Positions 1-64,000 of a stretch of 64,000 nt of DNA are shown one piece after another (position 1 is the stretch's first letter; every line of letters starts with the position of its first letter). The DNA is from Bacillota bacterium. Its GTDB lineage: Bacteria > Bacillota > Sulfobacillia > JAIMAT01. A program made the translations under genes and the position numbers. The stretch spans positions 124,001 to 188,000 of the forward strand of contig JASBVM010000023.1 of the NCBI GenBank assembly GCA_029961055.1, given 5' to 3'. The notes beneath the pieces are model-generated. The model searched no databases, was not told the origin of the DNA, and was given only the letters and a program-made list of their open reading frames with translations.

Positions 1-390
1 GCTGGAGGAGGCGAGGATGCCGAGAAGCGCGGTCTCGTAGATGCCGAAGGCGCTGTAAGGACCGCGGATGCGCATCACCACCTCCCTGGCGGCCACCTCC
101 TCGCCCTCGGGCGCCGCCTCGACGCGGAGGCCGGGCACCTGGCGCAGGAGCTGGAGCGCCTCCTCCACGCCGGCCAGGACGCCGGCGCGGTTGGCGAAGA
201 TCTCGGCGGCCACGGGGGTGTCGGCGCGGCCGAGCGATTCCAGGATCATCTGGGTCTTGACGAAATAGACGTCGGAGGTGGCGCCGGCCACGATCTCGGC
301 GTGCTCGGCCGAGTAGAGCCTCGCCTCGCCCGGCGCCAGGCGTTCGACATCCCCCAGAGTGCGCAGCCTGGCTGGGTTAGCCTCGTTCAT
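1..390 (-). CDS. Nicotinate phosphoribosyltransferase, N-terminal part (runs off the window)
   Basis: The first 130 residues of an open frame start at ATG 390 and continue past base 1 without a stop. The protein reads like the N-terminal domain of nicotinate phosphoribosyltransferase, which links nicotinate and PRPP to give nicotinate mononucleotide in NAD salvage. The recognisable stretches are TSDVYFVKTQMIL near residues 38-50, the GVLAGVEEAL block near residue 75 and the IRGPYSAFG motif near residue 108. The start lies inside the end of the preceding rluB gene (14-nt overlap), so the two are probably co-transcribed. The catalytic half is outside the window, so the family assignment rests on the N-terminal domain alone. 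Confidence 0.75.
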   Translation of the reverse strand, partial: MNEANPARLRTLGDVERLAPGEARLYSAEHAEIVAGATSDVYFVKTQMILESLGRADTPVAAEIFANRAGVLAGVEEALQLLRQVPGLRVEAAPEGEEVAAREVVMRIRGPYSAFGIYETALLGILASSS

Positions 391-1120
391 GGATCTCCTC
401 CTCTCGGCGCTCCGGGACGCCGAGCTCGTTCAGCTCGCGCGCTGTCAGGGGTCGCCACCGGCCGGGCGGCAGATCGCCAAGCCGGACCGGGCCCTCCGCG
501 ACGCGGACCAGCCGGAGGACCGGGTGACCGACGGCGGCGAGCATCCGCCGGACCTCGCGCTTCCGTCCCTCCCCCACCTCGATCTCGATCAGCGAGCGGT
601 CCGCTTCCTCGCGCAGGAGGCGGACGGCGAGGGCGCGGGCCGGGCCGTCGGAGAGACGGACGCCCCGGCGGAGGCGGGCGAGCGCCTCCGGGCCGGGTCG
701 GCCGGCGACCTCGGCGTGGTAGCGCTTCCGGACGCCGAAGCGCGGGTGCATCATGCGGTGGGCCAACGCGCCGTCGTTGGTCAGGATCAGGAGCCCGCTC
801 GAGTCGAGGTCGAGGCGGCCCACCGGGTAGAGCCGGGCGGGCAGACCGCGCAGGAGGTCACCGACGCACGGCCGCCCCTGCGGGTCGTACAGGGTGGTCA
901 GGACGCCCTCGGGCTTGTGGAAGGCGTAGTAGTAGAGCCGGACCGGCCTGAGAGGCTGCCCGTCCACGCGGATCTCGTCCCGTGCGGGATCGACCTTCTG
1001 GCCGATGGCGGCGACGAGGCCGTTGACCGTCACCCTCCCGCCGGCGATCAGCCGTTCGGCCTTCCGCCGGGAGGTGACGGAGGCGCGCGAGAGCACCTTC
1101 TGCAAGCGCTCGTAGGCCAA
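377..1120 (-). CDS. rluB: 23S rRNA pseudouridine synthase, RluB/RsuA family
   Basis: 247 residues. An N-terminal S4 RNA-binding domain (about residues 4-50, with SRRKAERLI) precedes a RsuA/RluB catalytic domain. The GRLDLDSSGLL motif at residues 101-111 carries the catalytic aspartate D104. The C-terminal part contains the family motif EGRKREVRRM. The enzyme isomerises a uridine in 23S rRNA helix 89 in related bacteria. In many Firmicutes rluB closes a scpA-scpB-(dacB)-spmA-spmB-rluB cluster. Here the same genes are present, but ridA lies between spmB and rluB. RsuA versus RluB specificity cannot be settled by eye; context favours RluB. Confidence 0.9.
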   Translation of the reverse strand: MAYERLQKVLSRASVTSRRKAERLIAGGRVTVNGLVAAIGQKVDPARDEIRVDGQPLRPVRLYYYAFHKPEGVLTTLYDPQGRPCVGDLLRGLPARLYPVGRLDLDSSGLLILTNDGALAHRMMHPRFGVRKRYHAEVAGRPGPEALARLRRGVRLSDGPARALAVRLLREEADRSLIEIEVGEGRKREVRRMLAAVGHPVLRLVRVAEGPVRLGDLPPGRWRPLTARELNELGVPERREEEIHERG

Positions 1121-1123
1121 GGT

Positions 1124-1585
1124 CTACCCGGTGACCTCCACCAGCAGCTCGATCTCCACCGCCGCGTCCAGGGGCAGGTCGCTCACCCCCACGGCCGTCC
1201 GCGCGTGCGCCCCCGCCTCCCCGAAGAGCCGGCCCAGCAGCTCGGAGGCGCCGTTGACCACCCGGGGCTGGTCGTGGAAGCCCGGGGCGCTGTTGACGTA
1301 CCCGGTGACGCGGACGACGCGGCGGACGGCCTCGGCGCCGCCCGCCGCCTGCGCGGCCGCGGCCAGGGCGTTGAGCGCCGCCACGCGGGCGGCCTCGTAA
1401 CCTTCCTCGACGGAGAGCTCAGCGCCTAGCTTGCCGCGGTAGCGGAGCTCGCCCTCCACCATGGGCAGCTGCCCGCTGGTCCAGACCCACGCCCCCGACC
1501 GGACGGCCGGGACGTAGGCGGCCACGGGCTTGGGGACCGGGGGAAGCTCGAGGCCCAGCTCCCTCAGCCTCTCGGTCCAGGCCAC
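1124..1585 (-). CDS. RidA/YjgF family protein (enamine/imine deaminase-like)
   Basis: 153 residues from a GTG start with a good upstream GAGGTGGAG ribosome site. It has the RidA fold signature: TSGQ at residues 36-39, an arginine (R130) in the position that binds substrate carboxylate in true RidA enzymes, and a VEIEL C-terminal strand. Its length (about 150 rather than 125) and the N-terminal helix starting WTERLRELGL match the longer RidA-like subgroup often found beside unrelated metabolic genes. RidA proteins hydrolyse reactive 2-aminoacrylate and related imines. The specific substrate here is unknown. It ends 3 nt before rluB starts and is probably in the same transcript. Confidence 0.85.
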   Translation of the reverse strand: MAWTERLRELGLELPPVPKPVAAYVPAVRSGAWVWTSGQLPMVEGELRYRGKLGAELSVEEGYEAARVAALNALAAAAQAAGGAEAVRRVVRVTGYVNSAPGFHDQPRVVNGASELLGRLFGEAGAHARTAVGVSDLPLDAAVEIELLVEVTG

Positions 1586-1628
1586 GTCTCCACCTCGCTT
1601 TCAACACGCGCTCTGGAAGATCAGGGGC

Positions 1629-1637
1629 ATTCTAGCA
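1629..1637 (-). promoter_or_regulatory. Extended -10 promoter-like box upstream of ridA-rluB
   Basis: On the minus strand this reads TGC-TAGAAT, an extended -10 (TGn plus 5 of 6 matches to TATAAT), 44 nt upstream of the ridA GTG. No convincing -35 is visible, as is common for extended -10 promoters. Confidence 0.45.
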
Positions 1638-1758
1638 TGCCGTGGTGGGCCGCGGCGGCGGGGGCCGGCGGTGTCAGGATGCGCCCCGGTTTTCACGATG
1701 CGGTGAGGCGGATCCCATGCCTCGCCGGGTAGCTTGCAGAGGTGCACGGAAAGCGTCG

Positions 1759-1814
1759 ATCGGAGCCGATGCCATCGCGGATGATGCTGCGATGGCGGGC
1801 TTCGAGGCTCCGAT
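1759..1814 (-). other. Two-part stem-loop in the spmB-ridA gap
   Basis: Perfect outer arms ATCGGAGCC (1759-1767) and GGCTCCGAT (1806-1814) enclose perfect inner arms CCATCGC (1772-1778) and GCGATGG (1789-1795), giving 9 + 7 paired bases separated by an internal loop. There is no U-tract after it in either direction, so it is not a typical terminator. It lies after spmB and before the ridA promoter. Function unknown. Confidence 0.5.
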
Positions 1815-1956
1815 TCGGGTCGGCGGAAAGCGATCCGCGCAACGCAGAGGCTTGACGGTCCGGCCCCGCCTTGAAGGTGCCGGCGGTATTCCGCGCGGCG
1901 GAAACAGCCCGTCCGCGCGCGGGCCCCGGACGCGGAGCGGGGGCGAGGCGGCCGGC

Positions 1957-2493
1957 TCAGGCCCCGCCGAAAAGCCACTTGACGGTCAGCGCCGCCGCCA
2001 GGAAGCCGACCCCGTCGGCGATCAGCCCCGCGGCCAGCGCGTGGCGGCTGCGGGTGACGCCCACCGAGCCGAAGTAGAGGCTGAGGATGTAGAAGGTCGT
2101 GTCCGTGCTGCCGGTGATGACCGAGGCGAGGCGGCCGACGAAGGAGTCCGGGCCCCAGCGGTGGAGGAGCTCCGTGGTCAGGGCGAGGGCGCCGTTGCCG
2201 GAGAGCGGCCGGATGATCATCAGCGGCAGGATCTCGGGCGGGATGCCCAGCGGGCGGAGAACGGGCTGGAGGTAGTGGGTGGTCAGCTCGAGCGCGCCGG
2301 AGGCGCGGAAGATGCCGATGGCGACGAAGATCGAGACGATGTAGGGCAGGACGCGGATGGCCAGGCTGAGGCCCTCCCGCGCGCCGTCGATGAAGGCGTT
2401 GTAGATGTCGACGCCGCGCAGGTAGCCGTGGAGCGGGATGGCGGCCAGGAGCAGCGGCACCGTCCAGCGCGCCAGCAGGTCGAGGGCGTTCAT
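1957..2493 (-). CDS. spmB: Spore maturation protein B
   Basis: 178 residues, a very hydrophobic nucleoside-transporter-type (Gate domain) protein. Typical SpmB features are the N-terminal MNALDLLARWTVPLLLAAIP helix, the RPLSGNGALAL motif near residue 92, the STDTTFYI motif near residue 125 and a final VKWLFGG. SpmA and SpmB are needed for full dehydration of the spore core and heat resistance in Bacillus subtilis. The ATG overlaps the spmA stop by 4 nt (ATGA), showing coupled translation. The length equals that of the B. subtilis protein. Confidence 0.95.
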   Translation of the reverse strand: MNALDLLARWTVPLLLAAIPLHGYLRGVDIYNAFIDGAREGLSLAIRVLPYIVSIFVAIGIFRASGALELTTHYLQPVLRPLGIPPEILPLMIIRPLSGNGALALTTELLHRWGPDSFVGRLASVITGSTDTTFYILSLYFGSVGVTRSRHALAAGLIADGVGFLAAALTVKWLFGGA

Positions 2494-3089
2494 GGCCGGG
2501 GGAGCACCCGCCGCCGGTCGGCCGAGCGGAGCAGGGCGTCGGCGGCCAGCCCGGCCAGGGTGGCGGCCAGGGAGACGATCAGGGTGGCGCCGACGATCTC
2601 CGCCGGATTCTTGGAGCCGGCCTGGGCGCGGAGCCCGATCATCATCGCCGGGACCAGCGAGAGGCCGCCGGTGTTGAGCACCAGGAAGGTGATCATGGCG
2701 TCGGTGGCGGTGCCCTTCTCGGGGTTGAGCGTGTCCAGCTCCTTCATGGCGCGCAGGCCGAAGGGGGTGGCGGCCGAACCGAGGCCGAGCAGGTTGGCGC
2801 CGATGTTCATCATCATGGCGCCCATGGCCGGGTGGTCGGGGGGCACGCCGGGGAAGAGCGGGCGGAGCAGCGGGCGCATCGCCCGGGCCAGCGCCTCGAT
2901 CAGCCCCGAACGCTCGGCGATGCGGGAGAGGCCGAGCCAGAGGACCATCACCCCCGCCAGGGCGATGGCGGTCTCGACCGCGCCGGAGGCGGAGGTCATG
3001 GCCGCGTCGGTGACCACGTCCACCTGGCCCCGGAGCGCCGCCACCGCCACGCCGGAGACGATCAGCAGAAGCCAGACGAGGTTGAGCAC
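2490..3089 (-). CDS. spmA: Spore maturation protein A
   Basis: 199 residues from GTG. Multi-pass membrane protein with the SpmA hallmarks: MLNLVWLLLIVSG start, the NIGANLLGLGSAATPFG motif near residues 95-111, and the N-x-E-KGTATDAMITFLVLN block near 122-138. It partners with SpmB in spore core dehydration. It is placed directly downstream of the end-joining genes and deoC. The 110-nt gap upstream of it contains no obvious promoter, so it may be transcribed from further upstream. Confidence 0.95.
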   Translation of the reverse strand: MLNLVWLLLIVSGVAVAALRGQVDVVTDAAMTSASGAVETAIALAGVMVLWLGLSRIAERSGLIEALARAMRPLLRPLFPGVPPDHPAMGAMMMNIGANLLGLGSAATPFGLRAMKELDTLNPEKGTATDAMITFLVLNTGGLSLVPAMMIGLRAQAGSKNPAEIVGATLIVSLAATLAGLAADALLRSADRRRVLPRP

Positions 3090-3199
3090 GGTCGCCGCCC
3101 CCCGTCCCGACGTCTATGTCGCCGGCGGGGCTTCCTAGACCGGGGCGGGGGCCGGGGCGGCCGGCCTGGCGGGTCGACTCGGCCGGCCGGCTGGGGCGG

Positions 3200-3931
3200 T
3201 CAGCGGGCGGCCTCCTCCAGCTCCCGGGCGATGGCCACGCCGTGGCTGGTGCCGAAGCGGTCGGCGCCGGCCTCGCGCAGGAGGAGCAGGTCGGCCAGCG
3301 TGCGGATGCCGCCGGCCGCCTTGACACCCAGCCGGCCGCCCACCCGGGCGCGCATGCGCCGGACGGCCTCGGGCGTGGCGCCGCCCGGGCCGAAGCCGGT
3401 GGAGGTCTTGACAAAGCGGGCGCCGGCGCGGGCGGCCAGGTCGCAGCCGCGGTCCACTTCCTCGTCGCTCAGCGCGCCCGTCTCCAGGATGCACTTGACG
3501 GGGACGCCCGCCGCCACCACGGCGCGGATCTCCTCCTCCACCAGGTCGTCCAGGCCGGCGCGCAGCGCGCCGAAGGCGATCACCATGTCCAGCTCGTCCG
3601 CCCCGTCGGCCACGGCGCGGCGGGCCTCGGCCGCCTTCACCTCGGCGGTCTGGGCGCCGTGGGGAAAGCCGACCACCGAGGCGACGCGGACGCCCGTGCC
3701 GCGCAGGCGCCGCGCGGCGCGGGCCACCCAGAGCGGCTGGACGCAGACGGCGCCGAAGCGGTGCGCCAGCGCCTCGTCGCAGAGCCGGTCGATCTCGGCC
3801 GGTCCGCCTTCCGGCCGGAGGAAGGTGTGGTCGATGCTGCGGAGGATCGCTTCCTTCTCCTGCGGCGAGAGGTGCAGATCGTCGGACACGAAAGGGCCCC
3901 TTTCCCGCTTGGCTGGATCACGCTGGGCCAT
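3200..3931 (-). CDS. deoC: Deoxyribose-phosphate aldolase
   Basis: 243 residues, class I TIM-barrel aldolase splitting 2-deoxyribose-5-phosphate into glyceraldehyde-3-phosphate and acetaldehyde. The Schiff-base lysine sits in FVKTSTGFG (K175); the second catalytic lysine is in VKAAGGIRT (K204); the aspartate is D115 in ELDMV. The ATG overlaps the end of the LigD polymerase gene by 14 nt. A GTG at 3889 would give a more typical N-terminus, so the start is not certain. Association of a deoxyribose catabolic enzyme with DNA-repair genes may only reflect operon packing. Confidence 0.93.
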   Translation of the reverse strand: MAQRDPAKRERGPFVSDDLHLSPQEKEAILRSIDHTFLRPEGGPAEIDRLCDEALAHRFGAVCVQPLWVARAARRLRGTGVRVASVVGFPHGAQTAEVKAAEARRAVADGADELDMVIAFGALRAGLDDLVEEEIRAVVAAGVPVKCILETGALSDEEVDRGCDLAARAGARFVKTSTGFGPGGATPEAVRRMRARVGGRLGVKAAGGIRTLADLLLLREAGADRFGTSHGVAIARELEEAAR

Positions 3932-4856
3932 CCCCCGGCGCCAGGGGGAGCGGCACCCGGGCCTGCCAGAAGCCGGTCCAGGCGCGGCCCCCGCCGGCCT
4001 CCACCAGGGAGGGGACGGTAGGCAGCGTGTAGCGCGTGGTATCCGGGGAGGTCTGCGCCGCGAGGCGGGCGACTTCCTCCCAGGTGAGGGGGAAGGAGAC
4101 CGGGGCGCCGGGGCGGGGCCGGGGCGAGAAGACCGCCGCCATGGTCCTTCCCGGGCCGTTCTGGAGGAAGTCGACGTAGATGCGCGGACCGCGCCGCGCC
4201 ACCGCGCGCTCCAGGGTGACCCGTCCCGGCCAGCGGCGGAGCGCCAGCTCGCCCAGGGAGCGGACGAAGCGCTGCACCTCGCGCTCGTCGTGGCGCGGCT
4301 CGAGGGGGACGAAGAGGTGGAGGCCGCGCCCGCCGGAGAGCTTGGGAAAGGCGGGCAGCCCGAGCGCCCCGAGGAGCGGGCGCAGGTCGAGCGCCAGCTC
4401 CAGCGCCTCCCGGAGTGCCAGCGGCGGCTGCGGATCCAGGTCGATCACCGCCCAGTCGGGGCGATGGGGGTGATCGACGGGGGCGTTCCAGGGGTGGAAC
4501 TCGATGGCCGCCTGGCTGCCCAGCCAGAGGAGCGTGGGCAGGTCGTCGCAGACCACGTAGCGGATGGACCGCCGCCCGGTCAGCGTCACGGTCCGCACCC
4601 AGGGCGGCGTCCCCTCCGGCCGGTCCTTCTGGTAGAAGCCGGGCGCCTCGACGCCGTCGGGGTAGCGGGTGACCACCAGCGGGCGGCCGCGAAGCCAGGG
4701 GAGCATGAGCGGCCCCACCCGGGCCAGGTAGGCCAGGTAGGCGCGCTTGCTGACGGGCGGCTGGCGCCAGAGGAGGCGGTCGGGATGGGTGACGCGGAGC
4801 TCCCTTCCTCCGGCGTCGAGCAGGAGCGGCCCGGCGGAGGGGGCGGAGCGCGCCAT
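3918..4856 (-). CDS. LigD-type polymerase/primase domain protein (NHEJ)
   Basis: 312 residues, a stand-alone archaeo-eukaryotic primase-type polymerase domain of LigD. Visible signatures are TRYPDGVEAPGFYQK near 63-77, IEFHPWNAP near 118-126, the catalytic aspartate pair in VIDLDPQ (D139, D141) and the SGGRGLHLFVPL motif near 160-175. In Mycobacterium and Bacillus this domain is fused to the ligase domain and adds or fills nucleotides at broken ends. Here it is a separate gene following the ligase gene by 82 nt. No phosphoesterase (PE) domain is present in either protein. Confidence 0.93.
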   Translation of the reverse strand: MARSAPSAGPLLLDAGGRELRVTHPDRLLWRQPPVSKRAYLAYLARVGPLMLPWLRGRPLVVTRYPDGVEAPGFYQKDRPEGTPPWVRTVTLTGRRSIRYVVCDDLPTLLWLGSQAAIEFHPWNAPVDHPHRPDWAVIDLDPQPPLALREALELALDLRPLLGALGLPAFPKLSGGRGLHLFVPLEPRHDEREVQRFVRSLGELALRRWPGRVTLERAVARRGPRIYVDFLQNGPGRTMAAVFSPRPRPGAPVSFPLTWEEVARLAAQTSPDTTRYTLPTVPSLVEAGGGRAWTGFWQARVPLPLAPGDGPA

Positions 4857-4938
4857 ACCCCCTTCCGTCTCCCCTGCCCGCTCCTTCTCCCGTCCCCGGT
4901 CTCGGTGGGGCGCATCGTCCTCTCCTCCCGGGCCGCCG

Positions 4939-5973
4939 CTAGGCCAGCCGGCAGCTCTCCGGCGGCCGCGTGCTGAAGCCTGCCAGGACGGGTGCCCGGA
5001 GGTGGAGCTCCGGCGTCCACTCGGCGAAGCGGACGCGGACCACCAGCTCCGGCTCGGTCCAGCGGCAGTCCGGGCAGCGCGGCGGGTCGCGGAAGGGCGG
5101 CTCGGGCCGCCGGCGGGACTCGAGCCAGGGGAGGAGGCGTTCGGAGACGCGCCGGTCGATGCCCGAGCCGACCGAGCCGACGAAACGGAGGGCGCCCTCC
5201 TCGTCCAGGGCGCCCAGGAGGAGGGAGCGGAGCTCCCCCGCCGCGGCGCGGTAGCCGCCCACCACCGCCTCGGTCACCCGCCGCCGCTTCACCTTCTCCC
5301 AGGCGCCGCGCGCCTTGCCGCCGCGGTAGGGGGCGTCGGGCCGCTTCAGCACCACGCCCTCCCACCCCGCCCTCTCCACCGCGCGCCATAGCGCCTCCAC
5401 CCGCCGGTGCGCCGGCGCCAGGAGCACGTGGAGGCCGGCCGGCCACCGCCTCGCCTCGGGGGCGAACCCCGGGGAGAGCTCCTCCCCCGCCTCGGGAAAC
5501 CAGACCCGGCCCGCCAGGCGCCGCTCCAGCTCGCCGCGGCGGAGCTCCCAGGGGAGGGGGCGCAGGTCCCGGCCGCCGGCGTAGATCAGGTCGAAGACGG
5601 CGTAGACCAGCTCGCCGGCCTGGTCGGGCGCCGGCAGCCCCCGGCGACCCAGCCGCCTGAGGACGGCGGGGAAGGAGGGGCGCCCCTGGCGGAGCGCCAC
5701 CAGCTCGCCGTCCAGGAGGAGCTCCCCCCGGTCCGAGAGCTCCCCCAGCGCGGCCAGCTCGGGCCAGCCGCCGGCGAGCGGCCGCAGATGCCGGCTCCGG
5801 AAGTGGCAGCGCCCCCGGCTGCACCAGGCCAGAAGGCGGATGCCGTCCCACTTCGCCTCGGCCACCCAGCCCGGCCGGGGGGCGAGCTCCGGGACCAGGA
5901 CCGGCTCCATGGGAAGGAAGCCCGGCGGCGCCCACCACCCGTCCCGCTCCACGCCGCCGGCCGTGGCCTCCAT
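4939..5973 (-). CDS. ATP-dependent DNA ligase, LigD ligase domain (NHEJ)
   Basis: 344 residues. The nucleotidyl-transferase motif I is AEAKWDGIRL with catalytic lysine K41. Later motifs include GELLLDGELVAL, VYAVFDLIY, WEGVVLKRPDAPY and WEKVKRR. The C-terminal OB fold ends with EWTPELHLRAPVLAGF, typical of LigD ligase domains. It seals double-strand breaks together with Ku. Start codon ATG overlaps the ku stop by one base (TGATG), so the two are coupled. Only the ligase module is present; polymerase is encoded by the next gene. Confidence 0.94.
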   Translation of the reverse strand: MEATAGGVERDGWWAPPGFLPMEPVLVPELAPRPGWVAEAKWDGIRLLAWCSRGRCHFRSRHLRPLAGGWPELAALGELSDRGELLLDGELVALRQGRPSFPAVLRRLGRRGLPAPDQAGELVYAVFDLIYAGGRDLRPLPWELRRGELERRLAGRVWFPEAGEELSPGFAPEARRWPAGLHVLLAPAHRRVEALWRAVERAGWEGVVLKRPDAPYRGGKARGAWEKVKRRRVTEAVVGGYRAAAGELRSLLLGALDEEGALRFVGSVGSGIDRRVSERLLPWLESRRRPEPPFRDPPRCPDCRWTEPELVVRVRFAEWTPELHLRAPVLAGFSTRPPESCRLA

Positions 5974-6791
5974 CAGCGCACGCCGGCCGGCTCGGCCGCC
6001 CGACCGTCCCGCCGGCTCTCGGCCGCGCGCAGGCTCTCCTCCAGCGCCCGGGTCAGCTCCTCCACGCCCGTGGGCCGCTCCGGCGCGGGCGCCCGGAGCG
6101 GCTCGCCCTGCGCCTTCCGGGCGATCAGCGCCTCCAGCGCCTCGCGGCTCCGGTCGTGGTAGCGGCCCGGGTCGAAGGGGGCGGAGAGCATCTCCACCAG
6201 GCGGAGCGCCATCTCCCGCTCCCGGGGATCCACCTCCACCTCGCCGGGGATGGCCAGCTCGGCGGGCGAGCGGACCTCGTCGGGGTAGAGGAGCGTCTGG
6301 AGAGCCAGCGTCCGCCCGTCCGCCGCCACCCGCAGGAGCGCCAGGCGCTCCTTCTCCCGGAGGCCGAGGCGCGCCACGCCCGCCCGCCCGCTCCGGCGGA
6401 GCGCCTCGCGCAGGAGCGCGTACGCCTTGGCGCCGCCGTCGGGCTCCAGGTAGTAGCCGCGGAGGAAGGCGACGGGGTCGACCGCGCCCGCCTCCACGAA
6501 GTCCAGGAGCTCGACGGTGTGGCGCGTCGGCAGCGGCAGTCCCTCCAGGTCCTCGTCGGTCACCTCGACGAACCGGCCGGGCGCCACCTCGTAGGCGCGG
6601 GCCAGCTCCTCGGGCGGCACCTCGACGCCGCAGGTGGGGCAGGTCTTCCTGTAACGGACGGGGGTCGAACAGGGCCGGTGGAGCTGGCGGAAGCGGATCG
6701 ACCGCTCCTCCACCGCCGCGTAGAGGCGGACGGGGATGTTGACCAGGCCGAAGGCGAGGGTCCCCTTCCAGATGCTGCGCACGTCGCTCAC
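5973..6791 (-). CDS. ku: Ku DNA-end-binding protein
   Basis: 272 residues from GTG. Classical bacterial Ku core beginning SIWKGTLAFGLVNIPVRLY, with the CPTCG-containing segment near residues 50-56, the PTRHTVELLDFV block, and REREMALRLVEML near 187-199. The extended, charged C-terminal tail is typical of bacterial Ku and recruits LigD. Ku binds broken DNA ends as a homodimer. In Bacillus, Ku and LigD are made in the forespore and protect germinating spores. The location beside spmA/spmB is consistent with a spore role, but no forespore promoter could be demonstrated here. Confidence 0.95.
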   Translation of the reverse strand: MSDVRSIWKGTLAFGLVNIPVRLYAAVEERSIRFRQLHRPCSTPVRYRKTCPTCGVEVPPEELARAYEVAPGRFVEVTDEDLEGLPLPTRHTVELLDFVEAGAVDPVAFLRGYYLEPDGGAKAYALLREALRRSGRAGVARLGLREKERLALLRVAADGRTLALQTLLYPDEVRSPAELAIPGEVEVDPREREMALRLVEMLSAPFDPGRYHDRSREALEALIARKAQGEPLRAPAPERPTGVEELTRALEESLRAAESRRDGRAAEPAGVR

Positions 6792-6836
6792 CCGGGCGGG
6801 CCGGCGCCCTCCTCGCCCGCCCGGGCACAGCTTGGC

Positions 6837-7436
6837 CTACCCGGCCGCCTCGCCATTCGCGGCCGGGAGCGGTCCACCGTCGCCCCGGGTGCCGGCGCGG
6901 GCGGCGGGCAGCTCCAGCTGCCGGCGCCCGGCCGCGCCGTCCCCCTCCAGCGCGGCCCGCAGGTCCTCCGGGCGCTCCAGCCCGAAGTGCTCCAGGAAGC
7001 GCCGCGTGGTGCCGTAGAGGATGGGGCGCCCGGGTGCCTCCTTCCGCCCCACCTCCTCGATCAGTCCGGCGTCGAGGAGGGTGCGGAGGGCGTGCTCGGA
7101 GTGGACGCCGCGCAGCTCCTCCACCTGGGCGCGGGTGACCGGCTGGCGGAAGGCGACGATGGCCAGCGTCTCCAGGGCCGAGCGCGAGAGGCTGGGCGGG
7201 TCGGCGTCGAGCACCGCCCGGACCGGGCCGGCCAGGGCCGGGCGCGTGACCAGGCGCCAGCCGCCGGCCACGCGCTCCAGCTGGATGCCGTGCCCCGCCA
7301 GCGCCTCCTCCAGCTCCTGCAGCGCCGCCTCCACGGCGGCGGCGCCGACCCCGGTCGCCCGCGCCAGCTCCTCCAGGCTGACCGAGCGCGCCGCCGCGAA
7401 GAGCGCCGCCTCCAGCGCCTGCGCCAGCGGGTTCAT
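6837..7436 (-). CDS. scpB: Segregation and condensation protein B
   Basis: 199 residues, kleisin-associated winged-helix protein of the Smc-ScpAB condensin. Recognised by the LEAALFAAARSVSLEEL start, SRSALETLAIVAFRQPVTR near 107-125, and the second winged-helix segment with GRPILYGTT near 155-163. The C-terminal 40 residues are low-complexity and likely disordered. The ATG overlaps the scpA stop by 4 nt. dacB, which commonly follows scpB in Firmicutes, is missing; the ku/ligD genes occupy that place. Confidence 0.94.
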   Translation of the reverse strand: MNPLAQALEAALFAAARSVSLEELARATGVGAAAVEAALQELEEALAGHGIQLERVAGGWRLVTRPALAGPVRAVLDADPPSLSRSALETLAIVAFRQPVTRAQVEELRGVHSEHALRTLLDAGLIEEVGRKEAPGRPILYGTTRRFLEHFGLERPEDLRAALEGDGAAGRRQLELPAARAGTRGDGGPLPAANGEAAG

Positions 7437-8206
7437 GCCTCCGACGCCTGATCCGCTTCCCCGGCCGGGCGGTAGCGGATCAGGATCTCCTCCCCCGGCG
7501 CCTCCTGGACCGCCTCCAGCTGGCGGCGCTGGACCAGCTCCAGCAGCGCCAGGAAGGTGACCACCACCTGGCGGCGCTCGCGGCTCCGGAAGCAGGCCGA
7601 GAACGGGAAGGAGGCGAGCCGGCGTGCCAGCTCCAGCAGCCGCCTCGCCTCCTCGCGCACGGTGAGGCGGAGCGGCTCGAGATGGACCGGCGCCGCGGCG
7701 GCGCGCGTCCGGCTCGCCTCCTGCCAGACGGTCCGGAAGGCTTCCAGGAGGCGGTCGAGGGTGAGGCCGTCGAGCAGCTGGCCGGGATCGGGCGGAGCCA
7801 GCCGCTCCGGTGCCGCCCGGGCGACCAGGTCCCGGCGCTCCTCGGCCCAGGCGCGCAACCGCTCGGCGGCGTCGCGAAAGCTCCGGTAGCGGGCGACCTG
7901 TTCCACCAGGTCGGCGGGCGGCTCCTCCACCTCGGGCTCCGCTTCCTCGGGCGCCTCCGGCTCGGCGGCGGGGGCGTCGGGCAGGAGCGCCCGTGCCTTC
8001 AGCTCCAGGAGCCGCGAGGCGATGACGGCGAAGTCCGCCGCCTGGTCGGGATCGGGCTGCGGCTCCGCCTCGAGGTAGGCCAGGAACTGGTCGGTCACCG
8101 CCGCCAGCGAGACCTCCGTGATCTCCAGCTGGCGGCTCTCCAGAAGGCGGAGGAGCAGGTCGAGCGGCCCCTCGAACTGGTCAAGACGCAGTAGCGGCCC
8201 GGTCAC
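7433..8206 (-). CDS. scpA: Segregation and condensation protein A (kleisin)
   Basis: 257 residues from GTG. The N-terminus LDQFEGPLDLLLRLLESRQLEITEVSL is the Smc-head-binding region of ScpA; the C-terminal winged helix contains VTFLALLELVQRRQLEAVQE. It bridges the two Smc heads in the bacterial condensin that compacts and segregates chromosomes. The start overlaps the lysA end by 26 nt, and scpB overlaps its end by 4 nt. The middle is Pro/Glu-rich (near 93-120), as is usual for a kleisin linker. Confidence 0.94.
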   Translation of the reverse strand: MTGPLLRLDQFEGPLDLLLRLLESRQLEITEVSLAAVTDQFLAYLEAEPQPDPDQAADFAVIASRLLELKARALLPDAPAAEPEAPEEAEPEVEEPPADLVEQVARYRSFRDAAERLRAWAEERRDLVARAAPERLAPPDPGQLLDGLTLDRLLEAFRTVWQEASRTRAAAAPVHLEPLRLTVREEARRLLELARRLASFPFSACFRSRERRQVVVTFLALLELVQRRQLEAVQEAPGEEILIRYRPAGEADQASEA

Positions 8207-9551
8207 CGTCGTCGGTCACCCGTCCCTCGATCCAGCCGGGCACGGCGTCCCGCGCCCAGAGCTCTTCCTCGGTCTCCGGGCGGAGCAGCCAGTCCGCGTG
8301 ACCGTCCGGCCCCAGCGCCAGCACGCCGGGGCGGGGGAAGCGGTTGTAGTTGGAGGCCATGCTCACCTGGTAGGCGCCCGAGGCGGGCAAGGCGAGGACG
8401 TCTCCCGGCTCGAGCCCGGGCAGGCGCGCCTCCTGGACCAGGAAGTCGCCGCTCTCGCAGTACTTCCCCACCACCCGGACCCGCTCGCCGCCCTCCCGGT
8501 CGGCGGCGCCCGCCGCCACCACCGCGTAGCCGGCGCCGTAGAGGGCCGGCCGCGGGTTGTCGCCCATGCCGCCGTCCACCGCGACGTAGGCGGGCAGGCC
8601 GGGGACGCGCTTGATGCTCCCCACCCGGTAGAGGGCGACCATGCTGGGCGCCGCCAGGCTTCGCCCGGGCTCGCAGGTGAGCGCGATCCGGCCGAGCCCC
8701 CGCCGGGCCGCACCCTCCACCGCGTGGGCGCCGATCCGGGCCAGGGTCTCGGGCACGGGCGGCGCGCCCTGCCCGGGCAGGTAGGCGACGCCGAAGCCGC
8801 CGCCCACGTCCAGCCGCCGGATCCGGAAGCCGCTCCGCCGCTGGAGTTCCAGGGCGAGGTCCAGGAGCAGGTCCGTCTCTTCCAGGTAGGGTTGGATCTC
8901 CAGGATCTGCGAGCCGATGTGGGCGTGGAAGCCCTCCAGCTCGAGCCAGGGGTCGGAGGCCGCCTGGAGCGCCGCCTCCAACGCCTGCCCGCTGGCCAGG
9001 TCGAAGCCGAACTTGGAGTCCTGCTGGCCGGTGCGGACGTAGCTGTGCGTGTGCGCCTCGATGCCGGGGGCGACCCGGAGGAGGATGGTGGCGCGGCGCC
9101 CCTTCTGGCGCGCCAGGGCGGCCAGCCGGTCCAGCTCCCAGGCGTTGTCCACCACCACGTGGCCGACGCCGGTCTCCAGCGCCAGGGCCAGCTCGCGGTC
9201 GGACTTGTTGTTGCCGTGGAAGTAGATGCGCGCAGCGTCGAAGCCGCCCGCCAGGGCGGTGCGCAGCTCGCCGGAGGAGACCACGTCCAGCGCCAGCCCT
9301 TCCTGCTGCAGGATGTGGACCAGGCCGACCGAGAGAAAGGCTTTGGCCGCGTACGCCACCTCGCCGCGAAAGGGCGCCCAGGCGGCCCGGAAGGCGCGGC
9401 AGCGGCGGCGGAAGGTGCTCTCCTGGAAGACATAGAGCGGGGTCCCGTACCGGCGGGCGAGATCGACGGCGTCCCGGCCCTCGATCAGGAGGTGGCCGTC
9501 GGCGCCGACGTCCAGGTCGCCCCAGTCGGCCGGAAAGGGCAGACGCGCCAT
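8181..9551 (-). CDS. lysA: Diaminopimelate decarboxylase
   Basis: 456 residues from ATG 9551; a GTG 57 nt upstream would add a poorly conserved extension. PLP-dependent fold III enzyme making lysine from meso-diaminopimelate. The PLP lysine is in EVAYAAKAFLS (K70), with HAHIGSQI, the GGGFG phosphate-binding loop and CESGDFLVQ near the C-terminus contributing the second active-site half. As in B. subtilis, lysA directly follows spoVAF. Lysine synthesis and the diaminopimelate/dipicolinate branch are needed for cortex and spore core. Confidence 0.95.
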   Translation of the reverse strand: MARLPFPADWGDLDVGADGHLLIEGRDAVDLARRYGTPLYVFQESTFRRRCRAFRAAWAPFRGEVAYAAKAFLSVGLVHILQQEGLALDVVSSGELRTALAGGFDAARIYFHGNNKSDRELALALETGVGHVVVDNAWELDRLAALARQKGRRATILLRVAPGIEAHTHSYVRTGQQDSKFGFDLASGQALEAALQAASDPWLELEGFHAHIGSQILEIQPYLEETDLLLDLALELQRRSGFRIRRLDVGGGFGVAYLPGQGAPPVPETLARIGAHAVEGAARRGLGRIALTCEPGRSLAAPSMVALYRVGSIKRVPGLPAYVAVDGGMGDNPRPALYGAGYAVVAAGAADREGGERVRVVGKYCESGDFLVQEARLPGLEPGDVLALPASGAYQVSMASNYNRFPRPGVLALGPDGHADWLLRPETEEELWARDAVPGWIEGRVTDDGDRAATAS

Positions 9552-9623
9552 GAGGTTCGGGTCACTCCCGTCTCGCACGACCGTGGGTAGACGGCGCCAT
9601 GCTAACACGGGTGCCGGGGACGG

Positions 9624-11240
9624 TCAATTTCGCTGCCCGGGAAGCCGCCGCCGGAGCCGGATCTGGGGCAGACGGCGCCCCGCCGGCTGCATCGCCGGCT
9701 GGCGGTCCGGATCGACCGGCTGGAGACGGGCGGGGCGCTGGCGGGTCCGCGGGGCCGGCAGGCGGAGCGCCACGTTCCGGAGGGAGGCCCAGTCCGGCGG
9801 CAGGTAGGGCCAGAGGTAGGGGACGCCGAAGCTGCGGCCCCTGAGGACCCATGCGAACTCCGCCAGCGCGCCGACCGCCAGGCCGTACCAGTCGCCGATC
9901 CAGACCAGGAGGATCAGGAAGATGCGCATCAGCCGGACGGAGTTGCCCAGCTCGGGACTGGGGATGGTGAAGGTGCCCACCGCCGCCACCGTGGCGTAGA
10001 GGATCACCTCCGCGGTGAAGAGCCCCACGGAGACGGCCAACTGGCCGACCAGGACGGCGCCGATGACGCCCAGCGAGGTGGAGAGGGCGTTGGGCGTGTG
10101 GATGAGCGCCAGGCGGATGAACTCCAGGCCCGTCTCGGCGATCAGGAACTGCGCCGCCAGCGGCAGCGACCCCGGCTTCTTCGGGCCGATCCAGTGCAGC
10201 CAGCCGGGCAGGTCGTGGACGTGGGTGGCCAGCAGGATCCAGACGGGGACCAGGCTCCAGGCCACGAGGAGTCCCAGGTAGCGGGCGAAACGGACGGCCA
10301 TGCCCGGCACCGAGGTCTCGTGGAACTCCTCCGGGTGCTGCATCAGCTGCGGCAGCGTGGCCGGGAGGAGCATGGCCACCGGGGAGGTGTCCACCAGGAT
10401 GGCGATCTGCCCCTCCAGGAGCTGGGCGGCGACCACGTCGGGGCGCTCGGTGTGGCGGACGAGGGGAAAGGGGAACCAGGCCTGCTCCCGGGCCTCCAGG
10501 AACTCCTCCACGCTCCGCTCGGCCATGGGCAGCGCGTCGATGCGGACGCCGTTCAAGCGCCGGCGCACCTGGTCGACCAGGTCGGGCTGGGTGATGTCCT
10601 TGATGTAGAGCATGGCCACCTGCGTCTGCGAACGGCGCCCCAGGAAGAAGGTCTCGATGCGCAGGTTCTTGTCCCTGAGCCGTCGCCGGACCAGCGCCGT
10701 GTTCTTGATGATGGTCTCGACGAAACCGTCCTTGGGCCCGCGCAGGACCTTCTCCAGGTCCGGCTCGGAGGGCTGGCGCGCCGGGTACCCGCGGACATCG
10801 ATCAGGATCGCCTGCTCCAGGCCGTCGACGAAGAGGACGGCGCCGCCCGAGAGGATCTCCATCATCACCTGCGCCCAGCTCGACTCGGCCTGCGCCTCCA
10901 TGAAGGGGATGTCCTCCCGGATCAACCGGTCCGCATCCAGCTTCCCGCCCTCGGGAGGCTTGGCCTGGAGGAGCTTGCGCACCGCCTGCTGGAGCGTCGG
11001 CTGGTCGACCAGGCCGTCGATGCCCACGATCAGCGCCTGCCGCCCCGCCACCTCCAGCTCTTCCTTGATGATGTCGAAGCTGCTCCCCAGCTCCCGGTCG
11101 AGGGTGCGGCGGACCGTGGCCAGGGAGGCCGGCACCTTCTCCAGGGCCCAGTCCTTCCCCCGGCCCGCCGTCTCGGTGCTCCCGGAATGGCCCCTCGGGG
11201 CCCCTTGACCCGTCTCGGTCACCTCCCCCGATCGCCGCAT
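9624..11240 (-). CDS. spoVAF: Stage V sporulation protein AF (GerA-family membrane protein)
   Basis: 538 residues from ATG 11240; a GTG at 11255 would add five residues. It belongs to the GerA/SpoVAF family of germinant-receptor A subunits: a soluble N-terminal half with FVDGLEQAILIDVRGYPARQPSEPD features split around residues 130-155, and a hydrophobic C-terminal half with about five transmembrane segments, including the GFV/IGAVLVGQLAVS region. SpoVAF sits in the spore inner membrane and modulates germination in Bacillus. The gene is the last of the spoVA set, immediately before lysA, the same order as in B. subtilis. The final 40 residues are Arg/Pro-rich. Confidence 0.92.
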   Translation of the reverse strand: MRRSGEVTETGQGAPRGHSGSTETAGRGKDWALEKVPASLATVRRTLDRELGSSFDIIKEELEVAGRQALIVGIDGLVDQPTLQQAVRKLLQAKPPEGGKLDADRLIREDIPFMEAQAESSWAQVMMEILSGGAVLFVDGLEQAILIDVRGYPARQPSEPDLEKVLRGPKDGFVETIIKNTALVRRRLRDKNLRIETFFLGRRSQTQVAMLYIKDITQPDLVDQVRRRLNGVRIDALPMAERSVEEFLEAREQAWFPFPLVRHTERPDVVAAQLLEGQIAILVDTSPVAMLLPATLPQLMQHPEEFHETSVPGMAVRFARYLGLLVAWSLVPVWILLATHVHDLPGWLHWIGPKKPGSLPLAAQFLIAETGLEFIRLALIHTPNALSTSLGVIGAVLVGQLAVSVGLFTAEVILYATVAAVGTFTIPSPELGNSVRLMRIFLILLVWIGDWYGLAVGALAEFAWVLRGRSFGVPYLWPYLPPDWASLRNVALRLPAPRTRQRPARLQPVDPDRQPAMQPAGRRLPQIRLRRRLPGQRN

Positions 11241-11333
11241 GGGGCAGTGACGCACCCTGCCGTCATCGCCTGCGGCATGGCGTCGCCCCGGAATCCGCCC
11301 TCCGCGACCCCTCGCGCGCGGCCTCCGGCCGTC

Positions 11334-11684
11334 TCACGCCTTGGGCTGGGCCAGGAGCGCCACCAGATAGCTGAAGGCGATGGCGACGGTGACGCCCACC
11401 GCCGCGGCCTCCAGCCCGCCGCTGAAGATGCCCATCCACCCGTGGCGCGCGATGTCGGCGATGGTGCCCTGCACCAGGACATGGCCGAAGCCGGTCAGCG
11501 GCACCGTCGCGCCCGCCCCCGCCAGACGCACCAGCGGCGCGTACAGGCCGAGGACGCTGGCCACGCCGCCCAGCACCACGAAGCCCACCAGCGTCTGCGC
11601 CGGCGTCATCCGGCCCACGTCCACCACCAGCTGCGCCAGGGCCGACAGGGCGCCGCCCACCAGGAAAGCCCAGAGGAAGGTCAC
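11334..11684 (-). CDS. spoVAE: Stage V sporulation protein AE (SpoVAEb type)
   Basis: 116 residues. I place the start at GTG 11684, which overlaps the spoVAD stop as GTGA and gives MTFLWAFLVGG, the usual SpoVAE N-terminus; a GTG at 11702 would add six residues. Three to four membrane helices, with LTGFGHVLVQG near residues 64-74. The protein is an inner-membrane component of the SpoVA channel that moves calcium dipicolinate into the forespore and out during germination. A separate spoVAEa gene is absent. Confidence 0.93.
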   Translation of the reverse strand: MTFLWAFLVGGALSALAQLVVDVGRMTPAQTLVGFVVLGGVASVLGLYAPLVRLAGAGATVPLTGFGHVLVQGTIADIARHGWMGIFSGGLEAAAVGVTVAIAFSYLVALLAQPKA

Positions 11685-12709
11685 TGCCCACCCACTCCCC
11701 ACTCGATGGAGACCGCGTGCGCCACGCAGGGGATGCTCTCGCCCTGGTGGTAGCTGGTCGGGCTGAAGAGCGCCCCGGTGGAGACCAGCAGGACGCTGCG
11801 CAGGTTGCCCGCCAGCATCTCGCGATAGAGGTAGCCGCTGGTCACCATCCCCGAGCAGGCGGTGCCCGAGGCGCCCGCCCCCACACCCTGGGCCCGGTCG
11901 TAGAGGAGGACGCCGCAGTCGACCGCCCTCTCGCCCAGGTTGTAGCCCTGGTCGCGGACGAGGTCGGCGGTGAGGGGCAGCCCGTAGCTCCCCAGGTCGC
12001 CGGTGGCGATCAGGTCGTAGTCGTCCGGGCTCCGTCCCGAGTCGCGCAGGTGGTGGACGACCGTGTCGGCCGCGGCCGCGGCCATCGCGCCGCCCAGGTC
12101 GAAGGGGTCCTTCACCCCCATGTCGATCACCCGGCCGACGGTGGCCAGCGTGATGCGCGGCCCCTCCCCCTCCGCCACCAGGAGCGCCGCCGCCGCCCCC
12201 GTCGCCGTCCAGGTGGCGGTGGCCGGGCGCTGGTAGCCGAACTCCACCGGGTAGCGGAACTGGCGTTCGGCTGCCTCGTGGTGGCTGGAGACCGCCACGC
12301 CCACCCGGCGCGCGTACCCTCCGTCCACCAGGAGCGCCCCCACGGTCAGCGCCTCCGCCCAGGTGGCGCAGGCCCCGAAGAGCCCCAGGAAGGGCCGGTC
12401 CACGGCCCTCGCCGCGAAGGAGGAGGCGCCCAGCTGGTTGATCAGGTCGCCCGCCACCAGGTAGTCCAGGTCCTGGCCCTTCAGGCCCCGCTTCTGGAGC
12501 ATGAGGTCCACCGCCTGGCGGAGGAAGGCCGCCTCGGCGCTCTCCCAGGTGGGGTGCCCGAACAGCTTGTCCTCCACCACGCGGTCGAAGTACCCAGCGA
12601 GCGGTCCCTTCCCCTCGACGGGACCCGCCACCGAGGCGGTGGCCTCGACGGCCACCGGCGTGCGAAAGGCCATGGTGAAGGTTCCCACCCTCCGCTCCGC
12701 CGCCTGCAC
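11681..12709 (-). CDS. spoVAD: Stage V sporulation protein AD (thiolase-like, dipicolinate binding)
   Basis: 342 residues from GTG. Thiolase-fold protein starting RVGTFTMAFRTPVAVEATASV and containing ESAEAAFLRQAVDLML, LVAGDLINQ, and FGACATWAEAL with a cysteine near residue 114 in the thiolase nucleophile region. SpoVAD binds dipicolinic acid in the SpoVA complex. The start codon is 34 nt beyond the spoVAC stop. An internal ATG at codon 13 would cut into the conserved N-terminus, so the GTG is preferred. Confidence 0.95.
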   Translation of the reverse strand: MQAAERRVGTFTMAFRTPVAVEATASVAGPVEGKGPLAGYFDRVVEDKLFGHPTWESAEAAFLRQAVDLMLQKRGLKGQDLDYLVAGDLINQLGASSFAARAVDRPFLGLFGACATWAEALTVGALLVDGGYARRVGVAVSSHHEAAERQFRYPVEFGYQRPATATWTATGAAAALLVAEGEGPRITLATVGRVIDMGVKDPFDLGGAMAAAAADTVVHHLRDSGRSPDDYDLIATGDLGSYGLPLTADLVRDQGYNLGERAVDCGVLLYDRAQGVGAGASGTACSGMVTSGYLYREMLAGNLRSVLLVSTGALFSPTSYHQGESIPCVAHAVSIEWGVGGQ

Positions 12710-12743
12710 GACGCTCTCCCTCCCGACGTCCGGCGGCCGCGGC

Positions 12744-13202
12744 TCAGCGCGGCGCGTAGAGGACGTAGTAGTAGACCCCGGCGAGGACCGACGTGAGGAG
12801 CCCGTAGAGGAGGACCGGGCCCGCCAGCTGGAAGAGACGGCCGCCCACGCCGAAGACCCACCCGTCCCGCTTGAACTCCATGGCCGGCGCCACCATGGCG
12901 TTGGCGAAGCCGGTGACCGGCAGGCTCGCCCCCATCCCGCCGAAGCGGGCCACCCGATCCCAGAGACCGAGACCGGTGAGCACCGCCCCCAGGGCGATCA
13001 TCACCGCCGTGGCCGGCGTGGCCGCCGTCTCGGGCGAGAGCCTCAGCCAGGCGATCATCCCCTGGCGGACGCCCTCGCCCAGCAGGCAGATCAGCCCCCC
13101 CACCACAAAGGCGCGGCCGACGTTGGCCAGGACCGGCCGCGGCGGGGTGTGGCGCCGGTGCGCCTCCTCGAAGCGCAGGCGGTCGATCTTGGTCGCCTCC
13201 AT
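12744..13202 (-). CDS. spoVAC: Stage V sporulation protein AC
   Basis: 152 residues, membrane protein. Recognisable are the RAFVVGGLICLLGEG helix near 30-44, LGAVLTGLGLWDRVARFGGMG near 72-91 and PVTGFANAMVAPAMEFKRDG near 95-113, all typical of SpoVAC. SpoVAC forms a mechanosensitive channel for dipicolinate in the spore inner membrane. It follows the dodecin gene by 3 nt. spoVAA and spoVAB, which precede spoVAC in B. subtilis, are absent. Confidence 0.95.
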   Translation of the reverse strand: MEATKIDRLRFEEAHRRHTPPRPVLANVGRAFVVGGLICLLGEGVRQGMIAWLRLSPETAATPATAVMIALGAVLTGLGLWDRVARFGGMGASLPVTGFANAMVAPAMEFKRDGWVFGVGGRLFQLAGPVLLYGLLTSVLAGVYYYVLYAPR

Positions 13203-13205
13203 GGC

Positions 13206-13427
13206 TCAGGCGCCTCCGCGCCGGTTGGGGTCGACCAGGAAGGCCACCTTGACGTTGGCCTTGAACTCGGTCAGCCGGTTGTTCTGGACGTTGGCGGTGG
13301 CGTTGAGCACCTCGACGCCGGTGATGTGGTCGACGGTCTTGGCGGCTTCGGTGACCGCGTTCTGCACCGCTTCCTGCCAGCTGTTGGGAGACTCGCCGAC
13401 CAGCTCGATGATCTTGACGACGGCCAT
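13206..13427 (-). CDS. Dodecin family protein (flavin-binding)
   Basis: 73 residues from ATG 13427, preceded by a strong GGGAGGTGA ribosome site 6 nt upstream. The sequence MAVVKIIELVGESPNSW with AVQNAVTEAAKTV and the strand VKVAFLVD is the dodecin signature; dodecins form hollow dodecamers that store flavins. It is the first gene after the sigma-G-like promoter and is translationally close to spoVAC. The open frame continues upstream without a stop to GTG 13622, adding 65 residues with a hydrophobic segment; third-position GC in that extension looks coding (see findings). I prefer the short start because of the ribosome site. Confidence 0.88.
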   Translation of the reverse strand: MAVVKIIELVGESPNSWQEAVQNAVTEAAKTVDHITGVEVLNATANVQNNRLTEFKANVKVAFLVDPNRRGGA

Positions 13428-13630
13428 GGCCCTCACCTCCCCTGAGAGCGCGGGCTCCGTCCGGACCAGGACGGCGCCCGCGTGGTCGGGCCGGGTGCGC
13501 GCGGGGAGCAGGGCGTGCCAAGCCAGCGCGGCGAGCACCGCCGTCGCCAGCAGGGTCGCGAGAAGCAGGCCCCGGCCCCGGGGGCCGGCCCGGTTCACCC
13601 TCCGCACCCGCACCCGTTTCACCCAGGCGC

Positions 13631-13661
13631 TAGTATGGCCGGCGCCCCGCGCGCTCTTGCA
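13631..13661 (-). promoter_or_regulatory. Sigma-G/sigma-F-like promoter of the dodecin-spoVA operon
   Basis: On the minus strand, TGCAAG (13656-13661) and CATACTA (13631-13637) are separated by 18 nt. CATACTA matches the forespore sigma-G -10 consensus (CATnnTA) fully; TGCAAG partly matches the -35 (TGnATA). It lies between sigF and the dodecin, just where B. subtilis has its sigma-G-controlled spoVA promoter. Transcription would start near 13624, leaving a leader of about 200 nt before the dodecin ATG. Confidence 0.6.
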
Positions 13662-13688
13662 CGGCCGCCCGGCCTGGCCCGACCCGGG

Positions 13689-14471
13689 TCAAGAGGCCAG
13701 CAGGCGCCGCAGACGCTCCAGGGCGCGCCGCTCCAGGCGCGAGACGTGCACCTGGCTGAGGCCGAGACGCTCGGCCACCTGCTGCTGGGTCATGTCCTGG
13801 AAGAAGCGAAGCTGGAGGAGGATGCGTTCGCGCGGTTCGAGGCGCTCCATCGCCTGGCGGAGCTGGACCGACTGGAGCCACTCGGACTCGGGCGGGTCGC
13901 CGCCCACCAGGGAGGCGAGCGTGCTTCCTTCGGGTTCCCCTTCCTCCAGGGGAGCGTCCAGGGAGCGGACGCCCTCCCGGGCGGCCAGCGCCTCCAGGAG
14001 CCGGTCGCGCTCGACGCCCAGTCGCTCGGCCAGCTCGGTCACGTTCGGGCTCCGCCCCCGGGCCTGGGTCAGCTCCGCCTCCAGGCGGCGGGCCCGTTCC
14101 GCCAGCTCGCGCAGGTCGCGGGAGACGTGGATCGGCGAGGAGGCGGTGCGCAGGTAGGCGCGCAGCTCGCCCAGGATGGTCGGCACCGCGTAGGTGGAGA
14201 AGCGGGTGCCGCGCCCGGGGTCATAGCCGTCGATCGCCTTGAGCAGGCCGACCACGCCCGCCTGGAGGAGGTCCTCCCGCTCCCCACGACCTGCAGGAAG
14301 CCGTTCCACCAGGTGGCGGACCAGGGGCAGGTTCAGCTCCACCAGGCGGTCGCGGGCGGCGCGGTCCCCCCGGCGCCAGCGACGGAAGAGCTCGGCCGCG
14401 TCCCCCTCACCGCCGGGGCCTGAGCGTCCGGGCGCGTCCCCGGAGGGACGCGCCGTCTCGGCGGGGGCCAC
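13689..14471 (-). CDS. sigF: RNA polymerase sporulation sigma factor F
   Basis: 260 residues from GTG. Region 2 contains LVELNLPLVRHLVERLP and the -10-binding stretch GTRFSTYAVPTILGELRAYLR near 90-110. Region 4 has RERILLQLRFFQDMTQQQVAERLGLSQ split across 213-240, ending in SRLERRALERLR. It directs early forespore transcription and is held by SpoIIAB until SpoIIAA releases it. The spoIIAA-spoIIAB-sigF order defines it as sigma F rather than sigma G or B. The N-terminal 25 residues are Gly/Pro-rich and poorly conserved. Confidence 0.95.
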   Translation of the reverse strand: MAPAETARPSGDAPGRSGPGGEGDAAELFRRWRRGDRAARDRLVELNLPLVRHLVERLPAGRGEREDLLQAGVVGLLKAIDGYDPGRGTRFSTYAVPTILGELRAYLRTASSPIHVSRDLRELAERARRLEAELTQARGRSPNVTELAERLGVERDRLLEALAAREGVRSLDAPLEEGEPEGSTLASLVGGDPPESEWLQSVQLRQAMERLEPRERILLQLRFFQDMTQQQVAERLGLSQVHVSRLERRALERLRRLLAS

Positions 14472-14477
14472 GTCGGT

Positions 14478-14972
14478 TCACCCGGCGCCGGCCGAGCCCG
14501 TGCCCGAGCCCGCCACGCCTGCGGCGCCCGCGCCCTCCGCCTGGAGGCGCTTGACCAGCCGGACCCGGGTCCCTTCGCCGGGCCGGGACTCCACCTCCAC
14601 CCCGTCGGCGAAGGATTCCATGAAGGCGAAACCCAGCCCCATCCGCTCGGGCGCCGTGGTGAAGGCGGGCTCGCGGGCGCGGTCCAGGTCCTCGATGCCA
14701 CGCCCCCAGTCGGCCACCTCCACCTCGATCCGATCGGGGAAGAGAAGCCCGCGCACCTGGAGCAGCCGTTCCTCCGGGGCCACGTCGGTGCCCGCGTAGG
14801 CGTGCAGGACCACGTTGGTCACCGCCTCGGAGACCGCCACCTTCAGCTCCTCCACGTCGCTCACCGTGAAGGGGAGCTGGGCGGCGAGGCCGGCCACCAC
14901 CAGGCGGGCCAGGCCCACGTTCTCCGGGAGGGCGGGCATGTCCAGGACGAAGCGGTTGGTCTCACCGGCCAT
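14478..14972 (-). CDS. spoIIAB: Anti-sigma F factor (serine kinase)
   Basis: 164 residues, GHKL-type ATPase/kinase. N-box is VAVSEAVTNVVLHAY near 46-60; the G1 box is VADWGRGIED near 86-95; the glycine-rich ERMGLGFAFMESF segment follows. It binds sigma F in the predivisional cell and phosphorylates SpoIIAA. The final 20 residues are an Ala/Gly-rich tail not found in short homologues. It overlaps spoIIAA by 11 nt and is 6 nt upstream of sigF. Confidence 0.95.
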   Translation of the reverse strand: MAGETNRFVLDMPALPENVGLARLVVAGLAAQLPFTVSDVEELKVAVSEAVTNVVLHAYAGTDVAPEERLLQVRGLLFPDRIEVEVADWGRGIEDLDRAREPAFTTAPERMGLGFAFMESFADGVEVESRPGEGTRVRLVKRLQAEGAGAAGVAGSGTGSAGAG

Positions 14973-15318
14973 CGGCGCGCACCTCGCGGCGCTCCGCCGG
15001 GCGGGGGAGCTCCTCCCAGACGTCCAGCGCCCGCGTCAGACCCGCCAGGTCGAGGATGGAGCGGAGCCGCTCGCCCGGGGCCAGGAGGTGGAGCGCGCCG
15101 CCGCGCTCCCTGAGCGCCCGGTGCCGGCCGAGCAGGGCGCCCAGGCCGCTGGAGTCGATGAAGGTGACGGCCGAGAGGTCGGCCACCACGTCGCAGACTC
15201 CGTAGCGCTCCACCGCCTCCTCCAGGCGCTCCCGGAAGAGCGGCGCCGTGTGCAGGTCCATCTCGCCCTCCAGGTGGAGGATCACCCGGCGGCCGTCGAA
15301 GCTTTCGCGGATCTCCAT
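14962..15318 (-). CDS. spoIIAA: Anti-sigma F factor antagonist
   Basis: 118 residues from ATG 15318, which aligns with the normal start; an upstream frame extension is probably not used. STAS domain with the phosphorylation loop TFIDSSGLG near residues 52-60; the second serine (S57) corresponds to the SpoIIAB target. Dephosphorylated by SpoIIE, it binds SpoIIAB and frees sigma F. The C-terminus extends about 10 residues beyond the usual end and overlaps spoIIAB. Confidence 0.94.
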   Translation of the reverse strand: MEIRESFDGRRVILHLEGEMDLHTAPLFRERLEEAVERYGVCDVVADLSAVTFIDSSGLGALLGRHRALRERGGALHLLAPGERLRSILDLAGLTRALDVWEELPRPAERREVRADGR

Positions 15319-15367
15319 GCGAGTGACGAACGCCCCCTCTCGTCCGCCACCCATTCGTCACGGGAGC

Positions 15368-15415
15368 GGCCCTCTCCTGGCGCGGCGACCGCGCGGGCCG
15401 CCGGCGGAGAGGGCC
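15368..15415 (-). terminator. Long GC-rich inverted repeat between dacF and spoIIAA
   Basis: Perfect 10-bp arms GGCCCTCTCC (15368-15377) and GGAGAGGGCC (15406-15415) enclose a GC-rich 28-nt loop. It lies after the dacF stop and before spoIIAA. There is no U-tract on the minus strand, so it may be a pause site, an mRNA-stabilising hairpin or a weak terminator. Confidence 0.4.
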
Positions 15416-15477
15416 GTTCTTCGACGGGGTTCGCCCGCTTCCGCCCTCCGCCCCCACGGGCACGGCGGCGGGCGGGC

Positions 15478-16665
15478 TCACGGCCAGAGGCGCTGCCAGC
15501 TGGCGACGAAGCTCTGCCAGGCCCCCAGGGCGGGCACGCCCTCGCCGGCCACGAGCGGGACGGTCTCGACGCGGCGGCGCCCCAGGAAGACCTCCAGCCG
15601 CCCCACTTCCTGGCCCTTCCGCACGGGCGCGCGCAGGCGCGGGAGCAGGCGGAGCTCGTGGCGGACCGGCTCCCGCTCCGTCCGGGGCAGGGTCAGCACC
15701 GCGTCGCGGGCGCTGACCGCGGCGACCGACGCCCGGGTGCCGCGATCGACGGCAACCCGGGCCAGCCGCTCGCCCTGGCGCGCCAGGGCCACCGTCCGGA
15801 AGCTGTTGAAGCCGTAGTCCAGGAGCCTGTAGATCTCCTTGTTCCGCTCCTCGGCCGTGGGCGCGCCCATCACCACCGCGATCAGGCGCTGCCCGTTCCG
15901 TTCCGCGGTGGCCACCAGGCAGAAGCCGGCCTCGTGGGTCCAGCCGGTCTTCAGCCCGTCCATCCCGGGGTACTCGATCACGCCCCGGTTGGTGTTGGTC
16001 AGCCAGATCTGGTTCTTCCTCCCCTTCCGCACCCAGTACTCCCACGTCCGCGTGTAACGGGTGACCGACGGGTGGGTCAGGAGGATGTGGCGGGCCAGGA
16101 GCGCCTGGTCGTAGGCCGAGGTGTAGTGCGGCTCCTTCGTGGGGAGCCCGTGGACGTTGGCGTAGCGGGTGTCCCGCATGCCGAGCTGGCGCGCCCGCTG
16201 GTTCATCATGTGGATGAAGTGCTCGTAGGTGCCGCCCACCTTCTCCGCCAGGGCGACGGCGGCGTCGTTGGCCGAGGCGACCGCCACCGCGTAGAGCAGC
16301 TCGTCCACCGGCAGCTGCTCGCCTTCGTACATGTACAGGTTGGAGCCGCCCCAGCTGGCCGCGTAGGCGCTGGCGGTGACCATCTCGCGGGGATGGATCT
16401 GGCCCGACCGGAGGGCGTCCATCACCAGGTCCAGCGTCATCAGCTTGGTGACGCTGGCGGGCGCGCGGCGCTGGTGGGCGTTCTTCTCGTAGAGAAAGAC
16501 GCCGGAGGCGGCGTCCATCAGGACCGCCGACGGCGCCTCGATCCTGGGCGGAACCGGCACCTGCGCCGCCGCGACCCGCCCGACCGGCACCAGCGCGGTC
16601 CCGGCGGTCCAGGCCAGCGTCAGGAGTACCAGGCCCCCTCGCTTCAACCGACCGGCCCGAGGCAC
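15478..16665 (-). CDS. dacF: D-alanyl-D-alanine carboxypeptidase DacF (sporulation PBP)
   Basis: 395 residues with an N-terminal signal peptide (KRGGLVLLTLAWTAGTALV, cleavage near VAAAQ). Penicillin-binding serine peptidase motifs are SVTK (S71, K74), SAN (131-133) and KTG (239-241). The C-terminal beta domain near 300-380 ends in an amphipathic segment typical of PBP5-type enzymes that anchor in the membrane. DacF trims peptide side chains of germ-cell-wall or cortex peptidoglycan in the forespore. Placement directly upstream of spoIIAA matches B. subtilis dacF. Confidence 0.93.
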   Translation of the reverse strand: MPRAGRLKRGGLVLLTLAWTAGTALVPVGRVAAAQVPVPPRIEAPSAVLMDAASGVFLYEKNAHQRRAPASVTKLMTLDLVMDALRSGQIHPREMVTASAYAASWGGSNLYMYEGEQLPVDELLYAVAVASANDAAVALAEKVGGTYEHFIHMMNQRARQLGMRDTRYANVHGLPTKEPHYTSAYDQALLARHILLTHPSVTRYTRTWEYWVRKGRKNQIWLTNTNRGVIEYPGMDGLKTGWTHEAGFCLVATAERNGQRLIAVVMGAPTAEERNKEIYRLLDYGFNSFRTVALARQGERLARVAVDRGTRASVAAVSARDAVLTLPRTEREPVRHELRLLPRLRAPVRKGQEVGRLEVFLGRRRVETVPLVAGEGVPALGAWQSFVASWQRLWP

Positions 16666-16700
16666 GTTCCTTCCCTCCTCGGGCGCTTAGGCTGCCCTCC

Positions 16701-18110
<1,410 letters not shown>

Positions 18111-18994
18111 CGATGAACCCCTTCGTCAGGTGGGTGTAGATCTGGGTGGTGGCGATGTCCGCATGGCCCAGCAGCTCCTGGACCGAACGCAGGTCCGCGC
18201 CGTTCTCCAGGAGGTGGGTGGCGAAGGAATGGCGCAGCGTGTGCGGCGTGATCGCCTGCCGGATACCGGCGCGGCGGGCGTAGGCGCGCAGCAGCTTCCA
18301 GAACCCCTGGCGCGTCAGCCGGCCGCCGCGGGCGTTGACGAAGAGCGCCTCCTGCCGGCGCCCGCCCGCCAGCCGGGGCCGCGCCCACTCCAGGTAGAGG
18401 CGGAGCGCGGCCAGCGCGCGGCTGCCCACCGGCACGATCCGTTCGCGCGCGCCCTTGCCCCAGCAGCGGACGACCTCCTCCTCCAGATCCAGGTCGTTCA
18501 GGTTGAGCTGGACCAGCTCGGAGACCCGGAGGCCGCTGGCGTACATCAGCTCCAGCATGGCACGGTCGCGGCAGCCCCGCGGCGTCGCCGCGGGCGGCGT
18601 CTCCAGGAGCCGGTCCACTTCCTCCACCGTCAGGACGTGGGGCAGCCGCCGCGGCAGCGCGGGCCGGCCCACCTCGCGGGCGGGGTTGTCGCGGCGCACG
18701 CCCTCGCGCTGGAGGAAGCGGTAGAAGGCGCGCAGGGCGGCGACGCGGCGGGCGATGGTGGTGGGGGCGAGCTTCCTCCCGGTGAGGACGACGAGGTAGG
18801 CCGCGATGGCCTCGGAGTCCGCCGACTCCGGGCGCCCGCCGCGCAGCCGCAGGTAGGCGGCGAAGTCCTCCAGGTCCCGCCGGTAGGCGGCCACGGTATG
18901 CCGCGAGAGTGCCCGTTCCACGCCCAGGTAGGCGAGGAAGGCGGCCATGCGCGGGTCGCCCTCCCCGCCCGGCGTCGCGGGCGTCCCTGCCCTC

Positions 18995-20113
18995 TCAGTC
19001 GAGGAGCGTCTCGGCCGGCGTGAAGGCGAGTCCATGGGCCTCGGCCACGGCCTGGTAGGTGACGCGGCCGTCGTGGGTCTGCAGGCCGCGGGCCAGGCTG
19101 GGGTCGCGCCGGAGCGCCTCCCGCCATCCCAGCCCCGCCAGCTTCGCGGCGTACGGCAGGGTGGCGTTGGTCAGCGCGAAGGTGGAGGTGCGCGGCACCG
19201 CGCCCGGCATGTTGGCCACCGCGTAGTGGACGACGCCGTGGCGGACGTAGGTGGGGTTGCTGTGGGTGGTGACGTGGTCGCACGTCTCCACCGAGCCGCC
19301 CTGGTCGATGGCCACGTCGACGATGACCGAGCCCGGCTTCATCGTCCGGACCATCTCCTCGCTGACCAGGTGCGGCGCGCGTGCGCCCGGGACGAGGACG
19401 GCGCCCACCAGGATGTCGGCGCGGTGGACCGCCTCGGCGATGTTGCCGCGGTTGGAGGCCAGGGTGGTGATGCGGCCGCCGAAGATGTCGTCGAGGTAGC
19501 GCAGCCGGTCGGCGTCGATGTCCAGCACGGTGACGTGCGCCCCCAGGCCCAGCGCGATCTTGGCGGCGTTGACGCCGACCGTCCCCCCGCCCAGGATGAC
19601 CACGTCGCCGCGGGGGACGCCGGGGACGCCGCCCAGGAGGACGCCCCTCCCGCCCTGGGGCGCCTCCAGGAAGTGGGCGCCGATCTGGACCGCCATGCGC
19701 CCGGCCACCTCGCTCATGGGGGTGAGGAGCGGGAGCGAGCGGTCGGGAAGCTGGACGGTCTCATACGCGATGGCGGTGACGCCCCCCTCCAGGAGTGCCA
19801 GCGTCAGCTCGCGGGCGGCCGCCAGGTGGAGGTAGGTGAAGAGAATCAGCCCGGGCCGGAAGTAGGCGAACTCCTGCGGCAGCGGCTCCTTCACCTTGAG
19901 CACCAGATCCACCTGGGTCCAGGCGTCGGCCGCCTGCGGGACGACGGTCGCCCCCTGTTGCGCGTAGGATTCGTCGTCGAATCCGCTCCCCAGCCCCGCC
20001 CCGCTCTCCACCAGCACCTGGTGCCCCTCGTGCACCAGTGCGGCCGCACCGGCGGGGGTGAGCGCGACGCGTGCCTCGTCCTCTTTGATCTCGCGTGGGA
20101 CGCCGATCCTCAC
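18995..20113 (-). CDS. ald: Alanine dehydrogenase
   Basis: 372 residues from GTG 20113, preceded by GAAGGGAG. N-terminus [19 protein letters not shown], with catalytic-site motifs LVLKVKEP (near 70-77), FTYLHLA (near 90-96) and the Rossmann segment [21 protein letters not shown] near 168-188. The C-terminal half has [16 protein letters not shown]. It interconverts alanine and pyruvate with NAD; in sporulating bacilli alanine catabolism supports normal spore development. An extended -10 promoter sits 57 nt upstream. Confidence 0.95.
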
Positions 20114-20169
20114 CGCTTGACACTCCCTTCGGGTTCTGCCTGGCTGCCGAGCCCTTCCAGACCGACTGC

Positions 20170-20178
20170 AGTATAGCA
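20170..20178 (-). promoter_or_regulatory. Extended -10 promoter of ald
   Basis: Minus-strand TGC-TATACT, an extended -10 with 5 of 6 matches, 57 nt upstream of the ald GTG in the 20114-20275 gap. No clear -35 is visible. Confidence 0.5.
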
Positions 20179-20275
20179 CCCGCCCTCGGGAGTCTGTCCG
20201 GCGGGGAAGAGGCCGGCGCCCGCGGCGAGCCCGCCTGCCGCCCGGGCGCGGCGCCCGCTTCCATGCCAAGCCTGC

Positions 20276-20914
20276 TCAGAGGAGGGAGAGCGCCGCCCGG
20301 GCGAAGGGGAGCGCCACGAAGACCTGGACGGCGCTCACCGCGGCCAGCCCCGCGGCCCCCAGGACCGTGAGGAGCGGCAGCGGCACCGGTTCCGGGCGGC
20401 GCAGGTGGCGCGCCCGCCGGTCGAGAACCTGGCGCGCCAGGACCGTGGAGGAGTGGACGGCCGCCGCGGAGACCAGGAGCCAGGTGGGGACCGCCAGCAG
20501 GTTCTGCGGCAGCACCGCCGTCCCCGCCATCAGGAGGCCCGGCCATCCCGCCCGGGCCACCAGCGCGGCCACCGTGAAGCCGATGTCGGCGCCGCGCAGC
20601 GCCACCAGCAGGAGGACCAGCGGGCCGCCGTAAGCGGTGAAGCCGAGCGCGCAGAGGATGAGCAGCAGGCGGATCTCGCCGAGGAGGCTGCGCGTGAAGA
20701 GCGGCAAGGCTGCGGGGCTCCGCCCGCTGCCCAGGAACTGCTGGAAGCGGTCGACCATCGCCGCCACCTCCTCGGCCTGGGCCGGGGCCAGCGCGTGGAT
20801 GGCGAGGGCCCCGCCGGCCACCGCCAGAAGGAAGACGGCGCTGCTCAGCAGGAGCGCCGGGCCCAGGGCGGGGAGCGCCCGGAGGCTCCGGCGGAACGGG
20901 CGGAAGGCTCGCAA
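20276..20914 (-). CDS. spoIIM: Stage II sporulation protein M
   Basis: 212 residues from TTG 20914, chosen because GAGGTGG sits 6 nt upstream and the length matches B. subtilis SpoIIM (about 214); a GTG at 20944 would add ten residues. Five or so membrane helices with the family motif LGFTAYGGPLVLLLVALRG and AVLPQNLLAVP. SpoIIM, with SpoIID and SpoIIP, thins septal peptidoglycan and drives forespore engulfment. Confidence 0.9.
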   Translation of the reverse strand: MRAFRPFRRSLRALPALGPALLLSSAVFLLAVAGGALAIHALAPAQAEEVAAMVDRFQQFLGSGRSPAALPLFTRSLLGEIRLLLILCALGFTAYGGPLVLLLVALRGADIGFTVAALVARAGWPGLLMAGTAVLPQNLLAVPTWLLVSAAAVHSSTVLARQVLDRRARHLRRPEPVPLPLLTVLGAAGLAAVSAVQVFVALPFARAALSLL

Positions 20915-20944
20915 GGGCGACCACCTCGTCCCACCCCTATGCAC

Positions 20945-22054
20945 CTAGGCCGCTCCGGAGAACGCGGCCAGCCAGCCGCCGAGGAAGCCGGCGGCGGCGG
21001 CGAAGCGGAAGAGCGGCCGCTCCTGGTCCACTCCCCTCCCCATGCTCCGCAGAGGAAGCGGGCTCGCCTCCAGGGCGGCGTCCAGCTCCGCCACCCCCAC
21101 CTCCACCCAGGCGTGGCGGCGGAGCAGCTCCGGCGGCGGCTCCAGCGGCGAGGGCCGGGGCAGGGCCACCCAGACCGGACCGGGCACGAGGCGGCCCAGC
21201 ACCGTCCGCGAGTGGTGGCTGAGACCCCGGTGACGGGGCCGCGGGTCCCCCTGGCCCACCCGGAGCGCGGCGACCGGGACGCCTCCCAGCGCCGCCGCCA
21301 CCTGCAGCGCCCAGGCCTGCTCGACGCCGGTGAAGCCGAAGGCGGTGCCGGTACCGACGATGCCGGGTCCCATCAGGACCACGGCCAGCTCGGCGCCCAC
21401 CGCCCAGCGCGCCGCCAGGAGCGCCGAGGGGAGCGCCACCGCCTCCAGGTCCCCTCCGAAGGCGTGGCCGGCGGTGATCACCGCCTCCAGCCAGCCCATG
21501 CGCCGCAGCTCGGCGGCCGTCTCGCTCAGGGCGGCCGGAAGCGCGCCCCCGTCGGTCATCACGTAGGCGATCCGCCGCGCGCCGGCCCGCCGGGCGCCCA
21601 GGAGCACGGGCAGAAGCTGGCTGTGGAGTTCCCCCGCCACCACCGGCATGCCCGCCAGGGTGGCGGCGGGGTCCCGGAGGAGGTGGTGGGCCGGACCCGC
21701 CTCCTCCTCGCAGGCCAGGACCGCCTGCTGCCAGGGGGTGTAGCGAAGCTTGACGATGTGGCCGGCCGGGGGGCCTTGCTGGAGCCGGGGCGGGTCGGTG
21801 GAGACGACCAGGTGGCGGCCGCCGCTGCCCAGCCCCAGGCGGACGGCGGTCACGTTGAGCCAGACGGCCTGGCCGGGCTCCAGGCGGCCGCCCAGCAAGG
21901 GGGGGAAGGCCCAGGCCCGGCCTTCCCCCCCGACCCCGTCTCCGTCCGCGACCTCCACGGTCACCGCCAGCTCCTGGAACCCGGGGCGCTCGCGCAGCAC
22001 CGCGGTGACGCGGCCGCGCCGGATCCAGGCGCCGAACGAGCCCTGCCCGTTCAC
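20945..22054 (-). CDS. DUF3866 family protein
   Basis: 369 residues from GTG 22054, overlapping the previous gene's stop by 4 nt (GTGA). The N-terminal 120 residues form a beta-rich domain with RRGRVTAVLRERPGFQEL and GRHLVVS; the middle has a Rossmann-like part with RRIAYVMTDGGALPAALSE and VVLMGPGIVGTGTAFGFTG. These are DUF3866 features, a family known in spore-forming and some actinobacterial genomes without an assigned reaction. The C-terminal RFAAAAGFLGGWLAAF may be a membrane anchor. It sits 30 nt upstream of spoIIM. Confidence 0.8.
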   Translation of the reverse strand: MNGQGSFGAWIRRGRVTAVLRERPGFQELAVTVEVADGDGVGGEGRAWAFPPLLGGRLEPGQAVWLNVTAVRLGLGSGGRHLVVSTDPPRLQQGPPAGHIVKLRYTPWQQAVLACEEEAGPAHHLLRDPAATLAGMPVVAGELHSQLLPVLLGARRAGARRIAYVMTDGGALPAALSETAAELRRMGWLEAVITAGHAFGGDLEAVALPSALLAARWAVGAELAVVLMGPGIVGTGTAFGFTGVEQAWALQVAAALGGVPVAALRVGQGDPRPRHRGLSHHSRTVLGRLVPGPVWVALPRPSPLEPPPELLRRHAWVEVGVAELDAALEASPLPLRSMGRGVDQERPLFRFAAAAGFLGGWLAAFSGAA

Positions 22055-22965
22055 CGGCCACCCCCGCCTCCGCCCCTCTTTCCCTTCTCGGCGCCGGAAG
22101 CCTCTCCACCCGAGCGCGAGGAGGAAGGCGGGGTCGCGGGCGAGGTCGCGGCGCCGGGGCGGGCTTCCTCGGCGGCGAGGCGGGCGGCCGCCGCCTCGCG
22201 CAGCTGGCGCCGGGAGAGCTCCACCATCGCCTCCGCCGGCGTGTAGTGCGGCGCGTTGGGCGAGCGGTAGCGACCGGCGTAGACCCGGCCCAGCCGCCGG
22301 TTGCAGGCGTCCAGCGCCGCGTTGACCGCCGCCCGGACCGGGTCGCCGGCGAGGAGCGACGCCCCCACCAGCGGCTCCTCCACGCGGCTGGTGCGCAGGA
22401 GGACCGAGACCAGAATCAGCCGGCGGCCGGCGATGCCTCCTTCGCCGGCCTCCTCCAGGAAGAATCGGACCTGCGGGTCGACCGCCTGGTTGAGGGCGGC
22501 CAGCACAGCCTCCGCCCCCACCCGGAGCATGCCGCGCCCGGAGTGGACGCCTTCGGCGACCCCGCGGAAAGGGCCGGCCAGCTTGCCGGGCGGGTCCAGC
22601 GGCCAGAGGGTGGCTGCCGGCGCCTGCTCTTCCAGGCTGACCTCCACCCGGATCACGTCCTTGAGGAGATCGGTGGTTGCCTGGAGCGAGGCCACCGCCA
22701 GGCGGATGTGGGACGGCGCCCTGGGGACCGCCTGCTGGGCGATGCTCACCTTCCGGTAGTCGACCATCAGGCCCCAGCGCGCCGCCAGGGCGCTCTGGAC
22801 GTCGCGGACCAGCGCCTTGGGGGAGCGCTCGTCGGTGGCCAGGACGTGGATCTCTTCGATGCCACCCCACTCGTTGACCACCACACGCGCGCCGATGACG
22901 GAAGGAAGCTGCTTGACCAGGGCGGTGATCTCCTCTGCACTGACCGGGGCGCGCTCCTTTTCCAT
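22051..22965 (-). CDS. Conserved protein of unknown function
   Basis: 304 residues from ATG 22965, preceded by AAAGGGGGAG. I do not recognise the family with confidence. Residues 1-80 look like a small alpha/beta domain (VVVNEWGGIEEIHVLATDE, then SPKALVRDVQSALAARWGL). The central and C-terminal part contains a second region near 105-225 with LLRTSRVEEPLVG and AVNAALDACNRRLGR. The last 50 residues are Ala/Ser/Gly/Arg-rich and probably disordered. It is cotranscribed with the DUF3866 gene and lies between it and the glycosyltransferases. No membrane helix or signal peptide is evident. Confidence 0.7.
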   Translation of the reverse strand: MEKERAPVSAEEITALVKQLPSVIGARVVVNEWGGIEEIHVLATDERSPKALVRDVQSALAARWGLMVDYRKVSIAQQAVPRAPSHIRLAVASLQATTDLLKDVIRVEVSLEEQAPAATLWPLDPPGKLAGPFRGVAEGVHSGRGMLRVGAEAVLAALNQAVDPQVRFFLEEAGEGGIAGRRLILVSVLLRTSRVEEPLVGASLLAGDPVRAAVNAALDACNRRLGRVYAGRYRSPNAPHYTPAEAMVELSRRQLREAAAARLAAEEARPGAATSPATPPSSSRSGGEASGAEKGKRGGGGGGR

Positions 22966-23022
22966 CCCGTCTCCCCCTTTAGAAGCCAGAGCCACCACTC
23001 GGCGCCCATTTTCGCCAGGATT

Positions 23023-23841
23023 TCACATTCGCCTGCCCAGCCGATCGAGAAAGTCGAGGAAGCGGCTCCGCTCGATCCAGGAGGAGAGCGAGGTCAGCTC
23101 CGCCGCGACCTGGAGCGCCACCACCAGCGCGAGCCCGATCCAGACGGCCTCCGGGCCGCCGCCCAGCGCCAGCAGGCTGCCCGCCCAGATGCCCAGGGCG
23201 TTGGCCCCCGCGTCGCCCAGCATGGCCCGCTCCCGGAGGTCGAAGCCGAGCCAGGCGGCCACCGCGCCGAGCGTGATCCAGGCGGCCGCCGCCACCGCCG
23301 GCGTCACCCCCACCCAGGGCAGGAGCGCGAGCACCACCAGCAGCGCCTTGGCCGCGCGCCCCGGCCGCAGGTCGAGGACGTTGACCACGTTGGCCGCCAG
23401 CGCCACCTCCAGCGCCCGTCCGGCCACCGCCAGCCAGCCGCCCCCCGCCGACCCGGCGATCCAGCCCCCTGCGGCCAGACCTGCCACCGCCTTGAGCAGG
23501 CCGCTGGTGGGGTGGCCCCGCAGCAGCTCCCGCAGGTGCCCCCCCAGCCCCCGCGCCTGCTCCGCCGAGTGGACGTCGTCGTAGAAGCCCACCAGCCCCA
23601 TGAGGCAGGCCGCCAGCCAAGCCCGCTCCACCGCCGGGTCGCGCAGGAGGAGCGCCGCCAGCCCCGTCGCCGCGAGGAAGCTGACCCCCACGCTGGTGGG
23701 CACCACCCGCCCCCGGTAGTTGGCGCGCACGTGCCCCCGGCGCTCCAGGGCCCGCGCGAGGCCCCAGGCGAGAAGCGCCTCCAGCGCCGCCGCGCCGAGC
23801 ACCGCGCCCGGGAGCGTCCAGGCTCCGAGCACGCCGCCCAT
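23023..23841 (-). CDS. Glycosyl-1-phosphate transferase, MraY/WecA family
   Basis: 272 residues, almost entirely hydrophobic with about eight helices. Family motifs: GRVVPTSVG near 44-52, the metal-binding FYDD near 87-90, NVVNVLDLRPGRAAK near 151-165 and MLGDAGANALG near 208-218. Enzymes of this family move a sugar-1-phosphate from a UDP-sugar to polyprenyl phosphate. It is shorter than typical MraY/WecA (320-360 residues) and its middle motif has LRPGR rather than the usual DGxxGL, so donor specificity is unclear. It begins directly after the stop of the preceding glycosyltransferase. Confidence 0.85.
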   Translation of the reverse strand: MGGVLGAWTLPGAVLGAAALEALLAWGLARALERRGHVRANYRGRVVPTSVGVSFLAATGLAALLLRDPAVERAWLAACLMGLVGFYDDVHSAEQARGLGGHLRELLRGHPTSGLLKAVAGLAAGGWIAGSAGGGWLAVAGRALEVALAANVVNVLDLRPGRAAKALLVVLALLPWVGVTPAVAAAAWITLGAVAAWLGFDLRERAMLGDAGANALGIWAGSLLALGGGPEAVWIGLALVVALQVAAELTSLSSWIERSRFLDFLDRLGRRM

Positions 23842-24570
23842 TCAGCTTCCGGCCTCCCGGCGGCGCGGTCGCCCTGCCGCAGGCCGCTTCCGTTCCAGCG
23901 CGAGCCCGAGGAGCGTCCACGCCACGTCCCGCAGCTGCCGCCCGCGGTGGAGCCAGCCGGCCAGGTCGCGGCCGGTGCGGCGGTGGCGGAAGGCCACCGG
24001 CACTTCCCGGATGCGGGCGCCGCGCCAGAGTGCCCGCACGGTCATGGCCACCTCCACGCCGAAACCGGGGGCGAAGGGGGCGATGGCTCGGGCCAGCGAA
24101 CGGCGAAGCGCCCGCTGGCCCGAGACGGGAAAACGCGGGTTCCAGCCGGTCAACCGCCGGATTCCCCAGCGGGCCAGGCCGACCACGAAGCCGAGGCCCG
24201 CCCCGCGCGCCGGCCCGGGGAAGGCGGCGACGGCCATGTCCGCCTCGTCCGCCTCCAGCGGCGCCAGCAGGGCGACCGCCTCGGCCGCGCTCTCTCCCAG
24301 GTCCGCATCCAGGAAGAGGATCGGGTCGCCGCTGCTGGAGTTGAGCCCGGCGGTCAGCGCGGCGCCCTTGCCCCGGTTGCGGGCGAAGCGCAGGAGCCTC
24401 GCCCCGGCCTCGCGGGCACGGCGGGCGGTGGCGTCGGTGGAGCCGTCGTCCACCACCCAGATCTCGCGGAAGCCGGCCGCCCGGAGGGCGCGGAGGGTCT
24501 CGCCGATCCGGTCGGCTTCCTGGTAGGCGGGGATGATGACGGCGGCGGTCTCGGTCAGGCGGGAGGTCAC
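23842..24570 (-). CDS. Glycosyltransferase family 2
   Basis: 242 residues from GTG, overlapping the steB stop by 4 nt. GT-A fold with the nucleotide-binding IIPAYQEADRIGETLRAL, VVDDGSTDAT near 41-50 and the DxD metal site in LFLDADLGE near 86-94. The later GFGVEVAMTVRALWRGARIREVPV is typical of polyprenyl-phosphate glycosyltransferases (DPM1/YcgU-like). No C-terminal membrane domain. With the adjacent MraY-like enzyme it may make a lipid-linked sugar; the product is unknown. Confidence 0.88.
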   Translation of the reverse strand: MTSRLTETAAVIIPAYQEADRIGETLRALRAAGFREIWVVDDGSTDATARRAREAGARLLRFARNRGKGAALTAGLNSSSGDPILFLDADLGESAAEAVALLAPLEADEADMAVAAFPGPARGAGLGFVVGLARWGIRRLTGWNPRFPVSGQRALRRSLARAIAPFAPGFGVEVAMTVRALWRGARIREVPVAFRHRRTGRDLAGWLHRGRQLRDVAWTLLGLALERKRPAAGRPRRREAGS

Positions 24571-25526
24571 CCCCCGCTCACCCCCGACGACCGGCTCTGC
24601 GGCGCCGGCGCCGGCGTGCTGATGCCCGGCGGGAAGGCCGCCTGGGCTCCCGGCTTGATCCCGTAGGAACCCGAGGCCAGCGAGGCCAGCAGGTAGACGG
24701 TGCTCACCTGCCCCTGGACCCGATCCACGTCGTCGACGGTGGAGAGGTCCCCGGCCTGCGCCAGCGCCGTCACCACGGAGGGTTGGAGCGTCGACGGCTC
24801 GGCCGCCACCACGCGGACCCCCTTCTGGTGGAGGAGGTCCGCCAGGGCCCCGGCCAGCTCGGAGGCCTGGCGGGGGCTGAAGCCGTCGGGGCCGACCAGG
24901 ATCAGCGCGGCGTCGTAGGGACCCGGCCGGAGGACGCTGACCCGGACCAGGCCCTGGGAGAGGGCCAGCCGGGAGAAGAGCGGGCCGTCGATCCGGGTCC
25001 CCGCCGGACCGGCGGCGGCAGGGGTTCCCAGCTGCTGGACCAGGGTCTGGAGTGCCGCCTGCTTCAGGCCTTGGGGGTCGCTGACCGGCACGCCCAGCGC
25101 CTGCGACCAGGCCTGCCAGCCCTGGCTGTCGGCCGGCTCGAAGGGGCCGGGGAAGGTGGCGATCAGCGTCACCTCGGCGCCGGCCGTCTGGAGGACCGGG
25201 CGGATCGCCGCCTCCTGGTCGGGCGCGCCGAGGTCGAAGATGGCCACGCGGATGCCCTTCAGGCGGGTGCCCACCAGCATCTCGATCAGGTCGCCGTTGT
25301 CCCGACGGGCGAGCGCCGCCGTCCGGCTGAGCTGCTGCACCCGGCTGGCCAGCTTCTCGTTGTCGTTGTGGAGCCGCTCGTACTGGCTCTCCAGGCGGGC
25401 GACCAGCTCCTGCTGCGTTCGGGAGACCGGCTGGTGGTCGGCCAGCGCCAGGCCGAGGAGGAGTCCGATGCCCAGGGCCAGGAAGACGGCGACCAGAGAG
25501 ACGATGTGGGTGCGGAGATCGATCAA
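24567..25526 (-). CDS. steB: SteB-like copper transporter-domain membrane protein
   Basis: 319 residues from TTG. A single N-terminal membrane helix (IVSLVAVFLALGIGLLLGLAL) is followed by a coiled-coil segment near 35-75 and an extracytoplasmic alpha/beta domain. This is the MctB/copper transporter family. In Corynebacterium glutamicum the homologue SteB pairs with SteA in daughter-cell separation, and in Mycobacterium MctB has been linked to copper. The adjacent steA gene favours the cell-separation role. The C-terminal 25 residues are Pro/Ser-rich. Confidence 0.8.
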   Translation of the reverse strand: MIDLRTHIVSLVAVFLALGIGLLLGLALADHQPVSRTQQELVARLESQYERLHNDNEKLASRVQQLSRTAALARRDNGDLIEMLVGTRLKGIRVAIFDLGAPDQEAAIRPVLQTAGAEVTLIATFPGPFEPADSQGWQAWSQALGVPVSDPQGLKQAALQTLVQQLGTPAAAGPAGTRIDGPLFSRLALSQGLVRVSVLRPGPYDAALILVGPDGFSPRQASELAGALADLLHQKGVRVVAAEPSTLQPSVVTALAQAGDLSTVDDVDRVQGQVSTVYLLASLASGSYGIKPGAQAAFPPGISTPAPAPQSRSSGVSGG

Positions 25527-25566
25527 ACCGGAGCCCCCAGCGGCGCCGGCGGCAAGATCCGTGCGC

Positions 25567-26688
25567 CTAGAGTCCTGCGGCCACGCGCAGGTTCAGCCAC
25601 CACAGGGTCAGGAGAGACCGGAGCGGCGGAGAGATGCTGAAGATGATGGCGAGCGGGAGGAGCCCGGCCAGCACCAGCTGCCAGAGGCCGGCGAACTGCC
25701 TGGGCGGCCGGTAGACCTGGCTCAGCCCCTTGGCGTCGACCAGCCGGTCCGCCGCCTTGAGGCGCGCGAGAAAGGTGCTCGCCATCCCCCTCCTTCCCTT
25801 TTCCAGGAAGTCGATCATGCCGGTGTGCGTCCCCACCGCCACGATCAACGAGGCTCCCGCCTCGTAGGTCATCAGCAGGGCCACGTCCTCGCTGGTCCCG
25901 TGCGCGGGGATCACGTGGGCCTCCAGCCCCATGCGACGGACGCGCTCCAGGCCCGGCGAGCACCCGTCCGGGTAGGCGTGGACCACCCTCTCCGGCACCC
26001 GGCGGAGCGTCTCGTCCTCCACGCTGTCCATGTCGCCCACCACCAGGTCGGGCATCAACCCGAACTCCCGCAGGGCGTCGGCGCCCCCGTCGACGCCGAT
26101 CAGGACGGGCTTCTCGTGCCGGATGTAGGCCAGGCAGGCCTCCAGGTCTTCCTTGTAGTGGGGGCCGCGGGTGACCACCAGCGCGGGCCGGCCCCGCAGG
26201 CGGGTCCGCAGCGGAGGCACCGGGAAGGGCTCCAGGATCAGCTCCTTCTCCCTCTGCGCGTAGCTGAGCGTGTTCTCCAGGAAGGCGTCCCACTCGTCCC
26301 GCAGGTGCCGGTAGGAGCGCTCCAGCTCCCGGGCGACCACCTCCTGGTCGACCACCCGTCCCTCGGCCAGCTCCTGTCCGCCCAGATAGACCCGGCCGTC
26401 GACCACCTCGACGCGGTCGCCCTCGCGGAGCCGGTCCATCAGCTCCGAACCCAGCGAGTCGACCACCGGGACCCCCTGCTCCACCAGCAGCGGGGTGCCG
26501 CGGGCGGGGTAGCCGCCCGAGAAGCAGGGGCTGGCGTTGAGCACGGCGCGGACGCCCCGCTCCAGAAGGCTCCTGGCCGCGACCTCGTCCAGGTCGCAGT
26601 GGTCGATGACCGCGATCTCGGACTTGCGGAGCCTGCGGGCCAGGTTCTTCGTCCTCCGGTCGACCCGGATCCTGCCCGTGACGCGCAT
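25567..26688 (-). CDS. steA: SteA-like putative cytokinetic ring protein
   Basis: 373 residues from ATG 26688. The N-terminal half contains AVIDHCDLDEVAARSLLERG and LNASPCFSGGYP; the centre resembles the thiamin pyrophosphokinase catalytic domain (PVLIGVDGGADAL, LMPDLVVGDMDSV near 215-240); the C-terminus ends in a hydrophobic anchor (GLWQLVLAGLLPLAIIFSI). This is the SteA layout known from Actinobacteria and many Firmicutes. SteA and SteB form a complex that activates septal wall hydrolysis in corynebacteria. A TATAAT box lies 34 nt upstream, so the steA-steB-glycosyltransferase run may have its own transcript. Confidence 0.85.
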   Translation of the reverse strand: MRVTGRIRVDRRTKNLARRLRKSEIAVIDHCDLDEVAARSLLERGVRAVLNASPCFSGGYPARGTPLLVEQGVPVVDSLGSELMDRLREGDRVEVVDGRVYLGGQELAEGRVVDQEVVARELERSYRHLRDEWDAFLENTLSYAQREKELILEPFPVPPLRTRLRGRPALVVTRGPHYKEDLEACLAYIRHEKPVLIGVDGGADALREFGLMPDLVVGDMDSVEDETLRRVPERVVHAYPDGCSPGLERVRRMGLEAHVIPAHGTSEDVALLMTYEAGASLIVAVGTHTGMIDFLEKGRRGMASTFLARLKAADRLVDAKGLSQVYRPPRQFAGLWQLVLAGLLPLAIIFSISPPLRSLLTLWWLNLRVAAGL

Positions 26689-26721
26689 GTCGGTCCTGTC
26701 ACCCCGCTCCACGCCGTCCAC

Positions 26722-26727
26722 ATTATA
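26722..26727 (-). promoter_or_regulatory. Promoter -10 box upstream of steA
   Basis: Minus-strand TATAAT, a perfect -10 hexamer, 34 nt before the steA ATG in the 137-nt spo0A-steA gap. The -35 region is weak. Confidence 0.55.
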
Positions 26728-26825
26728 GGCTACGTGAAGAAGGGCACACTTCCGCGCGCCCCGCGCCGCGGGTGGACGCGCCTTCCACGCCGGCTCGGCC
26801 GCCCGGGGGAGCGCTGCCGGGTCGC

Positions 26826-27632
26826 TCAGCCGACCCGGCTCTCCAGACGGAGACGGTCTGCGAGCATGGCGATGAACTCCGAGTTGGTGGGCTTGCCCCG
26901 TTCGGAGCGGATGGTGTACCCGAAGATCCGCTGGGCCGCCTCCATGTTCCCCCGCGTCCAGGCCACCTCGATGGCGTGCCGGATGGCTCGCTCCACGCGG
27001 CTGGGCGTGGTGTCGAAGCGCTTGGCGATGGCGGGGTAGAGCTCCTTGGTCACGCCGCCCAGCATCTCCACGTGGTCGACGATCATCAGAATCGCTTCGC
27101 GCAGGTAGTGGTAGCCCTTGATGTGCGCGGGGATGCCCATCTCGTGCAGGAGGTTGGAGACCTCGATGTCGAGATGGCGGTCGCTGGGCGCCGGCGAGGC
27201 CGGCGCGATCTCGTCGCGGACCAGCTGGCGGACCCGCTTGGCCAGGATGTCCAGCGTGAAGGGCTTCAGGATGAGATAGTCGGCGCCCAGCGCCACCGCC
27301 CTCTGGGAGATGCTCTCCTGGCCGAAGGCGGTGAGCAGGACCACCTTCGGCCGGCGGCTCCCCGCCGGCCGGGCGTTGAGCGCCTCCAGGACGCCGATCC
27401 CGTCGAGCCGGGGCATGATCACGTCCAGGATGACCACGTCCGGCTCCTCCCGCTCGATCAGCTCCAGGATCTCCTCGCCGTTGTTGGCCACGCCGCAGAG
27501 GCGGAAATCCGGCTGCGACTCGATGAACTCCGCCAGCAGGTCGCAGAAGTCGGCGTTGTCGTCCGCGATGCAGATCGTGGTCGCAGAAGAAGGAAGGTGG
27601 GAGAGTGCTGCCACCCGTCGGTACCCCCTCAT
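26826..27632 (-). CDS. spo0A: Sporulation transcription factor Spo0A
   Basis: 268 residues. Receiver domain with the acidic pair D24/D25 (CIADDN), the phosphorylation site D70 in [13 protein letters not shown], and the K in YLILKPF. The C-terminal DNA-binding domain has [20 protein letters not shown] near 160-180, [15 protein letters not shown] and the specificity helix ending [13 protein letters not shown]. It is the master regulator of sporulation entry. The start at ATG 27632 has no strong ribosome site; the conserved part begins at about residue 18, so a downstream start is possible. It follows spoIVB, as in Bacillus. Confidence 0.97.
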
Positions 27633-27714
27633 CGATCGGAATCGCCGCGCGCTCCTCTAAGGAATGCGCGTCCATTCCGCGGAGCCCTTCCTCCCCGGAG
27701 GGGGGATTGATCGC

Positions 27715-27726
27715 AATTCTCGTCAA
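27715..27726 (-). promoter_or_regulatory. 0A-box-like site upstream of spo0A
   Basis: Minus-strand TTGACGAGAATT contains TGACGAG, matching the 0A box TGnCGAA at 6 of 7 positions, about 85 nt upstream of the spo0A ATG. The same TTGACG could be a -35 hexamer. Autoregulation of spo0A is known in Bacillus; here it is only suggested by the match. Confidence 0.3.
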
Positions 27727-27812
27727 GCTTCGCCAGGATCGCGGTAGAAAAGGGGAAGCGGGGGCGGTACCCCGTACCGGTGGGTCCCTGTCCCGGGGTC
27801 CGCCCCGCCTCC

Positions 27813-29039
27813 TCAGGAGACCATGGACAGCTCCTTCCCGTCTTCCTTCCCGTGCAGCAGGCCGCCCTGCTCCAGCATCCACTGGGCGAAGACGCCGTAC
27901 CCCCGCGTCGGGTCGTGGACGAAGACGTGGGTGACCGCACCCACCAGCCGCCCGTCCTGCAGGACCGGCGAGCCGCTCATGCCCTGCACGATCCCCCCCG
28001 TCGCCTGCAGCAGCCTCGGGTCGGTGACGCGCAGGACGAACGAGCGGGCGCTGGGCTGGTCGGAGTGGATCACCCGCTCGATCTCCACCCGGAACGCCTC
28101 CGGCCGCAGCCCCTGGACCACCGTCACCATCTCCGCCGGCCCCGGGCGGACCTGATCCTCCCAGGCGACCGGCACCGGCCGCTTCGCCGGGGGCCGGCCC
28201 GACAGCCGGCCGAAGAGGCCGTAGGCCGTGTTCGCCCGGATGGTGGCCAGCGGCTGCTGGACGTGGAGGAAGACGCCCAGCTTCTCCCCCGGCTCCCCCT
28301 GCCGGCTCGGCCTCACCCCCGAGACCAGCGCGGTGACGAACTTCCCGTCCCGCATCGGGTACGGGTCGCCCTGCTCGTCGCTGACGCGGTGACCCAGGGC
28401 CACCACCGTCCGGCTCTGCGCATCGTAGAAGGTGACCGTCCCCACGCCGGCCGCCGTGTCCCGCACCCAGAGGCCGAGGCGGTACTGGCCGTCGATCTTC
28501 CTGGGGCGAGCCTCCAGGGTGAGGACGGCCGCGCCCCGCTGGATCTGGAGCCGGAGCGGCCGGCCCGCCCGGCCCGCCCCCTCCACCGCCCGCATCAGGT
28601 CGCCGATCCCGTCGAGGCGCCGCCCGTCCACCGCCAGGATCACGTCGCCCGGCCGGATCCCGGCCGCCCGCGCCGGCGACTCCGGGAAGGAGGCCAGCGA
28701 CTGGACGACGGCGCCCTTGGCCCGGAGCATGACGCCCACCGACTCGCCGCCGGGGATCACCTCCACCGGCGGCATCACGTGAACCGTCACCGGCCGGCTC
28801 GCCGCCTGCAGCCCGGGAAGAAGCGGCAGCCGCACGGTGTACCGCCCCGGCACCCCGGCATCGAGGCGACCTTCCAGCGGCGTCAGGAGGGCGAGGTGAC
28901 CGCCCTCGCCGGTCCAGATGGCGGAGGGAAAACGGGCCCACCGCCAGAGCTGCGGCGACAAGGCGCCCGCCCCCAGGACCAGAGCGGCGAGGAAGACGGC
29001 GTAGAGCGCCCGCGTCGCGGGTCGTCTCATGGCGCTCAC
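27813..29039 (-). CDS. spoIVB: SpoIVB signalling serine protease
   Basis: 408 residues. N-terminal membrane anchor (ALYAVFLAALVLGAGAL), a PDZ domain near 100-175 (SPARAAGIRPGDVILAVDG), and an SA-type serine peptidase domain with the histidine in VVALGHRVSD and the nucleophile in GIVQGMSGSPVLQDG. Released by the forespore into the intermembrane space, SpoIVB cleaves SpoIVFA and starts pro-sigma-K processing. It lies between recN and spo0A as in Bacillus. The 155-nt gap upstream shows no clear sigma-G promoter. Confidence 0.95.
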   Translation of the reverse strand: MSAMRRPATRALYAVFLAALVLGAGALSPQLWRWARFPSAIWTGEGGHLALLTPLEGRLDAGVPGRYTVRLPLLPGLQAASRPVTVHVMPPVEVIPGGESVGVMLRAKGAVVQSLASFPESPARAAGIRPGDVILAVDGRRLDGIGDLMRAVEGAGRAGRPLRLQIQRGAAVLTLEARPRKIDGQYRLGLWVRDTAAGVGTVTFYDAQSRTVVALGHRVSDEQGDPYPMRDGKFVTALVSGVRPSRQGEPGEKLGVFLHVQQPLATIRANTAYGLFGRLSGRPPAKRPVPVAWEDQVRPGPAEMVTVVQGLRPEAFRVEIERVIHSDQPSARSFVLRVTDPRLLQATGGIVQGMSGSPVLQDGRLVGAVTHVFVHDPTRGYGVFAQWMLEQGGLLHGKEDGKELSMVS

Positions 29040-29194
29040 GCTCCCCGCTGACGAGGCGACCGTCTCGGAAGAGACCGGCCGCGCCGTCGCGGGTTAGACT
29101 GTCCGGCCGCGTCACGGGCTTATGTGGCGGTTCTTTCGCGCGGTAGAAGTCTTCGTCTGGGCGGACGGTGTCCACCCATGGAAACGAGCGCCAT

Positions 29195-30940
29195 TCAGGC
29201 GCTGACCGCCCGCCCCTTCCAGCGCTCGGCCTGCTCCAGGAGGGTGCGGGCGTGTTCCAGCGAGGTGGGGCGGCTGGGGTCGCCGGCCAGCATCCGCGCG
29301 ATCTCGCGCACCCGCTCTTCGCCTTCGAGGCGGCGGACCCGGGTCCGCGTGCGCAGCGCCTCGTCGGCCTCCTCGGGCGCGGCGGCGCCGTCGCCCTGCG
29401 CCTCGATGCGTTTCTCGACGTGAAAATGAACGTCGGCCAGCATCGCCACCGTCGCCAGGTGGGTGACGCAGATCACCTGGCGGTGCCGGCCCAACCGTGC
29501 CAGCCTCTCGCCCACCGCCCGGCCGGCCTCGCCGCCGACGCCGGCGTCCACCTCGTCGAAGACGAGCGTCTCGCAGTCGTCCGCCTCGGCCAGCACCGTC
29601 TCCAGCGCCAGCAGGATGCGGGAGAGCTCGCCGCCGGAGGCCACGTCCGCCAGCGGCCCGGGTTTCTCGCCCGGGTTGACGCCGAGGACGAACTCCACCT
29701 CGTCGATGCCGTCGCGGTGGAAGGCCCAGCGCTCCCCCTCCAGCGGCAGGCCGGCGGGGTCGGCACGGCGGCGGAAGGCCACCTGGAAGCGGGCGTAGGG
29801 CATGCCCAGCGCGGCCAGCTCGTCCGGCACCCGCTCCTCCAGGCGCCGGGCCGCTTCCTGGCGGAGCCGGGAGAGTTGGAGCGCCACCCGGGCCGCCTCC
29901 TGCTCCAGCTCCTCGGCCCGGCGGCGGAGCTGCTCGGCGTCGAAGCTCGCCCGCTCCAGCTTCTCCAGCTCCTGTCGCGCACGTTCGGCGTGCTCCAGGA
30001 TGGCGGAGCTGCCGTGGCCGTATTTCCGCTCCAGCTGGTGCAGGAGCAGGAGCCGCTCCTCCACCGCCTCCAGCGCGCCCGGTTCGAACTCCAGGCCTTC
30101 CAGATAGTGGCGGAGCCGGGTGGCGGCGTCGCCCACCAAGGCGGCCGCCTCGTCCAGGAGGGAGGCGACGGGCTGGAGCTCGGGGTCCCAACGGGCCGCT
30201 TCCGAGAGGTCGCGGGAGGCCGCCCCCAGCTGGGTGAGCGCGGCCGGGGGCTCCTCCTGCTCGCGCAGCGCCTGGAGCCACCGCTCGGCCGCCTCGTGCA
30301 GGCGCCCGGCGTGACGGAGACGCTCGAGGCGCCGCTCCAGCTCCTTCTCCTCGCCGGGCTCCAGGTGGGCCGCCTCGATCTCCTGGACCTGGAAGCGGAG
30401 CAGGTCCATGCGCGTCAGGCGGTCGCGCTCCAGGCTCTCCGCCTCGCCCAGCTGGCGGCGGACTTCCTGGAGCCGGGCGGCCAGGTCGCGAAAGCGGTCC
30501 CGGGCCTCCAGGAGCGCGGGGCCGCCGAACCGGTCCAGCAGCTCGCGCTGGCGGGCGGCCGAGAGCAGGTCGGAGGTCTCCCGCTGGCCGTGGACCGCCA
30601 GCCAGCGCGACGCGGTCTCGCGGAGCGTCGCCAGGGTGACGGGCCGGTCGTCGACGCGGGCGGTGGAGCGGCCGCCGGCGCTCACCTCGCGGACCAGCAG
30701 GCGATCTTCCTCCGCCTCGCCCGCCTGCTGCGGGCGGATCCAGGCGGCCACGCGGGCGCGCTCGGCCCCGCGGCGGACCAGGTCGGGGCTGGCCCGGGCG
30801 CCCAGGAGCAGGCCGAGCGCGTCGACCACCATGGACTTCCCCGCGCCGGTCTCCCCGGTCAGCACGTGGAAGCCGCGGTCGAACTCCAGCTCCTCGGCCT
30901 CGATCAGGGCGAGGTCGCGAATCTCCAACGCGCGCAGCAC
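29195..30940 (-). CDS. recN: DNA repair protein RecN
   Basis: 581 residues from GTG with GGGGAGGC upstream. SMC-like ATPase: Walker A GETGAGKSMVVDAL near 28-41, long coiled-coil arms (about 150-370, rich in Glu/Arg/Leu), signature motif ASGGELSRILLALE, and Walker B TLVFDEVDAGVGG. Followed by CVTHLATVAML. It acts early at double-strand breaks before RecA. Its order argR-recN-spoIVB-spo0A is that of Firmicutes. Confidence 0.96.
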   Translation of the reverse strand: MLRALEIRDLALIEAEELEFDRGFHVLTGETGAGKSMVVDALGLLLGARASPDLVRRGAERARVAAWIRPQQAGEAEEDRLLVREVSAGGRSTARVDDRPVTLATLRETASRWLAVHGQRETSDLLSAARQRELLDRFGGPALLEARDRFRDLAARLQEVRRQLGEAESLERDRLTRMDLLRFQVQEIEAAHLEPGEEKELERRLERLRHAGRLHEAAERWLQALREQEEPPAALTQLGAASRDLSEAARWDPELQPVASLLDEAAALVGDAATRLRHYLEGLEFEPGALEAVEERLLLLHQLERKYGHGSSAILEHAERARQELEKLERASFDAEQLRRRAEELEQEAARVALQLSRLRQEAARRLEERVPDELAALGMPYARFQVAFRRRADPAGLPLEGERWAFHRDGIDEVEFVLGVNPGEKPGPLADVASGGELSRILLALETVLAEADDCETLVFDEVDAGVGGEAGRAVGERLARLGRHRQVICVTHLATVAMLADVHFHVEKRIEAQGDGAAAPEEADEALRTRTRVRRLEGEERVREIARMLAGDPSRPTSLEHARTLLEQAERWKGRAVSA

Positions 30941-30958
30941 CTCGATGCCTCCCCGCGC

Positions 30959-31423
30959 TCAGGAGCCTGCGATCAGGTCGGCCAGGCGGGCCAGGAAGCG
31001 GTCTGCAGCCTCGGGCGGCTTGACCACCACGAAGACCGTCCGCTCCCCGGCCAGCGTTCCCAGCACCTCTTCGAAGTGCAGGACGTCGATGGCCTCGGCC
31101 ACGCTGGCCGCCGTCGCCGGTAGCGTCTGGATCACGACCATGTTGCAACTGGAATCATATCCCAGGATGGACTCCCGGCAGATCCGCTTCAACTGGTCGA
31201 TGCGGGCCGGGCTGGGTGCCTCCTGCGGCGGCGCGTAACGGTAGCGGCCGTCCCCCGTGGCGAGCTTGACCAGCTGGAGCTCGCGGATGTCGCGGGAGAC
31301 GGTCGCCTGCGTGACCGGGAAACCTTCCTTGCCGAGCAGTTCGGCCAACTCTTCCTGGGTGGCGATCACGCGGCTCTGCACCATCTCCAGGATCCTTCGC
31401 TGGCGCTCCGCCTTGCTGGTCAA
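30959..31423 (-). CDS. argR: Arginine repressor
   Basis: 154 residues from TTG 31423, which overlaps the nadK stop (TTGA) and has GGGGAGGGG 6 nt upstream. N-terminal winged helix (RQRRILEMVQSRVIATQEEL, with TQATVSRDIREL as recognition helix), C-terminal arginine-binding domain with the trimer motif TLPATAASVAEAID and a GERTVFVVV strand. It represses arginine biosynthesis and activates catabolism in Bacillus. Length is standard. Confidence 0.95.
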   Translation of the reverse strand: MTSKAERQRRILEMVQSRVIATQEELAELLGKEGFPVTQATVSRDIRELQLVKLATGDGRYRYAPPQEAPSPARIDQLKRICRESILGYDSSCNMVVIQTLPATAASVAEAIDVLHFEEVLGTLAGERTVFVVVKPPEAADRFLARLADLIAGS

Positions 31424-32295
31424 CCGGACCCCTCCCCTGGAGCGCGGAAGCGATCGGGGGGCCTCTCCCCCGCCGGTTCCAGGCCCTCCATGCGGCGCAG
31501 GCCCTCCCGCAGCGCGTCGACGGGGTGGTAGCTGGCCGGGCGCAGGAAGCGGACCTCCCGGGTGGAGAGCCGGACACGCACCGGCCGGCCGGGAGGCACC
31601 TCGCGCTGCCTCTGGCCGTCCAGCACCACCACCACGTCGTCGGCGCGCGGCGCCGCGACCTCCACCTCCCGCCCCGGCGCCAACACCACCGCCCGGGGAA
31701 GCGCCGCGTGGGGCGCCACGGGGCAGGCGAGGAGGGCGGGCAGCGCCGGGTCCACCACCGGTCCCCCCACCGCGTAGGCGTAGGCGGTGGAGCCGGTGGG
31801 CGTCGCCACCAGCAGGCCGTCGCCCCGGTAGCGGTAGAGGAGACGGCCTTCGACCCGCAGCTCCACCTCCAGCGTCCGCCCGGAACGCTGCCGCGCGATC
31901 AACGCGTCGTTCAGCACGAGGGGCGGCGCTTCCTGCCCGTCGCCCACGCGCACCTCCAGGAGGCGGCGCCGGTCCTCCACCCAGCCCTCCGTCTCGAGGA
32001 AGCGGTCCCAGTCCGGCTCCTCTTCCTGATGGAGCGAGACGGAGGCGAGGAAGCCCAGGTGCCCCAGGTTGACGGGCAGGACCGGTACCCCCGCCTGGGC
32101 CATCCGCTCCGCCCACTGCAGGACGGTGCCGTCACCCCCCAGGAGGATCAGCCGGTCGAAGCCGGAGAGCGGCTCCGGCGCCTCCGCGCTGATCTGGGCG
32201 ACCTGCCAGCCCCGCCGGGCGGCGGCCGCCGCCAGCGCCACCGCCGCCTGCAGCGCCATGGGCTTGGCCGGGTTGAGGATGACGCCGAGCCGCAT
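31420..32295 (-). CDS. nadK: NAD kinase
   Basis: 291 residues. Phosphate-binding GGDGTVLQWA near 53-62, NLGHLGFLASV, the NDALIARQRSGRTLEVELRV block, and the Gly-rich GDGLLVATPTGSTAYAYAVGGP near 158-179 in which the threonine/serine residues contact NAD. The enzyme makes NADP. The C-terminal 20 residues are a poorly conserved tail. In the order tlyA-(dapA-like)-icd-nadK-argR it matches the usual Firmicutes/Actinobacteria tlyA-nadK-recN linkage with two inserted genes. Confidence 0.95.
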   Translation of the reverse strand: MRLGVILNPAKPMALQAAVALAAAAARRGWQVAQISAEAPEPLSGFDRLILLGGDGTVLQWAERMAQAGVPVLPVNLGHLGFLASVSLHQEEEPDWDRFLETEGWVEDRRRLLEVRVGDGQEAPPLVLNDALIARQRSGRTLEVELRVEGRLLYRYRGDGLLVATPTGSTAYAYAVGGPVVDPALPALLACPVAPHAALPRAVVLAPGREVEVAAPRADDVVVVLDGQRQREVPPGRPVRVRLSTREVRFLRPASYHPVDALREGLRRMEGLEPAGERPPDRFRAPGEGSG

Positions 32296-32314
32296 CCGCT
32301 CGCTCCCCCGTGGC

Positions 32315-33538
<1,224 letters not shown>

Positions 33539-33653
33539 CGACTCTGCCTCCCGTGCCGGCCTTCCCGGACGGGTCGGTCGGCTTCTTGATGCTCGGGTCT
33601 GCCCCGCCCCGCGGCCCCGGGTCCCGACCCCGCCTCCCGTGCGCTGCCGGCGC

Positions 33654-34454
33654 TCAGCCGCCGCGAAGCATCCCCAGGTCCAAGAGCAGGGCGTACATCG
33701 CCCCGCGTTCCTCCGCGCCGGCCTCCCCCGGCGCACCCACCGGCGCCCCGCCGAAGTACCCCTCCAGCTCCATGGCGAGCTTCACCCGCTCGACCCGGCC
33801 CGCCAGCCGTCGCTCCAGCGCCGCCAGGCGCTCCCAGAGGTGCGCCGGCAGCGGGGCGCCCGCGTCGGCCGCCGCCCGGACGGCCCGCCAGAGGTCGGCC
33901 GCCTGCCAGGGGGCGACGGCGGCGACGGGGGTGAGGAGGCCCTCCGGCAGCCGCCCGCCGCCGCCCGGGGAAGGCCGGATCGACTCGAGGCTCTCGGCCC
34001 AGAGCGGGACGGCGCCCGCCGCGCCTCCGGGGCCGTCCGCCCGCGCCGGGCCCGCGCCGGCCCGACCGGCACCGTTCTTCGTGCCCGCCGGCGGCAGCGC
34101 GCGCGCCCAGGGCAGCCCGACCGCCAGGAGTTCCTCGGGAGGCGGACCCTCCGCCAGGAAGCCGGCCGGCCGCGCCAGGCGGACCAGCTCCCGCGCCTCC
34201 CCGGGGCTGACGGTGCGGAGGTCGAGGACCACCGGCCGCTCGCTGGCCGCCAGCGTCCTCCGGTACAGCTCCCGCCGCCCCTCCGGGCCCAGGGCCTCCG
34301 GTTCCGACCAGGCGCCGAGCACGACAAAACCGGCGGGTTCCGCGCCCGCCGCCATGGCCAGGTTCTCCTCCAGGAGGTCGAAGGCCGGTTCCCCGCCCTC
34401 AGTCGGCGTCAGCACGGGGATCCAGATCCCGCGAGGAAGCGTCCCCCGCTCCAT
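33654..34454 (-). CDS. Degenerate dihydrodipicolinate synthase-like protein
   Basis: 266 residues from ATG 34454, preceded by GGGGGAGG; it overlaps the tlyA end by 56 nt. The first 100 residues resemble the DapA/NAL barrel ([24 protein letters not shown] split over 9-33, [23 protein letters not shown] near 42-64). However, the catalytic YNxP tyrosine and the Schiff-base lysine regions are not recognisable; a low-complexity Gly/Ala stretch occupies about 120-145. An enzymatically inactive member or a new function is likely. True DapA would be expected to act in dipicolinate synthesis, but this protein should not be assumed to. Confidence 0.6.
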
Positions 34455-35244
34455 CCGCGTCGCCTCCCCCACGGCGGCGACCGAGGCGCCGGTGCGCCTC
34501 CGCCACCACGCCGGCGATCCGCTCCGGGCCGAGCCGTCCCGCGGCCCCGCGCCGCCAGAGGACGAAGAACTCGATGTTGCCGCTGGGGCCGGTGACGGGC
34601 GAGAAGGTCAGGCCCTCCGCCCCGAGCCCCAGCGCGGCAGCGGCCTCGTCCACCTGGGCGAGCACCCGCCGGTGGACCGCCGGGTCGCGCACCACGCCGC
34701 CCTTCCCCACCTGGTCGGGCCCCGCCTCGAACTGCGGCTTCACCAATGCCACGACCGAGCCCTCGGTGCCGAGGAGAGGCACCAGCGCGGGCAGGATCTT
34801 GGCCAGCGAGATGAAGGAGACGTCCACCACGGCCAGGTCGAGCGGCTCCGGGATCTCCTCCCTGCCCAGATAGCGCGCGTTGACGCCCTCCCGGACCACC
34901 ACCCGCGGGTCGTTCCGCAGGCGCCAGGCCAGCTGGCCGTGCCCCACGTCCACGGCGTAGACCCTGGCGGCGCCGCCCTGGAGGAGGACGTCCGTGAAAC
35001 CGCCGGTGGAGGCGCCGACGTCGGCGCAGACGGTGCCCCCGACCTCCAGGCCGAAGTCGGCCAGCGCCCCGGCCAGCTTCTTCCCGCCGCGGCTGACCCA
35101 GCGCTCGCCGGGCAGCACCTCCAGCACCGCGCCGGGCGGCAGGCGCTCTCCCGCCTTCCGGGCCGTCCGCCCGTCCACGCGGACGCGCCCTTCCAGGATG
35201 GCGACCTGGGCCGCCTGGCGCGAGGGGACCAGCTTCCTCTCCAC
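34399..35244 (-). CDS. tlyA: TlyA family 16S/23S rRNA 2'-O-methyltransferase
   Basis: 281 residues if started at GTG 35244. S4 domain at the N-terminus (KLVPSRQAAQVAILEGRVRVDG), then an FtsJ-type methyltransferase with the SAM motif CADVGASTGGFTDVLLQ near 86-102, the K-D-K residues in SRGGKKLAGAL, DLAVVDVSFISL and VALVKPQFE. Normal homologues have about 6-8 more S4 residues, and the matching LDQLL is present just upstream of this GTG, so the true start may be CTG 35259 or another non-standard codon. Known as YqxC in Bacillus, directly after dxs. Confidence 0.88.
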   Translation of the reverse strand: MERKLVPSRQAAQVAILEGRVRVDGRTARKAGERLPPGAVLEVLPGERWVSRGGKKLAGALADFGLEVGGTVCADVGASTGGFTDVLLQGGAARVYAVDVGHGQLAWRLRNDPRVVVREGVNARYLGREEIPEPLDLAVVDVSFISLAKILPALVPLLGTEGSVVALVKPQFEAGPDQVGKGGVVRDPAVHRRVLAQVDEAAAALGLGAEGLTFSPVTGPSGNIEFFVLWRRGAAGRLGPERIAGVVAEAHRRLGRRRGGGDADGAGDASSRDLDPRADAD

Positions 35245-35282
35245 CAGGAGCTGGTCCAGGCGCGCGCCCCGGGCCGTCCCTC

Positions 35283-37202
35283 CTACACCTCCCCCTCGAT
35301 CCCGCTCGGCCGGAGCTCCCGGCTCAAACCGAGCAGCTCGCCCGCCGCCCGGGCGATGCCGGCCGCATCCAGGCCGAACTGATGGTACTGCAAGACGGGA
35401 TCGCCGTGTTCGATGAACCGGTCGGGCAGGCCCAGGACCCGCGTGCGCAGGTCCCAGTGGCCATGGGCGCTCAGCCACTCGAGCACCGCGGAGCCGAATC
35501 CGCCCAGCGCCGTCCCCTGCTCCACCGTCACCAGGGCGCGATGGCTCGTCGCCACCCGTTCCAGCATCTCGCCGTCCAGAGGCTTCACCCAGCGGGCGTC
35601 CACGACGCTGGCCTCCACCCCGGCGCCCTTCAGCAGGTCGGCCGCCGCCAGCGCCTGGTGGACGGCGGGACCGACGGCCACCAGCGCCACGTCCCTGCCC
35701 TCGCGGAGCCACTCCGCCCGGCCGACGGGAAGCGCCTCCGGCTCGGGGTCGAGCGGCACGCCGACGCCCTCCCCGCGCGGGTAGCGGATGGCGATGGGGC
35801 CTTCGCGGTACTCCAGCGCCGTGGCCACGGCGTGCTGCAGGGCGTTCTCGTCCCGCGGCACCAGGATCGCCATCTCCGGCACCATGCGCAGGAAGGTGAG
35901 GTCGAAGGCGCCCTGGTGCGTGTCGCCGTCGGCCCCCACCAGGCCCGCCCGGTCGATGGCGAAGACCACGGGCAGCTTCTGGTGGCAGACGTCGTGGATG
36001 ATGGAGTCCACCGCCCGCTGGAGGAAGGTCGAGTAGATGGCCACCACCGGGTGGAGCCCGCCCAGGGCGAGGCCGGCCGCAAAGGTGACGGCGTGCTGCT
36101 CGGCGATGCCCACGTCGAAGAAGCGATCGGGGAAGGACTCGGCGAAGCGGGCGAGGCCGGTCCCCTCCGGCATGGCCGCCGTGATCGCCACCACCTCCGG
36201 CCGCTCGCTCGCCAGCCGGGTGAGCGTCCTGCTGAAGACGCTGGTGTAGCTGGGCGGAGCTGCCGGTTTCGGGATCGGGCGGCCGGTCCGCGGGTCGAAG
36301 GGACCCGGCCCGTGGAAGCCCTCGGGGTTCCGCTCGGCGGGCGCGTAGCCATGCCCCTTCTCCGTGACGGCGTGGACCAGCACCGGTCCGCGCGTCCGTC
36401 GCGCGTCCCGCAGCACCTCGATCAGCTCGCCCAGGTCGTGCCCGTCGATGGGGCCCAGGTACTTGATGCCCAGCTCCTCGAACCAGATGCCCGGCAGGAG
36501 CAGCGACTTGACGCCCATCTTGAGCCGCTCCGCCGCCCGCGCCATCTGCGGCCCCAGCGCCGGGATGGACTCGAGCAGCTCGGTCAGCTCCTCCTTCCGC
36601 CGCGAGTAGGCGGGGGCTGTCCGGATGGCGGCCAGGTAGCGGCTGAGCGCGCCCACGTTGGGCGAGATGGACATGGAGTTGTCGTTGAGGACGATGATCA
36701 GATCGCTCCGGCTCTGGCCCGCGTTGTTGAGCGCCTCCAGCGCCAGCCCCGCGGTCAGCGCGCCGTCGCCGACCACCGCCACCACCTTGTGCTGCTGGTG
36801 CCTCAGGTCGCGGGCGGTGGCGTAGCCCAGCGCACCCGAGAGGGCGGTGCCCGCGTGGCCGGCCTCCCAGACGTCGTGGACGCTCTCCGAGCGCTTGAGG
36901 AAGCCGCTCATGCCGCCGGGCTTGCGCAGGGTGGCGAACTGGCCGAGCCGCCCGGTGAGGAGCTTGTGCGGGTAAGCCTGGTGGCCCACGTCCCAGAGGA
37001 TCTTGTCGCGCGGGCTGGAGAAGACGGCGTGAAGGGCGACCGCCAGCTCCACGGTCCCCAGGTTGGCGGCCAGGTGACCGCCGTTCCGCGCCACCGTCTC
37101 CACGATCTCGGCACGGATCTCCCGCGCCAGGCGACGGAGCTGATCCAGGTCCATCCGCTTCAGATCTTCCGGACCCCGGATCTGCTCGAGAAGCCGTTCC
37201 AT
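35283..37202 (-). CDS. dxs: 1-deoxy-D-xylulose-5-phosphate synthase
   Basis: 639 residues from ATG 37202 with GAGGAT upstream. Thiamine-diphosphate enzyme: GHLAANLGTVELAVAL near 41-56, DVGHQAYPHKLLTGR near 69-83, the cofactor motif VVGDGALTAG and LNDNSMSISPNVG near 150-195, and the transketolase second half with IAEQHAVTFAAGLAL. Condenses pyruvate and glyceraldehyde-3-phosphate at the head of the MEP isoprenoid pathway. Together with ispA upstream this makes an isoprenoid operon with the OLE/oapA pair between. Confidence 0.97.
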   Translation of the reverse strand: MERLLEQIRGPEDLKRMDLDQLRRLAREIRAEIVETVARNGGHLAANLGTVELAVALHAVFSSPRDKILWDVGHQAYPHKLLTGRLGQFATLRKPGGMSGFLKRSESVHDVWEAGHAGTALSGALGYATARDLRHQQHKVVAVVGDGALTAGLALEALNNAGQSRSDLIIVLNDNSMSISPNVGALSRYLAAIRTAPAYSRRKEELTELLESIPALGPQMARAAERLKMGVKSLLLPGIWFEELGIKYLGPIDGHDLGELIEVLRDARRTRGPVLVHAVTEKGHGYAPAERNPEGFHGPGPFDPRTGRPIPKPAAPPSYTSVFSRTLTRLASERPEVVAITAAMPEGTGLARFAESFPDRFFDVGIAEQHAVTFAAGLALGGLHPVVAIYSTFLQRAVDSIIHDVCHQKLPVVFAIDRAGLVGADGDTHQGAFDLTFLRMVPEMAILVPRDENALQHAVATALEYREGPIAIRYPRGEGVGVPLDPEPEALPVGRAEWLREGRDVALVAVGPAVHQALAAADLLKGAGVEASVVDARWVKPLDGEMLERVATSHRALVTVEQGTALGGFGSAVLEWLSAHGHWDLRTRVLGLPDRFIEHGDPVLQYHQFGLDAAGIARAAGELLGLSRELRPSGIEGEV

Positions 37203-37331
37203 CTTCGATCCTCGCCCCCGCTCTCCCAGGCTGCGCACTGCCCTCGGTGCGCTTTGTAAGGGTAAGTGTAGCAGGATCGGTACCGGCCTCCCACCGCGCT
37301 CCCGCCCGGCGCAGCGCCCGTCGCCGGGAGC

Positions 37332-37913
37332 TCAGCGCCCCTTCCGGTCGGGAAGGAGCGTCACGTGGAAGACCCGCTCCACCCAGGCCAGCGCCCGGGC
37401 CAGGAGGAAGACGATCTCGTTGGCGTGGCCCAGCGCCACCCCCTTCATCCCCGCCTTCCCCCCGACGGTGAGCGAGGCGGCCAGCGCCACCAGGAGGCCC
37501 GCCTCCAGCGAGCTCTCGCTGGTGAAGAGCCGGATCGCGATCGCCGTCGCGGCCGAGCCCGAGATGGTGCCGGCCAGGTCGCCCATCACGTCGTTGGCGA
37601 TGCTGGTCACCTTGTCCGCGTTCCGGATCAGCTGGATGGCCTGGCGGGCGCCGGGGATCCGCTTGCTGGCCATGGCGTGGAAGGGCGCCTCGGCCGCCGT
37701 GGCCGTGGCCAAGCCCACGGCGTCGGCCAGGACGCCCACCACCACGATCAGGAGCAGGATGCCGAAGGAGAGGAAGAGGGGGAGGCCGCGCATGGCTTCC
37801 TGCGACGGGAGGGTGACGAACCAGGCGATGAGGAAGCTGACCGAGCCGATCGTCAGACCGCGTTTGAGGTCGCTGCCGAAACTTCGACCGGGTCGACCCA
37901 AGGGGTTGGCCAC
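37332..37913 (-). CDS. oapA: OLE-associated protein A (OapA-type membrane protein)
   Basis: 193 residues from GTG 37913; TTG 37901 has a better spaced GGGAGG and a longer frame runs to 38003. About four membrane helices (TIGSVSFLIAWFVTLPS, LFLSFGILLLIVVVGVLADAV, the SGSAATAIAI segment and a C-terminal helical region). The motif EAPFHAMASKRIPGARQAI near 82-100, followed by RNADKVTSIANDVMGDLAG, is characteristic of OapA (DUF21-like). In Bacillus halodurans OapA binds the OLE RNA and carries it to the membrane, with roles in cold, ethanol and metal tolerance. The gene directly follows the OLE-like RNA and precedes dxs, the conserved arrangement. Confidence 0.88.
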   Translation of the reverse strand: MANPLGRPGRSFGSDLKRGLTIGSVSFLIAWFVTLPSQEAMRGLPLFLSFGILLLIVVVGVLADAVGLATATAAEAPFHAMASKRIPGARQAIQLIRNADKVTSIANDVMGDLAGTISGSAATAIAIRLFTSESSLEAGLLVALAASLTVGGKAGMKGVALGHANEIVFLLARALAWVERVFHVTLLPDRKGR

Positions 37914-38004
37914 GCCTCCCGTCAGGGGTGGGGCGGGCGCCGCGCCAGGCGACGCCCCGAGTCGGGACTCACACGGAAAAACAAGAAGCAGGTGGCGGCG
38001 CACC

Positions 38005-38572
38005 GGGTAAACCTTGCGGCTTAGGTCCAGTAGGATTTCCCCGCCGTCCCCCCGCCGTCGCCGGCGAGGGGGTTTCCCATTAAGACGGCGTCACCGGGTC
38101 GCCCGCGGTGAGGCTGGATTGCCACTGAGCACGCACCCTAATCCCCGGCGCACCTCGTGCGAACAGCCTAGGGGTTTTCCCCGGCGGCTTCCGCATCCCC
38201 TTAGCCTCTTTTGCAGGCATGGTTTCGGACGGCGTGCCGCGCCGCCGCCCGGGCCCTGGGCGATCGGCCGGTGACCGCCTTCCACCGCTACCCACGCAAG
38301 GCAGGCTACGCTACAGGCGGTTCAGCCACCTGTAGGTTCTACCCGGCGCCGTGCCGGCGACCGGGCCTCCGCGGAGCTAGGGTCTGGTCCGCATGCCGTT
38401 GCGGGCAGCCCCAACTCCTTACTCCCAGTGACGACCCCCGACTGGGCGTCGAAAGCCGCCACCAGGAACTTCATCGATGTGCCCGACGGCGGATTTTTAG
38501 GCCCGCCTTCAAGGACAGGAAGCCGACTAGGATACTGCGCCACCTGCAAAACCCGCAAGTATGCCGGCTGCA
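38005..38572 (-). ncRNA. ole: OLE RNA (Ornate, Large, Extremophilic)
   Basis: About 570-600 bases between ispA and oapA with no plausible protein in any frame. The minus-strand sequence carries several perfect stems: CTACAGG/CCTGTAG near 38312-38335, GGGGAAAACCCC near 38170-38181, GCACGAGGTGC near 38150-38160, GGCGG/CCGCC enclosing CCUAAAAAU near 38487-38506, and CGCCGTC/GACGGCG near 38050-38090. Size, position upstream of oapA and the isoprenoid/nusB/xse neighbourhood match the known OLE RNA class of anaerobic and extremophilic Firmicutes, which forms a membrane ribonucleoprotein with OapA. I could not compare it base by base with the consensus; both ends are estimated (5' from the promoter, 3' near a TTGTTTTT run at 37977-37984). 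Confidence 0.82.
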
Positions 38573-38578
38573 AAGCCC

Positions 38579-38587
38579 AGTATACCA
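38579..38587 (-). promoter_or_regulatory. Extended -10 promoter-like box before the OLE RNA
   Basis: Minus-strand TGG-TATACT, an extended -10, 24 nt after the ispA stop. It would start transcription near 38572, at the beginning of the structured region, giving the RNA its own promoter in addition to operon read-through. Confidence 0.45.
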
Positions 38588-38610
38588 TGAGACGGCCGCC
38601 GCTGCCGGCC

Positions 38611-39537
38611 TCAGCCCTGGCGATTCCGCACCAGTTCCACCAGGCGGCGCAGGCGCTCCGCCGCCTCGCCCCGGTACGCCTGGAGGGCGCCCAGCGCCTC
38701 GCCGGCCAGCCGGTCGGCCAGCCGGCGGGCCTCTTCGGCACCGGCCAGGGTGACGACGCTGGAGGGCTCGCCCTTGGCCGCATCCAGCAGGTCGTCCGTC
38801 ACCTGGAAGAGAAGGCCGAGCTGGCGCGCGAAGCGGCCCAGCGCGCTTCCGGCCTCCGCCCGGCTCCCGGCCGCCAGCGCCCCCACCTGGACGCACGCCA
38901 GGAAGAGGGCGCCGGTCTTCATCGACTCCAGCTCCAGCAGCGCCTCCAGCGAACCCGGGCCCGCGGGCTCCAGGTCGAGCTGCTGGCCGCCCACCAGCCC
39001 GGCCGGACCCGCGGCCCGGGCGAGCGCCCGCATCATCTCCACCCGGGTGGCCGGCGGGAACGCGGCCTCGGCCAGCCAGGCGAAGGCCAGCGGCTGGAGC
39101 GCGTCACCGGCGAGGATGGCGGTCGCCTCGTCGAAGGCGCGATGGAGCGTCGGCCGGCCGCGGCGGAGGTCGTCGTCGTCCATGGCCGGCAGGTCGTCGT
39201 GGACGAGCGAGTAGGCGTGGACCAGCTCCAGGGCGCAGGCCGGCCCCAGCAGGGGGTCGCCCGCGTCGCGGCGGCCTGGAGCGCCGGCACCGCGGCCCGG
39301 GCCGGCGGGGGCGGGCGACTGGCTCCCGCCCTCCAGCAGGAGGTCGCGCACCCAGACGGCCAGGATCGGCCGGATCCGCTTGCCCGGGCCGAGCACCGCA
39401 TAGCGGATGGCCTCGGCCAGCCGCCCGGGCGTCCCCTCCGCCTCCAGCCCGGCCAGGCGCCGCTGGAGCGCGGCGTCCACCCAGACCCGGTCGAGCTCCA
39501 GCGCCTCGCCGACGTCCAACCGGCCGCGGTGGCTCAT
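38611..39537 (-). CDS. ispA: Polyprenyl (farnesyl/geranyl) diphosphate synthase
   Basis: 308 residues. All-helical prenyltransferase with the first aspartate-rich motif DDLPAMDDDD (114-123) and the second in FQVTDDLLD near 248-256; GKRIRP near 52-57 binds diphosphate. Chain length (C15 likely) is inferred from family and context. ATG overlaps the xseB stop by 4 nt. A Pro/Gly-rich insertion at about 72-92 is longer than in typical IspA. Confidence 0.93.
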   Translation of the reverse strand: MSHRGRLDVGEALELDRVWVDAALQRRLAGLEAEGTPGRLAEAIRYAVLGPGKRIRPILAVWVRDLLLEGGSQSPAPAGPGRGAGAPGRRDAGDPLLGPACALELVHAYSLVHDDLPAMDDDDLRRGRPTLHRAFDEATAILAGDALQPLAFAWLAEAAFPPATRVEMMRALARAAGPAGLVGGQQLDLEPAGPGSLEALLELESMKTGALFLACVQVGALAAGSRAEAGSALGRFARQLGLLFQVTDDLLDAAKGEPSSVVTLAGAEEARRLADRLAGEALGALQAYRGEAAERLRRLVELVRNRQG

Positions 39538-39875
39538 GCCGGGACGCCGGTCGCCCCGCCGGCCGCTCCGCCCTCCGTGAACGGCTCGATGCGATAGCCG
39601 CCGGCGGTCTCGATCAGCTGCTCGATCCGTCCCTCCGCCTCGCGCAGACGCCGGTCGCAGAGGCTGCGGAGCCGCACCCCTTCCTCGTAGAGGCGCATCG
39701 CCTCCTCCAGGCGGAGGTCGCCTTCCTCCAGCCGGCGGACCGTCGCCTCCAGCCGCTCCAGCGCCTCCTCGAAGCCGAGCTGCTCGAGCGGGTCGGCGCC
39801 GGGCGCCGCCGCTGCGGTCCCGGGCCCCGCCGGCGCCGGGGGGGCGACGGGCGTCTCGCGGTTCTCGTCAGTCAA
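39534..39875 (-). CDS. xseB: Exodeoxyribonuclease VII small subunit
   Basis: 113 residues from TTG 39875, 8 nt inside the end of xseA and preceded by AGGAGG. The conserved core LGFEEALERLEATVRRLEEGDLRLEEAMRLYEEG (about residues 32-66) is the XseB helical hairpin. The N-terminal 30 residues are Pro/Ala-rich and the C-terminal 15 Gly/Ala-rich. Works with XseA to degrade single-stranded DNA. An operon-typical gene before ispA. Confidence 0.9.
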   Translation of the reverse strand: MTDENRETPVAPPAPAGPGTAAAAPGADPLEQLGFEEALERLEATVRRLEEGDLRLEEAMRLYEEGVRLRSLCDRRLREAEGRIEQLIETAGGYRIEPFTEGGAAGGATGVPA

Positions 39876-41130
39876 CCTGTTCGGCCTCCTTTTCGACTTC
39901 GACCCGCTCCACCCGGGCGTGCAGCCGACCCCGGTGGAGGACGGCCTCCACCGCCTCGCCGGCCTCGACGCCCGCCGCGGCGCGCAGGACGGCGCCGTCG
40001 CGCTCCCGCCGCACGATGGCGTAGCCGCGGGCCAGCACCGCCAGGGGGTTGAGCGCCTCCAGCCGCGCGCCGGCGGAGACGACCCGCTCCCGGCGGTGCC
40101 GGAGGAGACCGGCCAGCGCCCGGTCCAGCCGTTCCCCCAGCTCATCCAGGCGCTGCGCCCGGTCGACCAGCAGGTAGCGGGGCGACCGCAGCACCCGGCT
40201 CCGGCCGAGGAAGTCGAGGCGTTTCCGCCGCTCGTCCAGGCGGCGGCGGAGGCCGCGGACCAGCCGTTGCGAAAGCTGCTCGAGGTGCGCCTCGAGCTGG
40301 GCGCGGGAGGGGACCACCTGCTCCGCCGCCGCCGACGGCGTGGCCGCGCGCAGGTCGGCGGCCGCGTCGGCCAGGGTGAAGTCCACCTCGTGGCCGATCG
40401 CGGAGACCACCGGGATGCGCGAGGCGGCGATGGCGCGGACGACGCGCTCGTCGTTGAAGGCCCAGAGCTCCTCCGCCGAACCGCCGCCGCGGCCGACGAT
40501 GAGCACGTCGGTCAACGCCACGCGGTTGGCGAGTTCGATCGCGTGGACGATGGCGGGCGGGGCTTCCTCGCCCTGGACGGGCGTCGGGAAGAGGAGGAGC
40601 GCCATGCCGGGGAAGCGCTGGCGGCTGACGCGGACGATGTCGCGGATGGCCGCCCCCGTGGGCGAGGTGACGACGCCGATGCGGCGGGGCAGGACGGGCA
40701 GCGGGCGCTTCCTGGCGGGGTCGAAGAGCCCCTCCGCCTCCAGGCGGCGCTTGAGCGCCTCCAGCTGGCGGAAGAGCTCGCCCGGGCCGCCCGCCTCCTC
40801 CAGCGAGCGGACGTAGAGCTGGAGGTCGCCCCCGCGCTCGTAGAAGCCGACGTCGCCGCGCGCGCGGACCAGCATCCCGTCCGCGGGCTGGAAGGCGAGG
40901 CGGTTCCTCCGGTCGCGGAACATCACGCAGCGGATCTGCGCCGTCGCGTCCTTCAGGGTGAAGTAGGCGTGGCCGGAGGAGTGGTCCTTCCAGTTGGAGA
41001 TCTCCCCGAGGACGCGCAGGTCCTGGAGCTCGGGCTCCGCCTCGACGAAGAGCCGGAGCCGCCGGGCCAGCTCGCCGACGCTCAGGTCGCGGTCGGCGGC
41101 CTCGAAGAGCGCCATCTGCTCGAGGCTCAC
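39868..41130 (-). CDS. xseA: Exodeoxyribonuclease VII large subunit
   Basis: 420 residues from GTG 41130, overlapping folD by 4 nt (GTGA), with GGGGGAGGAAG upstream. N-terminal OB fold (LGEISNWKDHSSGHAYFTLKD), catalytic domain with RRIGVVTSPTGAAIRDI, LIVGRGGGSAEELWAFN and SAIGHEVDFTLADAAADLRAATPS near 230-260, then long coiled coil to the C-terminal NPLAVLARGYAIV. Degrades single-stranded DNA from both ends in DNA repair. Standard length. Confidence 0.95.
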   Translation of the reverse strand: MSLEQMALFEAADRDLSVGELARRLRLFVEAEPELQDLRVLGEISNWKDHSSGHAYFTLKDATAQIRCVMFRDRRNRLAFQPADGMLVRARGDVGFYERGGDLQLYVRSLEEAGGPGELFRQLEALKRRLEAEGLFDPARKRPLPVLPRRIGVVTSPTGAAIRDIVRVSRQRFPGMALLLFPTPVQGEEAPPAIVHAIELANRVALTDVLIVGRGGGSAEELWAFNDERVVRAIAASRIPVVSAIGHEVDFTLADAAADLRAATPSAAAEQVVPSRAQLEAHLEQLSQRLVRGLRRRLDERRKRLDFLGRSRVLRSPRYLLVDRAQRLDELGERLDRALAGLLRHRRERVVSAGARLEALNPLAVLARGYAIVRRERDGAVLRAAAGVEAGEAVEAVLHRGRLHARVERVEVEKEAEQVD

Positions 41131-41981
41131 GCGCTTCCTCCCCCCGCCGCCGCCTCGGCCAGGGCGACCACGTTCTCCATCAGCATGGCCGTGGTCAGCG
41201 GGCCGACGCCGCCGGGGACGGGCGTCATGGCCGAGGCCCGCTCGGCCGCGGCGGGCTCGACGTCGCCGCGCACCCGGCCTTCCACGTAGGTGGTGCCCAC
41301 GTCGATGACCACGGCGCCGGGCCGGACCCAGTCGGCCTTGACCAGCCCCGGCCGGCCGGCGGCCGCCACCAGGATCTCCGCCTCGGCCACGGCCCGGGCC
41401 AGGTCGCGCGTCTGCGAATGCGCCATGCGCACGGTGGCGTCGGCCTGCTGGAGAAGGAGCGCCACCGGCAGTCCCACCGTCCGCGAGCGGCCGATCACCA
41501 GCGCCTCGCGCCCCGCGACCGGGGTGGCGTCGCGGACCAGGTGGAGGACGGCCCGGGCCGTGGCGGGGACGACCCGCGGGCGGCGCGCCGCCAGGAGGCC
41601 CAGGTGGAGCGGATGGAGCCCGTCGGCGTCCTTGGCCGGATCGAGCGCCAGCGTCGCTTCCAGCGGATCGATGCCGGGCGGCAGCGGCCACCCCAGGAGG
41701 ACGGCGTCCACCGCCGGGTCGCCCGAGAGGCGGTCCAGCTCCCGGCGGAGCGCCTCCGGGTCGGGTTCGGGCAGCACGCGCTCCTCCCAGAGGAGGCCGG
41801 CCCGGGCGGCGACCCGTCTCTGCTGGCGGACGTAGGCCAGCGTGCTCGCATCCGGCGCCACCTCCAGGGCGACGGCGCGGGGGGCTCGCCCGCGCCGCTC
41901 GGCCAGCGCCTGGACCCGCTGGCGGAGCCGGTCCAGGAGCCCCTCCGCCGGCCCCTTCCCCTCGAGCGGTTGCGCGCTCAC
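41127..41981 (-). CDS. folD: FolD-like methylenetetrahydrofolate dehydrogenase, cyclohydrolase residues replaced
   Basis: 284 residues. The Rossmann half is intact: VIGRSRTVGLPVALLL, VIDVGTTYVEGRVRGDV and TPVPGGVGPLTTAML. The folate half is divergent: in the family motif YxxxK the catalytic lysine is glutamine (YVRQQ, Y50-Q54), the VQLPLP glutamine is missing (LGWPLP, G97), and the PCTP motif is PATA, while the aspartate in KDADG (D120) is kept. The gene sits in the usual nusB-folD-xseA place. Dehydrogenase activity is plausible; cyclohydrolase activity is doubtful (see findings). Confidence 0.88.
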   Translation of the reverse strand: MSAQPLEGKGPAEGLLDRLRQRVQALAERRGRAPRAVALEVAPDASTLAYVRQQRRVAARAGLLWEERVLPEPDPEALRRELDRLSGDPAVDAVLLGWPLPPGIDPLEATLALDPAKDADGLHPLHLGLLAARRPRVVPATARAVLHLVRDATPVAGREALVIGRSRTVGLPVALLLQQADATVRMAHSQTRDLARAVAEAEILVAAAGRPGLVKADWVRPGAVVIDVGTTYVEGRVRGDVEPAAAERASAMTPVPGGVGPLTTAMLMENVVALAEAAAGGGSA

Positions 41982-42511
41982 CGGGAGCCGCCCCCCTGCC
42001 CGCCGGCCGAGCCGGCCGAGCCGGGCGAACCGGATGAACCTGGCGGAGCGGGGGCGGCGGCGCCGGCGCGGTCGGGGGCCGGAGCGCCGGGGGATGGGGG
42101 TGACGGGGCGGCTTCCTCCGGGACGAGGCTTCCCAGGATGCCGTTGACGAAGCGGGGGGAGTTCTCGTCAGCGCCGAAGCTCTTGGCCAGCTCCACCGCC
42201 TCGTCGATGGCCACCGGCTCGGGGACGTCGCCGGCGAAGCGGAGCTCGAAGACCGCCAGGCGGAGGATGGCCCGGTCGACGGCGGCCAGCCGGTCGAGCG
42301 ACCAGCCGCGGGCGCGGCTGCCGATCAGCCGGTCGATGTCGCGCAAGTGCTCGGTGACGCCCGCCACCCGGGCCCGGGCGAACGCCACCGTCTCCGCGTC
42401 GGCGCCCGCCTCCTCGGCCAGGTAGTCGAGCAGGTTCGGCTGCCGGATGCCGGTGACGTCGCGCTGGTAGAGCACCTGGACGGCCAGCTCGCGCCCCTGG
42501 TGGCGGTTCAC
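41978..42511 (-). CDS. nusB: Transcription antitermination factor NusB
   Basis: 177 residues from GTG 42511, overlapping the Asp23 gene stop by 4 nt. The NusB helical domain covers about residues 1-135: HQGRELAVQVLYQRD, AAVDRAILRLAVFELRF and PVAIDEAVELAKSFGADENSPRFVNGILG split across 98-127. It joins NusE on boxA RNA for antitermination of rRNA transcription. The last 40 residues are a Pro/Ala/Gly/Ser tail with no family counterpart. Confidence 0.93.
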   Translation of the reverse strand: MNRHQGRELAVQVLYQRDVTGIRQPNLLDYLAEEAGADAETVAFARARVAGVTEHLRDIDRLIGSRARGWSLDRLAAVDRAILRLAVFELRFAGDVPEPVAIDEAVELAKSFGADENSPRFVNGILGSLVPEEAAPSPPSPGAPAPDRAGAAAPAPPGSSGSPGSAGSAGGQGGGSR

Positions 42512-42924
42512 TTCGGCTCCTTCTCCTCCGGCGCCCGCGCCTCGGCGCGCGGGCCGCGGTCGGAGCCGAAGTCGATCCCCTGGACGTGGACGTTGACGCG
42601 CTCCACCTCCAGGCCGGTCATCGCCTCCACCGCCCGCTTGACCGCCTGCTGGACGGCCATCGCCACGTCGGGGATGCGGGCGCCGTAGCGGACGATGACG
42701 TAGAGGTCGATCACGCAGCGCCGGTCGCGCAGGGTGACGCGGACGCCCTTGCCGAAGCTGCGGCCGCGCAGCGCCTCGCTCAGCCCGCTGGCCAGGCCGC
42801 CGCTCATGCCGGCCAGCCCCGGCACCTCGGAGGCGGCGATGCCCGCGATGATGCCGACCACTTCGTCCGAGATGTGGATCCCTTCGCCGATGGTCTCGCG
42901 GGAAACCTCCCGGCCTTCCGCCAT
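42508..42924 (-). CDS. Asp23/Gls24 family envelope stress response protein (YqhY-like)
   Basis: 138 residues. Asp23 domain with HISDEVVGIIAGIAASEVPGLAGM near 17-40, GVRVTLRDRRCVIDLYVIVRYGARIPDVA split across 60-88, and VNVHVQGIDF near 111-120. The C-terminus is charged. B. subtilis YqhY, in the same place upstream of nusB, is linked to acetyl-CoA carboxylase control; accB and accC, which normally precede it, are absent here. A TATAAT box 77 nt upstream suggests it heads the nusB-folD-xseAB-ispA transcript. Confidence 0.9.
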   Translation of the reverse strand: MAEGREVSRETIGEGIHISDEVVGIIAGIAASEVPGLAGMSGGLASGLSEALRGRSFGKGVRVTLRDRRCVIDLYVIVRYGARIPDVAMAVQQAVKRAVEAMTGLEVERVNVHVQGIDFGSDRGPRAEARAPEEKEPK

Positions 42925-43000
42925 GCTGCCACCCTCTCGCCCAGCGTCCTGGCCCGCCCCTGCCGGCGGAGAGCCCGCCCGGCGGGCCGGCGGTAGGCTG

Positions 43001-43006
43001 ATTATA
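43001..43006 (-). promoter_or_regulatory. Promoter -10 box of the Asp23-nusB-folD-xse-ispA operon
   Basis: Minus-strand TATAAT (perfect) in the 155-nt gap between spoIIIAH and the Asp23 gene, 77 nt upstream of its ATG. The surrounding 150 bases are otherwise extremely GC-rich; no clear -35 is present. Confidence 0.6.
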
Positions 43007-43079
43007 CCGCACGCCCAGGCGCCGCCCCGGCCGGCGCGCCCGGCCTGGCCCGGCCCCGCCGGGAGCCGGCGCCCGAGGC

Positions 43080-43787
43080 TCAGGAGCCGGCTCCCGGGGC
43101 CGGGTAGGTCAGGATCCGGATCCGGTCGTAGCCGAGGCCCGTCACCTGCGCCACCACATCGCCGATGGCGGCGGCCTGGGCGCGGGTGAGCGGCCGCTCG
43201 GAGGCGACGATCACCTCCGCCGCCCGGGGGAAGACGTAGACCAGGGCGTCCCGGAAGCCCCTGGCCTTGACCAGCGCCTCCGCCTCCGACTCCTCCGTCG
43301 CCGCCTGGCTGAGCGCCACCAGCTCCTGCCGGGCCTGGTCGCGCCCCTGGGCGCTGGCGTTGGGGTCGTCGGCCAGCGTCTGGAGGAGGTCGATCTGCCG
43401 CGAGCGGTCGCGGTCGCGGCTGAGGCGGGCGTCCGACCAGAACGCTTCCTGGGCGGAGGAGGCGGGCGACCCCGGCGAACCGCTCCGCGAGCCCCCGGAG
43501 GAGGCCGCTCCGCCCTGCCCGCCCGCCCCGCGGGCGGCGGGAGGCAGCGCCGCCCGCGGCGAGAGAGCCGGCTCGCTGGCGCCGGCGCGCTCTCCGGCGG
43601 TCGACTGGACGAGCCGCCCCACCTGGCGAGGCTGGCTCCACTGCCACTGGATGTAGGCCAGGATCCCCGCCACGATCAGAAGGAAGACGGCCATGCGCAG
43701 GGCCGCCCCGCGGTCGATGGTCCGCACGTGCACCTCTGCCACCTCCTGCCGGACTTCGTCCCGGGCCCCGCCGGCCGGCTCGCTCAC
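43080..43787 (-). CDS. spoIIIAH: Stage III sporulation protein AH
   Basis: 235 residues from GTG 43787 (GTGA overlap with spoIIIAG). A membrane helix near 35-52 (AVFLLIVAGILAYIQWQW), a long Ala/Gly/Ser/Pro linker at about 60-125, and a C-terminal YscJ/FliF-like ring-building domain with SRQIDLLQTLADDPNASAQGRDQA split across 135-160 and ALVYVFPRAAEVIV. SpoIIIAH from the mother cell meets forespore SpoIIQ to build the feeding-tube channel. The linker is longer than in B. subtilis. Confidence 0.93.
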   Translation of the reverse strand: MSEPAGGARDEVRQEVAEVHVRTIDRGAALRMAVFLLIVAGILAYIQWQWSQPRQVGRLVQSTAGERAGASEPALSPRAALPPAARGAGGQGGAASSGGSRSGSPGSPASSAQEAFWSDARLSRDRDRSRQIDLLQTLADDPNASAQGRDQARQELVALSQAATEESEAEALVKARGFRDALVYVFPRAAEVIVASERPLTRAQAAAIGDVVAQVTGLGYDRIRILTYPAPGAGS

Positions 43788-44452
43788 GGGTCGCCCGCCA
43801 CCACCGCCACGCGGTAGAGCGGGACGCCCAGGAGCGTCTGGACCGCCCGCGCCAGCTCGTCGCGCACGACGGGGTCGCCGGCACCGCTGGCCACCACCAG
43901 CACGCCCCGCACCCGGGGCTCGTCGACGGCCTGGACGGGCGCGCTGCCGCCCGCGGCGGAGGCGGGCAGCGTCAGCTGCCGGTCGGTCTGGCTCTCCTGC
44001 CGTCGCCCCCCGCTGGAGTCGGTCTCCTGGGTGGTCGACGTCTGCGAGTGCTCCTCCATCACGTAGAGGTTCCGGGGGCCGCTCTCCAGCGTCACCTGGA
44101 CGCGGACGCGCCCCGCGCCGCGGACCGTCTCCAGCGTGGCACCCAGCCGGTCGGCCAGCACCTGGGCGGCGGCTTCGGGATCGGCAGGAAGCGGCCCACC
44201 CCCGCCCCCGCCGCTCCCGGTCCCCCCGTCCGGGGTGCCGGCCGCGGGCCTCCCCGTCGCCGGCGCCCCGGACGGTCCGGCGCCCAGGCCGTTGCCGATG
44301 ATGAGCAGGATCAAGCCCAGGCCCACCACCAGGATCGCGGCCTGGAGCCAGCGGTAGCTCTCGCCGCCGAGCCCGAACCGCTCCCGCAGTGCCGCCTGCC
44401 ACCTCTCCCAGAGCCCCTGCCGAGCCTGCCGCTCGCCGTCACGGCGCCGCAT
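43784..44452 (-). CDS. spoIIIAG: Stage III sporulation protein AG
   Basis: 222 residues from ATG. One membrane helix near 37-56 (QAAILVVGLGLILLIIGNG), a Gly/Pro/Ala-rich linker, then a ring-building motif domain: LADRLGATLETVRGAGRVRVQVTL split across 96-120, and VQAVDEPRVRGVLVVASGAGD. SpoIIIAG forms a large ring in the channel complex. Overlaps spoIIIAF by 14 nt and spoIIIAH by 4 nt. Confidence 0.92.
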   Translation of the reverse strand: MRRRDGERQARQGLWERWQAALRERFGLGGESYRWLQAAILVVGLGLILLIIGNGLGAGPSGAPATGRPAAGTPDGGTGSGGGGGGPLPADPEAAAQVLADRLGATLETVRGAGRVRVQVTLESGPRNLYVMEEHSQTSTTQETDSSGGRRQESQTDRQLTLPASAAGGSAPVQAVDEPRVRGVLVVASGAGDPVVRDELARAVQTLLGVPLYRVAVVAGDP

Positions 44453-45233
44453 CGGCTTCCTCCCTCCCGGCCGCCATCGCCACCTCCACCCGCTCCGGCG
44501 CAAGTCCCAGCGCCCGGGCGACCGCCTGCCGGACCGCCGCGGCCAGCCGCTGCTCCGCCGCGCCGGACGGCGGGCGCGCCGGCCCGGCGGGGGTGCCCTC
44601 CCCGGGGGAGGGCGCCGGGGCCGGCGAGGAGCCGACCCGGATGGTCGGCACGCGGACCGGCGCGACAGGCTGGACCCGGACGGCGCTCGCGCCGCCCCCC
44701 CACCGCCCGGCCGCGGCGGGGGGCCCGCCCTGTCCACTTCTACTCGTCCGCCCCGCGGGCAAGACCACCACCCGCGCGGACTCCAGCTGGCCGAAGGAGG
44801 GGGAGGCGGGGTCGGAGACGGCGCGGAGGCGGACGCGGGCGTCGGCGACGCCGGGGACGGAGCGGGCCGCGGAGGCGGCCACTTCCTCCAGGCGGCCCAG
44901 GTAGAGGGTGAGCACTTCCTGGCCGGTGAGGCGGACCAGCCGCCGGGCCTGGTCCGAGGCGGCGGGACCGGAGGGAAGGGCGCCGGGATGGCTCGCGGCG
45001 GTGAGGGCCTCGCCGGCCGCCTGCTGCAGGAGTCGCGAGAGCCCCTGGGGGCCGGAGCCGGCCAGCGCCAGCACCGGCTTCATCAGCACGGCCAGCAGGA
45101 GAAGGCCCAGCACCAGGCGACCGTAGCGGCGGAAGCGGCCGCGCGGCAGCGCCAGGTCGACCACCAGCGCCAGGAGCGACGCCATCACCACCTGCTGGAC
45201 CCACGAAGTCAGCGCTTGCACCAGGCCGTCCAT
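44439..45233 (-). CDS. spoIIIAF: Stage III sporulation protein AF
   Basis: 264 residues. Two N-terminal membrane helices (VVMASLLALVVDLAL and YGRLVLGLLLLAVLMKPVLAL, about 15-58) followed by an extracytoplasmic domain with LYLGRLEEVAASAARSVPGV and a C-terminal segment QAVARALGLAPERVEVAM. Position between spoIIIAE and spoIIIAG confirms the assignment. The Pro/Gly/Arg-rich region at about 160-220 makes it longer than the 206-residue B. subtilis protein. Confidence 0.9.
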   Translation of the reverse strand: MDGLVQALTSWVQQVVMASLLALVVDLALPRGRFRRYGRLVLGLLLLAVLMKPVLALAGSGPQGLSRLLQQAAGEALTAASHPGALPSGPAASDQARRLVRLTGQEVLTLYLGRLEEVAASAARSVPGVADARVRLRAVSDPASPSFGQLESARVVVLPAGRTSRSGQGGPPAAAGRWGGGASAVRVQPVAPVRVPTIRVGSSPAPAPSPGEGTPAGPARPPSGAAEQRLAAAVRQAVARALGLAPERVEVAMAAGREEADAAP

Positions 45234-45242
45234 CGGTCCACC

Positions 45243-46520
45243 TCACCGGAAGAGGAGCGAAAGATTGGCCGACCCCAGGAGGATGCCGAGCCCGAGGATG
45301 GCGGCCAGCGCGGCGGTGCCGGCGGCGACGGCGAACCAGACGGCGCTGGTGGCCAGGTGGCCCAGGATGCCGGGCAGCGCGCCCGCCCCCCAGGGCTCGA
45401 TCACCGCCTGGCCGAAGCGGAGGGCGAGGCTGACCGCGACCAGCTTGAGGATGGGGAGCGCCGCCACCAGGAAGACGCCGGCCATGCCCACGAGGCCCAG
45501 GCCGTTCCGCAGCAGGAGCGCCGAGGTGAGCACCAGCTCGACGGCGTCGGAGAACATGCCGCCCACCACCGGGATGAAGGCCTTGGCCGAGAACTTGGCC
45601 GCCCGCAGCGCGGCGCCGTCGGCGACCGCGCCGCCGATCCCCTGGACGCTGACCACGCCCAGGAAGAGCGCGAAGATCAGCCCCAGCGCCAGCACCGCAA
45701 GCTCGCGCAGGAAGCCGGCGAAGCCGGTCAGCTGGAAGCGCTCGCCCATCCGCCCCACCATGCCCACCACCGCGGAGAGGAAGAGGAGCGGCAGGACCAG
45801 CCGGTCCAGGACGTCCGCCAGCAGGGTGACCACGAAGAGGAGGGCCGGATGGGCCAGCGTCGCCGTGGCCACGTTGGCCGTCCCCACCAGGAGCGCCATC
45901 AGCACCGGCAGGAGCGCCAGCAGCCAGTCGTGGACGTCCTGGACCATGGAGCGGACCGTCTGCATGAGCAGGGTGAGCTGGGCGGCGGCGATCAGGAAGA
46001 GGACCAGGTGGACGGCGAGCTGCGCCAGGTCCGCCACCTCCTCCCCTCCCCCCACCCGGAGCTGCTGGAGGACGGCGGCCAGCGCCCCCAGGAGGAGGAG
46101 CTGCAGGAGGAGGCCGGTCGCGGTCACCACCTCCCGGCCCAGCGAGCTCAGGAGCCAGCGGGCCACGTCGGCCGGCTGCCAGGGAAGGCCGCCGCCGCTC
46201 AGCACCTGGCGGAGGGCGGAGCCGTCCAGGCGGGGCGCCGACGGCCCCGCCCTCCGTTCCGCCTCCGCCAGGAGCCGTTCCACGCGCGTCAGGTCCAGCG
46301 CCTGCTGCTGCTCCTGGACCAGCCGTCCGATCTCCTGGCGGGCGGGGTCGGAGCCTGCCGGCGCGGGCGGCGCCGGCACGCCGGGGGCGGAGGCCCGCAG
46401 CGGCGCGCCGAGCCAGAGCAGGGCCGCCAGCGCCAGGGGCACGGCAAGGAGCCGGCGCCGAGCCGGGGAGCGGAACCCGCCTCCGGGTCGGGCGGAGCGC
46501 GGTCGGGGCCGCTGGAACAA
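45243..46520 (-). CDS. spoIIIAE: Stage III sporulation protein AE
   Basis: 425 residues from TTG 46520, chosen because GGAGGTGA lies 5 nt upstream. An N-terminal signal-like helix (LLAVPLALAALLWLG) is followed by about eight membrane segments, among them VLFLIAAAQLTLLMQTV, LALGLIFALFLGVVSVQG and KAFIPVVGGMFSDAVELVL. The polytopic protein is an export-gate-like part of the SpoIIIA-SpoIIQ channel. Located between spoIIIAD and spoIIIAF. Confidence 0.93.
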   Translation of the reverse strand: MFQRPRPRSARPGGGFRSPARRRLLAVPLALAALLWLGAPLRASAPGVPAPPAPAGSDPARQEIGRLVQEQQQALDLTRVERLLAEAERRAGPSAPRLDGSALRQVLSGGGLPWQPADVARWLLSSLGREVVTATGLLLQLLLLGALAAVLQQLRVGGGEEVADLAQLAVHLVLFLIAAAQLTLLMQTVRSMVQDVHDWLLALLPVLMALLVGTANVATATLAHPALLFVVTLLADVLDRLVLPLLFLSAVVGMVGRMGERFQLTGFAGFLRELAVLALGLIFALFLGVVSVQGIGGAVADGAALRAAKFSAKAFIPVVGGMFSDAVELVLTSALLLRNGLGLVGMAGVFLVAALPILKLVAVSLALRFGQAVIEPWGAGALPGILGHLATSAVWFAVAAGTAALAAILGLGILLGSANLSLLFR

Positions 46521-46552
46521 GGGCTCACCTCCCGGCACGGTACGGGCCGAGG

Positions 46553-46945
46553 TCAGATCCTGGCGAGGAGGCCGAGGACGGCCTGGACCACGGAGCGGAG
46601 GATGGGCACCGCCAGCACCAGCACCAGGATCTGGCCGGCCAGCTCGATGCGCGAGGCGACGGCCGACTCGCCGGCGTCGCGCGCCACGTCCGCCGTCAGC
46701 TGGACCAGGTAGGCGATGGCGATCACCCGGAGCAGGACGCCGACGAAGGCCAGGTTCACCTGAGAGCGGGCGGCCAGCTCGCTGATCAGGCCCACCACCT
46801 GGCCCAGGTAGGGGAGCACCACCAGGAGCAGGAGGATCCCCGCGCCCAGGCTGAGGAGCGTGGCCACCGCGCTCTGCTGGTGGCGGAGCACGCCCAGCAG
46901 GACGACCACGGTCACGCCGATTCCCACAACTTGGAAGAGGGTCAT
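46553..46945 (-). CDS. spoIIIAD: Stage III sporulation protein AD
   Basis: 130 residues, four membrane helices. Start MTLFQVVGIGVTVVVLLGVLR split at residue 20, and the VNLAFVGVLLRVIAIAYLVQL block in the middle; ends in ILRSVVQAVLGLLARI. Short export-gate-like protein of the mother-cell SpoIIIA complex. 21 nt downstream of spoIIIAC. Confidence 0.93.
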   Translation of the reverse strand: MTLFQVVGIGVTVVVLLGVLRHQQSAVATLLSLGAGILLLLVVLPYLGQVVGLISELAARSQVNLAFVGVLLRVIAIAYLVQLTADVARDAGESAVASRIELAGQILVLVLAVPILRSVVQAVLGLLARI

Positions 46946-46966
46946 GGGCCACCCGTCCCGTCCCGC

Positions 46967-47167
46967 TCAGATCTGGAAGATGGCGCGGACGGTCTGGAAG
47001 AGGTCGGCGATCATGCGCACCACCAGCCAGAGCACCACCACCACGCCGCCCAGGGAGACCAGCCAGGCGAACTCCTTCCTGTCGGCTTGGGTGAGGACGC
47101 TGACGATCACGGCGATCAGGATGCCGATGCCGGCGATCTGCCAGACGAGCTGCACGTTGGGGACCAT
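46967..47167 (-). CDS. spoIIIAC: Stage III sporulation protein AC
   Basis: 66 residues from ATG 47167 with GGAGGTGG upstream; the frame upstream of this ATG is not used. Two membrane helices: IAGIGILIAVIVSVLTQADR and WLVSLGGVVVVLWLVVRMI. Length matches B. subtilis SpoIIIAC (68). It resembles the FliQ/SctS export-gate proteins in size and topology. Confidence 0.93.
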   Translation of the reverse strand: MVPNVQLVWQIAGIGILIAVIVSVLTQADRKEFAWLVSLGGVVVVLWLVVRMIADLFQTVRAIFQI

Positions 47168-47229
47168 GCCGCCACCTCCGCCCTTCCGGAGTCCGCCGCC
47201 GCTTCCGGGCCTTCCGCCCCCTGCGCCGT

Positions 47230-47757
47230 TCAGAGCGCCACGACGGCCAGCAGGAGCCCGCCGAAGAAGCCGAGCGAGCGCCACATCCGCGCCGTCCGCT
47301 CCGCCTCGCCGCGCAGCGCCGCCTCCCGCGCCCCCAGCTCCGTGGCGCAGTGCTCCAGGTGGCGGAGTTGGTCCTCGCGATGGCTCAACCCCAGGGCCGG
47401 GGCCAGCCGCCGGAGAGGCGCCAGGTCGGCGGCGCCCAGGCCCCTCTCCTCGCCCAGCGCCGCCACCGCCCGCTCCCAGATGGGGCCGAGCGGCTGGTCG
47501 GGTGCCGCCGCCATCTCCCGGGAGACCCGGCGGAAGAGGAGACCCGCGCTGCCCGGGGCGCTCCCCCCCAGGTCGGCGAGCACCTCGGGCAAGGGCCGGG
47601 CGGCGTAGTCGACCTGGCTCATGAGCAGGCGCAGGCCGGCCTGCAGCTCCGCCAGCTCCCGAGGGCGCCGGTGGACGCTCCAGGCCAGCAGCTGGCCGGT
47701 CAGGGTGGAGCCGCCCACCACCAGCGCGAAGCCGGCCGCCTGCAGGAGGAGGCTCAC
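47230..47757 (-). CDS. spoIIIAB: Stage III sporulation protein AB
   Basis: 175 residues from GTG 47757 (GTGA overlap with spoIIIAA). N-terminal helix LLLQAAGFALVVGGSTL, then RRPRELAELQAGLRLLMSQVDY near 29-50, PLPEVLADLG, and a C-terminal helix SLGFFGGLLLAVVAL. This layout, related to type II secretion GspF domains, is characteristic of SpoIIIAB. Part of the mother-cell channel operon. Confidence 0.92.
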   Translation of the reverse strand: MSLLLQAAGFALVVGGSTLTGQLLAWSVHRRPRELAELQAGLRLLMSQVDYAARPLPEVLADLGGSAPGSAGLLFRRVSREMAAAPDQPLGPIWERAVAALGEERGLGAADLAPLRRLAPALGLSHREDQLRHLEHCATELGAREAALRGEAERTARMWRSLGFFGGLLLAVVAL

Positions 47758-48794
47758 GGCAGGAGTCGCCGTCCCTCGGCCGAGGAGACCGCCAGCTCCG
47801 TCCAGCGGTCGCTCAGCCTCCGCCCGCCGGCCTCCCGGACGGCGCGGAGGCCGAAGCGCCCGCCGCGCCGCTCCAGCTCGATCACCCGCTGAAAGAAGCG
47901 CCCTTCCAGAAGGGGGGCGAGGAGGCGGCGCTGGCGCGCTTCCTCCCAGGAGGCGGCATGGGCCGAGCTCCAGACCGCCACGCCGCTGCGCGCGGCCTCC
48001 GCCAGCGCCCGCGCGTCCTCCGGCCGGCCCAGCTCGTCGCAGACGAGGAGTTCGGGGTTGAGCGCGCGCAGGGCGATGGCGAAGGCCTCGGCCTTGGGCC
48101 CGCCCTCGATCACGTCGGTGGCGGCGCCCACCGCCAGGGTGGGCTGCGAGCCGGAGAGGGCGGCGATCTCGAAGCGTTCGTCGACCAGGACCGTGCGGAA
48201 GGGACGGCCGCCGGGGAAGGGTGTCTCGCCGTCGCCCGCCGCCCGGCTCAGGTCCCGCAGGAGGGTGGTCTTGCCGCTGCCGGGCGGGCCCAGGAGGAGC
48301 GCCGACAGCGGTCGCCCCGCCTCCAGCAGCCAGGGGAGGAGCGGCCGGGCCACGCCGGGCGCCTCGTGGGCGACGCGCAGGCTGATCGAGGAGACCTCGC
48401 GCACCGTGCGGATGTGGCCGCCCTCGCTGTCCAGCCGGCCGGCCAGCCCGGCCCGGTGGCCGCCGGGCAGGGTGACGAACCCCTGGCGCAGCTCCTCCTG
48501 CCAGGCGTAGAGCGAGTGGCCGGTGATCAGCTCCAGGCTCCGCCGCACTTCCTCGCCGCGGACGGGCCGGCCCCGGGCCGCGGGAACCGGACGGCCGCCG
48601 CCCTCCAGGAAGAGCGTCTCGCCCCCCACCACCAGCGCCAGCGGCCGCCCGGCACGGAGCCGGACCTCCTCCCAGGGAGGCGGAACCCGCAGCAGGGCGG
48701 CCTCCAGCGTGCCCCTCAGCTCCTGGGGCAGGAAGCGGAGGATCTGTCGCTCCCCGCCCCCGGCCTCCTCCGCTCCGCTCCACACCCGCGCCAT
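47754..48794 (-). CDS. spoIIIAA: Stage III sporulation protein AA (ATPase)
   Basis: 346 residues. Secretion-superfamily ATPase: N-terminal LRFLPQELRGTLEAAL and VRLRAGRPLALVV, Walker A ALLLGPPGSGKTTLLRDL near 175-192, Walker B LLVCDELGRPEDARAL, and SAHAASWEEA. It powers the SpoIIIA-SpoIIQ channel. First gene of the operon, with GGGGAGGCA upstream and a strong terminator isolating it from the preceding gene. Confidence 0.95.
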   Translation of the reverse strand: MARVWSGAEEAGGGERQILRFLPQELRGTLEAALLRVPPPWEEVRLRAGRPLALVVGGETLFLEGGGRPVPAARGRPVRGEEVRRSLELITGHSLYAWQEELRQGFVTLPGGHRAGLAGRLDSEGGHIRTVREVSSISLRVAHEAPGVARPLLPWLLEAGRPLSALLLGPPGSGKTTLLRDLSRAAGDGETPFPGGRPFRTVLVDERFEIAALSGSQPTLAVGAATDVIEGGPKAEAFAIALRALNPELLVCDELGRPEDARALAEAARSGVAVWSSAHAASWEEARQRRLLAPLLEGRFFQRVIELERRGGRFGLRAVREAGGRRLSDRWTELAVSSAEGRRLLP

Positions 48795-48842
48795 CCGGGA
48801 CGTGCCTCCCCGATGTCCATGGATATGGGCGGGCGGAAGCGG

Positions 48843-48847
48843 GTATG
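48843..48847 (-). promoter_or_regulatory. Possible sigma-E -10 core upstream of spoIIIAA
   Basis: Minus-strand GCGCATACCCG contains CATAC, the core of the mother-cell sigma-E -10 (CATACAnT), about 50 nt before the spoIIIAA ATG and just after a terminator. No AT-rich -35 is visible, so this is weak; it is noted because spoIIIA is sigma-E dependent in Bacillus. Confidence 0.25.
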
Positions 48848-48907
48848 CGCCCGGCTGCCCGGCGGCGGACCGGCCCGGGGCAGGGGGGCGCCCCGGAGGC
48901 CGGAACC

Positions 48908-48953
48908 GAAAAGGAGGGGCTCGGCCGGATCCTCTCCGGTCCGGCCGAGCCCC
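48908..48953 (-). terminator. Intrinsic terminator after the CD1247-like gene
   Basis: Perfect 14-bp stem GGGGCTCGGCCGGA / TCCGGCCGAGCCCC (48940-48953 and 48916-48929 on the plus strand) followed on the minus strand by TCCTTTTCGG. It begins about 30 nt after the 48984 stop and separates this gene from spoIIIAA. The clearest intrinsic terminator in the window. Confidence 0.85.
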
Positions 48954-48983
48954 CGCGCTCGCGACATGCCGGGACCCCGCTTC

Positions 48984-49577
48984 TCAGGTCCGCTCTTCGG
49001 GTACCAGGGTGACGGCTCCGTTCCGCTCCGTGCCACCCCGCTCGCGGCGGCCGGCATGCATCCGCGCCCGGCCCCCGAGGCGCTCGCCGCGCTCCTCCCC
49101 GGAGCGGCCCGTGCGTCTCTCGCGGCGCTCGCCGCGCTCCATCCGCACCTTCTCGCCGCAGTTGGGGCAGATCAGCTCCACCCGCCCCTCCTCGTCGGCG
49201 AAGTCGGACGGCTGGAACTCCAGCACCAGGCCGCAGTTGGGGCACTCCACCGACGCCGTCGCTTGCTCGCCCGCGCGCTCCTCGGCCATGCCGCCATCCC
49301 GGGGACGGCCCTCGGCCGAGCCGGTGTCCGTCCCCTCCTCCCCGGCGGACTGCCAGAACTCGTTCTCCACCTGGGCGAGGTCCTCGTCGACGCTCTGCAC
49401 GTACTCGTCCAGCTCGGAGGCGTCCTCCCGGAGCGCCTCCAGTTCCTCGGCCAAGCCGTCCAGAACGTCGAGGATGCCGCGCATCAGCTCCCCCGTCTGG
49501 CCGTCCATCCGCTCCAGCCCGTTGGCCAGGCCGTGGAGGTAGGCGATGCGACCCTGCAGCTCCTCCATGACGCTCAT
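48984..49577 (-). CDS. CD1247-like protein with C-terminal zinc ribbon
   Basis: 197 residues. Residues 1-75 form an acidic helical domain (RIAYLHGLANGLERMDGQTG, LDGLAEELEALREDASELDEY) like the N-terminal domain of Clostridioides CD1247. A four-cysteine zinc ribbon follows: ECPNCGLVLEF and LICPNCGEKV (about 111-145). The last 50 residues are Arg/Gly/Glu-rich and probably disordered. Function unknown; the family is common in spore formers between efp and spoIIIA. It ends at a strong terminator. Confidence 0.8.
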   Translation of the reverse strand: MSVMEELQGRIAYLHGLANGLERMDGQTGELMRGILDVLDGLAEELEALREDASELDEYVQSVDEDLAQVENEFWQSAGEEGTDTGSAEGRPRDGGMAEERAGEQATASVECPNCGLVLEFQPSDFADEEGRVELICPNCGEKVRMERGERRERRTGRSGEERGERLGGRARMHAGRRERGGTERNGAVTLVPEERT

Positions 49578-49738
49578 CCACCCCCTCGCTCCGCGCTCTC
49601 GGCGCTAGTATCCCCGTCCGAGGTGGCACAGCGGCCTGCGAGGGGGCGGCCAATTGCTCCTAAGCCATCCGGACCCGGCCAACTCCGGCAAAGCCGGTGC
49701 AACCGGGCGGAAGACGCCGGACGGCGGGACCGCGGATC

Positions 49739-50296
49739 TCAGGCGCGGCCGATGTACTCGCCGGTCCGGGTGTCGATGCGGAGGACGTCGCCGGTCTCGA
49801 TGAAGAGCGGCACGCGCACCGAGACGCCGGTCTCCAGCTTCGCGCTCTTGGTGGCGTTGGAGGCGGTGTCGCCGCGGACGCCCGGCTCGGTCTCCACCAC
49901 CCGGAGCTCCACCACGTTGGGCATGTGGACGCCGAGCACGCGCCCCTCGTGCAGCACCAGGTCGACCGGCATGTTCTCCTTCAGGAAGCGGACCTGCTCC
50001 CCGAACATCTCCCGAGGCACCGGGAACTGCTCGAACGTCTCGTTGTCCATGATGAAGTAGGTGTCGCCGCTCGGGTAGAGATACTGCCCCGGCCGGCGCT
50101 CCACGATCGCCTGCTCCACCTTGACGCCGGCGTTGAAGGTCCGCTCGTAGAGCGCCCCGGTGGAGAGGTTGCGCAGCGTCGCCCGGACGAAGGCCGGACC
50201 CTTGCCCGGCTTGACGTGCTGCGACTCCACCACCTCGTGGATCTGGCCGTCCAGGACGATGAAGACGCCGGAATGGAAATCGTTGGTCGAGATCAT
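49739..50296 (-). CDS. efp: Elongation factor P
   Basis: 185 residues from ATG 50296, with GAGAGGTG upstream. Three OB-like domains; the tip lysine K32 in KPGKGPAFVR, VKVEQAIVERRPGQYLYPSG split across 58-78, and the C-terminal SVRVPLFIETGDVLRIDTRTGEY. EF-P rescues ribosomes at polyproline stretches, which are abundant in this GC-rich proteome. Directly follows pepP, as in B. subtilis pepP-efp-spoIIIA. Confidence 0.97.
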   Translation of the reverse strand: MISTNDFHSGVFIVLDGQIHEVVESQHVKPGKGPAFVRATLRNLSTGALYERTFNAGVKVEQAIVERRPGQYLYPSGDTYFIMDNETFEQFPVPREMFGEQVRFLKENMPVDLVLHEGRVLGVHMPNVVELRVVETEPGVRGDTASNATKSAKLETGVSVRVPLFIETGDVLRIDTRTGEYIGRA

Positions 50297-50403
50297 GGCA
50301 CCTCTCCCTCGCCGAGCCCGCTCCCCGGCCGGTGCGGCCGCCGGGCCGCGCCGGCCGCCGGCCGGCTCCGCCCGTCCGAGCGCCGGGGGCCGGGTCCCGG
50401 GTC

Positions 50404-51483
50404 CTAAAGGATGCGAAGCTCCTTCGGGCTGGAGCAGAGATTCCGGCATCCGTCCTCGGTCACCACCACGGTGTCCTCGATGCGGACGCCTCCCCACCCC
50501 GGCCGGTAGATGCCCGGCTCCACGGTGACCACCATGCCCGGCTCCAGGAGGTCCTCGCTCCCGGAGGCCAGGCGCGGCGCCTCATGGACGTCCAGGCCGA
50601 CCCCGTGGCCGAGACTGTGGCCGAAGGCGGGGCCGAAGCCCTCCGCGGCGATCAGCTGGCGCGCCACCGCGTCGACGTCGCCCCCGCGGACGCCCGCGCG
50701 GACCGCCGCCAGGCCCGCCGCCTGCGCCTGGCGGACGATCTCGTAGATCCGCCGCTGCTCCTCGTCCGCGCGGCCGACGGCCACCGTCCGGGTGATGTCG
50801 GCGGCATACCCCCGCCAGCTGGCGCCGAAGTCGATGGTGACCAGGTCGCCCGCCTCCACGCGCCGCTCCGAGGCGTACCCGTGCGGGAGCGCGCCGCGCG
50901 GGCCCGATGCGACGATGAACTCGAAGGCGACCCCCTCCGCGCCGCGCCTCCGCATGGCGAACTCCAGGGCGAGGGCGAACTCCGCCTCGCGGACGCCCGG
51001 CTTGAGCAGGGGGAGCGTCTCCTCCAGCGCTTCCTCGGAGATCCGGCAGGCGGTGGCGACCGCCTCCACCTCCTCCGGCTCCTTGACACGCCGAAGCTCC
51101 TCCACCAGGTCCTGGTCGGGGAGCACCTCCAGGCCCTCCCAGCGCCGGCGGAGCTCCTCGCCGGCCGCCCAGGAGAGGTCGCCCGCCTCGAAGCCGACGC
51201 GCCGGACCGACTCCTCCTCGAGGATGCGCCGCCCGACCGCCAGCATGTCCTCCTCCGGCCCCTGGCCGTGCCGGTGGACCTCGAAGTCCGGTGCCGCCTG
51301 GCGCGCCGCCTCCACGTACCGGAAGTCGGTGATCAGGCAACTCCGGTCGCGGGTGATCAGCAGCGCCCCCGCCGAGGAACGGAAACCGCTCAGATAATAG
51401 CGATTCGGGCCCCGCGTGATCCAGAACGCCTCGTACCCGCGGCGCGCCATCGCCTCGCGCAGCCGTGCCACCCGTCTCTCCAT
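50404..51483 (-). CDS. pepP: Xaa-Pro aminopeptidase, M24 family
   Basis: 359 residues. Creatinase N-terminal domain ([23 protein letters not shown] split at 12-34), then the pita-bread metallopeptidase: metal ligands in VTIDFGA and ADITRTV (two aspartates), [14 protein letters not shown] (histidine), VTVEPGIY and RIEDTVVV (glutamates). Removes N-terminal residues before proline. Corresponds to B. subtilis YqhT/PapA upstream of efp. Confidence 0.94.
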
Positions 51484-51537
51484 CTCTCAGCCTCCCGCTC
51501 CGCTGTCTCCGGCCCCCGGCGAAGGCGCCCCGGCGCC

Positions 51538-52107
51538 TCAGAGCTGGAGCAGCGAGAAGACCGGCGCGTCGAGGCGCCGGCGCCCGCGCAGCTCGCTCAG
51601 CTCCACCAGATAGCAGAAGCCGGCCACCTCTCCGCCCAGCTCGCCGATCAGCCGGGCCGCCGCCGCGCTGGTGCCGCCGGTGGCCAGCAGGTCGTCCACC
51701 ACCAGCAGCCGGTCGCCCGGCCGGACCGCGTCCTCGTGCACCTCCAGCGCCGCCTGCCCGTACTCCAGCTCGAAGTCGACGCGACGGACGCGGGCCGGGA
51801 GCTTGCCCGGCTTCCGCAGCGGCACGAAGGGCAGGTCCAGCGCCAGCGCCAGGGGCACCGCGAAGAGGAAGCCCCGCGACTCGATCCCCGCCACCGCCCC
51901 CAGCGGCTGGTCGCGGTAGTGGTCGGCCATGCGGCGGACCACCGCGCGCATCGCCGCCGGGTCGTGCAGGAGCGGCGTGATGTCCCGGAAGAGGACGCCG
52001 GGGACCGGGAAGTCGGGGATCTCGCGGATCAGGGAGCGGATCTCCGGCGTTCCCGGGCCCTCGCCGCGGGCTTCCTGGGGATCGGCGGCCGGTTCGCTGC
52101 GGGTCAT
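51538..52107 (-). CDS. apt: Adenine phosphoribosyltransferase
   Basis: 189 residues from ATG 52107, overlapping the glyA stop by 4 nt. Core motifs: [21 protein letters not shown] split across 26-47, [23 protein letters not shown], and the PRPP loop [18 protein letters not shown] near 134-151. Converts adenine and PRPP to AMP. The first 20 residues are an extra low-complexity N-terminus. Confidence 0.95.
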
Positions 52108-53393
52108 CCAGCCTCTTCCTCCTCCACGGTCGCCCCCTCGTAGGGGAGCGGGAAACGCCGGCAGAGGGCCAGCACCTCGCGATGGATCGACTCGAGGTAG
52201 GCCGTCTCCTCCCGCCGCCGCAGGGCGCTCACGATCCACTCGCCGATCCGGCGCATCTCCTCCGGGCCCATGCCCCGGGTGGTCAGGGCCGGCGTGCCCA
52301 GCCGGATGCCCGAGGTGACCGTGGGCTTGGCGGTGTCGAAGGGGATGACGTTCTTGTTGACCGTGATGCCGACGCGCGCCAGGATATCCTCCGCCTCCCT
52401 GCCGGTCAAGCCGAGCGCCCCCACCTTGGCCAGCATCAGGTGGTTGTCGGTGCCGCCGGAGACCAGGGGCAGCCCGTGCTCCTGGAGCGTCTCGGCGAGC
52501 ACCCGGGCGTTCTCCACCACCCGCTCCTGGTACCGCCGGAACGAGGGCTGGAGCGCCTCCCCGAAGCAGACCGCCTTGGCCGCGATGACGTGTTCCAGGG
52601 GGCCGCCCTGGATGCCGGGGAAGACGGCGTGGTCGACGGCGCGCGCCTCGGCGCCGGTGGTCAGGATGAAGCCCGAGCGCGGCCCGCGCAGCGTCTTGTG
52701 GGTGGTGGAGGTGACGTACTCGGCGTGGCCCACCGGCGTCGGGTGGAGCCCCGCCGCCACCAGCCCGGCGATGTGGGCCATGTCCACCATCAGCTTGGCG
52801 CCGACGGCACGGGCGATCTCGGCGAACCGGGCGAAGTCGATGGTCCTGGGGTAGGCGCTCGCCCCCGCCACGATCAGCTTGGGCCGGGTCTCCTCGGCCA
52901 GGCGGGCGACCTCGTCGTAGTCGATGCGCTCGCTCTCGCGGTCGACGCCGTAGGCGACGAAGCGGTACCAGCGGCCCGAGAAGTTGACCGGGCTCCCGTG
53001 GGTCAGGTGACCGCCGTGGTTGAGGTTCATGCCCAGCACCGTGTCGCCCGGTTCCAGCGCCGCGTAGTAGACGGCCATGTTCGCCTGGGCTCCGGAGTGG
53101 GGCTGGACGTTGGCGTGCTCGGCGCCGAAGAGTCGCTCGGCCCGCTCCTGCGCCAGCCGCTCCACCTGGTCGACCACCTCGCAGCCGCCGTAGTAGCGGT
53201 GCCCGGGCGTCCCCTCGGCGTACTTGTTGGTCAGGCAGCTGCCCATCGCCTCCAGGACCGCCGGACTGGTGAAGTTCTCCGAGGCGATCAGCTCCAGCCC
53301 CGCGCCCTGGCGGCGCGCCTCGGCGCGAATCAGCCGCGCCACCTCGGGGTCGGTCCGCTCCAGCTCCCTCATCGTCGACAAGCTCGTGGACAC
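52104..53393 (-). CDS. glyA: Serine hydroxymethyltransferase
   Basis: 429 residues from GTG with GAGAGGTGAG upstream. Fold-type I PLP enzyme: [19 protein letters not shown] split across 34-52, [15 protein letters not shown] near 56-70, [22 protein letters not shown] and the PLP lysine K233 in [12 protein letters not shown]. Interconverts serine and glycine with tetrahydrofolate. Its operon position after gcvT-gcvH-gcvPA-gcvPB joins glycine cleavage to serine and one-carbon supply. Confidence 0.97.
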
Positions 53394-53415
53394 GCCCTCA
53401 CCTCTCCCCTCCGGC

Positions 53416-54936
53416 TCACTCTTGCGCCGTCTCCCCGGGCCGGGCGGAGCCCGGCCGCCAGCGGAGCACCGGGTGACGCGCCGCCGTCACCTCGTCCAGC
53501 CTCCGCACGGGCGTGGTGAAGGGAGCCTGGCGAAGCTTCTCCGGCTCCTCGTGCGCCTCGCGGACGATCGCCTCCAGCGCCTCCGCATAGGCGTCCAGGG
53601 TGGCCAGGCTCTCCGTCTCGGTCGGCTCGATCATCAGCGCTTCCTCCACGATCAGGGGGAAGTAGACGGTGCCGGGATGGAAGCCGTAGTCGAGCAGCCG
53701 CTTGGCCACGTCCAGGACGCGGATCCCCGTCTCCCGCTTCAGCCCTGCCCCGGAGAGGACGAACTCGTGCTTGCAGCTCCGGTCGTAGGGCAGGTCGAAG
53801 CTGCGGGCCAGGCGTCGCATCAGGTAGTTGGCGTTGAGGACGGAGCTCTCCGCCACCTGCCGGAGGCCCTCCGCGCCCAGCGTCAGGATGTAGGCATAGG
53901 CGCGGACGGCGACGGCGAAGTTCCCCCAGAAGGCCTGCACCTTGCCGACGCTCCCCGGACCCGGGCGGTCGAGCCCCTCGGGATCGCCCCAGTCGAGGCG
54001 GTAGCGGTCGCCCTCCCGGACCACCAGGGGCCGCGGCAGGAAGCGCTCCAGCCCCGCCACGACGCCCACGGGGCCCGAGCCGGGGCCGCCGCCCCCGTGC
54101 GGGCCGGAGAAGGTCTTGTGCAGGTTGAGGTGGACGATGTCGAAGCCCATGTCGCCCGGCCGGGCGAGGCCCAGGATGGCGTTCAGGTTGGCGCCGTCGT
54201 AGTAGAGGAGGGCGCCCGCCTCGTGCACCCTGCGAGCGATCTCCAGCGTCCGCTCGTCGAAGAGGCCGAGCGTGTTCGGATTGGTCAGCATCAGGGCGGC
54301 CACGTCCGGCCCGAGCACGCGGTCGAGGTCCTCGACGTCGATGCCGCCGCGGGCGTCGGAGCGGACCTCCACCACCTGGTAGCCGGCCATGGCGGCGCTG
54401 GCCGGGTTGGTCCCGTGGGCGGAGTCGGGGACGATCACCCGCGTCCGCTCCTCGCCCCGGCTCTCGTGGTAGGCGCGGACGATGGAGAGGCCGGTGAACT
54501 CGCCCTGGGCGCCGGCCACCGGCTGGAGCGAGAAGCGGGCCATGCCGGTGATCTCCGCCAGCGCCGCCTCCAGCCGCGCCATCAGCTCCAGGGCCCCCTG
54601 CGCGCCCGCCTCGGGCGTCAGCGGGTGGAGGTCGCGGAAACCGGGCAGCGCCGCCATCGCGTCGTTCCGCTTCGGGTTGTACTTCATGGTGCAGGAGCCG
54701 AGCGGGTAGAAGCCGTTGTCGATGGCGTAGTTCATCTCGGAGAGGCGGGTGTAGTGGCGGACCACCTCCGGCTCGGTCACCTCGGGCAGGAGGGGCGGGC
54801 TCTTCCGCAGGAGTCCCTCGGGAAGGCCGGGCAGTTCTCCGCCTGCGGCCTCTTCCGCGTCCGGCACGTCCAGCGGCGGCAGCTCGGCCCCCTGGTGGCC
54901 CGGGCCGCCCAGCTCGTAGATGAGCGGCTCGCTCAT
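53416..54936 (-). CDS. gcvPB: Glycine dehydrogenase (decarboxylating) subunit 2
   Basis: 506 residues from ATG 54936, overlapping the gcvPA stop (ATGA). Motifs: [13 protein letters not shown] near 98-110, [33 protein letters not shown], and the PLP lysine in [20 protein letters not shown]. The C-terminal third has [25 protein letters not shown] in two pieces. Full length for this family (about 485-510). It needs GcvPA for activity; the frame of gcvPA is damaged (see that entry). Confidence 0.95.
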
Positions 54937-56073
54937 GCCGCCAGCACCTCCTTCAGGGCGGCGACGTAACCGTCCAGCTCGGCCCGGCTCCGCTTCTCGG
55001 TCACGGCCACCAGGAGCCGTCGCTCCCATCCGGGGCGGACACGGCCGAGCGGGAAGCCGGCCAGGAAGCCCTTCTCCAGCATGGCGCCCACCACGCCCTC
55101 GGCCTCGCGCTCGAACTCCACCACGAACTCGTCGAAGAAGGGGCCGCCCAGGGGCAGGCGGACGCCGGGCAGCCCCGCCAGCTCGCCGGCCAGGTAGCGC
55201 GCCTTGAGCGCCGACTGCCGCGCCACCTCGCGGAGCCCCGCCGGACCCAGGGTGGCCAGGTAGATGCTGGCGGCCAGCGCCACCAGCGCCTCGTTGGTGC
55301 AGACGTTGGAGGTGGCGCGCTCGCGGCGGATGTGCTGCTCCCGCGCCTGGAGCGTCAGGACGTAGCCGACGCGGCCGTCCACGTCCCGGGTCTGCCCCGC
55401 GATCCGGCCGGGCATGCGCCGGACGAACCGCTCGCGCGCGGCCAGGAAGCCCAGGTAGGGCCCGCCGAACTGGAGGTGGCTCCCCAGCGGCTGCCCCTCG
55501 CCCACCGCGATGTCGGCGCCCAGCTCGCCCGGCGACGCCAGCAGGCCGAGCGCGACCGGGTCGACGACCAGGATGGCCAGCGCCCCGCGGGCGTGGGCCG
55601 CCTCGATCAGCGGCCGCGGATCCTCGATCAGCCCGAGGAAGTTGGGCTGCTGGACGACCACGGCCGCCACGCCGTCGTCCACCCTCTCCGTCGCGCCTGC
55701 GGCGATCCGTCCCCCCGCCTCCGGCAGGGTCTCCAGGCGGAGGCGCGGCCCGCGCGCGTAGACTTCGGCCACCTCGCGGTAGAAGGGGTGCAGCGTCGCC
55801 GGCAGGAGGAAGCGCTCCCTCCCGGTGACGTTGGCCGCCATGAGGAGCGCCTCGCCCAGGGCGCTGGCGCCGTCGTAGAGCGAGGCGTTGGCCACCTCCA
55901 GGCCGGTCAGGCCGCAGATCATGGACTGGTACTCGAAGATGGACTGGAGGGTCCCCTGGCTGACCTCCGGCTGGTAGGGGGTATAGGCGGTGAGGAACTC
56001 GCCCCGGCTGACCAGGCTGTCGACCACCGCCGGCACCCAGCGGTCGTAGGCGCCCGCCCGGGATGTAGCTCAT
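54933..56073 (-). pseudogene. gcvPA: Glycine dehydrogenase (decarboxylating) subunit 1, N-terminal deletion with frame shift
   Basis: The expected start is ATG 56073, overlapping the gcvH stop as ATGA and reading MSYIPG, which matches the normal GcvPA N-terminus. Directly after, the sequence jumps to [19 protein letters not shown], normally found near residue 80, in a frame shifted by one base. About 70-75 codons are missing. The rest is intact from GTG 56036 (367 residues): [76 protein letters not shown]. Either a real deletion that would disable the subunit (unless the GTG product works) or a sequencing/assembly error. Confidence 0.8.
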
Positions 56074-56465
56074 GCCCCGCCCTCCGCCTCGACCAGCGCC
56101 CGGTAGCCGTCCGCGTCCAGAAGCGCCTCCGCCTCGGACGGATCGTCCGGCTCCAGCCGGACCATCCACCCCTCCCCGTACGGCTCCTGGTTCACCTTCT
56201 CCGGACTGTCGCTCAGCGCGCCGTTCACCTCCAGCACGGTGCCGGAGAGGGGGCTGTACACGTCGGAGACCGACTTGACCGACTCGACCACGCCCAGGGA
56301 CTCGCCCGCCTTCAGGTGGCGGCCCACCTCCGGCAGCTCGACGTAGACCACGTCTCCCAGCTGGGACTGCGCGTAGTCGGTGACGCCGATGCGCGCCTTG
56401 CCGCCCTCCTCGAGCCGGACCCACTCGTGCTCGCGGCTGTAGCGCAAATCCTGCGGAACCTCCAC
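56070..56465 (-). CDS. gcvH: Glycine cleavage system H protein
   Basis: 131 residues. Lipoyl domain with the lipoylated lysine K64 in [17 protein letters not shown], preceded by [20 protein letters not shown] split across 13-32 and followed by [14 protein letters not shown]. It carries the aminomethyl group between P, T and L proteins. In B. subtilis gcvH is elsewhere; here it lies between gcvT and gcvPA as in many clostridia. Confidence 0.97.
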
Positions 56466-56478
56466 GCCCCTAGCCTCC

Positions 56479-57639
56479 TCACCGCGCCGCCTTGGGGCGG
56501 CGGTAGAATGGCAGCTTGACGACCTCGGCCTCCACGGGGCGCCCGCGGATGACCACCTGGAAGTGTTCGCCCGGGGCGGGCGCTTCGCCTTCGATCAGGG
56601 CGAGCGCCAGGTTGGCCTCCAGCGTCGGCGCGTAGGAGCCGCTGGTGACCACGCCGGCCTTCCGCCCGTCGCGCAGGACCTCGTAGCCGTGCCGCGCGAC
56701 GCCCCGCTCCACCATGCGGAGCCCCACCAGGTGGCGGCGGAGGCCCTGCCGGCTGGCCCGCAGCAGCGCCTCGCGCCCCAGGAAGTCTTCCTTCTCCAGC
56801 TTGACGAAGCGCTGGAGGCGCGCCTCCAGCGGGTTGACCCCCTCGTTCAGCTCCTGGCCGTAGAGCGGCAGGCAGGCCTCGAAGCGGAGGGTGTCGCGGG
56901 CGCCGAGCCCCGCCGGCACCAGCCCGCGGCCCCGGCCCGCCTCCAGGAGCGCCCGCGCCAGCCGCTCGATCCGGCCGGCGTCGGCGTAGAGCTCGAAGCC
57001 GTCCTCGCCGGTGTAGCCGGTGCGGGAGACCAGCGCGCTCACCCCGGCGACGGTGACGCCGTCGAGGAAGCGGTAGCTCCCGACGGAGTGGACCGGCGCC
57101 TCGGTCAGCTCCTCCAGGATCGCCTCCGCCTCCGGCCCCTGGAGCGCGACCTGCCCCCAGCGGCCGGTCTCGTCCTCCACCTCCGCCTCGAACCGCTCCG
57201 CCAGCCGGCGCAGGTGGAGAAAGTCCTTCCCGGTGTTGGCCGCGTTGACCACCACCAGGAAGGAACCCTCCCCCCTCCGGTAGATGACCGCGTCGTCGAT
57301 CACGCCCCCGTCGGCGTTGCAGAACGGGGTGTAGACCGCCTGGCCGACCTCCGCCCCGGCCAGGCGGTTGGTGGCCGCGTAGTCGAGGAGCTCGGCCGCC
57401 TGGCGGCCCCGGACGGCGATCTTGCCCATGTGCGAGACGTCGAAGAGGCCGGCGGCGCGGCGGACCGCCCGGTGCTCCTCCACGATGCCGGCGAACTGGA
57501 TGGGGAGCGACCAGCCGGCGAACTCGCCCATCCGGCCTCCCAGCTCCCGCTCCCATTCCCAGAGCGGCGTGCGGTGCAGGCCGTCCGGCCCGGTCCGGCC
57601 GTTGACCGCCTCCTCGTTTCCGTTCGGCGCTGGCTCCAC
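56479..57639 (-). CDS. gcvT: Aminomethyltransferase (glycine cleavage T protein)
   Basis: 386 residues from GTG 57639; the conserved part begins LHRTPLWEWERELGGRM at about residue 21. Motifs: FAGWSLPIQF, GLFDVSHMGKIAV, TRTGYTGEDGFEL (SRTGYTGEDGFE near 210-222), GLGARDTLRFEACLPLYG and the C-terminal VTSGSYAPTLEANLALALI. Transfers the methylene group to tetrahydrofolate. First gene of the gcv-glyA operon. A TATGAT box and a strong hairpin lie in its leader; no glycine riboswitch is seen. Confidence 0.96.
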   Translation of the reverse strand: MEPAPNGNEEAVNGRTGPDGLHRTPLWEWERELGGRMGEFAGWSLPIQFAGIVEEHRAVRRAAGLFDVSHMGKIAVRGRQAAELLDYAATNRLAGAEVGQAVYTPFCNADGGVIDDAVIYRRGEGSFLVVVNAANTGKDFLHLRRLAERFEAEVEDETGRWGQVALQGPEAEAILEELTEAPVHSVGSYRFLDGVTVAGVSALVSRTGYTGEDGFELYADAGRIERLARALLEAGRGRGLVPAGLGARDTLRFEACLPLYGQELNEGVNPLEARLQRFVKLEKEDFLGREALLRASRQGLRRHLVGLRMVERGVARHGYEVLRDGRKAGVVTSGSYAPTLEANLALALIEGEAPAPGEHFQVVIRGRPVEAEVVKLPFYRRPKAAR

Positions 57640-57663
57640 GTCCCATTCCCCCGCTCCTCGGGC

Positions 57664-57699
57664 AGGCGGCGCCGGCGTGGGAGGCACGCGGCGCCGCCT
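57664..57699 (-). promoter_or_regulatory. Leader hairpin upstream of gcvT
   Basis: Perfect 11-bp inverted repeat AGGCGGCGCCG / CGGCGCCGCCT (57664-57674 and 57689-57699) with a 14-nt loop, located between a -10 box and the gcvT start. No U-tract follows, so it is not a standard attenuator. Confidence 0.45.
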
Positions 57700-57727
57700 C
57701 GTCCCGGACGGTTGGCAACCCGCGCCT

Positions 57728-57733
57728 ATCATA
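57728..57733 (-). promoter_or_regulatory. Promoter -10-like box upstream of gcvT
   Basis: Minus-strand TATGAT, 5 of 6 matches to the -10 consensus, 89 nt before the gcvT GTG. The -35 region is unconvincing. Confidence 0.35.
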
Positions 57734-57791
57734 GCCGATGAGCGGCGGGCCGTTCGGCGCGGTGCGCCCCGGTACGCCCGGGCGCCCGCCT

Positions 57792-58589
57792 TCACCAGGG
57801 GCGGGCGGCTGCCCCCGCGGGGGGAAGGTGTCGCCCGAACCAGAGCCGCGTCCGGTACCAGGCGTCCTCGGCCGCCCGGGCGGAGAAGCTGGGCCGCTGG
57901 TCGCAGAAGAAGCCGTGCTCCGCCTCCGGGTAGAAGTAGATGGCGTGGGCGACGCCCGCTTCCTCCAGCACCTGGTCGATGCGGCGGACGTGCGCCTCGG
58001 GGATGGAGCGGTCGCGGCCGCCGAAGAAGCCGATCAGGGGTGGCATCTCGCGGGGGAGGCCCGCCGGGCCCGACTCCGGCAGCAGGCCCGGGACGATGCC
58101 GCCGCCGTAGTAGACGGCGGCGACCCGCAGGCGGCCCGGCCGCCGGCTGGCGAGAAGCCAGGTGAGGCGGCCGCCCATGCAGTAGCCGACCGCGCCCAGG
58201 CGCTCCGCGTCCACCTCCGGTTGCGCGGCCAGGAAGTCGAGCGCCGTCTCCAGGTCGGCGAGGACCGCTTCCTCGGTGAGGCGCGCCATCAGGGGGCGGG
58301 CGGAGGCGAAGTCGTCGTAGCCCAGTCGGAGCCAGCGCCCGTCCCGCCAGTAGAGGTCGGGTGAGACCACCGCGTAGCCCAGCCGCGCGAAGCGGAGGCA
58401 GACGTCGCGGATGTGGTCGTTGACGCCGAAGGCCTCCTGGATGACGAGGAGGCCGGGGGCCTTGCCCCCGCCGCCCGCGTCCGACGGGGCGGGCGGGACG
58501 TACCAGACCGGAAGCGGCGTGCCCTCCGGCGCACCCGGCCTGCGGGGCGCCTCGGTCTCCCGCCCCGAGACCTGAGGTTCCACGATCAT
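57792..58589 (-). CDS. Dienelactone hydrolase family protein
   Basis: 265 residues from ATG 58589, with GGGAGGTGGAG upstream. Alpha/beta hydrolase of the dienelactone hydrolase family: LLVIQEAFGVNDHIRDV (catalytic-triad support glutamate), the cysteine nucleophile in VGYCMGGRLTW, the aspartate in GFFGGRDRSIP and the histidine in EAEHGFFCD. Substrate unknown; many such proteins are general esterases. It is adjacent to, but probably not functionally linked with, the gcv operon downstream and the mobile-element remnant upstream. Confidence 0.92.
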   Translation of the reverse strand: MIVEPQVSGRETEAPRRPGAPEGTPLPVWYVPPAPSDAGGGGKAPGLLVIQEAFGVNDHIRDVCLRFARLGYAVVSPDLYWRDGRWLRLGYDDFASARPLMARLTEEAVLADLETALDFLAAQPEVDAERLGAVGYCMGGRLTWLLASRRPGRLRVAAVYYGGGIVPGLLPESGPAGLPREMPPLIGFFGGRDRSIPEAHVRRIDQVLEEAGVAHAIYFYPEAEHGFFCDQRPSFSARAAEDAWYRTRLWFGRHLPPAGAAARPW

Positions 58590-58710
58590 GCTCTCCACCT
58601 CCCTGTTGAGTGCATTCTCGGTGGGCTCCGGCAGCGCGTCGAGCACCGGGCCGAAATCGACGGCGACCACCGCCTTCTCGCGCCACGTGATAGGCTGGTC
58701 GACGTCGGAG

Positions 58711-58815
58711 GACCTCCGATTCGAGTACGTGGAGGGGCCTTCTATTTTCTACGACTACAACCGCCGTCGTCGGCGGCACCCGACGCTCGGCTACATGACT
58801 CCGGAGGCGTTCGAA
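58711..58815 (+). mobile_element. IS3-family transposase remnant (C-terminal end)
   Basis: On the plus strand this reads RFEYVEG, then FYDYNRRRRRHPTLGYMTPEAFE, the characteristic C-terminal integrase-core end of IS3-family transposases (consensus FYNRxRRHSxLGYxSPxxFE). Nothing upstream or downstream is transposase-like, so only about 35 codons survive. The frame then runs into the start of the LysE-type gene. Evidence of past transposition at this boundary between the gcv/hydrolase region and the Tad locus. Confidence 0.8.
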
Positions 58816-58834
58816 GGGGGGTGCCAAGGGGCGG

Positions 58835-59458
58835 ATGGTGATGCCGAGTGCTTTCATGACCGGATTCGGGTTCGGCTTCGTGGTGGCCGCCCAGGTCGGC
58901 CCGATCTGGCTCCTATGCGCCCGTAGCGTCCTGCGCGGCGGGTTTGCGGTCGGCGTGGCCATCGGGGCCGGCGCCGCCCTGGTGGATCTGCTCTACGCAG
59001 CTCTCGGAGCAGCCGGTGCCGCCCAGGCTCTGCTCATCCCGCCGCTGCGAATGGCGCTGGGGCTATTGGGGGCCGCCGTGCTCATCTACCTCGGGGCGAA
59101 GAGCTTGTGGTCGGCTTTCCGGGTCCGAGCGGGTTTAGAAGCCGCCGAGGAAGTCTCTTCCCCGAGAGCGGCGTTTCGCACGGCTCTCGTGGCCACCGCT
59201 TCGAACCCCTTGACCATCGCTTCCTGGGCGGCGATTTTCACTGCGGCGTCGACGGCCAAGGTGGCCGGGTCTCCGATAGGTCTGATCGTGGGTGTCGGTC
59301 TGGGGTCCTTCTCGTGGTTCTTTGTCCTGTCAACCGTCGCGTCGCTCATCCGCCGCCGTATTCCCGAGAGCGGCTTGCGGATCGTGGACGGTCTGTCGGG
59401 TCTCGGCCTCGTCGGGTTCGGCTTGATACTCGGTGGAAGGAGTCTGGAGAATCGCTGA
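58835..59458 (+). CDS. LysE/RhtB family amino-acid exporter
   Basis: 207 residues, the only clear plus-strand gene. About six membrane helices: FMTGFGFGFVVAAQVGPIWLL split at start, VGVAIGAGAALVDLLYAALG, LLGAAVLIYLGAKSLWSAF, and the SNPLTIASWAAIF motif near 121-133 that is diagnostic of the LysE superfamily (NPxxxxxW). Exports amino acids or related compounds; substrate unknown. It uses codons less biased to G/C than its neighbours by eye and sits next to an IS3 remnant, so recent horizontal acquisition is likely. Confidence 0.92.
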   Translation: MVMPSAFMTGFGFGFVVAAQVGPIWLLCARSVLRGGFAVGVAIGAGAALVDLLYAALGAAGAAQALLIPPLRMALGLLGAAVLIYLGAKSLWSAFRVRAGLEAAEEVSSPRAAFRTALVATASNPLTIASWAAIFTAASTAKVAGSPIGLIVGVGLGSFSWFFVLSTVASLIRRRIPESGLRIVDGLSGLGLVGFGLILGGRSLENR

Positions 59459-59510
59459 AGCCGGCATCCACGGTGTTGGCGGTAGAGCATCCGGAGGTCG
59501 TCCAGCCGCT

Positions 59511-59776
59511 GCGTCCCCAGACCACCCATTCCGCCTGCCGCCGCTCCTTCCGCCAGGCGACCGTGTTCGGAGAGGGGCGCCTCCGCCCCTGAAGACCCGC
59601 AGGGCCGAGCCGACGTCCCGCTCGGCCGCCCGTGCAGGTAGAACGCCAGCTATCCGAGACGTCTCGCATGCGCCGCGCGATCAGCGGCAGGATGCGGCAC
59701 TCGAACCGCTCAAAGGGGGTGTAAATGCCGAGAGCGGTCCCCTCCTCTGAGAGCAACCGGCGTCCCCAAACCACCC
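59511..59776. repeat. 17-bp direct repeat pair
   Basis: GCGTCCCCAGACCACCC at 59511-59527 recurs as GCGTCCCCAAACCACCC at 59760-59776 (16 of 17 identical). One copy lies outside the long inverted repeat and the other in its spacer. Likely part of the same decayed element. Confidence 0.6.
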
Positions 59777-59857
59777 GCGCCGTGCCCGGGTACGGATCCC
59801 GCGGAGCGGTGTTCCGAGTGCCGCATCCTTGCCGCTGATCGCGCGGCGCATGCGAGA
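59662..59857. repeat. Long imperfect inverted repeat
   Basis: Left arm 59662-59706 (45 nt) and right arm 59811-59857 (47 nt) are reverse complements except for two single-base insertions in the right arm; they read TCTCGCATGCGCCGCGCGAT and so on in the left arm. The 104-nt spacer is unrelated. Total 196 bp. Could be the ends of a small non-autonomous element or a duplicated inverted fragment. No target duplication is obvious. Confidence 0.85.
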
Positions 59858-59896
59858 CTGCCGAGGGCGGCGGCCGGCCGTCGCAGCCGGGACCGG

Positions 59897-60442
59897 TCAG
59901 TTGCCGCCCCCGGTCCCGGCGGACGGATCATCCCAGAAACCGGGCCGCTCCATCACGCTCGCATCCCCCTGGACCCGGATGGGCACCTCCCGGCCCGCCA
60001 GGAAGAAGCTGTGGGCCCGGACCCGGATGCGCACGCTGACGGTGGGGTCCCGCAGGAGCCTGCCGCTCCAGGGGTGACGCCGCGGGGCGCCCGCGTCCGC
60101 GTTGATGGCGAGGCTCTCCAGGTCATAGCGGTCGCCGGCGAGAGCCTCCCGGGCGTTGGCGTCGGCGACCGCCCGCGCCGCGGCCTCGGCCTCCCAGGTG
60201 CGAAGCCGGCGCTCTCCCTCCGCCAGCCGCTCGAGATCGAGCTCCTGGACGCCCGCCAGAGCGCCCAGGTCCGCCGCGCTCTGGGCGAGGGAGTGGAGGA
60301 CGAAGAAGCGGCCGACGTCGGCGACCAGCGCCAGGACGAGGAGGAAGGCGGGGAGCGCCAGCACGAACCAGGCGCTGACCGCCCCCCGCTCTCCCCGGCG
60401 GCGGGGCGACCGGCGGGCCGGCCCCAGGCGGTGCCGATTCAC
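59897..60442 (-). CDS. TadG-like pilus assembly protein
   Basis: 181 residues from GTG 60442 (GTGA overlap with tadE). A basic N-terminus (RRSPRRRGERGAVSAWF) leads into one membrane helix (ALPAFLLVLALVADVGRFFV), then a Tad-G-like extracytoplasmic region with HSLAQSAADLGALAGVQEL, the typical pseudopilin or minor pilin pattern. The C-terminus has a beta-rich part (VSVRIRVRAHSFFLAGREV). Last gene of the Tad operon in this window. Confidence 0.82.
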   Translation of the reverse strand: MNRHRLGPARRSPRRRGERGAVSAWFVLALPAFLLVLALVADVGRFFVLHSLAQSAADLGALAGVQELDLERLAEGERRLRTWEAEAAARAVADANAREALAGDRYDLESLAINADAGAPRRHPWSGRLLRDPTVSVRIRVRAHSFFLAGREVPIRVQGDASVMERPGFWDDPSAGTGGGN

Positions 60443-60885
60443 CAGGGCTCACCTGCCCGGTCACCCAGCCGCTCGCTCCGGCTGATGGTCTCGCTCTTCA
60501 GCGGAAGGCTGCCCCGCCCGGCGATCCGCGTCAGCGGGTGGTGAAGCTGCCTCTCCGTCTCCACCCGGACGTGGACCAGCGTCCCGTAGGTGGCGTGGCG
60601 CGGCCAGATCTCGATGCGGGCGCGGGCGGGGTCCAGACCACCCGCCTCCAGCTGCTCCCGGACGACCTGGTAGGCGCCGGGAGAGGCCCCGCCGTCGATC
60701 GCCGCCCGCCGGCCGCCGGTCCGCGCCGCCTCGGCCACCACCAGCTGGGCGTTGAGCACCGCGCCGAAGTCGACGATGGCCACCAGGAGGACGACCAGGA
60801 GCGCGAGCACCAGCGTGAACTCCACGGTCGCCTGGCCGCGCTCTCCCCCTCCCCCGCCGTGCGCCCGCCCGGCGGGCCGGTTCAC
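60439..60885 (-). CDS. TadE-like minor pilin
   Basis: 148 residues from GTG 60885, overlapping the flp stop by 4 nt. Short leader ending GERGQATVEFTLVLALLVVLLVAIVDFG split across 16-43: the G-Q-A-T-V-E-F motif is the TadE processing site with glutamate near +5. C-terminal domain about 100 residues with GTLVHVRVETE. Minor pseudopilin of the Tad/Flp system. Confidence 0.85.
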   Translation of the reverse strand: MNRPAGRAHGGGGGERGQATVEFTLVLALLVVLLVAIVDFGAVLNAQLVVAEAARTGGRRAAIDGGASPGAYQVVREQLEAGGLDPARARIEIWPRHATYGTLVHVRVETERQLHHPLTRIAGRGSLPLKSETISRSERLGDRAGEPW

Positions 60886-61151
60886 TGCGCGTTGACGATG
60901 GTGTCGGTCAGGTCCGCGATCCGGTCGCGGAGCGCCGTTCCGAGCGTGCTCAGCGCGGTGATCAGCACCACGACCACGAGGGCGAGCAAAAGCGCGTACT
61001 CCGCCGTCGACACGCCCCTCTGGTCGCCCGCGCCGGCTCGGTCGCGCTCCCGCCAGCGGCCCGCCGCCCGCCAGAGCCGGTGGTAGGCCCGCACCTGGAC
61101 CGCTCGTGCCGCCTCGGCCACGCGCTCCACCCGACCACGGAAGATCTGCAT
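60882..61151 (-). CDS. Flp-type pilin precursor with long leader
   Basis: 89 residues from ATG 61151. The mature pilin part begins after G46 in QRGVSTAEYALLLALVVVV: cleavage after glycine with glutamate at +5 (E51) and tyrosine at +6, the Flp/Fap signature. The C-terminus is about 28 residues beyond the hydrophobic helix (TLGTALRDRIADLTDTIV), normal for Flp. The leader of 46 residues (ends RERDRAGAGDQRG) is much longer than the usual 10-20. Confidence 0.85.
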   Translation of the reverse strand: MQIFRGRVERVAEAARAVQVRAYHRLWRAAGRWRERDRAGAGDQRGVSTAEYALLLALVVVVLITALSTLGTALRDRIADLTDTIVNAQ

Positions 61152-61292
61152 GAGAACCGACCTCCTCGCGCCATCCGGCGCCGGATCTGCCGCCTGGAAG
61201 GCCTGGCGGGGGTCCTCCCGCAAAGATGGAAAGGGAATCGGGGACTCTCAGGAACAAGGGCGGCACCTCCCTGGAAGGCTCCTTCCTCCGGC

Positions 61293-61952
61293 TCATCCGA
61301 AGTCGGCCAGGAAGCGGAGCAGGCTCGGCACCAGCACCACCACCAGGATCGGTGGAAGGAGGAAGGCGCCCGTGACCAGGGTCAGCTTGAGCGGCAGGAG
61401 ATCGATCCGGCGCGCCTGCCGGGTCGCCTCCTCCTCCAGCGCGTCGGCGGCGATGGTGCGGAGCGTCTCCGCCACCGGAGCGCCAAGGCTCTGGCCCAGG
61501 CGAAGCGTCCGCTCCAGGCCGCGCAGCTCGTCCAGGCCCAGCTCCGCGTGCAGCAGGCCCAGGGCGTGGAGCGGCTCCTGGCCGCGCTCGATGCGGTCGG
61601 CCACCTGGCGGAGCGCCTCGCCCATGGGGCCGCGCACCTCCTCCCCGGTCAGCCGCACCGCCTGCAGCAGGTTGAGTCCGGCCTCGCTCGCCTCGGCCAG
61701 CAGGTCGAGCGCGGCGACCAGCGAGCGGCGCGCCGCCTCCCGGCGGGCTCGCCTCTGGCGGCGCTGCCGCCAGAGGTCGAAGAGGTCGAGGCCGGACCGG
61801 CGCGAGACCAAGGCGGCCCGGCGCAGCAGGCGGCTCAGCCGCGGCAGCCAGGCCGCGCCCGGGTCGAGGGCGAGGATCGCCAAGGCGGCGGCGCCGCTCC
61901 CCAGGAGCGCCAGGCCCAGAGGGAGGGGGCCGGGGAGGACCGGGAGCTCCAC
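61293..61952 (-). CDS. tadC: Tad pilus platform protein, TadC/GspF family
   Basis: 219 residues from GTG. N-terminal helix ALLGSGAAALAILAL, then a GspF domain with LDLLAEASEAGLNLLQAV near 83-100, and C-terminal helices LLPLKLTLVTGAFLLPPILVVVLVPSLL split over 185-213. Inner-membrane platform component. It follows tadB with 3 nt between genes. The 141-nt gap to flp shows no clear promoter or terminator. Confidence 0.88.
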   Translation of the reverse strand: MELPVLPGPLPLGLALLGSGAAALAILALDPGAAWLPRLSRLLRRAALVSRRSGLDLFDLWRQRRQRRARREAARRSLVAALDLLAEASEAGLNLLQAVRLTGEEVRGPMGEALRQVADRIERGQEPLHALGLLHAELGLDELRGLERTLRLGQSLGAPVAETLRTIAADALEEEATRQARRIDLLPLKLTLVTGAFLLPPILVVVLVPSLLRFLADFG

Positions 61953-61955
61953 GGC

Positions 61956-62690
61956 TCACACCCCCTCCGGACGCGTCAGGCGACGGGTGACCAGGACGCC
62001 CACCGACCAGGAGGCGAGCGCGTACAGCAGCGCGATCCGGCCCATGGGCGATCCGGCCAGCAGGGGGAGCGGGCTGGTGCCCGTGGCCGTCAGGAAGAGG
62101 AGCAGGAGCGGCGGCATCGCCGCCAGGAAGCGCGCCGTCCAGCGCGCTTCCGCCGTCCTCGCGGCCAGCTGTGCGCGCCGGTGCCGCCGCTGGCGGAGGC
62201 TCTGGCTGAGCCGGGCGAGGGCGAGCCGGGGATCGCCTCCCGTCCGCCGGTGGAGGCGGAGCACCTGGACGAGCCGGCGGGAGCTCTCCTCGCAGCCGGG
62301 GATTTGCTCCAGGTGCGCCAGCGCCTTCCAGAGCGGCTGGCCGCTCCGGTAGAGACCGACCACCTGGCGGAGATGGGGTTCCAACGCGGGCGGGGCGTGC
62401 TCCGCCGCCTGCTCCAGCGCGAGGAAGAGGCTCGCCCCCGCCCGGAGCGCCTCGGAGATCTCCAGGATGGCGCTCTCCATGGCCTCCTCCACGCCCGGTT
62501 CGGGGCGTCTCCGGCGGACCGCCTCCCGGAGCCGGCCGGCGAGCCGGCCGACCGGGTCCGCCCAGCGCGCGGGCCGGCGCCCGAAGAGCGCCGCCAGCCG
62601 TCCCGGCGCCCGCTCGCCGCGGAAGGCTTCGAAGGCCGCCACCGCCAGCGCCGCCGAGCCGCTCATGCCCAGGAGAAGGAAGGCGTTCAC
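61956..62690 (-). CDS. tadB: Tad pilus platform protein, TadB/GspF family
   Basis: 244 residues from GTG 62690 (GTGA overlap with tadA). Signal-like first helix AFLLLGMSGSAALAVAAF, GspF domain with ISEALRAGASLFLALEQAA near 84-102 and TGGDPRLALARLSQSLR, and two C-terminal helices (MPPLLLLFLTATG, IALLYALASWSVGVLV). Forms the inner-membrane base with TadC. Confidence 0.88.
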   Translation of the reverse strand: MNAFLLLGMSGSAALAVAAFEAFRGERAPGRLAALFGRRPARWADPVGRLAGRLREAVRRRRPEPGVEEAMESAILEISEALRAGASLFLALEQAAEHAPPALEPHLRQVVGLYRSGQPLWKALAHLEQIPGCEESSRRLVQVLRLHRRTGGDPRLALARLSQSLRQRRHRRAQLAARTAEARWTARFLAAMPPLLLLFLTATGTSPLPLLAGSPMGRIALLYALASWSVGVLVTRRLTRPEGV

Positions 62691-63934
62691 GCGGCCTCCG
62701 CCCTTTCGCCCGGCCTGGCCGCGCCCCGGGGCTCCGGCCAGCTCTCTCCCGCCCGGGTCGCCTTCTGCAGAAGGCGTGCCGTCAGCGGCTGCGGCTGCCG
62801 TTCCAGGCGCCCGCTCCGGGGGTTCCAACGCCAGAGGGGACGCACCTGCGTCCTCCCCTCCTGCACGTCGACGAGGCTCACCTCGATCACGCGGCGAGAG
62901 CCGTCGCCGAGGCGCGCCTGGTGGAGGACCAGGTCGAGACCGGCGCCCACCTGCTGCAGGATGGCGGCGTAGGGCAGGTCGGTGCCGGCCATGAGGACCA
63001 TGTTGGCCACCCGTTCCAGCGCGTCGGCGCCGGAGTTGGCGTGGAGCGTGCTGAGCGCCCCGTCGTGGCCGGTGTTGAGGGCGGTCAGCCAGTCGAAGGC
63101 CTCCGGACCGCGGAGCTCGCCGATGATGATCCGGTCGGGGCGCATCCGGAGCGCGTTCCGCACCAGGTCGCGGATGGTCACCTCGCCCCTTCCTTCCACG
63201 TTGGCGGGTCGCGCCTCCAGCCGGACCACGTGCTCCTGCTGGAGCACCAGCTCGGCGTCGTCCTCGACGGTGATCAGGCGCTCGCGGCCGCCGGGGATGA
63301 AGCTGGCCAGGGCGTTGAGCGTGGTGGTCTTCCCGGAGCCGGTGCCGCCGCTGACCAGGAGGTTGCAGCGGCTCCGGACCGCCACCGCCAGCCAGCGCGA
63401 GACGGGCTCGCTCCAGGTCCCCAGCTCCACCAGCCGGGCGGGCGTCAGCGGCTCGCGGGAGAACTTCCGGATGGTCAGGTAGGGACCGCCCAGGGCGAGC
63501 GGGGCGATCACCGCGTGGACGCGGGAGCCGTCCGGCAGCCGGGCGTCGACGTAGGGCTGGGAGCGGTCGATGCGCCGTCCCAGCGGCGCCACGATCCGCT
63601 GGATCAACGCCTCGAGGTGGCCCTCGTCGCGGAAGCGGACCGCGGTCGGCTCCAGCTGCCCGAGCCGCTCCACGAAAACCGCCTTGGGGCCGTTGACCAG
63701 GATGTCGTTGACCGTAGGGTCGCGCATCAGGGGCGCCAGCGGGCCGTAGTCGGCCAGCTCATCGCTGATCGCCTCCGCCAGCCGCCGGCGCTCGGCGGGC
63801 TGGCGCAGGCCGTGCTCGGCCAGGAGCCGCGTCTCCACCCAGCGGACCAGCTCCTGGCGGCCTTCCTCGGAACCGCGGGCGGTCTCGAAGAGGCCGGGGG
63901 CGGCGCGCATCAACCCCTCGCGGAGCGTCTCCAC
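62687..63934 (-). CDS. tadA: Tad pilus assembly ATPase, CpaF/TadA family
   Basis: 415 residues from GTG 63934, but the frame stays open to the window edge, so the true start may lie beyond 64000. Secretion ATPase: DPTVNDILVNGPKAVFVERLG split at 72-92, YVDARLPDGSRVHAVIAPLA split at 128-146, Walker A GGTGSGKT (196-203), Walker B-type RPDRIIIGELRGPEAFDWLTAL split across 285-306, and GHDGALSTLHANS. Powers pilus assembly. First known gene of the Tad operon here. Confidence 0.93.
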   Translation of the reverse strand: METLREGLMRAAPGLFETARGSEEGRQELVRWVETRLLAEHGLRQPAERRRLAEAISDELADYGPLAPLMRDPTVNDILVNGPKAVFVERLGQLEPTAVRFRDEGHLEALIQRIVAPLGRRIDRSQPYVDARLPDGSRVHAVIAPLALGGPYLTIRKFSREPLTPARLVELGTWSEPVSRWLAVAVRSRCNLLVSGGTGSGKTTTLNALASFIPGGRERLITVEDDAELVLQQEHVVRLEARPANVEGRGEVTIRDLVRNALRMRPDRIIIGELRGPEAFDWLTALNTGHDGALSTLHANSGADALERVANMVLMAGTDLPYAAILQQVGAGLDLVLHQARLGDGSRRVIEVSLVDVQEGRTQVRPLWRWNPRSGRLERQPQPLTARLLQKATRAGESWPEPRGAARPGERAEAA

Positions 63935-64000
63935 CAGCTCCCAGGGCGGCTCCGGCGCGAGGCCGCCCGCCTCGCTCTCCCCGTCCCTCCGGCTCTGCAG

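Follow-up and report, generated by a model that had tools for sequence, protein, structure and literature searches.

Does the gap between the polyprenyl synthase gene ispA and a short membrane-protein gene in this genome encode an OLE RNA and, if so, does that RNA retain what would be expected of a functional member of its class? We addressed this question in the window, by which we mean the whole 64,000-nucleotide stretch of DNA that was analysed. A first-pass annotation had placed a gap of about 600 nt between ispA and an OapA-type gene. The location is as described, and the length is closer to 700 nt (an approximate value), with the ispA stop near 38611 and the oapA start near 37913 or 37901. 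Likewise, the span originally assigned to the finding, 37332-38610, takes in oapA as well as the RNA proper. The principal features are the following.

37976..38559, reverse strand: complete OLE RNA (RF01071), 584 nt, 67% GC, from cmscan, conserved positions and class covariation
38611..39537, reverse strand: ispA, polyprenyl synthase (Pfam PF00348), directly upstream of OLE
37332..37913, reverse strand: oapA, 193-aa membrane protein, GTG start near 37913, alternative TTG start at 37901
35283..37238, reverse strand: dxs (Pfam PF13292), directly downstream of oapA
30959..31426, reverse strand: argR (Pfam PF01316/PF02863), in the same gene cluster

When the window was searched with Rfam cmscan, we observed a match to RF01071 (OLE RNA) at 38559-37976 on the reverse strand that spans model positions 1-616 and scores 415.5 bits (E = 1.3e-118), the gathering score being 50. 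The first-pass annotation had named this covariance-model search as the means by which its assignment could be overturned; the score is far over the threshold, other RNA families give no match, and RF01071 is the sole Rfam match in the entire window. The full-length match thus confirms the proposed membership of the OLE class. The 584-nt core agrees with the length of about 600 nt expected of OLE, 225 of the 249 upper-case consensus positions are retained, and the RNA is present in a single copy in the source genome, which is an incomplete draft (96%). The RNA is 67% GC as compared with 74% for the window, a figure that bears out the earlier description of a high-GC organism, and a SpoIIIAH gene recognized by Pfam agrees with the description of a spore former. 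The window RNA is therefore a member of an already known class, from an uncultured Bacillota lineage of 74% GC, and not a new kind of RNA. The nearest record is that of Bacillota MAG isolate Bu54 (JASBVS010000047.1), which belongs to the same genus.

The RNA gene lies beside oapA and the isoprenoid and xse genes, as is typical of OLE. It is followed by oapA, dxs, a TlyA-type methyltransferase gene, an ORF, an isocitrate/isopropylmalate dehydrogenase gene, the NAD kinase gene and argR, the product of which has been reported as a candidate OLE partner (PMC12265935). Window genes with Pfam support comprise those for polyprenyl synthase, Dxs, the TlyA-like methyltransferase, XseA, FolD, Asp23, SpoIIIAH, NAD kinase and ArgR. 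Thus, of the setting near xseAB, nusB and dxs that had been described initially, xseA and dxs are supported by Pfam, and xseB and nusB were read by eye. The ORF between tlyA and the dehydrogenase gene (33654-34472, 272 aa) has no Pfam match and, as judged by eye, resembles a relative of dihydrodipicolinate synthase.

As a single sequence, the window OLE strand folds with a predicted energy of -323.9 kcal/mol (z = -5.2), and none of 100 dinucleotide shuffles reaches a value as low. We then aligned 34 OLEs from the class to which the source belongs, two of them from its genus; on this alignment RNAalifold yielded 160 consensus pairs, arranged as has been published for OLE. Standard pairing is found in 95.3% of the 5414 cells of this alignment and falls to 37-48% when the partner is slid by 1-3 columns, figures that are biased towards the structure because the structure came from the same alignment. 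The count of compensatory changes carries more weight: changes on both sides are observed in 106 of the 160 pairs, as compared with 60.6 ± 3.5 in shuffles. The stem-loops noticed at first sight in the gap are real by this measure. Three helix strands are placed as follows.

38539..38547, reverse strand: 5' strand of P1 (GCAGGTGGC; helix 1), which pairs with 37988-37996 and closes the RNA
37988..37996, reverse strand: 3' strand of P1 (GCCACCTGC; helix 1)
38511..38525, reverse strand: 5' strand of P3+P3.1 (helices 4 and 5), 15 bp with a 1-nt bulge by duplex prediction

P1, which joins both ends of the RNA, is unpaired in the model line of RF01071 but strongly supported in the class alignment, where 9 of its 10 pairs have changed on both sides and 93% pairing is seen across the 34 sequences. 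P3+P3.1 has been proposed as a membrane-crossing helix of OLE (PMC12265935). In the relatives for which it could be measured, this helix is mostly 14-15 bp (range 11-17, where two sequences, L007 and L062, were left out owing to failed sequence anchors and the longest, L017, comes from a mis-placed anchor), and its sequence varies throughout. Since length is kept while sequence turns over, the helix fits a membrane-spanning model, and this is a fit and not a test. The same constancy of length is seen in other helices, P5 among them. That P3+P3.1, which is intact in the window, serves as a ruler spanning the membrane in a proposed integral-membrane OLE is a conceivable but doubtful reading of its near-constant length and full sequence turnover. 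The Shine-Dalgarno/anti-Shine-Dalgarno mimic of P6, the reported bS21 binder of OLE, is only partial in the window OLE by inspection.

Cryo-EM of OLE has described a symmetric A-A contact through L4, contacts through L5, L6 and L7, and a self-complementary L9.3 kissing loop carrying GGCC, GAUC or AGCU (PMC12286853). Two of these elements can be located in the window.

38488..38506, reverse strand: P4 hairpin, capped by the conserved loop CUAAAAA (cmscan alignment); it corresponds to dimer bridge B1 of the cryo-EM model
38251..38257, reverse strand: L9.3 loop AGGGCCC with the palindrome GGGCCC, a predicted apical loop for self-kissing, bridge B3

The CUAAAAA loop of L4 is nearly invariant across the 34 class sequences. 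L9.3 is mostly GGGCCC in the class, and the other forms AGGCCT, GAGCTC, CGGCCG and GGCGCC, the last in L017 and, by inspection, in L027, are all palindromes as well; a few loops (e.g., L006, L008 and L018) have the inner GGCC only or are unclear. Judged by sequence, then, the dimer elements that were checked, an A-rich L4 and a self-complementary L9.3, are present in the window OLE. Separately, we observed that the OLEs of five loci (L004 and L058-L061) lack the P9.3 arm, so that an L9.3 kissing contact is impossible in them.

The first-pass annotation had also pointed to a promoter-like start, and this can now be given a form.

38587-38579, reverse strand: extended -10 element TGGTATACT, which lies shortly before OLE and past the 3' end of ispA and recurs in the class

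Of 35 class members, 16 have an exact TGNTATNAT ahead of OLE and 23 have it when one mismatch is allowed; the corresponding rates in mononucleotide shuffles are 0.6% and 9%. A generic scan for sigma-70 -35/-10 promoters and terminators at OLE found nothing, indicating that the putative promoter is of the extended -10 type and lacks a -35 element. The recurrence of TGNTATNAT suggests that OLE is probably served by a separate promoter inside the operon. Transcription would start near 38572 and give a transcript of about 597 nt; an abundant discrete transcript at the membrane is a hallmark of the class.

Given that Pfam and NCBIfam do not recognize the window OapA, its identity was taken from homology, synteny, co-occurrence and fold. 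In four named Clostridia MAGs that encode proteins 39-51% similar to it, an OLE scoring 480-487 bits lies directly upstream of the gene in each case. Of the 42 loci with OLE or OapA that were examined, 39 contain an OapA ORF. Class members have OapA proteins with weak matches to PF01595. An AlphaFold2 model of the window protein (pLDDT 84) has CNNM-family chains as all six of its top PDB matches, including the transmembrane domains of CNNM MtCorB and CorC, with a best TM-score of 0.57 and modest E-values of 0.007 to 0.5. Among 154 class genomes, both OLE and OapA are found in 99 and neither in 53; the two discordant genomes are incomplete, one (G078, 85% complete) holding an OLE fragment alone and the other (G069, 78% complete) OapA alone. 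Together, these observations identify the protein adjoining OLE as OapA, in agreement with the original reading of the gene. As a property of the class, OapA binds OLE RNA 2:1.

The source genome encodes the other partners as well. OapB was located by reading the map-infA interval, and the best PDB match of this protein is OLE-associated protein B (E = 5.9e-8); a search of the genome with PF00467 (KOW) missed it and returned two proteins only, L24 and NusG by position. OapC is an L7Ae-family protein (1e-11) encoded, by sequence reading, between rpoC and rpsL, and bS21 is encoded too. No CNNM/MpfA protein was found in the source genome.

These results bear on whether the locus could be a decayed OLE gene that still matches the family after its RNA function has gone. 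The 24 of 249 conserved consensus positions that differ and the P9 pairs that are non-standard in the cmscan alignment would be consistent with decay, but no helix has been lost, the promoter and an intact OapA are still there, and the two same-genus copies, which are 91-93% identical to the window OLE and so differ by 7-9%, have kept the structure. Moreover, MpfA, the supposed replacement, is absent from the source genome. We consider decay very unlikely.

MpfA-type proteins are found in 25 of the 100 class genomes with OLE as compared with 44 of the 54 without it, the genomes not being independent of one another. The anticorrelation of OLE and MpfA, which has already been reported (PMC11332333, PMC12054373, PMC12265935), is thus repeated in the source's class. 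The lowest-scoring complete OLEs (270-310 bits) belong mostly to two families, f6 and f36, nearly all members of which have MpfA. In L062 and L063 of f6 and in f36, a divergent complete OLE occurs beside MpfA-type CNNM proteins in the same genomes, f6 carries two neighbouring copies of these proteins, and OLE and OapA are both gone from one f6 genus (g44). This pattern, from few independent lineages, is suggestive of a replacement in progress.

If OLE were no free-standing RNA but a cis-regulatory element or untranslated leader serving oapA/dxs, this would account for its place immediately ahead of oapA, on the strand of that gene, and for the lack of a recognized terminator in our scan. In several relatives, however, OLE is still intact where oapA is on a different contig or at a distance of 363 kb, indicating that the conservation of OLE is independent of its leading oapA, and P1 pairs the two ends of the RNA with each other. 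This interpretation, too, has very little probability. That the gap is protein-coding and was misread as RNA is less probable still, as the overlapping mechanical ORFs of 153-180 aa are expected at 74% GC, the 106 compensatory pairs and the frequent changes in length among the 34 sequences fit an RNA and not a reading frame, and a conserved frame with protein-level selection is absent from the class alignment.

The loci in which oapA lies apart from an intact OLE are L012 (G028), G059, G060, L007 (G010), G077, L029 (G035) and G086; oapA is on another contig or, in G059, 363 kb off, and by sequence reading dxs directly follows OLE in L012 and L029. Two database records also drew attention. NZ_AP023421.1, a 504-kb record labelled as a conjugative plasmid of Pusillibacter faecalis, contains a full OLE of 399.8 bits (L066:5986-6650) together with oapA, dxs, tlyA, nadK, argR and recN. 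We rejected it as a case of OLE on a true plasmid because it carries housekeeping genes. It is probably either a chromid or a piece of chromosome under the wrong label. Likewise, MT835614.1, filed as 'Bacteriophage sp.', encodes OapA (L067:818-1432) along with xseA, tlyA, nadK, argR and recN, and an OLE match was not found in its first 12 kb; its gene content is that of a bacterial chromosome fragment, and OapA on a phage was rejected.

Overall, we put a probability of roughly 0.93 on the reading that the xseA-xseB-ispA-OLE-oapA-dxs cluster of the window includes an entire and apparently functional OLE gene, which has an extended -10 promoter of its own. In the published picture, the OLE RNP resides at the membrane, is organised by OapA, OapB and OapC, and takes part in stress and Mg2+ responses (PMC11332333, PMC12054373, PMC12265935). 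Applying the class mechanism (drawn from PMC11332333, PMC12265935, PMC12286853 and PMC12054373) to the window, we would expect its OLE RNA to be made at a high level, as in published work on the class, and to dimerise via L4, L5/L6 and the L9.3 loop. OapA would hold the RNA at the membrane through P2 and P4a, OapB would shape it at P13, and OapC would act at the k-turn near P5. The assembled particle may then act in stress and divalent metal ion responses, and OLE may do the work of the MpfA-type Mg2+ exporters found in OLE-free bacteria.

OLE ranks among the largest of the structured RNAs in bacteria that have no assigned biochemical function. The GC-rich OLE of the window, with all partners encoded and MpfA absent, is a reasonable structural target, and its main structural interest lies in the 3' domain, which is unresolved in cryo-EM of Clostridium OLE. 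The class data repeat the published coupling of OLE with OapA and its anticorrelation with MpfA among Bacillota relatives, and they bring in lineages where OLE is no longer linked to oapA, and others where a divergent OLE accompanies MpfA.

Compared with known systems, the window OLE is of the full-length type represented by Halalkalibacterium halodurans and Clostridium acetobutylicum, with which it has in common the whole model, P1-P9 and the helices of the 3' domain, together with the A-rich L4 loop, the L9.3 palindrome and the placement between ispA and oapA. It differs from that type in its 67% GC and in its length, which is short of the model's 616 positions by about 30 nt, most of them in P7 and P8. 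It also shares the conserved core of OLE variants 1 and 2 (TANB77 and RF39 clades; PMC11332333). These variants lack or shorten P7-P9 and mostly do without OapB and OapC (PMC11332333), whereas the window OLE keeps P7 (shortened), P8 and P9.3, and its genome keeps OapB and OapC. Finally, the window OapA has, by prediction, the CNNM transmembrane fold in common with the CNNM/MpfA/CorC Mg2+ transporters, but it differs from them in being about 190 aa long, in having no CBS or CorC domains and in being tied to OLE RNA.
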